From: Salminus brasiliensis
Lineage: Eukaryota > Chordata > Actinopteri > Characiformes > Bryconidae
Assembly: GCF_030463535.1 (NCBI RefSeq)
Contig: NC_132894.1
Location: forward strand, 30,513,125 to 30,577,124
Direction: 5' to 3'
DNA: 64,000 nucleotides
In this document: positions 1 to 64,000 of the stretch, piece by piece
Layout of the letters: the number at the start of each line of letters is the position of its first letter
Position numbering within the stretch: position 1 is the first letter of the stretch
Translations under genes and position numbers: made by a program
Notes under the pieces: generated by a model
The model's input: the letters and a program-made list of their open reading frames with translations, nothing else
Told to the model about the DNA's origin: nothing
Database searches by the model: none

Positions 1-130
1 ATTAATATGAATAATTAGTGCATTAATGCATGAGATATATAAATATTAAAGCCAACCAGTAGAGATGTTCAGATTTGGCAGCACAGCACAGTGACTGAAT
101 TGTTCTGTAGATATGGGTACACTCTTAATA

Positions 131-650
131 CACTACATGGACAAAAATATTGGGACACCTGCTTGTTCATATCCTTTTCCGAAATCAAGGGTTATAAAAA
201 ACAAAAAAAGTAATAAAAGGTTTATCCTACTTTTGTTGGAGTAACTGTCTCTACTGTTTATACTAGATTTTAACAGTATAACAGGAACTAGATTTGATTG
301 CACTTAGTGACCAGGGCGTTAGTGAGGTCAGAGTGTTGGATGATCACCACCCCACCCCACCTTATCTTCAAATCCCCAACTCCTCTCAACCATCCATCAT
401 TCCAGAGAACACAGCTCTTCCACTGCTCTACAGCTCAATCCTGGGGGGCTTTATACCCCTCTAGCCCACGCCTGGCATTCGGCATGGTGCCAATAGGTTC
501 ATACTTATCTATCCAGAGAGTCCTATTCTATTGTCAGCACTTTTCTACAAGGACTAGACAAGCTGTGGGTGTCCAGGTCAGCAATAGGTACAATTTAAAG
601 TAGCTGAATACTCTTAATAAAGTAGCTAATACCTGAATAAAGTAGCTAAT
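131..650. mobile_element. Degenerate MITE-like repeat in a psmd13 intron
   Basis: Everything before 697 is intron. From 131 it carries the teleost repeat end CACTACATGGACAAAAATAT followed by TGGGACACCTG. The middle part (about 298-450, with TTGGATGATCACCACCCCAC) recurs in inverted orientation at 36085-36392. The family is short, non-coding and dispersed, and looks like a non-autonomous DNA transposon. The short open frame at 298 is only repeat sequence. Confidence 0.6.
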
Positions 651-696
651 ACCTCTTCCAGTTAGTGACTGATTCAGTGATGTCTCTGCATTACAG

Positions 697-2975
697 AAAT
701 TGATAGAGGAGGTTGAAGAGATGCTGAATAATTTGCCGGGTATAACCTCAGTCCATGGCCGCTTTTATGATCTGTCTAGCAAGTACTACAGATTTGTGGG
801 CAACCATGCGATGTACTACAAGGATGCCCTCCGCTATCTCGGCTGTGTTGAGGTGAAAGATTTGTCTGGTATGTAATACAATCATTTCTCCATAACACTT
901 CTGTTTCATACCCCACATTCTATTCTGCCTCTGATCCTGTACTCTAGTCCGGCCACGTAGTTGAGAATACTTTTGTTTTCCCGTTGTTAGAAACAGAGAA
1001 ACAGGAGAGAGCATTTACACTGGGCCTTGCGGGACTACTGGGAGAGGGAGTTTACAATTTTGGAGAACTAGTAAGTCTCACGGGCCTTCTCACCATCCCT
1101 CTATTCCACAGAGGATGATCATTATCACCGCTTCTTTCTTATACTAGTGCAAGATGATGGCCTGCTGTAATGTCTCTGTTTCTTCGTCAGCTGATGCACC
1201 CTGTTTTGGAGTCTTTGAGAAACACAGACAAGCAGTGGCTTATAGATACCCTGTATGCCTTCAACAGCGGCAATGTCGGCAAGTTCCAGGCTTTGAAATC
1301 AGCATGGGGCCAGCAGGTAAGCTGCACTTTCTTCAAAACAAAGACTTTTCGATAGATGTACAGTAGATATTAACAGTAGGGTTATAATAGTAGCTGCACA
1401 ATATGGACAGTAGTCTGTATTATGTCACAGGTCTATATAATATCCCAATATAAGGCCATAAAAGTGGGCTCCTGAGTGGCCCAGCTGTCTAACCATCTTA
1501 AAGCAGCATTAGGTGAGAATTGGTATTCCTTGCTCCTGGTCAAGAAATGGCGTTTGCATTTGTTGACAACCTGAGACCTACAGAACCGGTACTGAAAGTG
1601 AAAGAAGCATGTGGGCTGAGGTGGATTTTGCACAGATATGACTCGTGAGCATTGTCCTGCCTGCATTGCCAATTATGAAGCAGTTGAAGCTATTTTAAGG
1701 TAAAAGTGATGGATACTGTTGCTTTAAGCTGGCCCTGTCATCAGGAGATCACTGTTCCCGTCCCCACCCCTGACTGGGAAGTTGATTTTTTTCTTGGCAA
1801 TGCCTTTTTATGTACTTTGTCCTGTATTTTGTAAAACAGTAATGGATAATGGAACAGAAATAGATCATGGATTTGTTTTTCTATGCATTACAGCCAGATC
1901 TCGCTGCCCATGAACCCAAGCTTATGCAGAAGATACAGCTTCTGTGTGTGATGGAGGTGATGATCAGTGTTTTTACATCTTTTCGTCCTGAATCTCTGTT
2001 TTGATATACTCAGTCTGCAAAATGATGAAGTGCCTAATTTGATTTTTCTTCCTTCTAGATGACTTTTACACGCCCCACCAATAACAGGCAGCTGACATTT
2101 CAAGAAATAGCACAGAGTGCCCAAATCCAAGTGAATGAGGTGATTAGTGCTAACATTACTAACAGCTCAATACAGCACTGAGAAATATTTGTCTGCAGAG
2201 CATTCATCAGAGTGTATCCGCTGGGTGTATACGCTGAGCATCAGCTTCAGGGTGCTTGTTTGTAACTGGTTAGCATGTTTTGTTCTGTCTCCAACAATCC
2301 TACATGCTTTTGAGGTATACCTTTTTAACTGCATGCTCAGGTGGAGCTGCTTGTGATGAAGGCCCTCTCCGTCGGGTTGATTAAAGGCAGCATCGATGAA
2401 GTGGATCAGACAGTTCAGATGACCTGGGTTCAGCCCAGAGTGCTGGATTTGCACCAGGTATAATGTTAATCTTTTTCGTTGATCCTGTTTGGGTGAACAT
2501 GTTCGATTCAGTTCAGTTATAATCCTTTTGGAAACGATTCAGTATATCATTAAATATAGACTTTAACATTTTGTATTTTTTTAGTATTTGGTCAATTTTA
2601 ATTTGGTCAGAAGTGCATTGACGAACATGGTGGATGAACTGTTTAAAAATAGTAAAAAAAATGTTTAAAAAAGCATGCATTATTTAATCTTGTTTTATAG
2701 TCATCGCAATGCACTGATACATTTTAACACCCTTACTAATCTGTAAACTGGGTTGTAAATTTAAGACATATAAATAACACTATTCAGATTAGTGCATTTT
2801 GATACATCCACCCATAATTTTGCCACTATTAATCTGTCCATTGTTTTGAAAGAATAATGTATGGGTTTGTTTTGCTCAGATTAAGGGCATGAACGATCGA
2901 CTGGAGCTGTGGTGTAAAGATGTGAAGAAAATGGCAGTGTTAGTGGAGCTGCAAGCCCAGGACATCCTCACTTAA
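697..2975 (+). CDS. psmd13: 26S proteasome non-ATPase regulatory subunit 13 (Rpn9), 3' part of gene
   Basis: Seven coding exons are visible: 697-868, 991-1070, 1191-1316, 1894-1956, 2059-2139, 2341-2457 and 2880-2975 (TAA). All have AG/GT borders and they join in one frame to 244 residues. The human protein has about 376 residues, so the N-terminal third lies before the window. The joined product contains [54 protein letters not shown] and [20 protein letters not shown], and it closely follows human PSMD13, including the C-terminal PCI (winged-helix) region that builds the 19S lid. The family's role is a structural, non-catalytic subunit of the regulatory particle that degrades ubiquitinated proteins in cytosol and nucleus. 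The last exon ends with a QDILT-type tail, typical of the family. No frame break is seen. Identity is very secure; only the 5' end is missing. Confidence 0.96.
1498..1703. repeat. Dispersed repeat, family R1 copy 1
   Basis: It starts TTAAAGCAGCATTAGG and ends ATTTTAAGGTAA. Similar start and end motifs and similar internal order recur at 46113-46437 and 57264-57935. Just upstream (1460-1495) is a decayed tRNA-like promoter stretch. The copy is non-coding and lies in a psmd13 intron; the element class is not clear. Confidence 0.45.
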
Positions 2976-3510
2976 TATTGCAGCATCTGAGCCCCTCCAC
3001 CCTCCCCCAACACCATTCCTTTTTTTGCAATCTCTGTTTGGCTTTCGAAACTGATATTTCATTTGACATTTACTGTCTATATTTGCATTGTGAAATTTCC
3101 CTGTGTTTTTGTATTAATGCCAGGTTTATGTGAGATCTGTGCTCTTTGTTCTCTCTGTGTAAATTACAAATCTATTGAGTTGCTTGAATATAATATAAAA
3201 CGTGTCTCTTTGTATTTATGTATTTATTTTGTCTTGATTAGGGATGGGAGTATAGTTCTATTTCTCGATAAAATACCTACAATTCCGTATTGTTAAGATG
3301 CCTTGGGCAGCGTGGCTAATCTCAAAGAATGCCTTTTCACTCAGTATGTCCTCACTATGATGACACAACTTTAGCTGGCCGTAGAAATACTGCCATCTGT
3401 GTTCTAGTGTGGTTCAGTTGTTCAGCTACTGACGGCCACTCTTACAGTCAGTTCACTAAATAGTAAACACTATATAGTAGTAATAGTTAGAAATTTGGGT
3501 CATTTCTATT

Positions 3511-3905
3511 GGTCCATTCCCAAGTGGCGAAACAGTTAATGGCTGGCCATATCATTTGGAGAGTGGTTCGATCACCAGCTGTGCTACGTCCACCTATGGT
3601 GGCCACAAGTCACAGAGAGCATAATTGTGCTTACTGTTTCTGGGTGGGTAGGATGGCCCTCACTCTGTCCCCTTCACTGAGAATGATGCTAGCTAGCTCG
3701 GGCAGCTGTAACAGAACTGGCAGTTAGTGTTCTCCTCCAAGTGTGTTCAGCTGACCAGTAAAGCTGCATTAGCAGCAGTTTGAAAAGATATGGTGGACCC
3801 TCGTGTTCTTGGGAGGAAGCACTTGTTGGCCTTCACCCTCCCAGTACTGACTGAAGTCAAGTTCTCCCTTGACTTTCAACAACCAAAAGAACACCCATAC
3901 AAAGG
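3511..3905 (+). mobile_element. Old tRNA-derived SINE
   Basis: A degenerate box A (AAGTGGCGAAACAGTTAATG) is followed by a box B-like GTGGTTCGATCACC and then a body with GGGTGGGTAGGATGGC. The same body order recurs at 12930-13260, so both are copies of one SINE family. It is non-autonomous, and no tRNA fold is intact. Confidence 0.55.
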
Positions 3906-5555
3906 TTTATTGGTACATTGTTAACTATATCTTATGAGGCATGTCCTATCAAGCTGGATTTAGCTGAACTAGCTGATATTAGGGATATTCTTGTAGACTG
4001 GCTGAGGTGAGGATCGAGATAAGATGCTGTTCCAACACCATATATTACTATATCTGTCTTGCTTGATATCGCTATGAATTATGTAGTAGAAAAATTTCGC
4101 AGAAACCGAGTAAAAGGGTCCAAAGCCGCATTCATATACAACTATGGATTAATGCGCTGCCTTTAAGCTACCAAAACCAGTGGATTGATTTGTACTTTTT
4201 TTTGTTGTTGTTAATTATTCATTAATTTAAATGAGTTCGTATTTGGTTTGGAGGAGAAAAAAAAAAGAAATGAGCTGTTGGTGCGTTATGAAAATATGAA
4301 TACACTGAATTCTATATTTTTTGCCCTATGTACTCTGATATACTGTATTGAAATGATTTCTGCTGTGTGCTGATGTATGGGAGAAGAGCTCTACATGACT
4401 TTCTGACTGTTGAAATGTGTACTGTATTAAAAATGTGGGCACAGCTACAAAGCGAACCATAGTTTACAACAGCTTTTTCTGCTATTTTTCAGCTAAGCAT
4501 GTCACACCAGCTAATCTGGCTAGCTACGCTAATTCAGCAGGTGTGTATCTGTAAGTGCAGGTAGAGAACTGGTGTGTAATGGGTTGTTGTTTAAATTTTT
4601 AGCTGGCTAGCTCAAGCTAGTTCTTGCTATAGCCGCAGCAGCAGTTACTACAGTTATAGATGGCAGATGAAAATAAAAGCTGAGAGCCATATAAATAAAA
4701 CGTAGCAAGAATTCATAAATGTAACGAAGTGAATGTGATGAAGGCATGTCTGGTCAAATTTTACATCGAAGAGGGTGTGTATAATGTGCCTTGGTCCTCA
4801 CTTAGCAGGCCGTTGCCATTATCGGACACATTTACGTATTGTGCATTTCTGCCCTAGATGTGCAAGACTACAACATTGTAGCGATGTTTAAGTATTGTTT
4901 TAGGAGCTTACGTTTTCTGAATTTCATCCAAGCGACTGGCAAAGAGAGAGAGCGGAAATGTGCAATAAGCAGATGTTGGGGGTGGCTGCTGATAGGGGAC
5001 TAACTGCCTCCTTAAGTATTTGTTTTGACATAGTCCACACGCAACATGAAATACACTTCAAATATATCAGCATTTGCTAAAAACAGAGCCGTTTGCTAAA
5101 ATCGTAAGACCTGCAGTTGTGTGCCTCGAGTATGCTAGCTAGCTATATAGCTAACTTTGTGGATTTATCGCTGTACTCAGTCTTACACTGTGTCTCACTT
5201 GATACAAGACGATATTTCTGTGGAGGTAGTAGTTATTTGACTTCTGTACAATAAAATAACTCACTATTATCATAATTTTTGTGTTGTGGTTGCTGAAAAC
5301 AATGTGGAGATGCCTTTACAATAGAGCTGAATATGGCTACTTCAATAATTTACCTTAGAAGGCCTGCTTGTTGGTTGAGCTTGACCCAGTGACCTCTAGT
5401 CCAAGCCATAAAGCATGTATTTATTAATATTTAAACTCCAACATTCAAGATTGTCAAAGTGTTTACAGTATTAAATATTAAAAGTATGTTTGTTGTATTT
5501 TTTGATTACTGTCAGTTTGCCATCAAATAGTGTGGTAAGTGTACACATTACAAAC
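3906..5555. other. AT-rich intergenic spacer
   Basis: I see no gene, RNA or well-formed mobile element here. Short GCTAGCTA-type palindromes (about 3690, 4600, 5140) and scattered AATAAA-like motifs are present. It lies between psmd13 and the Tc1 remnants. Confidence 0.5.
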
Positions 5556-5559
5556 TACC

Positions 5560-7010
5560 ACATCCCAAAGGTGTCCTATAAGACTCCTATAAGAACCAGT
5601 GACTGAGAAATCCTCTGAAGAACTCTAAACCAACTGTCATGTTCATGAAACTGGTTAGAGATGACGTCTGCTTGGAGAATATGGTGCATTATTATGCTGG
5701 AGGTATATGTTAGAAGACACAGTTCACACAAGTCAGATAGGCTCCATTAATTCATGGTGTTGGTGTCCAATTCTCCTACCATCCTACCATCTGCAGTAAA
5801 AATAAGATTCATAGATTCATCAGACCAGGTAACGTTGTTCCAGTCTTCAACTTTAACTTCATGTTTTGGTGATCCCCCTCCCACTGCAGCCTCAGCTTTC
5901 TGTTCTTGGCTGACAGAAGTGGAAGTGGAACCCTGGTTTTCCCCACAGCTGTTCAGAGTGGTTATCTGAGGTACAGTAGCCTTTCTGTCAGCTCCAACCA
6001 GTCTGGTCATTTTCTTTTAAGCTCTCTTATCAATAAGGCATTTCCACCTGTAGAACCGCTGCTCACTGGTTGCATTTTATTAATTACACCATTACTACAA
6101 AAACTCAAACCAGACCATCTGTCAATGACTATTACAGCACACACTTTTAAGGTACATTACAGAACATCTGAAGAAGCCAGGTGAGTTTTGGAAAAGTGTT
6201 GTGGACTGATTAAGTCAAAATAGATGTATTTGGACACAATGTAGGCGGAACTGCAGTTTGTGAAAAGAACACCTTGCCAACTGTGATCATGTTTGGGGTT
6301 GTTTAGCAGCCAGTGTTATCAGCAATCTTGTGCTTGACCTTAAACTAGATGTTCATGCAAGACTCCCCAAGAACATCTCAGAACTCAAAGCCTTCTCCAA
6401 GGGAGAGTGCGAACACGTCCAACTATGAGAACTTTCCAAACTGTCATTTCTGAACTGTGTCGCTACGTTGTGACTCAATCACTGAGATCACATTTTTACC
6501 ACATGCTGATGGTTGATGTGACCATTAACTGAAGCTGCTAGCTCTTATCTGCATGATGTTATGCACTGCACTGCACTGCTGCCACATGATTGGCTTGTTA
6601 GATAACTGCAGGACTGAGTAGGTGTACATGTGTCCATATGAAAGTGCTCATTTGCTTCTGTTGCTTCTATTTTACGATTGGGGACGTAAGACAGAAGGTA
6701 ACTATTTAGGATTAGTAATGGTTTTACCATTAGTTTGATTGATTTCAGATTGATTTCAATCAATGGATAAATTATATGTCATCTGTGTGTGTTCTATAGA
6801 TCCTGCTTGGTAATCAGTGCTCAGGTCCAGACCTCAACATCATTGAACATGTTTGGGATGACTTGGATGGTGAGAACTTCTAAGACTGAACTGGAGTCTA
6901 GGGGTGTGGAAACACAGTGCTGTAACATCCCTAGTTACACAATTACCAGTGACTCACGGGTAGCTATAAAAACCAGCATCCTCCAACCATTAGCCTACAT
7001 TACCGTATCA
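5560..7010 (-). mobile_element. Nest of degenerate Tc1/mariner-like transposons
   Basis: Read on the minus strand, 6010-5747 translates to an N-terminal Tc1-type transposase piece with VTWSDESMNLIFTADG, which carries the first catalytic Asp (WSDE). The block 6530-6630 matches the outer part of the same kind of element. A second fragment in plus orientation is nested at about 6190-6310 (a GTTGTGGACTGAT motif) and at 6825-6890, where PDLNIIEHVWDDL resembles the transposase C-terminal NPIENLW region. Many stops and gaps are present and no copy is active. Confidence 0.6.
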
Positions 7011-7294
7011 TCATAGCAATGGTGAGTACCAAGCAAGTCATTATCTGTAACTGTTATATATTTTTTTATTAATCAAAATTACATTTTTGTGGCACAGGGC
7101 TCCACACGAGCCTAGTTACGCCACTGGTGTAGATGCTGGCTGTTTTCTCAGCCTCTATCCCTTTAAGAACAAGGACAAGAGGAGCATGAGGTGGGGGAGG
7201 GGTACTGGCTGGGGTGGAACAGTCCAGTAATGAGCACATTCTGAGCATCATATGGCTTAAGACCCTATAAGATCAATTTCTTTGGACGCTGAAT

Positions 7295-8085
7295 TTGAAG
7301 CCTAAAGAAGAGGAGGGTGGGGAAGGAGCAGGATCGTTTGGATTATTCCTGTTTTTTGTATCTTTTTTTTTTACCAGTCTTCCAGGGAAGGAGCTTCACC
7401 TCTACATCACAGCAGGAGCACGGAAAGGGAACAGGGAGAGAGAGGGAGAGAGAGAGCGAGAGCGAGAGAGAGGCAGGAGCAGGAGCAATGGTAGAAACGC
7501 TGTGCCAGATAGGTCTGATTAGGTGCATGACTGGAGAAATGCTGCATTTTTGTATTTAGAGCAGGATCTAGAGGGGAGGCCTAGATCTCTTCCACGGTTT
7601 TACGCTCCTGATGGTCCACTGTTCCTCTCCATCCATTTTTGTGTGCCGGTGCGGCACATTGGTGGGGGGGGAGACAGCGATGTAATGTCTGATTGAGCGT
7701 ATCAATGCTGCTGTGTGGATCTGTGGGAGAGCAAAAAAAAAAAATAACAGGCCTTGTTTGCATCCTGATCTTCACGTAGAGGAAAACAGAGCGCCGATGT
7801 GAGCGTATGGGCAGCTGGGCCGCCGTGCAGAGAGCGAAGGAGAAGTACACCATCTGCATGCCCATGGGAAGAAGCAGGCATAATAAAGGCGTCCATTACT
7901 CCAGGCCCAGCGCAGACACAGAGGAGCTCTAGCACTGGGATGAGAACTTGACAAGTTTGGCCTTTTCGCCTATTTTGTTCGACTCTATTGGTCTTTCTTG
8001 TTACGGTGAAGAGATACTTCATGTCTGGAAGGTTGCGTGGCTTGAGCATTTTCTAACAGGTCTTTTTTCCCCCCTGTAGAATCTC
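7295..8085 (+). promoter_or_regulatory. Probable upstream and leader region of jph3
   Basis: The stretch before the jph3 start has a long purine tract of GA repeats (about 7430-7485), an A-run at 7733-7744 and a modest rise in GC. No TATA box is obvious. Open frames across the GA tract (Arg/Glu runs) are low-complexity artefacts. It is called regulatory because of position and composition only; the transcription start cannot be placed. Confidence 0.3.
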
Positions 8086-8260
8086 ACCGACAAGCTAAAC
8101 CTACAGGCTGGGAGGTACCATCCCTGTCCTGTAATGGGCCTTTTTGCTCTCTTCTTCTTAGCACACCGACAAGCTACAGCTGAAAGATAGGAGGTGGTAA
8201 AACTGCTTTAACTTTCTTCTCCTTTACTCCGACAAACTAAACCTGAGAGCCGGAGATATA
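8080..8260 (+). repeat. Three degenerate direct repeats in the jph3 leader
   Basis: Units at 8086-8117, 8165-8197 and 8228-8259 share the core CCGACAAGCTAAACC(T) followed by a GGGAGGT-like end. Units 1 and 2 each follow a polypyrimidine tract ending in AG (8079 and 8161), so they resemble duplicated small exons or duplicated acceptor sites. They lie 110-290 bp before the jph3 ATG. Confidence 0.55.
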
Positions 8261-8315
8261 AAAAAAACTCCACAACATCAACAACAGTTGCTTCAACATT
8301 TGCCTGTATCATTAA

Positions 8316-15598
<7,283 letters not shown>

Positions 15599-17195
15599 AC
15601 ATAATGGCCTAGAGAATGTTAATAACAGCACTTACTATTATCAGAAAGTAAGATATGCACATGATGCACACTTAGCACCACTTCTTTATGTAAGGAACCC
15701 AGAATTTACATTAGTCGAGTCCATGGACGTTGGACAGGTCCATTGTAAATTGTAAGTTTATGTTGTGGTTCCATTAATGATATATTTCCATGATTATCCA
15801 TTATTAGGTATATTTGCTTACGTTTTCCTTATCCATAATAAAGGCCAATCCACGGTATTCTTTAGGACTACGAATATTGCACACATTTAGGTTTCGAAGA
15901 TACAGTATTGCCTGATATCATTTTTCATACCTTTCAGCTCAATTTTCTTTACAAAGTGGTTCCTTTCTTTTTGACGGCACATCAGGCCCGGTTTCTTTCC
16001 TGAGCAGTAAGACTGTGTAGTTTAGTGAGACGGTCTTGTGGTTTTATGTACAAAAGATGTTGTAGCGCATGTGAGGTGGTGAAGTGCTTAAGAAGGCACT
16101 GATATGTAACTAGCCAGTCCGAGACCACACACACACACCCCACTAATATCCCAGGGTACAGCCCTATAGGACCGCTGCAACTGCTCATACGTTCATGCAT
16201 CTCCATACCCAGATATTGCGTACTCGTGCGTGTAAGTCTGAGGTAAGAGCTATTTTAAAGGGCTTCATCATGATATGTTTGCATTCAAATCTAAACACAC
16301 ACACACACACACACATATAGCAAACGGGGTAAGCCTGCAGCGTTCTTCCTTCACCCATACGAACCCCTTCAGCATCTTCACTGAATGTCAGCACAACTCA
16401 GTCGGTCGCTTTGTTTGATTTACTTCACGTTAAACACACCTTCACTGGCTATACACTACTATGCTGAATCGCTACTAAAGAAAATAAGTTGTTCCTTTAT
16501 TTCCTGTAAAACACACCATTATTACTTGCTATATGACATGAACCACAACAGAGGTGCATCAGTGGTTGAGTATTCTGGCTCATGCTCTGTAAAGTTTGAG
16601 ACTGTTACCTTTTGACCACTGCTTTCAATATATATTCTATATTACTGAACAGTTAGTCTCTTTTAACAGTTTGCAAGATATCATTGATAATGCTGAGTGC
16701 CTTTTTAATTGAGAGAAGAAAAAAAAAATCATCCCAGCAAGCAGGCTTCGTATAGGTGACGACACATAAAGAGGCATGGAGCATTCTGTGTCTATCCCAA
16801 CCCACGTCTGAACTGAAGAAGTTGGCTTTAGAACACTTGAGCCTGTGGAGATTTTTACAGCATGTTTGTTGGCCTGTTTTCTTCTGCTGTTATTCTGTGT
16901 GAACTTCTGCCTGTCTCTCTGTCCAGCAACTTTAGGTGACAATAGGGACTGAAAGCAGTGTAAAAAATAAAAATAAAAAAATGCCAGCTTATGTTTCTCA
17001 GTGGGACCTGACTGAAAAATCATCTAAATTAATGAATGATCAACTGCTACTGTATATTTTATACTACTCATCCAGTGACATCATCATGTTGTGAAATCAT
17101 TGCATGCCCAAGCATGCCCTTTCTTACGCAATGATTTATGAGATTGTTTCCAAGTTATGTGGAAAATTAATAAAATGTTTGAGGTTATGATGTTG
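15599..17195 (+). other. jph3: Probable jph3 3' UTR
   Basis: It runs from the TAA at 15598 to the AATAAA at 17169-17174 with its downstream GT-rich stretch. An earlier AATAAA at about 15837 could give a short form. The interval has a (CA)n at about 16292-16314 and otherwise nothing recognisable. Its extent is inferred from signals, not transcripts. Confidence 0.5.
17169..17174 (+). terminator. Candidate polyadenylation signal of jph3
   Basis: A canonical AATAAA is followed within about 20 bp by a GT-rich element (TGTTGTCTGTGTGC). The position is 1.57 kb after the stop codon. Confidence 0.55.
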
Positions 17196-17229
17196 TCTGT
17201 GTGCTTTAATGAAGAAATGGGAATATGCG

Positions 17230-17900
17230 TGAACATGTAGTATGAAGTCCCGGTACAACTGGGGTAGCAGATGGGTTACTTGGGGAACTCTACACTAATA
17301 CTGGTTAGGGCTTCATTTTTTCCTGGCATTGATTCTAGAGGATTGCGTCTCGCAGTTCCTGCAGATTTTTCAAGAGCACTTTCATGCTGCGAAACTCCCG
17401 TTCTACCCCTTCTTCCATTGCGGTGACTGGGAAGGCCACTGAAAAACACTGAACTTGGCCATGGTCATGAAACCAGTTTGAGACGACCGTGGCATTGTCT
17501 AGACGACTTGGTGCATTGTCATGCTGGAAGTGTCCGTTAGAAGCTAGAGGGTAAACCGTGGCCATGAAGGGATGCTCGTAGTCAACAACGCTGCTCAAAT
17601 AGGCTGTTATTAACAGGTATATTAACATTTCCAACACCATTACACCCACTTCACCACCTCCACCAGCCTGTACTGTTGACACATGGCACATGGTGGGTCC
17701 ATGGATTCATGTTGTGAGACCAAATTCTGCCACTGCCATCTGACTGCAGCCTCAGCTTTCTGTTCTTGACTGATCTTCTGCTTTTCGGGATGCTGATTTT
17801 AATGCACTGCAGTGCTTCCACACGATTAGCTGACCATATAACCGCATGGATGAGTAGGAGTACACGTCTTCCTAATTAAGGGCTCAGAACTGCAGTCGCG
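17230..17900 (-). mobile_element. Degenerate Tc1-like transposon
   Basis: The stretch shares order and motifs with the minus-strand Tc1 remnant at 5560-6620, for example the CTGCAGCCTCAGCTTTCTGT block (17743-17762) and the ACGATTAGCTGACCATATAA block near the outer end. Stops are scattered and no product is possible. The following 17900-18180 is unremarkable. Confidence 0.5.
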
Positions 17901-18188
17901 GAGGTACATTCATCAATGACTTAACCATTTCCAAACCTTTCCTCGAGGAAGCCTTCTGTTAAATGTAGACATCATCCAACATCTTGTTTGGGTTGGATCA
18001 GTGCTTGTTTAAGTTAAAGATGTGCTCCTGGTGGAATTTAGCTGGGACCTTGACTGTGAAGACCACGTGAAGACATGTAAGCCTCAATGTCCGATACTAT
18101 TAAAAAATTTTGTATAATCTGTGCAAGAACACAACGGTGAACTAAATATCTCACTTAACTCAAATATTATTCCTCAGACATATTGGAG

Positions 18189-18842
18189 ATTTATAGACAC
18201 TAATCTGTACAATGTACACACATAAGATATATAATAAGCATATGTGGAAATGTCCTTTATCTGGGCAAGTGTTCATTTCATCAATAAAACGCTCATATGA
18301 GAATACATACAAAAAACATTCATACAAACTGTGAACTGAAAGCTCTCCTCAGGGGAGTCTAGTGTATTTATAGGCATCGTACAACTAGGGCTGGGCAATA
18401 TAACGATATTTTATCGTATCGTGATACGTGATGCTTTTCTAAGCATATTGAGAAAATGGTCAGTGCTTAGTTGACACTGGGAGAGTATCTGAACAGTAGA
18501 TTTTTTAAATACTGATGTATTTAGTCTGTGATGATGACATGTATAGTATATTGTAAAGATGTCTCTAAACCTTGTGTTATACAGTAGTGTTTTTACCTCT
18601 ACATCTCTGGTTTGGTAAATCAGGTGAGCTGATGATGATGGAACTGAACACATCCAGGCGGGGGTCCAGAAGAAACCTGGAACCAAGCTTTGTTCCTCAG
18701 ACTAGCTAAAAGATCTCACCTACTTTCTTCAGAATGATAAATTCTTCTTATTGTATTCATTTTAATACCTGCATCTGTTCTAATCTGCATATCTGTTCTA
18801 ATAGGATTTCTTTTTTTTACTGCTGGGGAAATTGCTAGATGG

Positions 18843-18914
<72 letters not shown>

Positions 18915-19051
18915 TCTCATATGAGTGTTTTATTGATGAAATGAACACTTGCTCAGATAAGGGACATTTCCACAGATGCTTATTATATATCTTATGTGTG
19001 TACATGGTAAATTAGTGTCTCTAAATCTCCAAAACCAAGAATGCTAGATGG

Positions 19052-19087
<36 letters not shown>

Positions 19088-19263
19088 CCATATAGCAATT
19101 TCCCCAGCAGTAAAATGTAAAATTAATGTAAATGTAAATGTAATGTAAAATTCCTATTAGAACAGATGCTTATTATATATCTTATGTGTGTACATGGTAG
19201 ATTAGTGTCTCTAAATCTCCAAAACCAAGAAAATATGTTGTATATTGCCAAATTGCTAGATGG

Positions 19264-19331
<68 letters not shown>

Positions 19332-19377
19332 CCCCAGCATTAAAACAATCCTATTAGAACAGATGCAGGTATTAAAA

Positions 19378-19416
<39 letters not shown>

Positions 19417-19425
19417 CACTGACAA
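18189..19425. repeat. Palindromic complex with four (AT)n cores
   Basis: The arm 18189-18306 recurs in inverted orientation at 18911-19033 (about 118 bp), and part of it again at 19166-19235. A second arm (18750-18842, with CTGTTCTAATAGGATTT and TACTGCTGGGGAAATTGCTA) recurs inverted at 19078-19167 and 19325-19382. AT tracts lie at about 18842-18910, 19054-19085, 19264-19328 and 19380-19414. There is no coding capacity; the YIYIYI frame is the AT repeat. Confidence 0.75.
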
Positions 19426-19779
19426 AAATGGCTGATTCTTCAACACTTATAGCCAAAAAAGCGAATATCTGCTGTATTTTACTGAATCTGATCGGACCTG
19501 CAGGTCTCTCGTTATAGCCATGTCATTAAAATCCTCCTCAGCTTTCGACTTCCCCAGGTTCCCTATTTTAACTGGGTTTGAATCCTAATGGTTTAATACC
19601 GGTGCATCCCCCCCAAAACAAAGCCTTCTCGAAGAAAGCCAGAACCAGAGGAAAGCTCACTGCTATTTTTTGGGAAATTGGATCCCTTCGCTTTGAATCC
19701 GCCCATATGATTTGGGTGGCAGCCTTGCTCAGGGGGGGCTGCACACCGATGTCCGATGCGTCACATTTATTTGGGCCTT

Positions 19780-20148
19780 CTGTACCGGCAGCGGATCGTC
19801 TGGTTCCCTTTCCCCCCTGAATCAACGCCGTCCTAATTTCGCTGGATCACGCCGAAAAAACAAGGTACCGAGTCGAAGCGCGACGTTAAAAAAGCAGCTA
19901 GCGACATGTTGCGAGAGCGGCGGCGGCGGCGGCTGCTAGGGCTGGACTAGCCGCGGCGTAGCCACACAGCGGAGGGACGGAGCTGCCATGGCTCTGGCCA
20001 TTTCTCTGTTATCGGGATGCCATTGTGCAAAGGCTTTGTGAACCGTTTGGGCTGGATTCCTATTTTCCTGCTCCTCTCCTGCCTCGGCTTCTTTTTTTAT
20101 TATATAGCCGTTGTCCAGACGGCGAGAGGAAGGGCATTAGCCGAGCTA

Positions 20149-20183
<35 letters not shown>

Positions 20184-20240
20184 GGAGCTGAGGAGCTAGG
20201 CAGCTAGCTAGCTAAAGTTGGCGTTTAGAAACTGCGAAAA
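19780..20240 (+). promoter_or_regulatory. CpG-rich candidate promoter and 5' leader of znf319
   Basis: GC and CpG rise sharply about 700-1100 bp before the znf319 coding exon, including CGGCGGCGGCGGCGG at about 19919 and a (CTG)11 tract at 20150-20182. A likely 3' splice site (TCTCCTGGCAG) ends at 20710, so a non-coding first exon upstream is probable. The donor cannot be fixed by eye; AAG|GTACCG near 19863 is one candidate. A (TG)n tract at about 20566-20594 lies in the putative intron. Confidence 0.45.
20150..20182 (+). repeat. (CTG)11 in the znf319 leader region
   Basis: Eleven uninterrupted CTG units. In one forward frame, starting at an ATG at 20017, this reads as a polyalanine run. Confidence 0.9.
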
Positions 20241-20555
20241 AAAATAAGGAAATGTGGAGTTTAAGCCTTACTTTACCGGCTAATTCAATCATATCCTGCA
20301 CTGGTAGCTGCATAGACACTGTTTTTTGTTATTTTGGCTAAGAGCTGAGGGCTGGGCTTGGAGCAGAAAACCAAAAATGTTGATTTCACCCTTTTTCTGG
20401 AGGCTACGGTGGCTAGCAGGCTATTAAACACAGCGGGTTAACCCTGTATCTCCAATACGTGAACTAATATCCCGTTATTTTTGAACCTTACTGACATTTA
20501 TGAGACGTTTTTGATTTGTTTATGTTTTGTGGAAGCTGAAGACTGAACCACTTGG

Positions 20556-20605
<50 letters not shown>

Positions 20606-20902
20606 TATAGATCAATATATTTGCAACACATGATAAAGACAAAGGCTGTACAACCAAAGCCCCCAGGAACCATGTTTAACTTGTAACTTGTGCTGTGTCT
20701 CTCCTGGCAGGCGCCCTACGGCTTTACGCATGGTGTGAACGACTGTGGGACGATATTACATTTCATATAATGTAACAGGAGAGATCATCCGTCCAAAAAC
20801 AACGCCACGCCCACAGTACTTTTCCTGTGAACTTTCCACAGCATCTGCCCACATCGGTCCCATTGTGCACCCCCCGTGAATCCATACATGTACAGCGGAA
20901 GG

Positions 20903-22660
20903 ATGACCGAGGCATGGCAGCAGCAGCATGCAGTGGCCCCCCCTCCTGTTGCGCATCCCCTTCTCCAAGGGGCTGAAAACCCCCTGGGCAGTGCCGTGTA
21001 CGGCATCGTCCTGCCCGCCGACCCGGCTTTGCAGCAGTCCCAGCACAGCCAGCATGCCCAGCAGCACCCCGTTCCGGCCCAGCAGCCCTCGCTGCAAGTT
21101 GGGAGCGAAGGTGGGCACAAGTGCGGCGCCTGCGGCCACGACATCTCCCACCTCGCAAACCCGCACGAGCATCAGTGCATGGTGAGCCAGGACCGCTCGT
21201 TTCAGTGCACTCAGTGCATGAAGATATTCAATCAGGCCACCGACTTGCTAGAGCATCAGTGTGTGCAGGTGGAGCAGAAGCCGTTTGTGTGCGGCGTGTG
21301 CAAAATGGGATTCTCTCTTCTCACCTCGCTAGCGCAACATCACAACGAGCATACGAACGGCAACAACCCCATGAAGTGCTCCATTTGCGAGAAGACCTAC
21401 AGGCCTGGCTCGTCCTCCTCTAACCCCCAGCAGGCATCCACGGGAGAGTCCTCCAGTAGCGGAGCGGCCATGGGCTCCTCTTCCTCTACTGCCTTCCAGG
21501 GCTCCGACAGGCCCTACAAGTGCTCGGTGTGCTCCAAGGCTTTCCGCCACCTGTCCGAACTGTCCCGCCACGAGCGGGTGCACACGGGAGAGAAGCCCTA
21601 CAAGTGCAACACCTGCGAGAAGAGCTTTAGCCAGGCGTCCCACCTAGCACACCACCAGCGTACCCACAGTGCAGACCGCCCTTACAAGTGCGCCGTCTGC
21701 GAGAAGACCTTCAAGCACCGGCAGCACCTCGTGCGCCACATGTACGCCCACTCTGGCGAGCACCTGTTCAAGTGCAACCTGTGTGAGCTCCACTTCAAGG
21801 AGTCGTCCGAACTGCTGCACCACCAGTGCCAGCCGGCGGGCGAGCGGCCGTTCCGCTGCGCCACCTGCGGCAAGAGCTTTAAGCGTCCGTCGGACCTCCG
21901 GCAGCACGAGCGCACCCACTCCGAGGACAGGCCCTTCCAGTGCGAGGAGTGCCAGATGAGTTTCAAGCAGCAGTACGCGTTAGTACGCCACCGCCGCACG
22001 CACAAGAACCCTGCCGACCGGCCCTTCAAGTGCAACCAGTGCGACAAGGGCTTCCTCCAGCCGTCTCATCTTCTGTACCACCAGCACGTCCACGGCATCG
22101 AGAGCCTGTTCAAATGCGCCGCCTGCCAGAAGGGGTTCCGACAGTCCGGGGAGCTGCTCAGGCACAAGTGCGGAGAGTCCAGCTCCAGCTCCAACGCCGT
22201 CGAGAAGCCCTACAAGTGCGACGTGTGCGGGAAGGGCTACAAGAAGTCGTCGACACTCCAGAGGCACCAGAACTCCCACTGCACAGAGAAGCCGCTGAAA
22301 TGCTCCCTATGCGGCCGGCGCTTCCAGTCCTCATCTGATTTCGTTCAGCACCGTTGCGACCCGGCCCGCGAGAAACCCATGAAGTGCTCGGACTGCGAGA
22401 GGCGCTTCAAGTATTCCTCCGAGCTCCAGAGACACCGCCGCGTTCACACGGGGGAGAAGCCTTTTAAGTGCCCTACCTGTGACAAGGGGTTCAAGCAGCG
22501 GGAGCACCTTGCCAAACACGGCATAGTCCATTCGCGCGAGGCCCAGTTTAAGTGTGTCTGGTGCGGCGAGTGCTTTGGGGAGCTGGGGGCTCTGCAAGAG
22601 CACACGGTTCAACACACTGCAGAAGGAGGGGGCTATCCAGTAGCCCCGTGCATACAGTAG
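20903..22660 (+). CDS. znf319: Zinc finger protein 319
   Basis: A single coding exon of 585 residues (human ZNF319 has about 582). I chose ATG 20903 because MTEAWQQQH aligns with the human start MSESWQQ and it has A at -3. ATG 20888 in the same frame would add five residues, and the longer open frame at 20876 starts with GTG. After a Gln/Pro-rich N-terminus (about residues 1-75) come 17 CxxC-type zinc-finger units, including YKCSVCSKAFRHLSELSRH, FKCNQCDKGFLQPSHLLYH and FKCVWCGECFGELGALQEH. Several end in His-x-Cys instead of His-His. The tail GGGYPVAPCIQ resembles the human end. The family is presumed nuclear and DNA-binding; its targets are not known to me. The neighbour csnk2a2 is close to it on human 16q21 too. 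Confidence 0.96.
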   Translation: MTEAWQQQHAVAPPPVAHPLLQGAENPLGSAVYGIVLPADPALQQSQHSQHAQQHPVPAQQPSLQVGSEGGHKCGACGHDISHLANPHEHQCMVSQDRSFQCTQCMKIFNQATDLLEHQCVQVEQKPFVCGVCKMGFSLLTSLAQHHNEHTNGNNPMKCSICEKTYRPGSSSSNPQQASTGESSSSGAAMGSSSSTAFQGSDRPYKCSVCSKAFRHLSELSRHERVHTGEKPYKCNTCEKSFSQASHLAHHQRTHSADRPYKCAVCEKTFKHRQHLVRHMYAHSGEHLFKCNLCELHFKESSELLHHQCQPAGERPFRCATCGKSFKRPSDLRQHERTHSEDRPFQCEECQMSFKQQYALVRHRRTHKNPADRPFKCNQCDKGFLQPSHLLYHQHVHGIESLFKCAACQKGFRQSGELLRHKCGESSSSSNAVEKPYKCDVCGKGYKKSSTLQRHQNSHCTEKPLKCSLCGRRFQSSSDFVQHRCDPAREKPMKCSDCERRFKYSSELQRHRRVHTGEKPFKCPTCDKGFKQREHLAKHGIVHSREAQFKCVWCGECFGELGALQEHTVQHTAEGGGYPVAPCIQ

Positions 22661-25145
22661 TACCTCAAAACCCTGTGTACAACCAGCTTCTCGGCCTGTT
22701 AAGGAAGCCACGAATACATAGTGCTTACTTTAGAAATATGACACTCTTGCTAGTATGCTAGTTTTGCTATGACTTATCGTGTTTCATTTGACACAAGTGC
22801 AAAACACAAGACCTGTGATGGATTTTTTTTTTTTTTCCTTTCCAAGCTATTTCACAGTACAACCAGTATTCCCTCTTCCAGCCAGGCCTTAAAAAGCTTA
22901 AACTGGATAGGAAAAGAACCACAAAAGCTGCAGCACATGAATGTTCAAGTCATCTTAATGGTTTGAACAACGGTGTTTTTCTACGTTTGTGACGTATACT
23001 AAGTGGTAAAGAACCTCGCCTCTCCTCGCGTCGTGATCATTGCACACTTAGGTGTAATACGGTAAAATAAAATAAAAAAAACAAAAAAACAAAACAAAAA
23101 AGGCAAAAAGTGTTAAGTAGAAGGTGATTCTAGGTCATGCATTCAGAAAGACTGATTCCTCTTCAGTGTTTGAAATCCAAATATGTCCAGAAATCCGAGA
23201 GGAGGACTTATTTGTGCTGTTGTGACGAGTTCAGTTCTCACGAGTTCAAGATCGCTGATCTTAATTCCATCAATCTATCAGGCTTTAAAACGTTGTGGCC
23301 AGACTTGGCCCACCTCCAAGCCTGACAAAAAAAAAAAGTACATGATTTAAAAAAACAAACAAAAAAAAAAAAAACACAAAAAATTGGATTTCACTGGCTG
23401 GAATAAATGACTGGGGCCTGTTATGGACAAACTGGTTGCCTTTTGACCCTGTGCAGTGTATGTACAACCTCATGCTTCTTACCAGCCATAGTACTTGTAT
23501 ATAGGGCCGGTCTGCTCGGTATAGTGACTATGTATTTGTAACGTATAACTCCCAACGCCTAACCCATGATGTAACGGGGTGTGTGCATGCATGAATAACC
23601 TAATATTTGTATGTTTAATACTTTATGTTGTAAGCTGTCACTGGTGCATATTTGTATGTTCTCTAATAGGTGACGTAGAGTCGTTTGCAGACGTTCGGAC
23701 ACCCTTGTTCAAATTGCGTGTTTCTCTTAGTGAAAATAAGTGAACTACTTCTCTAGGAAACCTCTTTCTGGCATTTTTCTGCCTGTGTTATATAAAACAT
23801 AAAATGGGCCAGACATTCTGTTCAAGACACATTTTAACAGAGCAGGTTACGCCAACAAACAAACAAACAAACACAAAGTCAGTAAAATGCCAGAGGTGTG
23901 ATCTCTGTAGAGGCTGTATACTGACATAATTTGCCCAGGGGTGCCCGAATTCGATACGCAACTACGTACAAGCAGTTAGCTCCTCTGGAAGTATTGGAAT
24001 TGTATGTGATCAGCATAAGTGGTGAATTCATCCCTGTAGTTATCATGGGAGTTGAAACAATTACCAGGAACACTAATGCACTGGTATGCATACAGTTTAC
24101 AGGTGCACAGTGACTTACATTTGTTTTGAAGCTGCCCAGTAACGACATGTCCGTCACAACCGTTAAGTAGTCTCCTTGGAAGAAAAGAAATCCAGGTGTT
24201 GTTACTGCTCATCAACGCTCTAATACCTGCAATACTCTTCAGAAATGGATGTTTTGTAATGCTATGACTTGAGTACAGTGGTAGAATTTAGTGTCTGTGT
24301 ATCTGCACCATACTGTAAACTGTGTGTTAGTGGTCATTCCTGTCCGAGGGGGCAGGTATTACTCCGTTACAGTGGCTCTAGTATGATAATTTCCCTTTTT
24401 GTTTTTAATAAGAAACACTGTTCATTTTCTTTGCCATGTATATCTTCTTATTTACTAGTTTTGCGTCCTCCTTTCAAATGAGGTGATGAATCGAATCACC
24501 AAGCGGTTGGTGGAAAACATTCCATATAAATTGTACACGCGTCCCATCTTTGACAACGGTCAACAGATTTTCGGCTGTGCATTTTGGCTGTATTAAGTAA
24601 TACAACAGAGTGGTTCGGTTGGCGAAAAGAAATCCCTCAATTTAGACAAAATTGCACCTTAATACGGCAGTCAGCGTTTGTACTGACCGTGATCATTTGG
24701 ACTTATTACAAACACCAGACGGAGACAAACAGCCTGTAGAGACGTAATACTACTAATAATTATAGAATTATAATCAGTGGACATAATTTTGTATGAGATG
24801 TGATATTTGTTGACTCCCACAAGACAAAATATTATATTTTCGCAATGCAGAGAAAACCCTGTATCATTAAACTTTTTCAGTGTCCATTGCTAGTTTTAAT
24901 AACTTGAATGTAATGGATAACCAAAGGGGACACGGCCTCTGACCCTAACCCTCACTAAAACAAGCCCTCCCTCATTCTTTCTCCTGCTCACCCTCTCCCT
25001 TGAGACGTAAGTGTTTTGAAGAATGGTAAAGGGACTGAAGTATGTATATATCCCTATGTCAATAATTTGTCATATCCATGCACAAAAAAGCTTCACTCGA
25101 GTGTATCATGACCTTAGGCTACATGGCATTAACCAATAAATGTTT
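22661..25145 (+). other. znf319: Probable znf319 3' UTR
   Basis: It runs from the TAG to an AATAAA at 25135-25140 followed by a T/G-rich stretch (TTGTCCTTTTGTGG). It holds T and A runs (22820-22840, 23060-23100, 23325-23375), a (CAAA)n at about 23852-23873 and no competing gene. The short ORFs are noise. Confidence 0.45.
25135..25140 (+). terminator. Candidate polyadenylation signal of znf319
   Basis: A canonical AATAAA with a GT/T-rich downstream element, about 2.5 kb after the stop codon. Confidence 0.45.
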
Positions 25146-25540
25146 GTAAAGACAGACTATGAATGAATGGACTTGTCCTTTTGTGGTAGGCTGATCGTAA
25201 GTGATGAATATTAAGAATTGAATGGAATACATTTTACTATGTATCGTTGTTGGACTTCAGTAGCAGCGTCTTTAGAGACGGACGTGAAAAGCTATTTACA
25301 CAAAACTTTTACTTTAGCAACCTAGACAGACTGAATCAAAAGCTTTTCCTAATTTATTTTACAAATATGAGCTCATTTTTATGGTAGTGTGGTAGTTCAG
25401 TATTCATAAGGGCATAAGGGAAAACAAAGCAATTGTTAAAATACAATAAAACTTCCACCCAATAAAATGTACGGAGCGTCTAATGTAACAAGGTAGCAAA
25501 ATTATATTTATGACTTAAACTGTTCCCTTAGTTTATTAAA

Positions 25541-25922
25541 CAATTCCTTAAATTAAATACACTGTTAACTATAATGTTTAAGGAATTATTTATTTAATTT
25601 AGTTTAATTAAAACATTTTTTGGTTTCTAAATATTTTCTCATCTTTACTATTTAGGGACTCTTCCTTTCCAATTCCTTACATTAAATACACTGTTAACTA
25701 TAATGTTTAAGGAATAATTTATTTAATTTAGTTTAATTTAAACATTTTTTTTTGTTTCTAAATATTTTTTCATCTTTACTATTTAGGGACTCTTCCTTTC
25801 CAATTCCTTACATTAAATACACTGTTAACTATAATGGTTAAGGAATAATTTATTTAATTTAGTTAAATTTAAACAATTTTTTTTTGTTTCTAAATATTTT
25901 TACCTTCACTATTTAGGGACTC
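25541..25922. repeat. Three tandem copies of a ~130-bp unit
   Basis: Unit starts are at 25541, 25670 and 25801 (spacing 129 and 131 bp). Each starts CAATTCCTTA and ends TTTAGGGACTCTT. Each unit contains the inverted pair CCTTA...TAAGGAAT. It is AT-rich, non-coding and lies between znf319 and csnk2a2. Confidence 0.85.
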
Positions 25923-26559
25923 TTAAAAATGAATTGGAAAAATCCCCGAACCCTTATTGTCCTGAACTGAAAACATGCTTCTGTACAATTTTTAATGATA
26001 ACACTTCCATTAAAATAATTTTTCAGATTCATACAGATTTTCTTCTTATTAAGAAATGCTGAATTAAAAGCTAAGACGCTCTGTCTGGAATCGGCCATGC
26101 TTTTCCTTTGGAAATCTACCGCTCTGGAAATGCATCGAGCGCTTCCGCTGCCCAGAGCGTCCAGCAGCGGAGCCTTCGCTGGTGCAGCTGAAGCAGAGGA
26201 GGCTAAGTTGCTTCACGGTAGCTCAGGGGAGCCCTACACCCCTTGGGTGGATTTGTGGGGTCGTTCCCCGGTGGTTTTGACCCTGTTTTCCTGATTGGAG
26301 ACAAGTAATGTCTGCTTTGAATTAATAGTGGCTATCGGGAGCCGAGAAAGTGGACGCCCTCTCCCAAAAATAGCACCTCGGAATCGGCGCTGGGAGACGA
26401 TAGACGGAGCGAGTAAAACAGCAGGCTGCTGGACGTGGGGTTAAAGAGGTGCTGTGAGGTGCTGTGAGCACAGTCTCGGGTTTATATGTAGATAGCAACC
26501 GTAGCTTAACGTAGGATACATCGAAAAACCAGACCAACCTGCTTGGCTTGCAGATGTCC

Positions 26560-27146
26560 CTTTTGCGTGTGTACTACGCCATTACGGAGAGCGCGAGCTA
26601 GCCAGTGAGCACACGAGCCCCCTGAATCCCTTCACCGTCTTACGGTAAGCTAGCTAGCTAACTAACTCACTCACTCGCTGGGTATTAAGCTGAGCAGCTC
26701 GCTTCACAGATGTTGCGTTTGTCCATATTCACGGCAGTCCGCTAGCCTTTACCGCTCAGCCAGCATCTGTTTATCGCCCCTCTGCGCAGCCCAGGTTGGT
26801 GCGCACGCCATGCGTATGTCGCCTTGCTGTGCAATCCCAGCGTCACTGGCTAAACGGTAAAACACTGGCGTTGTGGCAGCGGGCGAACAGGTTGCTTATA
26901 GTCAATTTCGTGCGCTGCTTCACCGTAGCGAGCATTAACGAGAGGTCATGGTCCCCGCTGCACTGCAGCCGGTATTCACTGCTGAGATCTGAACCAGCCA
27001 GCTGCTGCTGCTGCTGCTGCTGCTGCTGCTACTACTACTATAGCTGCTTCTGCAAAACACCCGAGAAGAACCGCTCAGCTTTGCAGATCTGCGTTAGGAG
27101 TGCTGTGGTCGGTGGGGGGAAGGCAGCTCTATCGCCCATGCCCGCC
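26560..27146 (+). promoter_or_regulatory. Candidate promoter and 5' leader of csnk2a2
   Basis: CpG content increases before the csnk2a2 start. A (GCT)10 tract at 27001-27030 continues into (ACT)n. No TATA box is visible, as is common for CK2 genes. The frame open from 26796 into the CDS has no ATG before 27138. Confidence 0.4.
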
Positions 27147-29938
<2,792 letters not shown>

Positions 29939-30700
29939 TGAGCTAAAAGCAGGTAATAAGGTTTTAATTAAAAGTGCATTACTGCCTGCTGAAGAACTGT
30001 GATCTTGTAGTTTGTTTGTTTTTTAATGCCCCCTGTCGTTCTCCTCCCCCAGGAAAACCTTTTTACCTCAGTGTTTGGCAGAGACCCTGCGTTTCAGGTG
30101 TAAAGCTTCACTTTACTGGAGCAAGAAGTCATTAAGAAACACAAGACATGTACAGAACGGACACACAATGGGCTGGCCGATCCCCTCTCCTTCATTCACT
30201 TTGTATTAGTGCTGCTTGCCACCAGTTACCCAGGTACCAGGAACTCTGGTATTCTGTATGTCCCCCTCCTGTCCTCTTTTAAGTTGAACATCTCTCTTTA
30301 AAAAAGGAAAAAGAAAAAAAAAAAGAAAAGAAAAAAACCCTGAAATATAAGTTATATGATATATTGTGGTTGGGAAAGAATGCCTGCTCTTTCCCTGTGA
30401 CTCTCAGGCTCTATATGACTGATCTGACTGATGTGGGCTCAGGATCCAGGTTGCATTATGTGGAAGATTGTGTTGGTCAGTGACTTGCCCTGCTGTAATG
30501 AGCGCAGATTCTAAATTATAGTATTATTGGGTATGGAGGCTTTTCTGCAATCTATTGAAAGTATGATATATTAAACAAGAGATGATAATTTTTAACCAGT
30601 TTGGTATGTGAGTGTGTGTTTTTAAACATGTTGAGTCACTCATGTTATGGATGTTTTAAATAATATGAATAAAACATCTGAGGGTGAATCGAAGTTAGAA
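29939..30700 (+). other. csnk2a2: Probable csnk2a2 3' UTR
   Basis: The UTR runs from the TGA to an AATAAA at 30668-30673. A possible UTR intron ends at the AG before 30053. It holds an A-rich stretch at 30301-30340 and no other feature. Confidence 0.4.
30668..30673 (+). terminator. Candidate polyadenylation signal of csnk2a2
   Basis: A canonical AATAAA 730 bp after the stop codon; the downstream GT element is weak. Confidence 0.4.
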
Positions 30701-30805
30701 GATCGAAAACTTTGGTGCCATTTCATCAGCTGAAACTGGACTCCACTACCAGTGTGATTCTTTAGGAAATTATTCAACCCCTCAAAATGGTGCACGTGCG
30801 TGTAC

Positions 30806-31335
30806 ACTGATCAGCCATAACATTAAAGCCCCCTCTTTGTTTGTACACCCATTGTCCATTTCCTCCATTCCACTGACCATATAGGAGCACTGTGTACTTC
30901 TCTAATTACAGCCTGTAGTTCATCTGTTTCTCCACATACCTTGTTAGCCTCCTTTCACCCTGTTCCTCAATGGTCAGGACCCCACAAGACCACCACCCCA
31001 GAGCAGGTAGCGTTGGGGTGGTGGGTCATTCTCAGCACTGTAGTGACCTTGACATGGTGGTGGTGAATGTGTTAGCGTGTGTTGGGCTGGTGGTTTGAGT
31101 AGTGGATCAGACACAGCAGTGCTGCTGGAGTGTTTAAACACTGTGTCCACTTTATTAGACAGTTCTACCTAGTTGGTCTACCTTGTAGCCTTAAGACAGA
31201 AGCTCTGACATGTTGCTGCTGGTCATCCTTTAGTCCTGAGGGCTGGATGTTTCTGGTTGGTGGACTGTTTTGAGTCCAGCAGTGACGCTGAGGTGTGTCC
31301 AATCCACTCATACCAGCACAACACACGCAGATAAT
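30806..31335. mobile_element. Dispersed DNA-transposon-like repeat
   Basis: It starts CACTGATCAGCCATAACATT, like the element at 10566, but has a different body (CTGGTGGTTTGAGTAGTGG; AGACACAGCAGTGCTGCTGG). This combination is very common in fish genomes. It is non-coding. After it, 31340-32600 shows a small CpG-rich patch (31740-31800, GGCGGCGGCGG) and no gene. Confidence 0.5.
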
Positions 31336-32599
31336 TTCCTTATAATTACCGGCCTCTGGTACACTAACTCTACAGCAATGAATGAATGCATTTTTACACT
31401 GGATTTAATTTCCAGCAGGTATGTCTATAAAAAATACTGCAAACACTCGGAAATCAGCTTCAGCCAACAACACACCCTATAATAACTGGAGATTTCTGTT
31501 TATTTGAGGAACATGAAATGTGCAATATTCGTGCAGACTACTAGAGAGTTGGATATGTGATTTCAAGCATTTTACAAATAGCCACTACAGATGAGTCCTG
31601 AACCCATCTAAGGCACATCCACATCAACTCCCCGTATCTCTTCCTGAGTCCATCACACTCCCACGTGAAGCGCACGACACTGAGGGAGCTGCAGGCGACT
31701 GGCCGGTTTTGGCTGTTCTGTACAGGCATAGAGAGCAGAGGTTGCAGTGGTAACTGGCCTACACGGGGCGGCGGCGGCGGTCACGTCACATTAGCGCGGG
31801 TAATGAAGTCCACCAAGGGTGCTCCAAAAAGGAACAGTCTCGTCGTCTCTTAACTAGAACTAATGGCCTTTTTTTTACGCCCTGACAGGATATAAAATAG
31901 TGTCTCTTAATAAGGTCAGAAGTCAATTGCACTTGGTGTTTGTTCTTTCTTTCCGCTTAATGTCCGTTTAAACAATCATAGTTCACATGGCCATCTGGAC
32001 ACTTCCCTTGGGGCTTTTTGTCGAACATCCTTGGTGTCCTTTTCAAATACTAAGGCGAACAACGACGTACTCCGCTAATGGAGCTTCGTAAAGCTAAAAC
32101 CAAGAACATTCAGTTTTCATTATGAATACGAGAGGTAAATAAATAAGAATAAATACTTGCATAAATACTTGTAATGTACTTACAGTGGTTTAAAAAGCAC
32201 TAGCAGTGGTATTTACTAAAACAGCATCACAGGAACTACACTAAACGCAGTGCTCTTTTGGCGGTGAACACGAGGAAGAAGGAGGTGTTTATACAAATAC
32301 GGTGTGGCCAGAGATTCAGTGAATCGGCGCTTAAATACTTCTGGCTTGTCTAAAACACGTTAGAATACTGAATGTAAAGGGAAATATAAAAAGCGAAGCC
32401 TTGCCAAAGCTGTTAAGATACCTTTTGCTGAGATCTTCCGATTAGCCTCTAGTAATTAGGCTACTGTTACACTGTATATGATATTTTAGTTTATGCAAAT
32501 ATGGTTTGTATAAACCATATTTGAACTTTTTGAGAAATCGCTGATCATCTCTCGAATTGTAAACATACTCATACTGGCACTTAAAAAGCTTTAACGAAG

Positions 32600-33105
32600 A
32601 CTGTTAACACTTAAGTGATATTAACATGATAAAATTACTGTAATAACCGTCCACTTGACATGATCAGCCAGTGTGTTGATATGGTAGTGGCATGGTGCTA
32701 TTCGTATCATTGCTGTCATGAAAAAACCTTGTATCTCCATTTCCGCCATGAAATGAATCTGACAGTCTTTGCATTGTGTTAGAATTTCTGGATGAATGGA
32801 CCAATAGAAATGCAACAAAATGACCTGAAATAAATACAGTTTTACATTGATTTGCATTTTAAGAAGCTTAAAAATGTTTGTCCTTTTCCTGTAATGCTGC
32901 CGTTTTGGAGATACGTGTTTTTTTCCAATGACAGCAACAATATGGTATACTTGACAGACTTGCTGACATAATCCAGGCATGGAAAAAACAGTTTTTTGCT
33001 TTCTTGCCTGAAACGGTCCAACTCGAAAGTGTTCATGAAAGCGGATATGATGGAACGGGTGTTCAAATCTGAGCAAATCCTCAGATCGATCAGCCACCTG
33101 AAGAT
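32600..33105 (-). other. matcap1 3' flank or UTR, partly repeat
   Basis: On the minus strand this follows the matcap1 stop. It contains the dispersed motif CATTTCTATTGGTCCATTCA (inverted, at about 32790-32815), also seen at 3490, 34200 and 60340, and an R-rich degenerate stretch. I see no convincing AATAAA, so the 3' end is not placed. Confidence 0.3.
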
Positions 33106-34126
33106 TCATGGGACTAGTTCTTGCAGCTCGGCGTCGTTCAGTTCGTTGACTATAACGATGTGGTCAAGTTGCTGCAGGTAGCGCTCTTGGTCTTGCATGA
33201 AGTGTGGGATCTTTGTCCTGCGGAGAACCGCAAGAGGACGGAGTCTCTCCACGTCTTCGTAGGACACCTACAGAGGAGGTTTTTGTAGTGTTAATGGTTT
33301 GCATATAAGGATAGACAATACGTCACATGATAATTCTAATGAATAATAACAATAGATCCACCTTTCCCAGTGAGGTCAACATCTTGAAATCGATGTTTCT
33401 CCTGTGACGTAAAATCCTAAGGATTCCATCAAGGTAAACCTGATCTTTACTGAAGCAGCCTAAAGGAAACCAGCACAAGATTAGGACACAACTAAGACCC
33501 CTGTTCACACGTCATGCGTCTTGAGTATCAGATTAGATGCAAATGCAAGCTCCCATAAGACTCCCAAAGACTCATTTAAACCACATACAAATCCCATCCC
33601 TCCAACCACTTCATGAGGTGGTCTGAGACGCATTTGAGCCACATGTTCTGGCAGTGTAAATGTAGCCGTCCCTCTCCAAGACCCCTCCCCATGCAGTACG
33701 ACACTGGCGTTCCCCCACCAGCAGCTGCCCAAGCTGTTAGTAAAAACTGCTAATTTCGAGGCAGCAACTATCTTACGCACAGCCCAGGAAGAGGCTGAAC
33801 AGGTAACTACCTGGTGGGCGTGTAATGGGCAGATTTGCATATTCTGTCACACAAAGCAATCGGATTTCAGTCTGACTAACCGGAGATGCATGTGGCTAAA
33901 ATCTTATCAGGATACAGTCCAGATACTACACGCATGAAGTGTGTTGCCAGTTGTAAATGGGGTCTGTTTTGCTGTCATGATTATCCATTAAAATATCACT
34001 GATGAAAAGGAACCCTAATGATTGGTTGCTAATTTACATAATGATGATTTGTAAATATTTTTATACTGGTCTCTCTTGTATCTCTATAATGGCAACTTAT
34101 AGAGAAAACAACCTTCACCTTCTTAG

Positions 34127-34197
<71 letters not shown>

Positions 34198-35815
34198 AGT
34201 CATTTTGGAGCATTTCTATTGGTCAATTAATTGTGAATATAAATAATGACTGTCAGATTCAACGTACATCAAAAGGAGATGCAAAAAATAATTTATATAC
34301 TGTCCAAAAAATCAGAAACCACCCTCCATTTAATTATTTCCAATTCCTACGTATATCACCTTACTAAATGCCCCTGTATTTTAGAACACTATATTCTTGG
34401 TTTGTGTACCTGGTTTAGAGGTATCTGTTTGTCCCCGTTTGGCACGAAGGCAGTACTCCCAGCGTACAGCGGGGTCCTGGACAAAGCGGGCGATATGGCT
34501 GAAGAGTTGGCTGAAGCTCATGTTGGCCGCATGGTACACAGTGTAGTACAGAAGAGCAGCTCGCCACAAGAATGGCTGTTTCCGCAACAGCACACTGTGG
34601 AGGCTGGCCAGTCCCTCCTCCGTAGGATTGGCTGGCTTCAGTCCAAACTGCTTCCTTCCAACAGCAGTGGCCCATGGTTGCATACTGTTATTCACACCCC
34701 GTAAGTAATGTGTACCTGGGAGAAGGAGTTATGAAAGATCAGTGAGAACCGTGCAAACCGCCTCAGAACTTGATGAATTTGATCAGGGATTCTGCTTCTA
34801 GCTGTGTAGGACACATCTGAACATATTCAATTTCTACTGCCTGCTGTCTTTCATATGATGTGAGGTAAAAAATACAGTGGGCCCTATTTTTGCCATCTTT
34901 TGGCGAGCTGTCAAGCGTGCTCCGCACAGCTTGATTTAGGGTGTGTCAGTATTTCTTTGCTATTGTAACAGCGGGAAAAGTCTCTTAAATAATCATTGGT
35001 GTGTTTTGGGCGTAACATGCAACTAACCAATCAGCGTGTCACTCGCCATTCCCTTTAAGAGACAGGTGTACGCACCTGTGTTGACAATTCACTTCCAAGA
35101 TAGCAACGAACGTCTGACTGTTGATGTCTGCTTGGGTTGTTTTCAGTCAGTGGAGCTCTTGTGTTTTCCACTGCTAAGATATCAATACCCCAGAACTTGA
35201 CCTTAACACACCTCATTTTGAGACCACCACCCCCATCAGCGTAGATATATACACAAGCACTGTTGCTATTAAAGCGATGCAGCCAGCAAGGTGTGAAAAC
35301 AGCATTGTGGATGACTCCATTGTGGATGACTCCACCCACCCTTTACACAGACTGTTGTCCCTCCTGCCATCAGGAAGAAGGTACAGCAGCATCCGGTCCA
35401 ACACGACCAGACTCTGCAATAGCTTCTTCCCCCAAGCCATCAGACTTCTCAACTCCAGAGACTGAACTAATTTTTTCTGTTCCATGCACACACACACACA
35501 CACTCTTTCTCATTCACCAACCATTTACCCCAGACAATATGGGACGTATTTTGCACTAATAACTTTACTACCTCACTGGACTCAAAATTTATTGCACACT
35601 GCATAATTTGCACACTACCCCCAATTTATTTATTGTGGTGTGGGGTGTAAGATGACGTGCCTTGCGCAGGGTGTAAGTTGGGCCCAGTCTTTCAAAACAC
35701 AGTTCATAACTGATTTTTACATGATGTTAAAAATAAAGGTGCTATAAAAGGTTCTTTAAGTGATGCCATGGAAGATCCACTTTGGTTCCATAAAGGACCA
35801 TTTTTGTCCAAGTAA

Positions 35816-35849
<34 letters not shown>

Positions 35850-37964
35850 CATTTTATTTATATAGCACTTTTTAGTTTACTCGCTTTACATACTTCATTT
35901 TTTTTTTTAAAATACTAAAATACACGTTCACAGGCGTCTAGGCACGGGTGGTCCTGCGTAGACTTGGGCCTACGCTGATTGGTCACAGGCCCACCTAATA
36001 AAATGGCAAAATGCTGTCACTGCCTTATGCCCAATCAAAATCATGCTCATGCTCTATGTGTCATTCCCAAATGTGCGAGTTACACTAATTGTCTAAATAT
36101 TTGTGGACACCCTCTCTAATAAATGCATTCAGCTACTTTAAGTCGTGCCCAATGCTGACACAGATGTGCAAATGAATTCGCTCCCCAGCATTGAGCTGTG
36201 GAGCAGTGGAACTAACTGTGTTCTCTGGAATGATGGTTGGTGCTCCATCCGATTCTTTTGAGAAGAGTTGGGGAGCTAGACATGAGGTGGGGTGGTGATC
36301 ATCCAACATCCTGGTCTCACTAAAGCTCTTGTCGCTAAATGCAATCAAATCCTGTCAGCAGGTGTCCCGATACTTTTGTCCATACAGTGTATATTAAAAT
36401 GACCAATCCTAAGCGCTAAGTCTTATTTTCTTGATACTGCAATCGCTCCTTAGCAATGGCTGCTATCCGCCACTGCCTCAAGAGCCTTCAGGCCTGTAGC
36501 AGCGTGCCAGTGTTTGGATTAGGATTAGGTCCAGCAGATCAAAAGATGCATCTGGGGCGATTCTGTTTGGAAAACACATCCTGAAAACAATCTATCTTGG
36601 TGACCCACCTAGTTTTTCACGGGCCCACCCAGAAGTGGATTTCTGCCTATGCTCCTGCGTGGTCACAGAGGCGTTTGACACAAACTGTCACGACTAACTG
36701 AGTTTAAGCAAAATCACATTAAGCTAATTGGCTAAGCTCTTGACAAAGAGTTATTTTCAACAGAGAAATTGATTGTGTGACTCCCATCCGTCCCATGCTA
36801 AGCTTTTAATCTTGTTCCAGGACGTTTGGTTAGCCATCTGCTGTTTTAAAACTCACAGGGTGCAGATAGGAACACTCCAAGCGATATAGATCCCGGTTTG
36901 GGATCTGATATTCAGATCCACTGTAAAACAGTTGCTATGCTTATAATCTAATTTTAAATAAATGACAGCTTTGCTCCATGCTTTAAGAGATGGTTGAACA
37001 AGATGCTTTGCACTGTACTAATGGACCAGTTACATCGTAGCAAATTGGGGGCCCTAAACAAAACCTGAAAGAGGATTTGGTTGAGGGCAGACCCTCTCTG
37101 ATTTGGTATCTGTCATTTATTTTCCAACAGACCGGCAAAATATAACTGTCCGACAGCAGTGTCTATTTATTTATTTGAATGTTTTTTTAATTAACTGTTT
37201 CTTTTTAACCATGATTTTCTTTTTTTTGTTATATTATTTCATGGCTAAATAGGTAAACCTTTGCTATCATAACAACGGGAAAAAGTACGCCTTGTGCGGC
37301 TCAAACCATTCAAAAGGTGTGTACTAAATCTCTTACTTATTCATGGGTGTGTTTTGGGCGTGACATAGAAATAAACCAATCAGCGTGTCACTTGTCATTC
37401 CCTTTAAGAGCCAGGTGCGGTCTGACTTTGGCGGATTGCTACTTCAATGGTGCTAAGTGGGGGTGTACACTCCTGTGTTGACAATTTTTTTTGTTTGCAT
37501 TGCCAAGACAGCAATACGCCAAATATGTACCTGAACACACCTCATTTCGAGACCACCGCGCCCATTCGGCATAGATATATTCGCAAGCACTGTTGATTTT
37601 TAAACGACGCAGCTGGAGGGCATGAGAATAGACTGTTGGTGGGGTTTAAGACAGCATTGAGCATCATGACACACCTTGCACAGGGTGGAAGATAGGACCC
37701 CAAGGCACATATTAAGTTTTCAGTAACTACAGGGACTTCTGTACAAACTGGTGGGGCTGTTCTTTGGTAATAGACGTTTGTAGTTACACTTTATGGCCAT
37801 CGGTGGGCCTTAAGCTCTTTAAGGGGTTAAATTGAGCATCTGTAGAGAATCTGTTAACGTATTTGTTCTTTTAACTCAAAATAACAATGGAAACATTGTC
37901 CAGGGGTGTCCAAACTTTTGTATATGTTTCTAATGCATTTAAAGTAATTATATAGTTTGTCTTT

Positions 37965-38006
<42 letters not shown>

Positions 38007-39826
38007 CCTATGCATGTCCTTTGGGCCTGTGTTTGCGACTCTGCAACTTTAAACTCTGTCAAAGCATCACCCTTGTTAGGCTTCAACCTTAGAATAAGCC
38101 TTGGGAACCTCTGCTCTAGTATACATGTCTTGTAAGTGGTTTAAATGCCAATATTTGGGATCATACCAATTTCATGTCTCAGCATCCCTTCTAGCCAGTG
38201 CTGCCGTGCTCCCGACAAGTTGATTGTTAGAGTTGGCCTACAGCTCTCCACCATCATCACAGCCTGGGACAGCAGCTCGTCAGAGAGGCACACCACCACC
38301 TTAAAATGAAGCCCAACAACAATTACAACACTGACATGACTTAGTGATGAAATTCATCCTGCATGTATGCATGCAACGTACAAGAGGAGAAACGCACACA
38401 CCTCACCCACACAGCCCTCTTTCTGTAAGTACTTGCGTGCTGTTGCCCACACTCGACTTTTTGGTAGGACAGTTCCACCTGTGACTTCTTCAAAGTTCTC
38501 GTAGGTGCCAAACTTCCTCAAAACACACTCCATAATGCCAACTGCCTGGAGGATGTAATAGAGTTTTCTCAGGTATTGAAGATTTACCATTTCTGGACTT
38601 TTTTCTTTAGGCCAGGACATTATCATCTTGACAAGCTTTACTCCAAGGTTTTTAATGATGAACTGTAACTCATTTAATATATATTTACATATATTTAATA
38701 TAAAATACATAAGACACCCCAATATATATTATTATTATACAGCCACATTTTTGGGCATATTAGGGCCTAATTTTTGCTTTACTACTTCTATTAACCAAAA
38801 TCTACATTTTTATGCTTTTCAATGAGTCAAACAAGCTATTTTAATTCTTCAATGAAAACCAGTTTTCTATTTAAACAAAAATAAATTATAAAAAAATACT
38901 ACAGTGAATGTAAAAGACAATTACAACACAAATCTGGTTGCTTTTTTTGGAACAATCCCTTATTTGCACTTATTTATGCATTTATGCTTATTATCCCTTA
39001 TTTATGCATCCCTTATTTACACTCATTTATACTGTAACAGTGTCTGATTGTGTGTGTGATTTGTACATAAACATACCTGGGAAAGAAAGAGACCTGAGCC
39101 TTCTTTATACTTCTCCAGTACACTGCTGGGCTCTGGGGTCATGTATTCAAACTGAGGCTCATACTTATAGTCTGACTGGAAAAAGACCTGGCGCTCCTGA
39201 TCGAGATTCGTGGGGCGCAGGGCCACTAGCAGACAAGGCCCGCGGGGGGTGGAAGGCGTGGGTAGTGGTGCAGCACCCATCCCTCTGGCGATGTGTGGTA
39301 AGGATGTAGCAGGCCGCATTTGTCCCCTTCCTGCTCTAGGGGGCGCTGTAGAGTTCATGGTGCAGGTGCTCTCGCTGCGGCGCATCCAGCCTCCAGGACC
39401 CAAGCTGGGGCTGGTCAGGCTTCGTACCGGAGGAGAGGGTGCACCACATCGCCACGGAGGCTGCAGGACCTTCCGTTCAGGCGGATGCTGATTGGCCCTA
39501 GGGCGCTGGGGTTTGATCTCCAGGCTCAGAGGCCTTCTGGCTTCCGTCTTCTTCACGGGTCCATCTAACGCTTCGGCTCCTCTGCTGCTCGTGCCCACTG
39601 CACACTTTGGCCTTTGCTCTGGCTGTGTATTGCCAGTGCAAGGCTTAGCTTGAGGCCCGTTGTGCAGTGGCCGGTCCCTTTGGGTGATGCTGCTGGTTCT
39701 GGCTCTGGCCCGAACAGGTTTGGGTTTTTCTGAATGGGCCTCTGTCTCTGGAACATCTAGGCCAGTAGCAGCCATGCCCTCCCCATTAGCCCGCTCCATA
39801 CAGTTCTCCCCCAGGTCCAGCACCAT
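33106..39826 (-). CDS. matcap1: Microtubule-associated tyrosine carboxypeptidase 1 (KIAA0895L)
   Basis: Six coding exons on the minus strand: 39826-39077, 38545-38402, 38299-38167, 34715-34410, 33459-33362 and 33267-33106 (TGA), giving 530 residues (human about 471). ATG 39826 is the first after an in-frame upstream TGA. The N-terminal third is basic, Pro-rich and poorly conserved. Then come LVALRPTNLDQERQVFFQSD, AVGIMECVLRKFGTYENFE, the metalloprotease motif HEIGTH (split by the 38166-34716 intron), NPTEEGLASLHSVLLRKQPF, CFSKDQVYLDGILRILRHR and a VSYEDVERLRP tail. The family removes the C-terminal tyrosine of alpha-tubulin. The two His of HEIGTH and a downstream Glu (NPTEEG) are the expected zinc ligands, and the Glu in HE is the base. 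Paralogue matcap2 (KIAA0895) is the alternative; the N-terminus and YKEGSGLF-type stretch fit matcap1 better. The largest intron (3.5 kb) is full of repeats. Confidence 0.94.
34124..34194. repeat. (TA)n microsatellite in matcap1 flank/intron
   Basis: A long TA tract lying between matcap1 exons 33459-33362 and 34715-34410. A second AT tract is at about 37967-38002 in the next intron. Confidence 0.9.
34890..35285. mobile_element. Non-autonomous repeat, family R2 copy 1
   Basis: Shares a block order with 37261-37640: GTGTGTTTTGGGCGTAACAT, AACCAATCAGCGTGTCAC, CCATTCCCTTTAAGAG, CACACCTCATTT(T/C)GAGACCACC and a final AAGCACTGTTG. It is non-coding. A partial third relative may be at 49165-49320. 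Transposon class uncertain. Confidence 0.55.
35291..35645 (+). mobile_element. 3' end of a non-LTR retrotransposon
   Basis: The plus strand from 35277 translates to THPLHRLLSLLPSGRRYSSI followed by NSFFPQAIRLLNS, the C-terminal end of many fish LINE ORF2 proteins, then a 3' region with GACTCAAAATTTATTGCACA. Everything upstream is missing. A 15-bp direct duplication makes IVDDSIVDDS. Confidence 0.55.
35820..36084. repeat. (ATA)n and spacer in matcap1 intron
   Basis: An (ATA)n tract lies at 35820-35848, then a TTTATATAGCAC motif common at fish repeat ends, and otherwise unremarkable sequence. Confidence 0.5.
36085..36392 (-). mobile_element. MITE-like repeat, second copy of the 131-650 family
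   Basis: Read on the minus strand it starts TACACTGTATGGACAAAAGT and shares the TTGGATGATCACCACCCCAC block with the first copy. The other end carries AATATTTGTGGACACCC inverted. The two ends resemble each other as inverted repeats. It is non-coding; 36393-37260 is unremarkable. Confidence 0.6.
37261..37640. mobile_element. Non-autonomous repeat, family R2 copy 2
   Basis: Same blocks in the same order as 34890-35285, including AACCAATCAGCGTGTCAC and CATTCCCTTTAAGAG. Here an AATTTTTTTTGTTTGCATTG stretch interrupts. Confidence 0.55.
37702..37829 (-). mobile_element. Short MITE, family R3 copy 1
   Basis: Inverted relative to copies at 40302-40452 and 49364-49498. The shared core reads, on its own strand, CCACCAGTTTGTACAGAAGT then CCTGTAGTTACTGA. 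The end is AAGGGGTTAA. Confidence 0.6.
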
Positions 39827-40301
39827 TGCAGCAAGCACGCCTCAGTCAAGCCCCACTGCTAACATGTCCACCAAAGAACAGATGCTGTGCCACTTCTGAA
39901 AGCTGATGGAAAAAGAGAGACACAGAAAACATCAGATTTTAATGCGAAATTATTTATTCATAATTTTATATCTGTTACTATAATTAATATCCGCTTAGCT
40001 GTGCTGAGATTTACGCATGGAGCGCTTAACATCTACGTTAATAAAAAAGTGGTTTATTAAAGGGGAATTCCACCAAATTTTCAAACACTTTGTAGATTTT
40101 GACTGTTGAGGTCTAAGCAAGTCATTCAGTGCTTTTGGCATGAAGCGATGCATTGTCGAGAAACTTACTGACTAGCTTCTGTACAGCGGTACTGACAGGA
40201 ACCAGGGGTTGTGATGACTAAAACAAACCATATAGTCAATTCAATCCAATGTTTTTTTTGTGGCTGTTTTTTTTTTTTCCTTTTTTATTAAATACGTATG
40301 T

Positions 40302-40452
40302 TTAACCCCTTAAAAAGCCTGTGAACACAGTGGACCGAAAGTGTTATTACAAACTTCTATTAGCAAAGAATCCCCACCAGTTTGTACAGAAGTCCCTGTA
40401 GTTACTGAGTAATACACCTTAGTGTGTAATAAGCCTTGGAGGGTTAAGGGAT
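40302..40452 (+). mobile_element. Short MITE, family R3 copy 2
   Basis: Starts TTTAACCCCTTAAAAAGCCT and ends CCTTGGAGGGTTAAGGG, so both ends carry TTAACCC/GGGTTAA-type inverted motifs. The core is shared with 37702-37829 and 49364-49498. Confidence 0.65.
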
Positions 40453-40502
40453 TAATAATCAGTGTGGGCAATATGTAACAAATCAACTACTATTAGATTT
40501 TC

Positions 40503-40803
40503 ACGATACGTATTCGTATTCGTATTCGTCACTGTACAGTGTGGACTGTACAGCGAAATGTGTCCTCCGCATTTAACCCATCTGGTAGTGAACACACACT
40601 CACACACACACACACGTGTTAGGGGCAGTGAGTACACACACACACCCAGAGCGGTGGGCAGCCAACTCCAGCGCCCGGGGAGCAGAGAGGGTAAAGGGCC
40701 TTGCTCAAGGGCCCAACAGTGGCAGCTTGCCGAGCCCGGGAATCGAACCCACAACCCTGTTATCGATATCCCGGCGCTCTAACCGCTGAGCCACCACTGC
40801 CCC
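40503..40803 (-). mobile_element. tRNA-derived SINE (V-SINE/HE1-like), minus strand
   Basis: On the minus strand it starts GGGGCAGTGGTGGCTCAGCG (box A region), has box B GGGTTCGATTCCCGG, then CAAGCTGCCACTGTTGGGCC and GAGCAAGGCCCTTTACCCTC, and ends in a short GAATAC repeat. The same element is at 42850-43131 on the plus strand. The assignment to the V-SINE/HE1 type comes from memory of fish SINEs. Confidence 0.75.
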
Positions 40804-40905
40804 TCTATACTTATTATAATATACACTATACTTATTATAATAACATGATGACAAGCACACCAAAGGTGCTGCTCTAAGTATCTGGACTAATTCTAAATAA
40901 TTAGT

Positions 40906-41130
40906 ATGGTTGGTGTGGCGCAATAGATAACACCACTACCTGCCAGTGAGCTACCACACCATGCGGGAGACTGGGGTTCGATTCCTGGTCTGGGTGACTG
41001 TGCTGCGCTACACCAATAAGAGTCCTTGGGCAAGACTCCTAATGCTACACTGGCCCACATCTGAAATACGAGTAACGTTGTAAGTCGCTCTGGATAAGAG
41101 CGTCAGCTAAATGCCATAAATGTAAATGTA
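40906..41130 (+). mobile_element. tRNA-derived SINE with an L2-type 3' tail
   Basis: The head has box A (GTGTGGCGCAATAGATAAC) and box B (GGGGTTCGATTCCTGG). The last 51 bp (41078-41128) match the 3' tail of the L2 LINE at 63464-63514 at 48 of 51 positions by eye, ending in ATGTAAATG. This is the classic arrangement of a SINE that borrows the LINE's reverse transcriptase. Confidence 0.8.
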
Positions 41131-41999
41131 ATTCTGCCCACTGTCATGACACATGCAGCTGCCGGTGTTCTTTAAAGGGATGGTTCGGCCATACATGCTT
41201 ACGTTGCTTACAATGAATGGAAGCTGTTCGGTGACCGTTCACATTCACTCACTTAGGCATTACTGACTGAACTATTCTTTTCAGTAGTTTTTAAGTGATT
41301 TTTAGCAACTGAATTTTACAATAAGTGACAATTTGGTTGAATTTGAGGTACTGAAAGCGTACAGCCCTGCAGCTCTGCAATCAGGAGGCGCTAATATTGA
41401 AATTAAAATTGAATAAAATGACTAATTACTAGTGACTTCTGAAACTCTGCTTGACTTAGGAAGGATCCTTTGAAGCCTTCCAATGAATCAAATATTATAC
41501 CAATATTACTTATTAATTACCTATTAACCGATATGATGAACCATCTAATATGACATATGATAATGATGATGGGTTTAAATGCTGATAACAAGCCAAACAG
41601 ACCATGGAGAAAATTTTGAAGGGGATATTTTCTCTTCTAGGCCAAATTAAAAAGCTGAAAGTTGCTGAAGTTCAGCTGAAGTACAAGTGAAGGGGGAGAT
41701 TCTGCTGGTAGGCTACTATTGTCCCTAGCACCAGGGTCTGAGTACTGGAGTTTCTGGTAGGATAAAGGACCCAATAAACAGGCCAAGGTTTTAATAATCG
41801 ATATTCCATATAATAATGAATACCTAGAGATAATTGTCTGGCATTTATAAGACATATAAAGAGTAAATAACCTGGGTTTGCCATGCAAAGACACTCTGAC
41901 GAAACAAAAAGCCAGAAAAGCCAGAAAAGCCAGCCACACCAGCCCTAAAATCACTGTACAATACTGTAAGGCACTACGGTACATACCATACAGGGCTGT

Positions 42000-42301
42000 C
42001 CGGGGTTTCCTGCTAAAGCGAAAGGACGGACGAGACCAGCAGCCGCTCTTTGTTCAGCCGCTGCTCACATTCCGTGAATCGCGCGGCAGGTTCCGGTGTG
42101 GAGGGAAATAACGGGGCAGATAACGGATCTGTCCGTGATTTGGGAGGAGAGCATTGGTGAGCGATCAGCGCGCGCCGGTGACTGCGCTGGAACAAATGAC
42201 GCGCTGGCGCAGCCATGACACAAGCGCGTAAGGACGTTCCCCCCTGCGCGAGCGAGCACGCACGGACCCCTCCTCCTCCTCCTCCTCCTCCTCCTCCTCC
42301 T
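42000..42301 (-). promoter_or_regulatory. CpG-rich candidate promoter of matcap1
   Basis: This short island-like stretch has many CpGs (GATCAGCGCGCGCCGGTGAC, GACGCGCTGGCGCAGCC) and ends in (CCT)n at 42269-42301. It lies 2.2 kb upstream of the matcap1 ATG on its 5' side and 350 bp before the U1-like gene, so it could serve either. Assigned by position and composition only. Confidence 0.35.
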
Positions 42302-42652
42302 ATTTTTCTCGTTTTCCCGTTATCCACCCGTCCCCTTCCAACCCCCCCACCAGTGTCCCGGAAACGCCTCTTGCTTCACCACGATTGGCTGGTAGTCTAT
42401 CATCCCGCCTTCTCCCTGATTACGCTCAGCCAAACGGTCCAAAAGTTGCACTCAGGACATGCTCATCCAAACAGGCCAATGTGTCTCTGTCTTCTACAGG
42501 AAATGTGACACAAGCACGTACAGACTTCTTTGTCTACCTTTTTTTTTCCCTCTTAGCTTTTCCTGACCTGTATTCTAGCAGGTGTTGCTTAATCCGTTGT
42601 GATTGGCTCTTCATATCTCATAGCTCATCTCCTGTGCTAGGATTGGCTGGTA

Positions 42653-42816
42653 GTACTTACCCGGCAGGGGAGATACCAAGATCAGAAAGGTGGTTCACCC
42701 AGGGTGAGGCTCAGCCATTGCACTCCGGTTGTGCTGACCCCTGCGAATTCCCCAAATGTGGGAATCTCGACTGCATGATTTCTGGTAGTGGGGGGCTGCG
42801 TTCGCGCTCTACCCTG
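42653..42816 (+). ncRNA. U1 spliceosomal RNA gene, variant or pseudogene
   Basis: This 164-nt stretch has exactly the canonical U1 length and aligns to vertebrate U1 without indels. I count 18 substitutions against human U1 (from memory), several of which are normal fish changes. The 5' arm reads GTACTTACCCGG (canonical ATACTTACCTGG), changing U1 position 10 from U to C. The U1A-binding loop ATTGCACTCC is intact. The U1-70K loop is altered (GATCAGAAAG against GATCANGAAG). The Sm site GATTTCTGG still fits RAUUUNUGR. Stem III carries paired changes at positions 95 and 113. I recognise no snRNA proximal element upstream and no 3' box downstream, where AT-rich DNA leads into a SINE. U1 base-pairs with 5' splice sites in the nucleus. 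Either a variant U1 gene or a recent pseudogene. Confidence 0.88.
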
Positions 42817-42849
42817 ATTTTTATTTTTTAATTAATTTTTTTAATTAAG

Positions 42850-43131
42850 TGGGCAGTGGTGGCTCAGCAGTTAGGACGCCGGGCTATCAATAACAGGGTT
42901 GTGGGTTTGATTCCCGGGCTCGGCAAGCTGCCACTGTTGGGCCCTTGAGCAAGGCCCTTCACCCTCTCTGCTCCCCGAGTGCTGGAGTTGGCTGCCTACC
43001 GCTCTGGGTGTGTGTGTACTCACTGCCCCTAGTTCACAAGTGTGTGTGTGTGTGTTCACTACCACAGATGGGTTAAATGTGGAGGACACATTTTGCTGTA
43101 CAGTGTACCGTGACAAATACGTGCACCTTTA
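42850..43131 (+). mobile_element. tRNA-derived SINE (V-SINE/HE1-like), plus strand
   Basis: Same family as 40503-40803 but opposite orientation: GGGCAGTGGTGGCTCAGCAG, box B GGGTTTGATTCCCGGG and CAAGCTGCCACTGTTGGGCC. It starts 33 bp after the U1-like sequence. Confidence 0.75.
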
Positions 43132-44085
43132 CCTTTTAATCCCGCCCTCTACCTTATAATGATGATTTAATCAGACTAATATTACCCTACAAAATTTTTT
43201 ATATTAAAAACACTGATTTATAAAATATTGTACACATCTACACTACCATTATTTCACAGATGGCATGAAAAGCAGTGTTTTGTAATATATGAAAAAGTAA
43301 ATTAAGTAAATTAAGTGAATTACATCATCTTGTATCTTTTACGCCACTGTTGGGTGGAAGGGGTCTAAATTACTTGGTTTCGACGCCCCTTATTAAGTTA
43401 TTGCTCTGAAAATGCTTTAATGTTGGTGTGAAATATGCCATAAACACTGCTAGAATGCCATTTCTTTGATGGATTATCTATAAAACGGGTGTCCGAACTT
43501 GAATGCCTGAATATGACATAAAACCTGTTTTGCCAAGGAACGGTAACTAAACAGAGGGTGGATAGCCCATTAAACATGAATTATTAAGGGCCAGGAGCCA
43601 ATCAGACGGCCACAAATTATGAATGAGGCGCAGAGAGAGGTCAAGCGCAGATGTGTGTTTGAGTTTATCTTTGCATTTCTGAACATGAGGGCAAAAGTAT
43701 TTTATTGCTGTGACTCACATTCATTCACATAAGTCAGCAAATCATTCACATAAGTCACAAGTATTACTCACTAGAGCAATTACTGGTGCTTTCAGGAGCG
43801 AATGCAAAACATGAGATCTGTGTAAGATCCCAGAGCACTGGACCTGGAGTTATCTGAGGCTTCTGCTTGGACTTTGAAGGCCCCAACACCATCGGCACAT
43901 CCTGCAGAGGATGCAAAATTCGACATTAGGAGTCATTGAGACCCAGAATTTCATTATTGCGAGACTCTACTGAACGATATTGTGCACACATGATAGACTA
44001 GGTCACAGGATAGTGATTAATTCATTATGTTTAATTCATAATTCATGAATGAAGATGTTAAACTATAGCCATTAAAAACAGACTT
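43132..44085. other. Spacer between U1-like gene and nqo1 cluster
   Basis: No gene is recognised. The segment 43655-43691 resembles 50112-50148 (about 29 of 36 positions). An exon-like open stretch on the minus strand (about 43915-43785, after CCTCTGCAG) has no recognised product. Confidence 0.35.
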
Positions 44086-44640
44086 TATAATTATTGTGGA
44101 GGTTAGTCTCTCTCTCAACACTGATCCTGGATAGCTACCATCTACCTTTGTTAAACCAGCTGCCACCTACCGGTCCAACCAGCAGGCCCCCCACCCACCA
44201 CCACCCATAGCAGACCAGCGGCTCACACGCCTACCACTGCTACCTGCTTAGTGACCATGTTAAAACCACTTTTAACTATTTGTTATACCTGGTTTGGTAA
44301 TTTTTATTATTAATGTTTAAATAGTTCTGACCAGAGGAGGATGGGTCGGGTCCCCCTTCAGAGTCTTGGTTCCTCCCAAGGTTTCTTCCTCCAGCTCTGA
44401 GGGAGTTTTTCCTTGCCACTGTCACCGTTGGCTTACTCACTGGGGGTCTTTGATCCTTCATGTCTTACGTTATTTCTTCTTTGTCTCTGTCTTTTATTAA
44501 TCACTATTTATGTAAAGCTGCTTTGTGACGACAACAGTTGTAAAAAGCTATACAAATAAATCTGACTTGACTTGACTAATGACTGCCTACAGGAGTACCT
44601 GATTAAGTGAATGAGGTTTCTGAGAGTTAGTCTGAACAGT
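44086..44640. mobile_element. Nested repeats: one dispersed repeat interrupted by another
   Basis: The outer repeat (ACACTGATCCTGGATAGCTACC ... GAGTACCTGATTAAGTGAAT) has an uninterrupted relative at 45640-45715. Between its halves, about 44134-44576, is a second repeat with CTCCCAAGGTTTCTTCCTCC and the tail TACAAATAAATCTGACTTGA plus CTTGAC. The tail form (pentamer repeat) is typical of a retroposed fish element. Confidence 0.55.
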
Positions 44641-45012
44641 TTAGTGAGGAATAATAAAAACTAAAACCAAATTAAAGACAAAAATCTCTATTAAAATTCT
44701 ATTTCATAATTGCAGAATAAAAGAAAAACTATTGCATGTTATTTATTTTTAGAAATGGATAAAATGACAGTCATCACTTTTACATCATTTATCATCTTAC
44801 GCCATCAGTATGTGGGGTCACACTCTGCATACATTAACTGGTACTGAACAAATTATAGTGGTTACTGAATGTGATCAGCTCTCAAAAGTTATTTTTATTA
44901 ATGAGTGAATAACAAACCAAGGGTTCAATGGAAAAAAACTAAACTGAAGCCTTCACCTTCTCAGCTAGAACCTCTCTCATCTTCAGGCTGGAGTCAGTAG
45001 CTAGACCTTCTT

Positions 45013-48000
45013 CTATGAAGGTTTCCCTGATACTAAATATTGGTCCTGTGCGGCAGTCTTGGTCTGGTTGTCTGGAGGGAGTGGTTTGCCGAGGTGCTGC
45101 CCTGTGGTGAGGCCATAGGACTTAGAGCGATACGCCTCCTTCACTTCAGGCCTCACTCTGAACCCTCCCTGGATGCTGAGGTCAAAGAGCTCAGAAGGAG
45201 CAAAGGCCACATGCTGTTCTTCCAGCAGGCCTTTCAGCCTGGCCTGCCAGGCCTCTAACATGGCTGTTCTCTCGGATGGGGAAGCACGTGCAGGACCCCA
45301 GAAGATGTGAGGAGCCAGAACCTGGAAACCACAGAAGTGCAGAACGCCGTTCTGCAGGGCGACACAAACAGTTAGTTTATTACTCTAATAGACTTAATGA
45401 CTTCTCTCACATACAAAATGACTGGTCTGACCTGTAAGGGCCAAAGCATCACATTGATGTCTCCATTAATGCCATCAGGTTGGTACTTGGATTCCATTGC
45501 ACCAGTCGTGAAAGACAGCATAGCCTTTTTATCCTATAGAGAGAATCGAGCAAAATATGCCTTGAACCAATTCTCCCAACCATTAAAAACTGACATTATA
45601 ATTATTGTGGAGGTTAATCTCTCTCATAGCAATCACCAACACTGATCCTGGAGAGCTACCTTTCTGCAGACATCTAATTACTACCTTCAGGACTACCTGA
45701 TTAGATGAATGAGGTGTTAGATTTAGGATAAAGATGAGATCCGCAGGTAAATAGATCTTCAGAAGGAGTGCTGGTCATTATTGCTCTGCAGTGGCCATAG
45801 ACTGTACTATCAAACACATGCAAACGAAGAAACGTGACATATCAGACCTTGCACAAGCCATGGTCATATGTGTTCTGCAGAGTGTAGGCGAAGCCTCGGG
45901 TTAGCACTCGCTCTATCCAGCCTTTCATTATAGCAGGGACAGAGAACCAGTAGAGTGGGAACTGCATAAGACATTCAAATATATACAGTAAATTAGAAAA
46001 ACACAGTAAAAAACACACCCATTATTAATTACTCATGCCAGGAAAACAAATGAAATACATACATGATTTACACGCACATGAGGCACTTAGGTGGGTCAGT
46101 GTGAAAGACAGAAATTAAAGCAGCAGTATGCAAAAATGTATATTTCTTGCTCCTGGGCCCAGGAAGTATCAGAAAGTGTAAGCCACCAATGAGGTTTACA
46201 CACTTTACAAATGCATTTCTGGACAAGCTGAGAGAGATCCATAACCCTCACTGAAAGTTAAAGGAGCATGTGGACTGAGGTAGAGGAATATTGCAGGGGG
46301 TTACGCAGCATTATGCAGTTCTCGCATGTGTGCAAGTGTGCAAGTAGCAGCATGCTGAGTTTAGAGTAGCATCAATAGGGACTATTACAGGTCTGGGAAG
46401 CATCACAACGATTTTAAAGCGGTTATTTTAAGGTAATAATGCTAAATAATGTGGATTTAAAGGTGATGAGAGAGAATGAGTGAGATATGAACGGAAGATC
46501 GAGGCAATAATCTAAATATCGAACCTGAAAGATGATGAGATCAGCCTGCGCCACCTTGCGATGTTCTGCTTTGATGTCATCACTTAGTCTGTCCTCCTTC
46601 CAGGCAATGTAGGCCTCCTCAGCATAGAGGAAGTGTTCTGGGTTTTTCAGGTTACCTGGACAGGTGTATCAGAGAGAAAGGAAAATGTGCTCGATTAAAG
46701 TGACGCGATTAAAAATGCATAAAGTAGACATAAAGTATTTGAGGGTAAAAAGTAATTTGTAAAATTGGCAGAATGGTGGGCAGTTTGCTTTTACACCAAT
46801 ATAAATTTGACTGGATATTTTAATAAAAATAACACTAATATTTAGTGGAACGATTAGCAGCAAGCTTCTTGAATCTCTATCACAACTGCAGCTGAGTAAC
46901 AGCGTAATTTAGAGTAAAGTGCGAAACATAATTAAGTATGATAAAGGGGGGGGGGGGGGCAGCGAAGTGAGCAGGTGCTAGCACGAGTGCTAGGCTAACA
47001 GTTAACCCTACCAGAGCAAGAGATCCAGAGAGGACAGCAACAGTATCCGATTTAAATCAGTCACATCATTATTTGTTTTACAGTGCTAAGCTATGCAAGG
47101 CTATGCTATGTGGCTCCTGTGAGCTGCCTTGTTGCTGTAAATCAGCCAAATTTAGAGCAGAAGTCATCTTCCGTTACAATAGGAAAAGCATGTTTAATTC
47201 TGAGGCAAAATAACAGGGTGGTAAATAGGCTTGTAGAAGCACATTTGAGCATTTTTCAACACAACCAAAGTCACATACTTACTGTTTTTAAGATATCTAA
47301 GATATTTCCCACTGCACTGGTTTTGGTCAAAAACAAAGCTATGGAAGCCACTGCCCACAGAACCACCATACAGACCTTTGAAATCTGCTGGTGTTGCTGA
47401 AGGTTGGAAGTTCATGGCGTAGAGGTCAGACACAATGACTTTATAGCCCTGTGCAGTGAGCGTCTGCACAGCCACATCCTTCGCAGCGGCGTTGAACGAG
47501 CGTGGACTGTGATGGGCGTAGACGATCAACACAGTCTTTTGCGCTGAAACGTATAAGAAACAAATGGAAATCAGTGAAGAGAGTAAGAGGTACAGCAATA
47601 TTTAATTTATTGTAGAATTAGATTTTAAAACAAAAGTAATTTAATATCAATGAATATCAATGAAATATCACTTAATGTCAATTAAAAAAACTTTTGCGGA
47701 TCTAAACCTGGCTAGTGCACCCCCTAGAGGTCAAACATTCAGTTCTGCTGCGTTTGTAACTCCACCTCAATTGATGATCACATAGTAAGGATTTTTCCCT
47801 GTATCATATAGTGGTGGGCGGCATCCGTCCAGCAGAAAAGCCTCTTGGCCTTGTTTTCTTTGGCCGCTTTCCACCCTGCCCACACCACACTAAGCCCTGC
47901 CTCTGCACGCTTGTTATCGTAGGCGTAACGTGCAGTTTTTTTTAAATGGCTACATTCACATTACCAGGCTGAAGTGACAAAGATCTAAATTTTTTCAGGG

Positions 48001-48402
48001 CAGTGTAGACTAACTAACTATTTAGTGTTTATTTTTTGTGATGTAGCTTTTAGAGACTCAGCAGCAGCAGACGTCTGGTTCATAACATCACCACTGCAAA
48101 CAATTCTGAATCAGTTTCTCTAGTATGATGCGTGTCACACCAAACCACTTGAAATGACTTTGTTTATGTCTAGACTAATTAATTATGCAGACAGTTTGGA
48201 GTGTTGGAATTCCCCTTTAAGAACAGAAAAATGAGCAAACCATGAGAAAATTATACCATAAAACAAGTGCCAATTTAAACAGTCCAAAAACATAGAACAC
48301 TCTGTCAGACAGACAAACTCATTGAATCAGCCGATTCTGGCAATTTTAATATTGCTTATTCAATCAAAACAAAAATCACCTACTCCACGAAATCTTACCC
48401 AT
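45013..48402 (-). CDS. nqo1: NAD(P)H quinone dehydrogenase 1, tandem copy A
   Basis: Six coding exons, minus strand: 48402-48399 (ATGG), 47543-47376, 46655-46525, 45961-45848, 45533-45432 and 45351-45013 (TAG); 285 residues (human 274). The first exon contributes ATG plus G and splices to CGCAAAAG, giving [20 protein letters not shown]. Further landmarks are [11 protein letters not shown] (flavodoxin-like FAD site), [47 protein letters not shown] and [13 protein letters not shown]. The long C-terminal domain ([25 protein letters not shown]) marks NQO1 rather than the shorter NQO2. The family is a cytosolic FAD homodimer reducing quinones by two electrons with NAD(P)H. The C-terminus runs 11-12 residues past copy B. 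No frame break or splice defect was seen. A candidate AATAAA on the minus strand is at 44899-44894. Confidence 0.93.
46113..46437. repeat. Dispersed repeat, family R1 copy 2
   Basis: In an nqo1 copy A intron. It shares AAAGCAGCAGTATGCAA-like start, GCTCCTGGGCCCAGG and ATTTTAAGGTAA end with the copies at 1498-1703 and 57264-57935. Confidence 0.45.
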
Positions 48403-48620
48403 TTTCTAGTGTGCCAGGCCAAGCAGTCTCCACTCTTCTTAAGCAGTCCTTTCAGGGTGGGGTCCAGGAGTAAATGCTGCCTTGCTGTGGGAGATAAGCA
48501 CTGGTTGGTTGTACCTGTAATGAGATATGAATAAATCTGAGGCCACTGAATGAACAGCTGCCAGTTTCTCACACAACTGGAACGAGGCTTATTCACTGTA
48601 AGCTTTTACACCCCCTTCCA
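48403..48620 (-). promoter_or_regulatory. Promoter and 5' UTR of nqo1 copy A
   Basis: The sequence next to the ATG (GACTGCTTGGCCTGGCACAC, then TAGAAAATGG) and a distal block (CAGTGGCCTCAGATT) align with the same blocks upstream of copy B. The piece between them differs and holds no TATAAA. The start site is not placed. Confidence 0.45.
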
Positions 48621-50060
48621 CTCACTCTAGCTGCACACATCTGGTCACCTGGTTACTGTGCAGGAGTTAATAAACAGCTGAAGACAACGTGCTGCCGCCT
48701 CACATGTGGTTGTCAACATCCAGGCAGAACTTGGACATGGCCCATGCAGCAGAAGCACGTGCTCAGTGGGTGGAGCTGAACCTTTTCCAAGGCCTATGTC
48801 CAGTTTCGTTTAGCCTCCTGCAAAAAAACACTGATTGTGAAGCTTCTTGAAAGTGTATATAGGCGTTGCCAGAAAAGCTTTGGTTAAATGAATGAACTGA
48901 AGACCCAAATCACTGAAGAATGACACAACTCAGTGAAGGATTCCTGCTATTGCTTACAGCACCCTTCTGTTCTCCCATAGAAACCCAGTGATTTCTTTAC
49001 TCCTTGAACAATCAAGGTAGAGCCATCAAATCACATTGACCCAAAGTATGTAAAATTCAATTCTAATGAACATCAGTCGTCTGTCTGAACAGAAAAGCCA
49101 CAATCACAAAACTCAGTGGTTAGATTTTCCCTTACAGATCCATTGAATATGAAACATGAAAAATGCTATCATACCAACGGGAAAAGTACACCCAGCACGT
49201 CTCGAGCAAAAGTCAGACTGTTTTACAGTTGTGTTTTACTTATGTGGGTTTTGACAGTGTTTCAGTGTTTGCGTGCACAGTACGTCACTTCCATGTACCA
49301 CACTGTTCAAATTATTCAACTATGCCAAGATAAATACAGTTATTCTAGGGCACCTTTAAATTTGTTAACCCCTTAAACAGCCTTTGACCTGTCTTTTTCT
49401 ATTCTATTACCAGAGTATAGCCCCACCAGTTTGTACAGAAGTTCCTGTAGTTACTGAGTAATACACCCTAGTGTGTGATAAGCCTTGGAGTGATCAGCTA
49501 AAAGCTTCTTGTTTTTGCAATTTTTGCATGTGAAAGAAACATTACAGAAATGATTCTAAATCATAAACATAAAAACTTTGTGTGTTTATAAAAAATAAAA
49601 AATATGATATCATAAAAAAAATGTGTGTTTATGTACATTTTTGTTTAGGCTGTGGTCAATTGGCTGTGGTGGGAAGCAGTTTGCAACCCATGGTTGATGC
49701 AGCTGCAGGTACATGCACACCAATAGTGGAGGATCTGGACTCAGGAGACATTTTTTTAATTAATTAATTAGAAATCACAGCCAGACACATTTTATGGCAT
49801 AGACAAAACAAAAATCATGTCTGGTCACCCTAGTTATGAATCGCTAACAGTGCAAATCTCAGAGCAAATAACAGACATCCTCAGGACTTATTTTAGTTTG
49901 CTGTGCTGGTATAATATTATATTATGGTTCTGATGATCCAACTGGATTCATGCTGATTTTATTGTGTCTCTGTGCTGCTGCTTAAGAAAACATGTCCTAG
50001 AAAGGGCCAAGCTCTGAGAAGATTGGTCTACCAAACCTTAATAGAGGAAATAGGTGTTAG
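48621..50060. other. Spacer between nqo1 copy A and relic
   Basis: Mostly unassigned sequence. It holds a partial R2-like repeat (49165-49320, AACGGGAAAAGTACACCCAG) and the R3 MITE copy 3. A (TTAA)n-like stretch is at 49756-49769. No gene recognised. Confidence 0.35.
49364..49498 (+). mobile_element. Short MITE, family R3 copy 3
   Basis: Starts GTTAACCCCTTAAACAGCCT, with core CCACCAGTTTGTACAGAAGT and ATAAGCCTTGGAG near the end, as in 40302-40452. Confidence 0.6.
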
Positions 50061-50254
50061 GGTGCAGAGAAAGGCTAGACCTATTACATTTATTTCGTTT
50101 ATATTAGCATTTTTTTAGAAGTTTATCTTCGCATTTTGGAACACGTGTGCAAAGGTGGGTTATCAGCTATAAGTTTTCATATCTCCTGGACTGATTCGGT
50201 TGCTAGGTTTTCTTTTGTGAGGGTGGCTCTGATGTTGACTGGTCACATGGAGCT

Positions 50255-50345
50255 GCATTGTTCTGCTCATTGGTTTAAAGAGGTGCTGTACTGTGGTGGG
50301 ACCATGGGGTTGAGAAGCACACACCTCTTCCACATCTCCTTGGAC
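50255..50345 (-). pseudogene. Relic of a third nqo1 last exon
   Basis: On the minus strand it translates in part to CASQPHGPTTVQHLFKPM, which lines up with [18 protein letters not shown] from copy B's last exon (53127-53030 region). The DNA similarity covers about 85 bp. No upstream nqo1 exons are found, so this is the remains of a duplicated third gene. It lies between the two intact copies in the same orientation. Confidence 0.75.
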
Positions 50346-50399
50346 CTGGGAAAAACAAACAATCTGTAAAAAAAATAATAACAGGAATAACAGGATGGC

Positions 50400-51000
50400 T
50401 TAGGCAACACTTTCCTATATTCTAACTAAACAAGTCTTTGTCCTGAAGGGAGACCATGCATTTCCTTTAAGCAGTTGAAGCAGTCTAACATACTGTAAAA
50501 ATTGTACAGTTGTGTTTCACTAACTAGATGTACTAAAGGTGTATTATAGAGTATCACCCCACTGACAGTTTTGTACATATGTTTTTTAAGAGTGTAGAAG
50601 GCCAGACCTCCTTTGCTGAATACTAAAAAATGGTGAGCTTCCCAGGAGTGGGCGCCCTCCCAAAACCAAAAAGAATATAAATGCTTGTCTCGGGTTTGCC
50701 AAGAGTTGAACAATGTGTAAAGGACAGATGAATCTAAAGTGGAGCTGGCTAAATCCAAACCCTTTTTTTTTTTAAACTAGGAGTCTCCTACCAACTGTGA
50801 AGCATGGTGGGGGTAGTGTAATGGTTTGGGAAGCCTTGCTGTCATTAACTATAAAATCACTGAGCTGAAAAGGTTCTGCAAAGAGAAAGGATTTGATTGC
50901 AGTTATTGTTGCTGATAGGGGTAGAACCAGCTACTGAAAAGAAGTAGACCGTCAGTCACACAGTTGAAAAGCATTTGATACATCATTGATTTTTTATCAG
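50400..51000 (+). mobile_element. Degenerate Tc1-like transposon fragment
   Basis: The segment around 50790-50840 (CCAACTGTGAAGCATGGTGG, then GTAATGGTTTGGG) encodes the Tc1-type VKHGGGSVMVWG region. The flanks are eroded and interrupted by a T run at 50763-50773. Confidence 0.5.
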
Positions 51001-51439
51001 AATACTAATTTTGGTTGAAGTGGAAAGTTTGGCATCAGTACTATGTTGGATTAACAGTAAGAAACTGGCAGCAATGACACTGAATATAGAGTTATAGTTA
51101 TGTACAGTAGAGTTATGGGAGATCATGTAATGAGGACGCAATTCCAACAGACCCATTTACAGCTAATGCTTGCCTCTCAGATAAGGAGAAAACACCTTTA
51201 TTTTACCTTTACCTTTATACTTTACTGTGGCACCAAATGACTGGTTGTGACTGAAGACTTTAGCTAGCTAGCTAGATAAGGCTAAATAGTCTTCAGCTGT
51301 TATTGGAAGTTCCATACTTTTATTTTATGTAGTTTAGCATGTAGCATGTAGCATTTAGCACTGTAGCTTAAATTTTCAAAATTCATATTTTGCACCATAA
51401 AAGTGTATGAAACCTTTAGTTAGTAGTACAAAAGTAGCG

Positions 51440-51901
51440 AGAGAAGTTTTTAATAGTGGCACTGAAGATGAAACGTGGCTGGGTCTTTCAGCATGACAAT
51501 GATCCCAAGCACACTGCCAGGGCAACAAAGGAGTGGCTTCGTAAGAAGCATTTCAAGGTCCTGGAGTGGCCTAGCCAGTCTCCAGATCTCAACCCCATAG
51601 AAAACCTTTGGAGGGAGTTGAAAGTCTGTGTTGCCCGCTGACAGCCCCAAAACATTACTGCTCTAGAAGAGATCTGCATGGAGGAATGGGCCAACCTACC
51701 AGCAACGGTGTGTGCCAACCTTGTGAAGTATTGAGATGAACTTTTGTTATTGACCAAATACTTATTTTCCACCATTATTTGCAAATAAATTCTTTAAAAA
51801 TCAGACAATGTGATTTTCTTATTTTTTTTCTACGTATGATTTTTAAGTGGGAGAACTTGCACAATTGGTGACTGACTAAATACTTTTGTCCCCCACTGTA
51901 T
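51440..51901 (+). mobile_element. 3' half of a Tc1-like DD34E transposon
   Basis: Frame 51456-51641 reads [20 protein letters not shown] and later [14 protein letters not shown]: the second Asp and the Glu of the DDE triad with 34 residues between them. A TGA follows where the protein should continue. The right end is AAATACTTTTGTCCCCCACTGTA, the usual terminal inverted repeat of this fish family. The 5' half is absent. Confidence 0.8.
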
Positions 51902-52996
51902 ACTGATATATCTGAAACTTCTAAAAAGTAACATTTCTACATTAGAATATATTTTAATATTCTTTTCCATATTCTGTTTTTCACAAAAGTATCCTTGCCG
52001 AACATGAAGCAGGGTTGAAGATGATTGAAGGGGTGTTGTTTTTTCTGTGCTGCTAATGCTTGCTTTTAAGCTAGTCGCTCTTGCATTACCACAAGATTAT
52101 GCTGTCAGTTTTTGGCAGATATTAGTTCATTTTAGTCAGTTACGTTATGCAAGAATAAGACATGCCTTAAAATGTCATTAACTTAATGTAACACTAGTCT
52201 TTTTGGACTAACTAGATGTATTTGATTCACACATTTCATAGAACATTTTTATATATGTGAAAGATAATTGATCTGAACTAAAGACTATTAGTTGGCACAA
52301 CTGTCTGTGATTTCCTATAAAACATAGAAGTTTGAGATGGCCTCAAAACTCAAAAATCTAGTGCAGTAAGTTGCCTTAAGTTTTTACAAGGTGCTGCCAA
52401 CGTTAGGAAATACGTATTACTTTACTGTTGATCCAAGAGTGATAAAAAATTCTACCTCAAACAAAATTATGATTCTTATTAAAAAACAATGATTTATCAA
52501 CATCACCTTGCTGTCTGAGTCAAGAATTCAGACATGGGTGCAAAATATTTTCAAGGCACTGTAAAAATACAACAAAAACAATACACTTATATTAGAATTT
52601 TATTGTTTGCTTTAGGAAGCACAGCAGAGCAAAACCGTATGATAGTAGTTATTTCATTACTCTGAATAGAAATAAAATCTTCAACAATGGCAGAATAAAT
52701 GAATGAGAGAAAAATCTGGAAAATACACAGTGCAGCCACAAAAAATAAAAAAATCTAGACTAGATTTACGTTTGAATGTATGAATGGTATGTTATGGAGA
52801 CAGATCTACCAAACGTTGATTGGCACTGGGTACAGATTTGTAAATAATTATTGTTCTATGAAATGAGATTTCACATTTGAGAAAGTGTGCAAACATCTGT
52901 ACCACTACAACACAGCTATAATGCTCTTCATCTTCAGGTTGAGTCAACAGCTAGGCCTTGTTTTTCGCGCTGGTGGATCAGAGCTGACGGTCGGTC
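51902..52996. other. AT-rich 3' flank of nqo1 copy B
   Basis: No gene found. It includes the likely copy B 3' UTR on the minus strand, with a candidate AATAAA at 52604-52599. Confidence 0.4.
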
Positions 52997-55900
52997 CTAG
53001 GGAACAGCCTTGGTCTGGTTGTTTGGAGGGAGCGGTTTACCGAGATGCTGCCCTGTGGTGAGGCCATAGGGTTCAGAGGCACGAGCCTCTTTCGCCTCAG
53101 GCCGCAGTCGGAACCCTGCCTGGAAACTGAGGTCGAAGAGCCCAGTGGGAGCAAAGGTCAGAGGTTTCTCGTTCATCAGGCCTTTTAGCCTGGTCTGCCA
53201 GGCCTCTAATAAGGCTTTTCTCGCAGCTGGAGGGGTGTGTGCTATACTCCAGAAGATCTGGGGAGCCAGAACCTGAAAGCCACAGAAGCGCAGAACTCCG
53301 TTCTGCATCAGGACACAGTTGATTATTTTAATTTGTGGTGATTCAGTTTCAGATTCAGATTCAGCTAAAAAAATCCAGTAATTTCACCTGTAAGGGAAAC
53401 AGCATAACATTGATGTCTCCATTGACGCCATCAGGGAGGTACATAGACTCTGTGCCTCCAGTAGTGAATGACAGCATAGCCTTTTTATCCTGTGGGGTGA
53501 ATTGTGCATATGTTTATTAGACTACTGCAAATTTACCATTTAAAGGTTCCATCAGATGAACACACTAGTGGGAAACATGATATTGATTTATCTATTTGAC
53601 TTTTCTGTCTTTAAGGTACACAGACCTTCCAGTTAATAGACTGACCTAACAGGTAATAGGTGGAAGTCCATGACTGGGATCAGATATTGCATAGACAACA
53701 TAAGGAAATAATGGATGCTTCCAAACATGCTACGTGGCTTGTGGTTGGTTGATTCAAAGATGGGGGCCAAATTAAACGACAGCTCATGAAGGTGGATTCA
53801 GCATTGCACAAAGCTTGCAACTGACAGTACACTCAAGGACTAAGGACCAAATAGAGACAACAACTGCACTAAACACGAATAAGACACTGGCGAAGACACT
53901 GATGAACAGGAACAAAGACAAAGGAACTGACAGGACAGGAAGGTGGTGACTGAGACTGGATCTGTTCAAGGAAAACGAACCAGAGTCATTCAAGGGTTAA
54001 GGCCTTTATAATCTGAACCAGGTGTGCTAGGGCAGACTGCAGATTTTCAGGGTAGTGGATCCACAGAAACAGGGCTGAGAAACACTGATCAATAGAACTG
54101 GTAAGCACACATTCAAAGAACCTTGGTATCTCTTTAGTTATGTAAGTTTGCTGATGTGTGTTTCTGACCTTAAAGATGCCATTGTCATACATGTTCTGCA
54201 GAGTAAAGGCAAATCCTTGAGTTAGTACTCGATCAAACCAGCCTTTCATTATACCTGGGACATTGAACCAGTACATCGGGAACTGCAGGAAATAAGAAAA
54301 ACAATCATTAGTAATTTTGTGATGCTAAAATACAGTCTTTATTCTCATGGCAGAAATATATACTTTATTTTACATCTTAAAAAAACATTAAGTGTACTTT
54401 TACATGTTGTCCTACTCCAAGCTCTATAGGCTTGAAAGCCAACTACCAATCAGGTAATTCAGGTGATGTGCATCTCAGTAATGAGAAGGGGTGTGGTCTA
54501 ATGACATCAACACCCTATATAAGGTGTGCTTAATTATTAGGCAACTTCCTTTCCTTTGGCAAAATGGGTCAGAAGAGAGATTTAACGGAGTGTGAGATGT
54601 CTTGCAGAGGGATGCAGCAGTTTTGAAATTGCCAAACTTTTGAAGCGTGATCACCGAACAATCAAGCGGTTCATGGCAGATAGTCAACAGGGTGGCAAGA
54701 AATGTGTTGGGAAAAAAAAGCGCAAAATAACTGCCCATGAATTGAGGAAAATCAAGCGTGAAGCTGCCAAGATGCCATTTGCCACCAGTTTTGCCATTTT
54801 TCAGAGCTGCAATGTTACTGGAGTATCAAAAAGCACAAGGTGTGCGATACTCGGGGACATGGCCAAGATAAGGAAGGCTGAAAAACGACCACCTTTGAAC
54901 AAGAAACATAAGAGAAAACGTCAAGACTGGGCCAAGAAATATCTCAAGACTGATTTTTCTAAGGTTTTATGGACTGATGAAATGCGAGTGACTCTTGTTG
55001 GGCCAGATGGATGGGCCCGAGGCTGGATCAGTGAATGGCAGAGAGCTCCACTCCGACTCAGACGCCAGCAAGGTGGAGGTGGGGTACTGGTATGGGCTGG
55101 TATCATCAAAGATGAACTCGTGGGACCTTTTCGGGTTGAGGATGGAGTGAAGCTCAACTCTCAGACCTACTGCCAGTTTCTGGAAGACACCTTCTTCAAG
55201 CAGTGGTACAGAAAGAAGTCGGTATCGTTCAAGAAAACCATGATTTTCATGCAGGACAATGCTCCATCACATGCATCCAAATACTCCACAGCATGGCTGG
55301 CCAGTAAGGGTCTAAAAGAAGAAAAAATGATGACATGGCCCCCTTGTTCACCGGATCTGAACCCCATAGAGAACCTGTGGTCCCTGTGAGATCTACAGGG
55401 AGGGAAAACAGTACACCTGTCTGAACAGTGTCTGGGAGGCTGTGGTGTCTGTTGCACGCAATGTTTATCGTAAACAGATCAAGCAACTGACAGAATCTAT
55501 GGATGGAAGGCTTTTGAGTGTCATGGTAAAGAAAGATGGCTATATTGGTCACTGATTTGTTTTTGGTTTTGTTTTTGAATGTCAGAAATGTTTATTCCTA
55601 AATTGTGTGTTGTTATATTGGTTTACCTGGTGAAAATAAACAAGTGAGATGGGTATATATTTGTTTTTCATTAAGTTGCCTAATAATTCTGCACAGTAAT
55701 AGTTACCTGCACAAACGGATATCCTCCTAAGATCTAAATCTAAAAAAAAAAAAAAAAAGAAAAAACACTCCAACTTCCAAAAATATTAAGCTTTGATATT
55801 TGAGCCATTTGGGTTGATTGAGAACATAGTTGTTCAATAATAAAAATAATCCTCTCAAATACAACTTGACTAATAATTCTGCACACACTGTATAAACAAC

Positions 55901-58900
55901 CATTGTAACTACATTGTAGGGTTTACATTGTGTGAACATCTTATGATGAATAGACCAATAGCATGGATGCTACGTTACTTTTAATTAATAAAAAAAAGGC
56001 CATTGTAGACATACAATTTATTTCATAAGCAACAATCTGAGTGAAGTGCATGAGATATGTTGGGGAAAAAAAGGCAATGAAAACATGAGGAACATGGAGG
56101 GAACTATTAAACTACCTCACCTGAAAGATAATGAGATCAGCCTGCGACACCTTGTTGTGTTCTGCCTTGATGTCATCACTCAGTCTGTCCTCCTTCCAGG
56201 CAATACAGGCCTCATCATTATAGACAAAGTGCTCAGGATCCTTCAGCTCACCTGGGCAGGCATAACAAGCACATAAGGACAAGGACATAAAGCACAAGGA
56301 CATTTTTTTTTTCATATTAGGGGTAGGTAATAACACATTATTTTATTGTGACATACAATGAGCATATTGTGAATATCACTGGTGCTTAAAAAACACTGAT
56401 CAATTGCATGTTTCCATACAAAGAGTGTAATTAGTCCTGTTTAACTGGATAAAGTAGAACATTTTGAATAGAAATCACTGTATTAAGTATAGGACAGTAT
56501 TTGGGCAGCGATTCTGCTGCAGTTCTAGTGCATTTTATCTTCTGTCTTCAAATATTGTGATATAATATTTTTACCATATCAGTTATCTCTATTTCATGTA
56601 TTCTTTTTTTTACATCTTATTCTTTGACATTTTTAAACATCTTACACATTTGTCAGGATAATCTAGAATATGACCTGCTATGCGATTTATTCACAAAAAT
56701 ATCATATAATTATATTTATTATTACTACATTTCCTGCAATTATTAAAAAAGATACTATTTAAAAAGATGTTTACTTGCAGTCAGACTTTGGCATTTAACA
56801 GTGATGGCCCTGGTATATTTGGAAATTGTACTTTGCACTCCCCCACAGTAATTGCTTTATATGTTGGCGGGCATGCAATTGACAGTCCCAAAAAATTCTG
56901 TCCCAGTCCTAAAAGCATGTAATTTTATTTTATGGCTTTCATAACATCACTGAAAACAGGACACTAACTCCTACAGGAGGTGTGGTGTTTGGTGGTGCAA
57001 GGTTCAGTGTCAGGGTTGGTTTTATGATAGCTTTTTCTTAGTAACTGAATAAAACTTTTTTTTTTCTCAACCGGTTCCTTCAATTTGGTGGATCCAGGCC
57101 TGTACAAGGCATGTCTGGCCTCTGAAAAATTCTATCACAGTGCCCAATTTAGGTAAAGTACTCTAAAATACTATGGTACAATGTATTTATTTTTAGGAGC
57201 CATATTTTCTTGTCTTTTATTTTTTTAAACACACTGTCTGACCTGATGCAGAATAGGTTACTACCTTAAAGCAGCATTGTGCAAGAATTGGTATTTGTTG
57301 CACCTGGGCCAGGGTATGAGCACCCCTTCATGGACAGCTGTACACATGCATTTGTTGACAAGAAAGTATGTGGACTCAGACGGCAAAATAATATCAGCAA
57401 GAGTTCACACATATACAGCTTCACCACAGTGCAGTTCCATAGGGCAGAAGTGGTGTTCTGGAATAGAGTGGCAATGACCGAGATGCCAGTCTCTTTATTA
57501 CAGTACCTGTCCACTTGTACTTGTTTTCGACGCATTTGGCCATGCCCGATCTCTAGCCTCACCGTGTGTGGGCGTGTCTGTGACGCGTCTGTATGCAAAT
57601 GAATAGAATTAACAATCTGGGAGTAGGCGATCTTATTTTTAGGATTTTCAATTCTTATATATTTTATTCTGGAAATCCTGGAGCTGCCGTTATCAGTTTT
57701 CCTTCAGGTTTTAAAAGTGTTTGTTCGGTGTGTGATGCTCGTTTGACGTACTCAGCCATACGTCGCCTGTGTTCTGCTGAACTTTAAGGCTGCTCTTGGC
57801 GCAATGCAACCCGTCATGCATGCTGCAGCTCTTTCCATTGAAATAAACAGAATGTGGTGAGGTGAAGTGGTAAGCGGACCAGTGCCGTTACAGTCAGTGG
57901 AGCCTCAACATGATTTTGAAGGTATTTTAAGGTAACATTTCTCTATAGAAAGCTGTCTATGGTATAAACCATTCCTGGTCATGACAATGGAGTGAAACTA
58001 CTGGCGCTCGATTTTGCAAGCACAGGACAGAACCACCATACAGACCCTTAATATCTGCTGCTGTTGCTGAGGGAAGAAAGTTCATGGCGTAGAGGTCAGA
58101 CACAATGACTTTATAGCCTTGTGCGGTGAACGTCTGCACAGCAGCATCCTTTGCAGCTGCATTAAACGAGGTTGGACTCTGATGGGCGTAGACGATCAAC
58201 ACAGTCTTTTGCGCTGAAATGTATAAGAAACAAACAGAATTCAGAGATTAAAAAATCTGCTCATTTGTTTTTGCCCCTTGAATGAAAAGAGCTTCAGAGA
58301 TGGTTTCAAATCTTTACATGACTTCATAATTCTCCTCAAATGAAAGAGCTGCACGAGGAGTCCCATGCTCCCCCCACTTGTTTTCTTTTCCGTTCCCCAG
58401 CTCCCAGGAGAGGTGAAACCCATACTGTTTCTACTGTAGGGAGGTTACACCCTGTCAACAACCAACAAGCCATGCCTCAGCAATTTAGTCATGCAAAAAA
58501 TGGTCTACAGTAACTATGCGTCGCACTTGGCCATAAGCTTTCTACTGCAAAACAAAAGCAAGCAACAACCTGAAACAGAACTGAAGATTATATCTTTACA
58601 AGTGTAAAATATGTGGCACGGGAAGACTGTCTGATAATCACAACAGATAAATCAGAATCTGAACCTTTAAAAATGCTTAAGGCCTAAAGGTTTGTGCTAG
58701 TAGTTCTCACCATTTGTAGCCACTGCAATTACTGCAATGCCTAGAAGACCATTGACTTTTACATTATTGATGTTTCTAGCATCACTTCAGGACCAAATAA
58801 TAGTGTTGCACTGATACCGATACCATACACACAGTATCGGTATTGGCAATAGAGAACACAGAGTCATTTGCAATTATCTCTAAATAATCTGTAAATAATT

Positions 58901-60659
58901 ACTTTACTATTATTTATATTGTGTATATAGTAGTAATTTATCTATGTTTTTGCATCTGAGTGTCTTGCTTTCCCTTTTCTGCTGTGAGAATTTCCCCACT
59001 GTGGGACTAATAAAGGATTATCTTATCTTAGATACCACGAAGCTCACTGACGCCCTACTTTTGTACATACTTTGTTATAAAACCAAATGTGTAAAACAAC
59101 CAGTAAAAGCCAGCAGCTTATTTAAAGACCACACACTGACGTTTAGTAGCTTCTTACATAGAGACACGTTCTTAAATGTGAAGTTGCTGCACTTTTTGCA
59201 TTTTTTTGCCCTGAAATGTGAATTTTAAACACTAATTAAAAAGCTGTTCAGTGAAACTTAGCAAGATTATGCCTTCTTACCTGCTCATGTATCTTCATTG
59301 TGGCAATTTTTTTTCATAGCATGTGCAATTACTCAACCAGTAACTAAGCTTGCTCTTTCTTCAAGCAAATATTAAAAAAAGAATAATAACAATAGAATAA
59401 AAATCCATAAAATAACCACATAAAACTTACCAAGCTACAAAGGTGATAAACTGCTAAGCATGAACAAGCATTTAATCATCTTTTGAGAACTGCCCAGTTG
59501 GCCAAGCCCTGTTTTTATTTAGCCCATTCACATATTGTCTCTCCACAACATCTACAACTCTTATTCCTCCAAACAGGAAAAATTGGACAACTCAGTCTGA
59601 CCTTTCGAAACCTGGCCACCTTTTCTCACCTTATCTGAGACAGTAAGTTCGGAGAAAACTCATATATTATTTACTCGTCATTTATAATGAATGCACACTG
59701 TAAAAAGCTGAAAAGGGCAGACGTTGATGTGTTGATAAAGTGCTTTGCATTGTTTCATCCAATATAAATATCTTATTTTTTAATTTAGTAAAAACAGTTC
59801 AGCTGCTTGTTACCATATGAAGTCATTTTGCATTGAAGTCAAACTAATGAACCCTTATTTTACACTGTAGCCTAATGTGAATTACGGGCGAATAATTAGA
59901 GTGTAAACCTTGGATTTTTATATTTTGCGCACTGTGTGATTTCATTTGCATGCTGGTTGCATAATTAGTTCATTAGTTTGTGACTTCATCAAATACACTG
60001 TAAACCTGGTAACCTAAAATGACTTCATGTGGCAACCTGCACCCTGAATCATCAGCCAGTGCATCGTACTGTGTATCGAACCTCAGCCATTTTTTACAGT
60101 GTACAGAGCTTTTTCTTTTTTGTTGTTGTCAGTGATGCCACCTATCTTATTTAAAACATGACATTAATTAAATAATAAGGGGAATCTAATAAATAATAAC
60201 AATAATATACTAAAAACATTGCATATTGTCTCTGTCATACAAAATCATTTTCTCAAAAATATCAGCTTTACAGGAGAAAATAAAACTTTAACTTTGAATG
60301 GAAGTTCATGTTAAATCTTCTTATTTCTTATTAAGTCATTTTGGAGCATTTCTATTGGTCCATACATCATGCAATTTGCAGATGATGTAATTAACAACAA
60401 CTGTCTGATTATGTGAAAAAGTTTCACAGCACATAGTGAAGTACAGTATTGGTGGGGTGGAGGAAAAGTAACAAGAAGACAGAGAGCCATAAAACAAGTG
60501 CAGTTAAATTAACCAACAGTCCCCCGAAGTGCAAGAACACAGGTTATCTAGTTAAATGTAGCTAGAATACACTAATAATAAACGAATTGTGCTGCACAAC
60601 TCATAGAAACGCTATTATATTTATGACAAGCGAATGTTCCTAAAGAGAACCTCACCCAT
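52997..60659 (-). CDS. nqo1: NAD(P)H quinone dehydrogenase 1, tandem copy B
   Basis: Six coding exons, minus strand: 60659-60656 (ATGG), 58213-58046, 56251-56121, 54282-54169, 53489-53388 and 53302-52997 (TAG). Exons 1-5 have exactly the same lengths as in copy A, and the total is 274 residues, the human NQO1 length. Landmarks: [85 protein letters not shown] and [17 protein letters not shown]. It keeps the TTGG motif that copy A changes to TTGA, while the exon 5 end reads MLFPLQ where copy A and human have LWP. The gene is stretched by a Tc1-like insertion in intron 3 (54420-55891) and by long introns 1 and 2. The role is cytosolic two-electron quinone reduction, as for copy A. No inactivating change was seen. 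Confidence 0.93.
54420..55891 (+). mobile_element. Near-complete Tc1-like (DD37E-type) transposon
   Basis: It lies in nqo1 copy B intron 3, opposite in orientation to the gene. Left part: GGTGTGCTTAATTATTAGGC; right end: TGACTAATAATTCTGCACAC. A second subterminal copy of the motif is at 55676-55698. The transposase reading frame 54592-55389 is long but broken. An A-run at 55743-55759 interrupts the 3' region. The left terminus beyond 54420 is unclear. Confidence 0.8.
54564..55554 (+). pseudogene. Broken Tc1-like transposase
   Basis: The first ATG (54564, MGQKRDLTE) is out of frame with the main body, which is open from 54592 to a TGA at 55387. After the TGA the expected C-terminal part (EIYREGKQYTCLNSVWEAVV ...) continues in a different frame to a TGA at about 55554. 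So there are two frame breaks. Motifs: HTH-type SSFEIAKLLKRDHRTIKRFM, first Asp in LWTDEM, second in FMQDNAPSH, Glu in NPIENLW, with 37 residues between the last two. It cannot give active enzyme. Confidence 0.8.
56330..57260. other. AT-rich intron 2 sequence of nqo1 copy B
   Basis: No gene or clear repeat; scattered T runs only. Confidence 0.4.
57264..57935. repeat. Dispersed repeat, family R1 copy 3
   Basis: Starts CCTTAAAGCAGCATTGTGCA, continues with AATTGGTATTTGTTGCACCTG and ends GGTATTTTAAGGTAAC, as in copies at 1498-1703 and 46113-46437. It is the longest copy. It lies in intron 2 of nqo1 copy B. Confidence 0.5.
58214..60655. other. Intron 1 of nqo1 copy B
   Basis: About 2.4 kb between the ATGG exon and exon 2 (copy A's intron 1 is about 0.86 kb). 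AT-rich; it holds the dispersed motif TTTTGGAGCATTTCTATTGG at 60339-60358. No gene recognised. Confidence 0.45.
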
Positions 60660-60870
60660 TTCCTAGAGTGCAAGTCAGAGAGGTGTCTGTACTCCTCAAG
60701 CAGGATTTCCAGAGTGGAGAACTGCAGTGAAATGCCTTTATATCAGATTCCTGACGTGACCTGGGTAAAAAACCTCTTGCGTAATGGCGCACAATCCAGC
60801 CTTGCACCTAAGGAATCTGAGGCCAGTGAACGCTGCACGGCTGCAACGAGACTCCTTCATTTACAGTAAC
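60660..60870 (-). promoter_or_regulatory. Promoter and 5' UTR of nqo1 copy B
   Basis: On the minus strand a TATAAAGG (60742-60735) lies about 76 bp before the ATG. Further up are a CRE-like TCACGTCA (60759-60752) and a C/EBP-like ATTACGCAA (60785-60777). The 5' UTR resembles that of copy A. I did not find the antioxidant element TGACnnnGC here. Start site inferred, not measured. Confidence 0.5.
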
Positions 60871-61239
60871 TGGACTTCAGCTGAATGTACGCGTCTCTGA
60901 TTAATGCACGGGAATAGTCGAGATACACACAGCAGCTGTAATTACAGTAACTGTAAATACACGCAGCAGCCATGGTGGTCCAAGCGAAGAGCTGGCTCTG
61001 ATCCAACCTGTTCCCGTACCGTCTTTTCATTGGTCGAGACTTCAGAGGGCGGAGCCAGACCCTTTAAATAGCCACTTTTTATGTTGATGTTTAGAAGAGA
61101 CACACGATGATAATATCTCTATAATATCTCTAATGTATTTATATGTATTTAAAAAGCTGCAATATGAGAACGAGCTTTTCTGGTATGTAAAGATAAATGT
61201 TACTATTCATAAAAAATCAAAGCATGTTCTGGACACATG

Positions 61240-61547
61240 GTTAATAATAATAATAATAATAATAATAACATAAAAACATCTTTAGTTAGGAGATGTTATG
61301 TTGTAATTTTAAAATAAATATCTTTAAATCTCAAATATCTAATATGAGAAAATATCTTTTTATTATTATAACATATTATGACATAATACTGTGTGTTGCA
61401 ATTATGGCATAAAACATCTTGTAATTATGACAAAGCATCTTGTTATTATGCGATATGTCATAAAAACAACATAATATGTTGTAATTATGACACAAAACAT
61501 CTCATAATGTGGAGAAAAAAGTTTTTAGAACGTATTGCGTTGTAATT
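61240..61547. repeat. (AAT)n and degenerate TTGTAATTATGACA-type tandem repeat
   Basis: (AAT)n at 61239-61268, followed by about seven variable units with TTGTAATTATGACA or AACATCTTGTAATTATG cores. The L2 element begins inside the last unit. Confidence 0.6.
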
Positions 61548-63516
61548 ATGACCTCCACTCCTATCAGTCTCTTCTCTCCAGGTTTAGAACGGAAGTTGCT
61601 GCCGCTAAAGCATCTTACTACAGGGGGAAATTGGAATCATCTGCATCTGACCCACGCAACGTCTTCACCATCTTCTCCTCTCTCCTCAACCCTCCTACTC
61701 CCCCACCTCCCACTACCCTGTCTGCAGAAGAAAAGGTTGACAAGATCCGCCGATCTTTCCTCCCTACCTCTACCCCCCTCTCTAGGCCCTGCCCTCCTCC
61801 TCCCTCTTCTCTGACCTGCTTCTCTCCTCTTTCCACAGATGACCTCCTACATCTTCTCACCTCCAATAATCCTACCACCTGTCCACTAGACCCTGTTCCA
61901 TCCCCTCTGTTCCAAACAATCGCTCCAAACCTCCTTCCTTTCATCTCCTTTGTCATAAACAGCTCTTTGTTGTCAGGTCATGTACCATCTGCCTTCAAGT
62001 CTGCCAGAGTTGTGCCTATCCTAAAGAAACCAACTCTGGACAGCTTGGACATAGGCAACTACAGACCTATCTCTCTTTCCTCCCAAAGATTCTCGAACGT
62101 TCTGTCTACAACCAACTGTCTCTCTTTCTCACTCAGAACAATCTACAGGACTCTAACCAGTCTGGCTTCAAAGCTGCACACTCTACTGAAACTGCTCTCA
62201 TTGCAGTTACAGAGAAGCTCCATGCAGCTAAAACTGCCAGACTGTCCTCAGTTCTGATCCTTCTTGACCTCTCCGCAGCCTTTGACACAGTGGACCACAA
62301 GATCCTCCTGTCTATCCTTGCCGGCCTTGGAATTACCGGCTCTGCATGGCGATGGTTTGCATCGTACCTGCAGGGACGCTCATACCAGGTAACATGGCAG
62401 GGGGACACGTCTGCTCCTTGTAGTCTCTCCACTGGCGTTCCACAAGGCTCGGTTCTTGGTCCTCTTCTTTTCTCACTCTACACTTGCTCTCTTACCACTG
62501 TTACGCCGATGACACTCAACTCATGCTCTCTTTCCCACCGTCTGACACACAGGTTTCTGCCCGTATCTCAGCATGCCTCGCCGACGTCTCTTCTTGGATG
62601 GCGGCTCACCACCTCAAACTCAACCCCAGCAAGACGGAGCTGCTGTACATTCCGGGAACTGCTGGACCAAAAAACGATCTTGCCATCACCTTTGAGAACT
62701 CGCTGGTCACTCCTTCTACAGAAGCTCGAAGCCTTGGTGTAGTCATGGATGATCAGTTATCGTTCTCAAGTCATGTTGCAAATGGAACTCGGTCCTGCAG
62801 ATTTCTCTTGTACAACATCCGGAGAATTCGACCCTTCCTCTCTGGAGAGGCCACCCAGGTGCTTGTTCAGTCTCTTGTCACTTCCAGACTTGACTACTGC
62901 AACTCTCTTCTGGCTGGTCTTCCTCTGCGCACCATTAGGCCCCTGCAACTCATCCAGAATGCAGCAGCACGGGTCGTCTTCAATGTCCCTAAATTCAGCC
63001 ATGTCACTCCACTGCTGCATTCTCTTCACTGGCTTCCTGTAGCTGCTGCCCGCATCAGATTCAAAACCCTGATGCTGGCCTACAAAGCCAAGAACGGACC
63101 AGCCCCTCCATACTTGATGGCAATGGTCAAAAGCCCATCTGCACTTAGAGCCCTTCAAGCTTCAAGTACGGCTCGGCTCGACCCGCCATCCCTCAAAGTC
63201 CGCGGAAGACAAGCGTCCAGGCTCTTTTCTGTCCTGCACCAAAGTGGTGGAACGAGCTTCCCCTGGGTGTCCTAACGGCCGAGTCGCTCGCTGTCTTCAA
63301 ACGCAGACTGAAGAACCACCTCTTCCGAGAGTACTTGGATAATTAGAGTACTATGGTCACCTTATTGTCTTGTGTTTAGTAATGTCTAAGCTTAGAGGTA
63401 TCCTTTGAATTATTGGTCTATTCTAACTAGCTAGGGCTTTTCTTGGGTAAATAGCAAAGCACTTTGTAAGTCGCTCTGGATAAGAGCATCTGCTAAATGC
63501 CGTAAATGTAAATGAA
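61548..63516 (+). mobile_element. 5'-truncated L2-clade LINE with broken reverse transcriptase
   Basis: Three overlapping frames read as one ORF2: 61535-62257 (VVPILKKPTLDSLDIGNYRP), 62290-62742 (GVPQGSVLGPLLFSLY) and 62484-63275 (SYHCYADDTQLMLSF, LDYCNSLLAGLP). YADD at 62502-62513 is the reverse transcriptase active site. Frame shifts occur near 62080 and 62480, and another near 63250. The endonuclease part is missing. The 3' tail (63464-63514) ends in ATGTAAATG. It is dead but could show what mobilised the SINE at 40906. Confidence 0.88.
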
Positions 63517-64000
63517 TCAACATCAGATTGCAGAGTTGGTTTAATGTAATTAATGTTGACTGTTTAATGTTAATTTAATATCTATTCAATGACTGATTGT
63601 TACTGATTGACACTCCAATCTGATGTTGATTCTGATGATGTTAAAACTGATGATGATATTCCAGTTACTCAATGTATATTCAGTGTCATTGCACTGTAAA
63701 AAACAGAACTTAAATTTGCTTGCTTAATAGGATTTTTAAGTCAGTAATAACTGCACCATAAAGTGTATCAAATGATTTGCCTAAACTAACATTAGTTAGG
63801 TGTCTTAGAAAAAGCTGACCTCACTATATAACCTGTGTTGGCAAAATATACAAATTTTGGTTGAACCCTAGCTGAGACCAGGCCAACTACTTTGCACATG
63901 CTCATTTTGACTCCTTAGTTGAACAGGGTCTACGGAGCAATTCTGCTGTTGGATATAATAATATCTCTTAGATTGATTTTTCCCAACAGATACCTGGAAC
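63517..64000. other. Intergenic sequence at window end
   Basis: AT-rich with no recognised feature. GATGTTGATTCTGATGATG-like short repeats at 63610-63650. Confidence 0.4.

Follow-up and report, generated by a model that had tools for sequence, protein, structure and literature searches.

A complete U1 snRNA copy in Salminus brasiliensis is very probably the head of a U1-SINE chimeric retroposon

The U1 copy and the U1 genes of the genome

Does a complete U1 snRNA sequence with an altered 5' splice-site arm represent a divergent gene or a pseudogene? The question is raised by a copy at positions 42653-42816 (+) of a 64,000-nucleotide stretch of Salminus brasiliensis DNA (the window), which belongs to contig C17 of the genome searched. 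The copy matches the U1 family (Rfam RF00003) with 144 bits (E 1.2e-36; gathering threshold 69.5) and spans the whole model (positions 1-166). Against L002, a U1 gene from an array on C9 of the same genome, it is collinear over 164 nt without a gap and identical at 155/164 positions, in agreement with the initial annotation, which had described a full-length, indel-free U1. The nine differences are A1G, U10C, U27A, A33G, G34A, C77U, A125G, A143G and C159A. The U to C change at position 10 is real, and the base pairing by which C10 had been said to favour G at -2 of the 5' splice site is correct. Both the U1A loop (nt 65-74) and the Sm heptad (AUUUCUG, with A125G immediately 5' of it) are the same as in L002, and the U1-70K loop deviates by A33G and G34A; the initial annotation had likewise called the U1A loop intact, the Sm site within its consensus and the U1-70K loop deviant.

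The U1 family search of the 1.07-Gb genome scored 42 of 20178 first-look candidates, so that copy numbers given here are lower bounds. Alignment to the genome's U1 copies was a check proposed with the initial annotation; the scoring of 40 of 415 candidates yielded no relative of the window U1 closer than ordinary U1 copies (95%). The U1 loci read numbered 48, of which 7 were in duplicate; these correspond to 41 distinct places, namely the best-scoring copies and the window. A PSE core, TTTACCGTCT, is located at most 90 bp away in 38 of the 41, all of them on C9, and is absent from L009 (on C6), L010 (on C27) and the window copy. Nine of the 38 PSE-bearing genes carry G62/C77 and 29 carry A62/U77 (one of them with A45G too); the U1 of L009 is identical to the A62/U77 array class. 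The window U1 has G62/U77 (window positions 42714 and 42729). Since the PSE of two array genes (L011 and L012) agrees with the others at only 15/20 bases, the arrays hold at least two putative promoter types. Exact U1 pattern scans of viral and genome contig collections gave no matches.

Many departures of the window copy from human U1 are ordinary among the U1 genes of this genome, and differences such as GCGAAUUCCCC...GGGAAUCUC are normal here as well as in other fish. A compensated change in stem-loop III (GAAUUCCC...GGGAAUC) was considered as covariation indicative of function. It also occurs in the genome's own U1 genes; the zebrafish equivalent is CTGCGAAT/CTGCGAAC in the relevant part of PMC3706591, and the U1 primers given in PMC7291238 show the same difference from human as ordinary in fish. 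Being ordinary both in fish and in the genome's own genes, this change is not evidence of function and was discarded as such.

Promoter signals and genomic neighbourhood

One reading of the copy is that of a divergent, expressed U1 gene in which C10 shifts 5' splice-site choice to G at -2. The full length, the ungapped alignment and the intact U1A loop and Sm heptad all speak for it, and human U1 variants whose 5' arm is altered have been described that influence splicing, according to a part of PMC13172311. Against it stands the missing PSE. Within the 110 bp upstream of the copy (42543-42652) the genome's PSE is matched at no more than 10/20 bases, as compared with 20/20 in 13 and 15/20 in 2 of the 15 array-gene loci used as controls; random 110-bp stretches reach a mean of 9.5/20 and a maximum of 13/20. 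The window U1 thus does not have the PSE of a functional vertebrate-type U1 gene, and the upstream search that had been recommended leaves intact the earlier statement that no snRNA promoter elements are recognised. The best match is equally low (9-11/20) in 21 of 21 chimeras.

Neither an octamer (within 700 bp) nor a strict 3' box, using the consensus strings for the octamer (DSE) and 3' box given in a section of PMC5493778, was found at the window U1. Because the same strings match none of the 38 distinct array genes, their absence was dropped as evidence for a pseudogene, and only the PSE is counted as promoter evidence.

A CpG-rich stretch and CCAAT-type motifs (together 42001-42652) separate the U1 copy from a KIAA0895-like gene, and a divergent transcript starting in this region would have the copy in sense orientation. 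The CpG-rich part extends over 42001-42300 (GC 0.63, CpG o/e 1.05), and what we take to be inverted CCAAT motifs (GATTGGCT) are found at 42601 and 42641. The coding ORF of the KIAA0895-like gene (39023-39841, minus strand; PDB chain 7z6s_C, E 1e-25; no Pfam family), presumably of MATCAP1 type, is on the opposite strand to the U1 copy and directed away from it. Such an upstream region, divergent from the neighbouring gene, is a further point in favour of expression. A tandem duplication of the upstream region was rejected, as the repeats concerned, 42216/42506 and 42383/42641, are only 20 and 14 nt long and the latter is mostly the common CCAAT-type motif.

Elsewhere in the window there are UnaL2-type LINE 3' elements (Rfam RF00436) at 63453-63506 and 41067-41120, the former just 3' of a reverse-transcriptase-like ORF (62424-63275; RVT_1 slightly below cut-off), and a Tc1/mariner-like transposase ORF (DDE_3) at 54586-55389 (+). 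Repeated exons of flavodoxin fold are found on the minus strand at 45013-45384, 47194-47601, 52997-53383, 53986-54324 and 57957-58247. Flavodoxin_2 is above cut-off in 3 of these 5 stretches, weak in 45013-45384 and not detected in 52997-53383; the exons resemble a tandem series of NAD(P)H quinone oxidoreductase genes, which we take to be of the NQO1 kind.

Recurrence of the U1-SINE junction

The sequence downstream of the U1 copy begins with a T-rich linker of 34 nt (42817-42850, +; 68% T), which starts with ATTTT; so do the 3' flanks read for the array genes at C9:14-Mb. It is followed in the same orientation by a SINE (42851-43136, +), which differs from the SINE of the young chimera L009 by 22 substitutions in 287 aligned positions (7.7%). 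On the basis of a B-box match (42904-42914) we take this SINE to be tRNA-type; ARAGORN found no tRNA gene in it, and a literature text search with its letters found no paper. The composite (42653-43136) therefore has the structure of an snRNA-retroposon chimera, that is, a sense snRNA joined at its 3' side to a SINE.

The same order, U1 followed by ATTTTTTTTATTTTTATTTTTTTT and then the SINE, is present in L009, and a genome-wide search for the junction was therefore carried out. The pattern CCCTGATTTTT-N5-35-GGGCAGTGG gave 8 matches and none for the reversed control, all 8 being U1-SINE junctions including that of the window. A pattern of the U1 3' end and the SINE head, CTCTCCCCTG-N0-30-GGGCAGTGG, gave 25 matches, again with none for the reversed control; U1 sequence is present in 22 of the 25 (strongly deleted in L077 and L079), and the other three (L070, L080, L085) are chance matches. 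TTCGCGCTCTCCCCTGB matched four times, at two U1-SINE loci, one U1 with a LINE-like tail and one non-U1 sequence. Whereas both junction patterns impose the order and orientation of U1 before SINE, an internal U1 pattern based on G62/U77 leaves them free, with no neighbour required. It gave 12 matches, the window included; none of the 12 has a PSE (best 9-12/20), and the 3' partner is this same SINE in 9 and a LINE-like tail in 3. Altogether there are 32 distinct U1-SINE loci (the 22, the window, L051 and L056, and seven from the G62/U77 pattern) and 3 U1 loci with a LINE-like tail. The SINE attached to the window U1, with its counterparts at 31 other loci, is a further argument against an expressed gene.

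In L010 (the same locus as L060 and L097), L086 and L087 a PSE-less U1 is joined to a tail of about 50 nt, GGGAATTTCCCC...AATAAAGGAC..., which is a second retroposon partner and probably a LINE 3' end.

It might be supposed that U1 first arrived here through DNA duplication or simple retroposition, and that a SINE later inserted independently in its 3' flank. No target-site duplication (TSD) is visible around the composite, and a second copy of the SINE is present in the window at 40521-40802, both of which would suit separate insertions. This explanation is nevertheless very unlikely given the recurrence of the junction (22 of 25 pattern matches, none with the control) and the spacing, since the SINE head follows U1 after 5-36 nt of T-rich, variable linker in the 25 junction-pattern chimeras. 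Moreover, truncation at the 5' or 3' end or an internal deletion is seen in some U1 heads, and in some chimeras (e.g., L088, L093, L094) a 3'-truncated U1 is joined directly to SINE sequence, in L093 at an internal point.

Another possibility is a SINE family with a U1 head, in which the composite spreads as a unit. Amplified SINE families with snRNA heads, SINEU, were reportedly described in crocodilians (Kojima 2015), and the window chimera resembles them in that U1 or U2 sequence heads a SINE-like element. The 32 loci are in keeping with such a family, as is an identical linker, ATTTTTTAG, common to L081, L082 and L083, which hints at secondary spread or at a common U1 3' end. However, linkers and the breakpoints in U1 and SINE are for the most part different between loci, so that, unlike in SINEU, the junctions mostly look like separate events. 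Apart from C77U and G62A, the substitutions common to at least 3 of 21 heads are largely C-to-T or G-to-A, and recurrent decay can thus explain them. In addition, a tRNA-type internal promoter would not transcribe a U1 located upstream of it. Propagation as a family is therefore improbable.

The G62/U77 state characterises 12 copies, each attached to a retroposon, and is absent from the 38 distinct genes with a promoter that were read. The chimeras may thus preserve an older state of the U1 genes. C77U of the window copy is probably parental, in which case the U1 template would have carried U77.

Age and decay of the two halves

Divergence was compared between U1 and SINE in 21 of 28 candidates, those in which each half has 80 or more aligned nt and the U1 alignment extends to nt 164 (L061, L066, L070, L077, L079, L080 and L085 were excluded). 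The two values rise together (Spearman 0.83, p 3e-6), which argues that the halves were inserted together and counts once more against a separate SINE insertion. At the window, divergence is 4.9% for U1 (8/163, against L002) and 7.7% for the SINE (against that of L009). The correlation across the 21 loci and the recurrence of the junction indicate that both parts were inserted in one event.

The TSD at the window copy is a 1-nt match. Over 13 chimeras there is a weak excess, with a mean suffix match of 3.15 against 2.51 nt and 2.35% of shuffles as high; one of the 13, L065, contributes 7 nt in a TTTATTT stretch. The small TSD at the window is not decisive, because short TSDs of 1-9 bp are given for L2 chimeras (72.5% of 40 platypus chimeras) in the relevant section of PMC4476161.

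Of 7 changes in the window U1 (nt 1 and C77U left out), four are on strongly conserved positions, which make up 70 of the 164 (Fisher p 0.46), and in nine other full-length, ungapped chimeras the figure is 19 of 33 (Fisher p 0.11). The changes in the window U1 thus show no avoidance of conserved sites. Five of the 70 strongly conserved positions are changed, another point against an expressed gene. Two base pairs are newly broken, as random change would give; 28% of random copies with 8 changes have no more non-pairs than the window U1, and this too counts against expression. On the other side, the energy of the U1 architecture (-38.8 kcal/mol) is slightly better than the mean of such random copies (-34.5, sd 6.1), a point against the pseudogene reading.

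Nor are the changes shared. None of the 20 other chimeras, of which 16 have heads reaching nt 10 and 17 have heads reaching nt 27-34, carries U10C, U27A, A33G, A125G, A143G or C159A; G34A is present in 3 and C77U in 15 of the 20. Other than these two, the changes are likewise not shared by the 40 scored relatives. Together with the missing PSE and the attached SINE, this makes a divergent expressed U1 gene extremely unlikely.

The feature in the window is thus very probably a pseudogene, the head of a U1-SINE chimeric retroposon, in view of its structure, its recurrence, the missing PSE, the matched ages of the halves and a U1 half without signs of constraint. The initial annotation had left a choice between a divergent U1 gene and a young pseudogene; the pseudogene part is upheld by the lack of a PSE and of any relative closer than ordinary U1 copies among those scored, and by the junction to the SINE, and the gene part is very unlikely. 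The altered 5' splice-site arm is no sign of function; nothing found here takes it beyond neutral decay, and it most likely results from drift.

Origin of the chimeras

The enzyme, the order of events and whether the U1 RNA was tailed or a precursor are inferences. A LINE reverse transcriptase would copy the SINE RNA at a nicked target and, on reaching its 5' end, switch templates to a U1 RNA, which it would enter at the 3' end and copy to the first nucleotides. Alternatively, U1 and SINE RNAs might be ligated before reverse transcription. Either route would give a promoterless U1, a short T-rich linker and the SINE, all in one orientation. The changes in the 70K loop and U10C would then arise after insertion by neutral mutation. 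The truncated, deleted and internally joined U1 heads fit template switching, and RNA ligation is also possible; both have been proposed for snRNA chimeras (in parts of PMC4476161 and PMC13174262).

The U1 template may sometimes have carried precursor 3' nucleotides. The linkers of L084 (ATTTTCTCG followed by GGG) and L061 (ATTTCAT followed by G) match array-gene 3' flanks, and this continuation into the flank suggests that pre-U1 served as template in both. A human U1 variant with a change in the Sm site shows a high level of uridylation, and changes of this kind reportedly lead to degradation (in the portion of PMC7328512 on this variant). By analogy only, a uridylated variant U1 is a conceivable source of U-tailed U1.

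Relation to known snRNA chimeras

Chimeras of snRNAs with LINEs or SINEs are an established kind, and the U6 version is known in mammals, platypus and Anolis, as far as the sections of PMC4476161 and PMC13174262 on these elements go. As in the window, U6/LINE-1 and other such chimeras have a sense snRNA on the 5' side, joined by its 3' end to the LINE or SINE. In human, U6 dominates, and the section of PMC4476161 concerned reports no U1/L1 template-switch chimera among 33 U1 sequences; a passage in PMC13174262 states that L1 chimeras with U1-U6, and hence with U1, are known. Here, unlike in human U6/LINE-1, the partner is U1. A U6-end pattern had no matches, but this comparison is weaker than the count suggests, as the pattern fixed 13 bases before the gap (from a U6 end that we assumed) against 10 for U1.

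U6 chimeras with L2, RTE and SINEs have been described in platypus and Anolis (in section 10 of PMC4476161, which spans marsupials to amphibians and not fish). Among these, U6-Mon-1 of platypus and U6-AnolisSINE2 also join an snRNA to a SINE; their SINEs are thought to be mobilised by an L2 LINE, and the platypus chimeras have short TSDs. The window chimera differs in having U1 in place of U6. Human variant U1 genes (vU1) resemble the window copy in that their U1 bodies are altered in the 5' arm and the 70K loop; in contrast to the window copy with its missing PSE, they possess a recognisable DSE, PSE and 3' box (in the vU1 section of PMC5493778).

Among the literature matches listed, as far as their text extends, no report of U1-SINE chimeras in fish was found. 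A 2017 review excepts teleosts from the groups with snRNA pseudogenes (a statement in PMC5493778). This exception is too strong, because U1 pseudogenes in Nile tilapia are cited in a passage of PMC4696792.

For the window, a candidate splicing-specificity gene becomes a decayed retroposon, and this explains the intact look of its U1. As to the fish lineage, we tentatively propose that U1, in a precursor form with a 3' extension and perhaps with added uridines, may take the place that U6 has in mammals as the second template to which a SINE-mobilising LINE reverse transcriptase repeatedly turns, that a few chimeras may re-spread as U1-headed SINEs, and that the chimeras would preserve a G62/U77 state absent from the 38 promoter-bearing genes. 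With these loci, snRNA retro-chimeras are now found in a fish, as against the teleost exception made in that part of PMC5493778. The dozens of junctions of differing age in this genome allow one to ask whether LINE enzymes take mature or precursor U1, and why U1 is used here and U6 in mammals.
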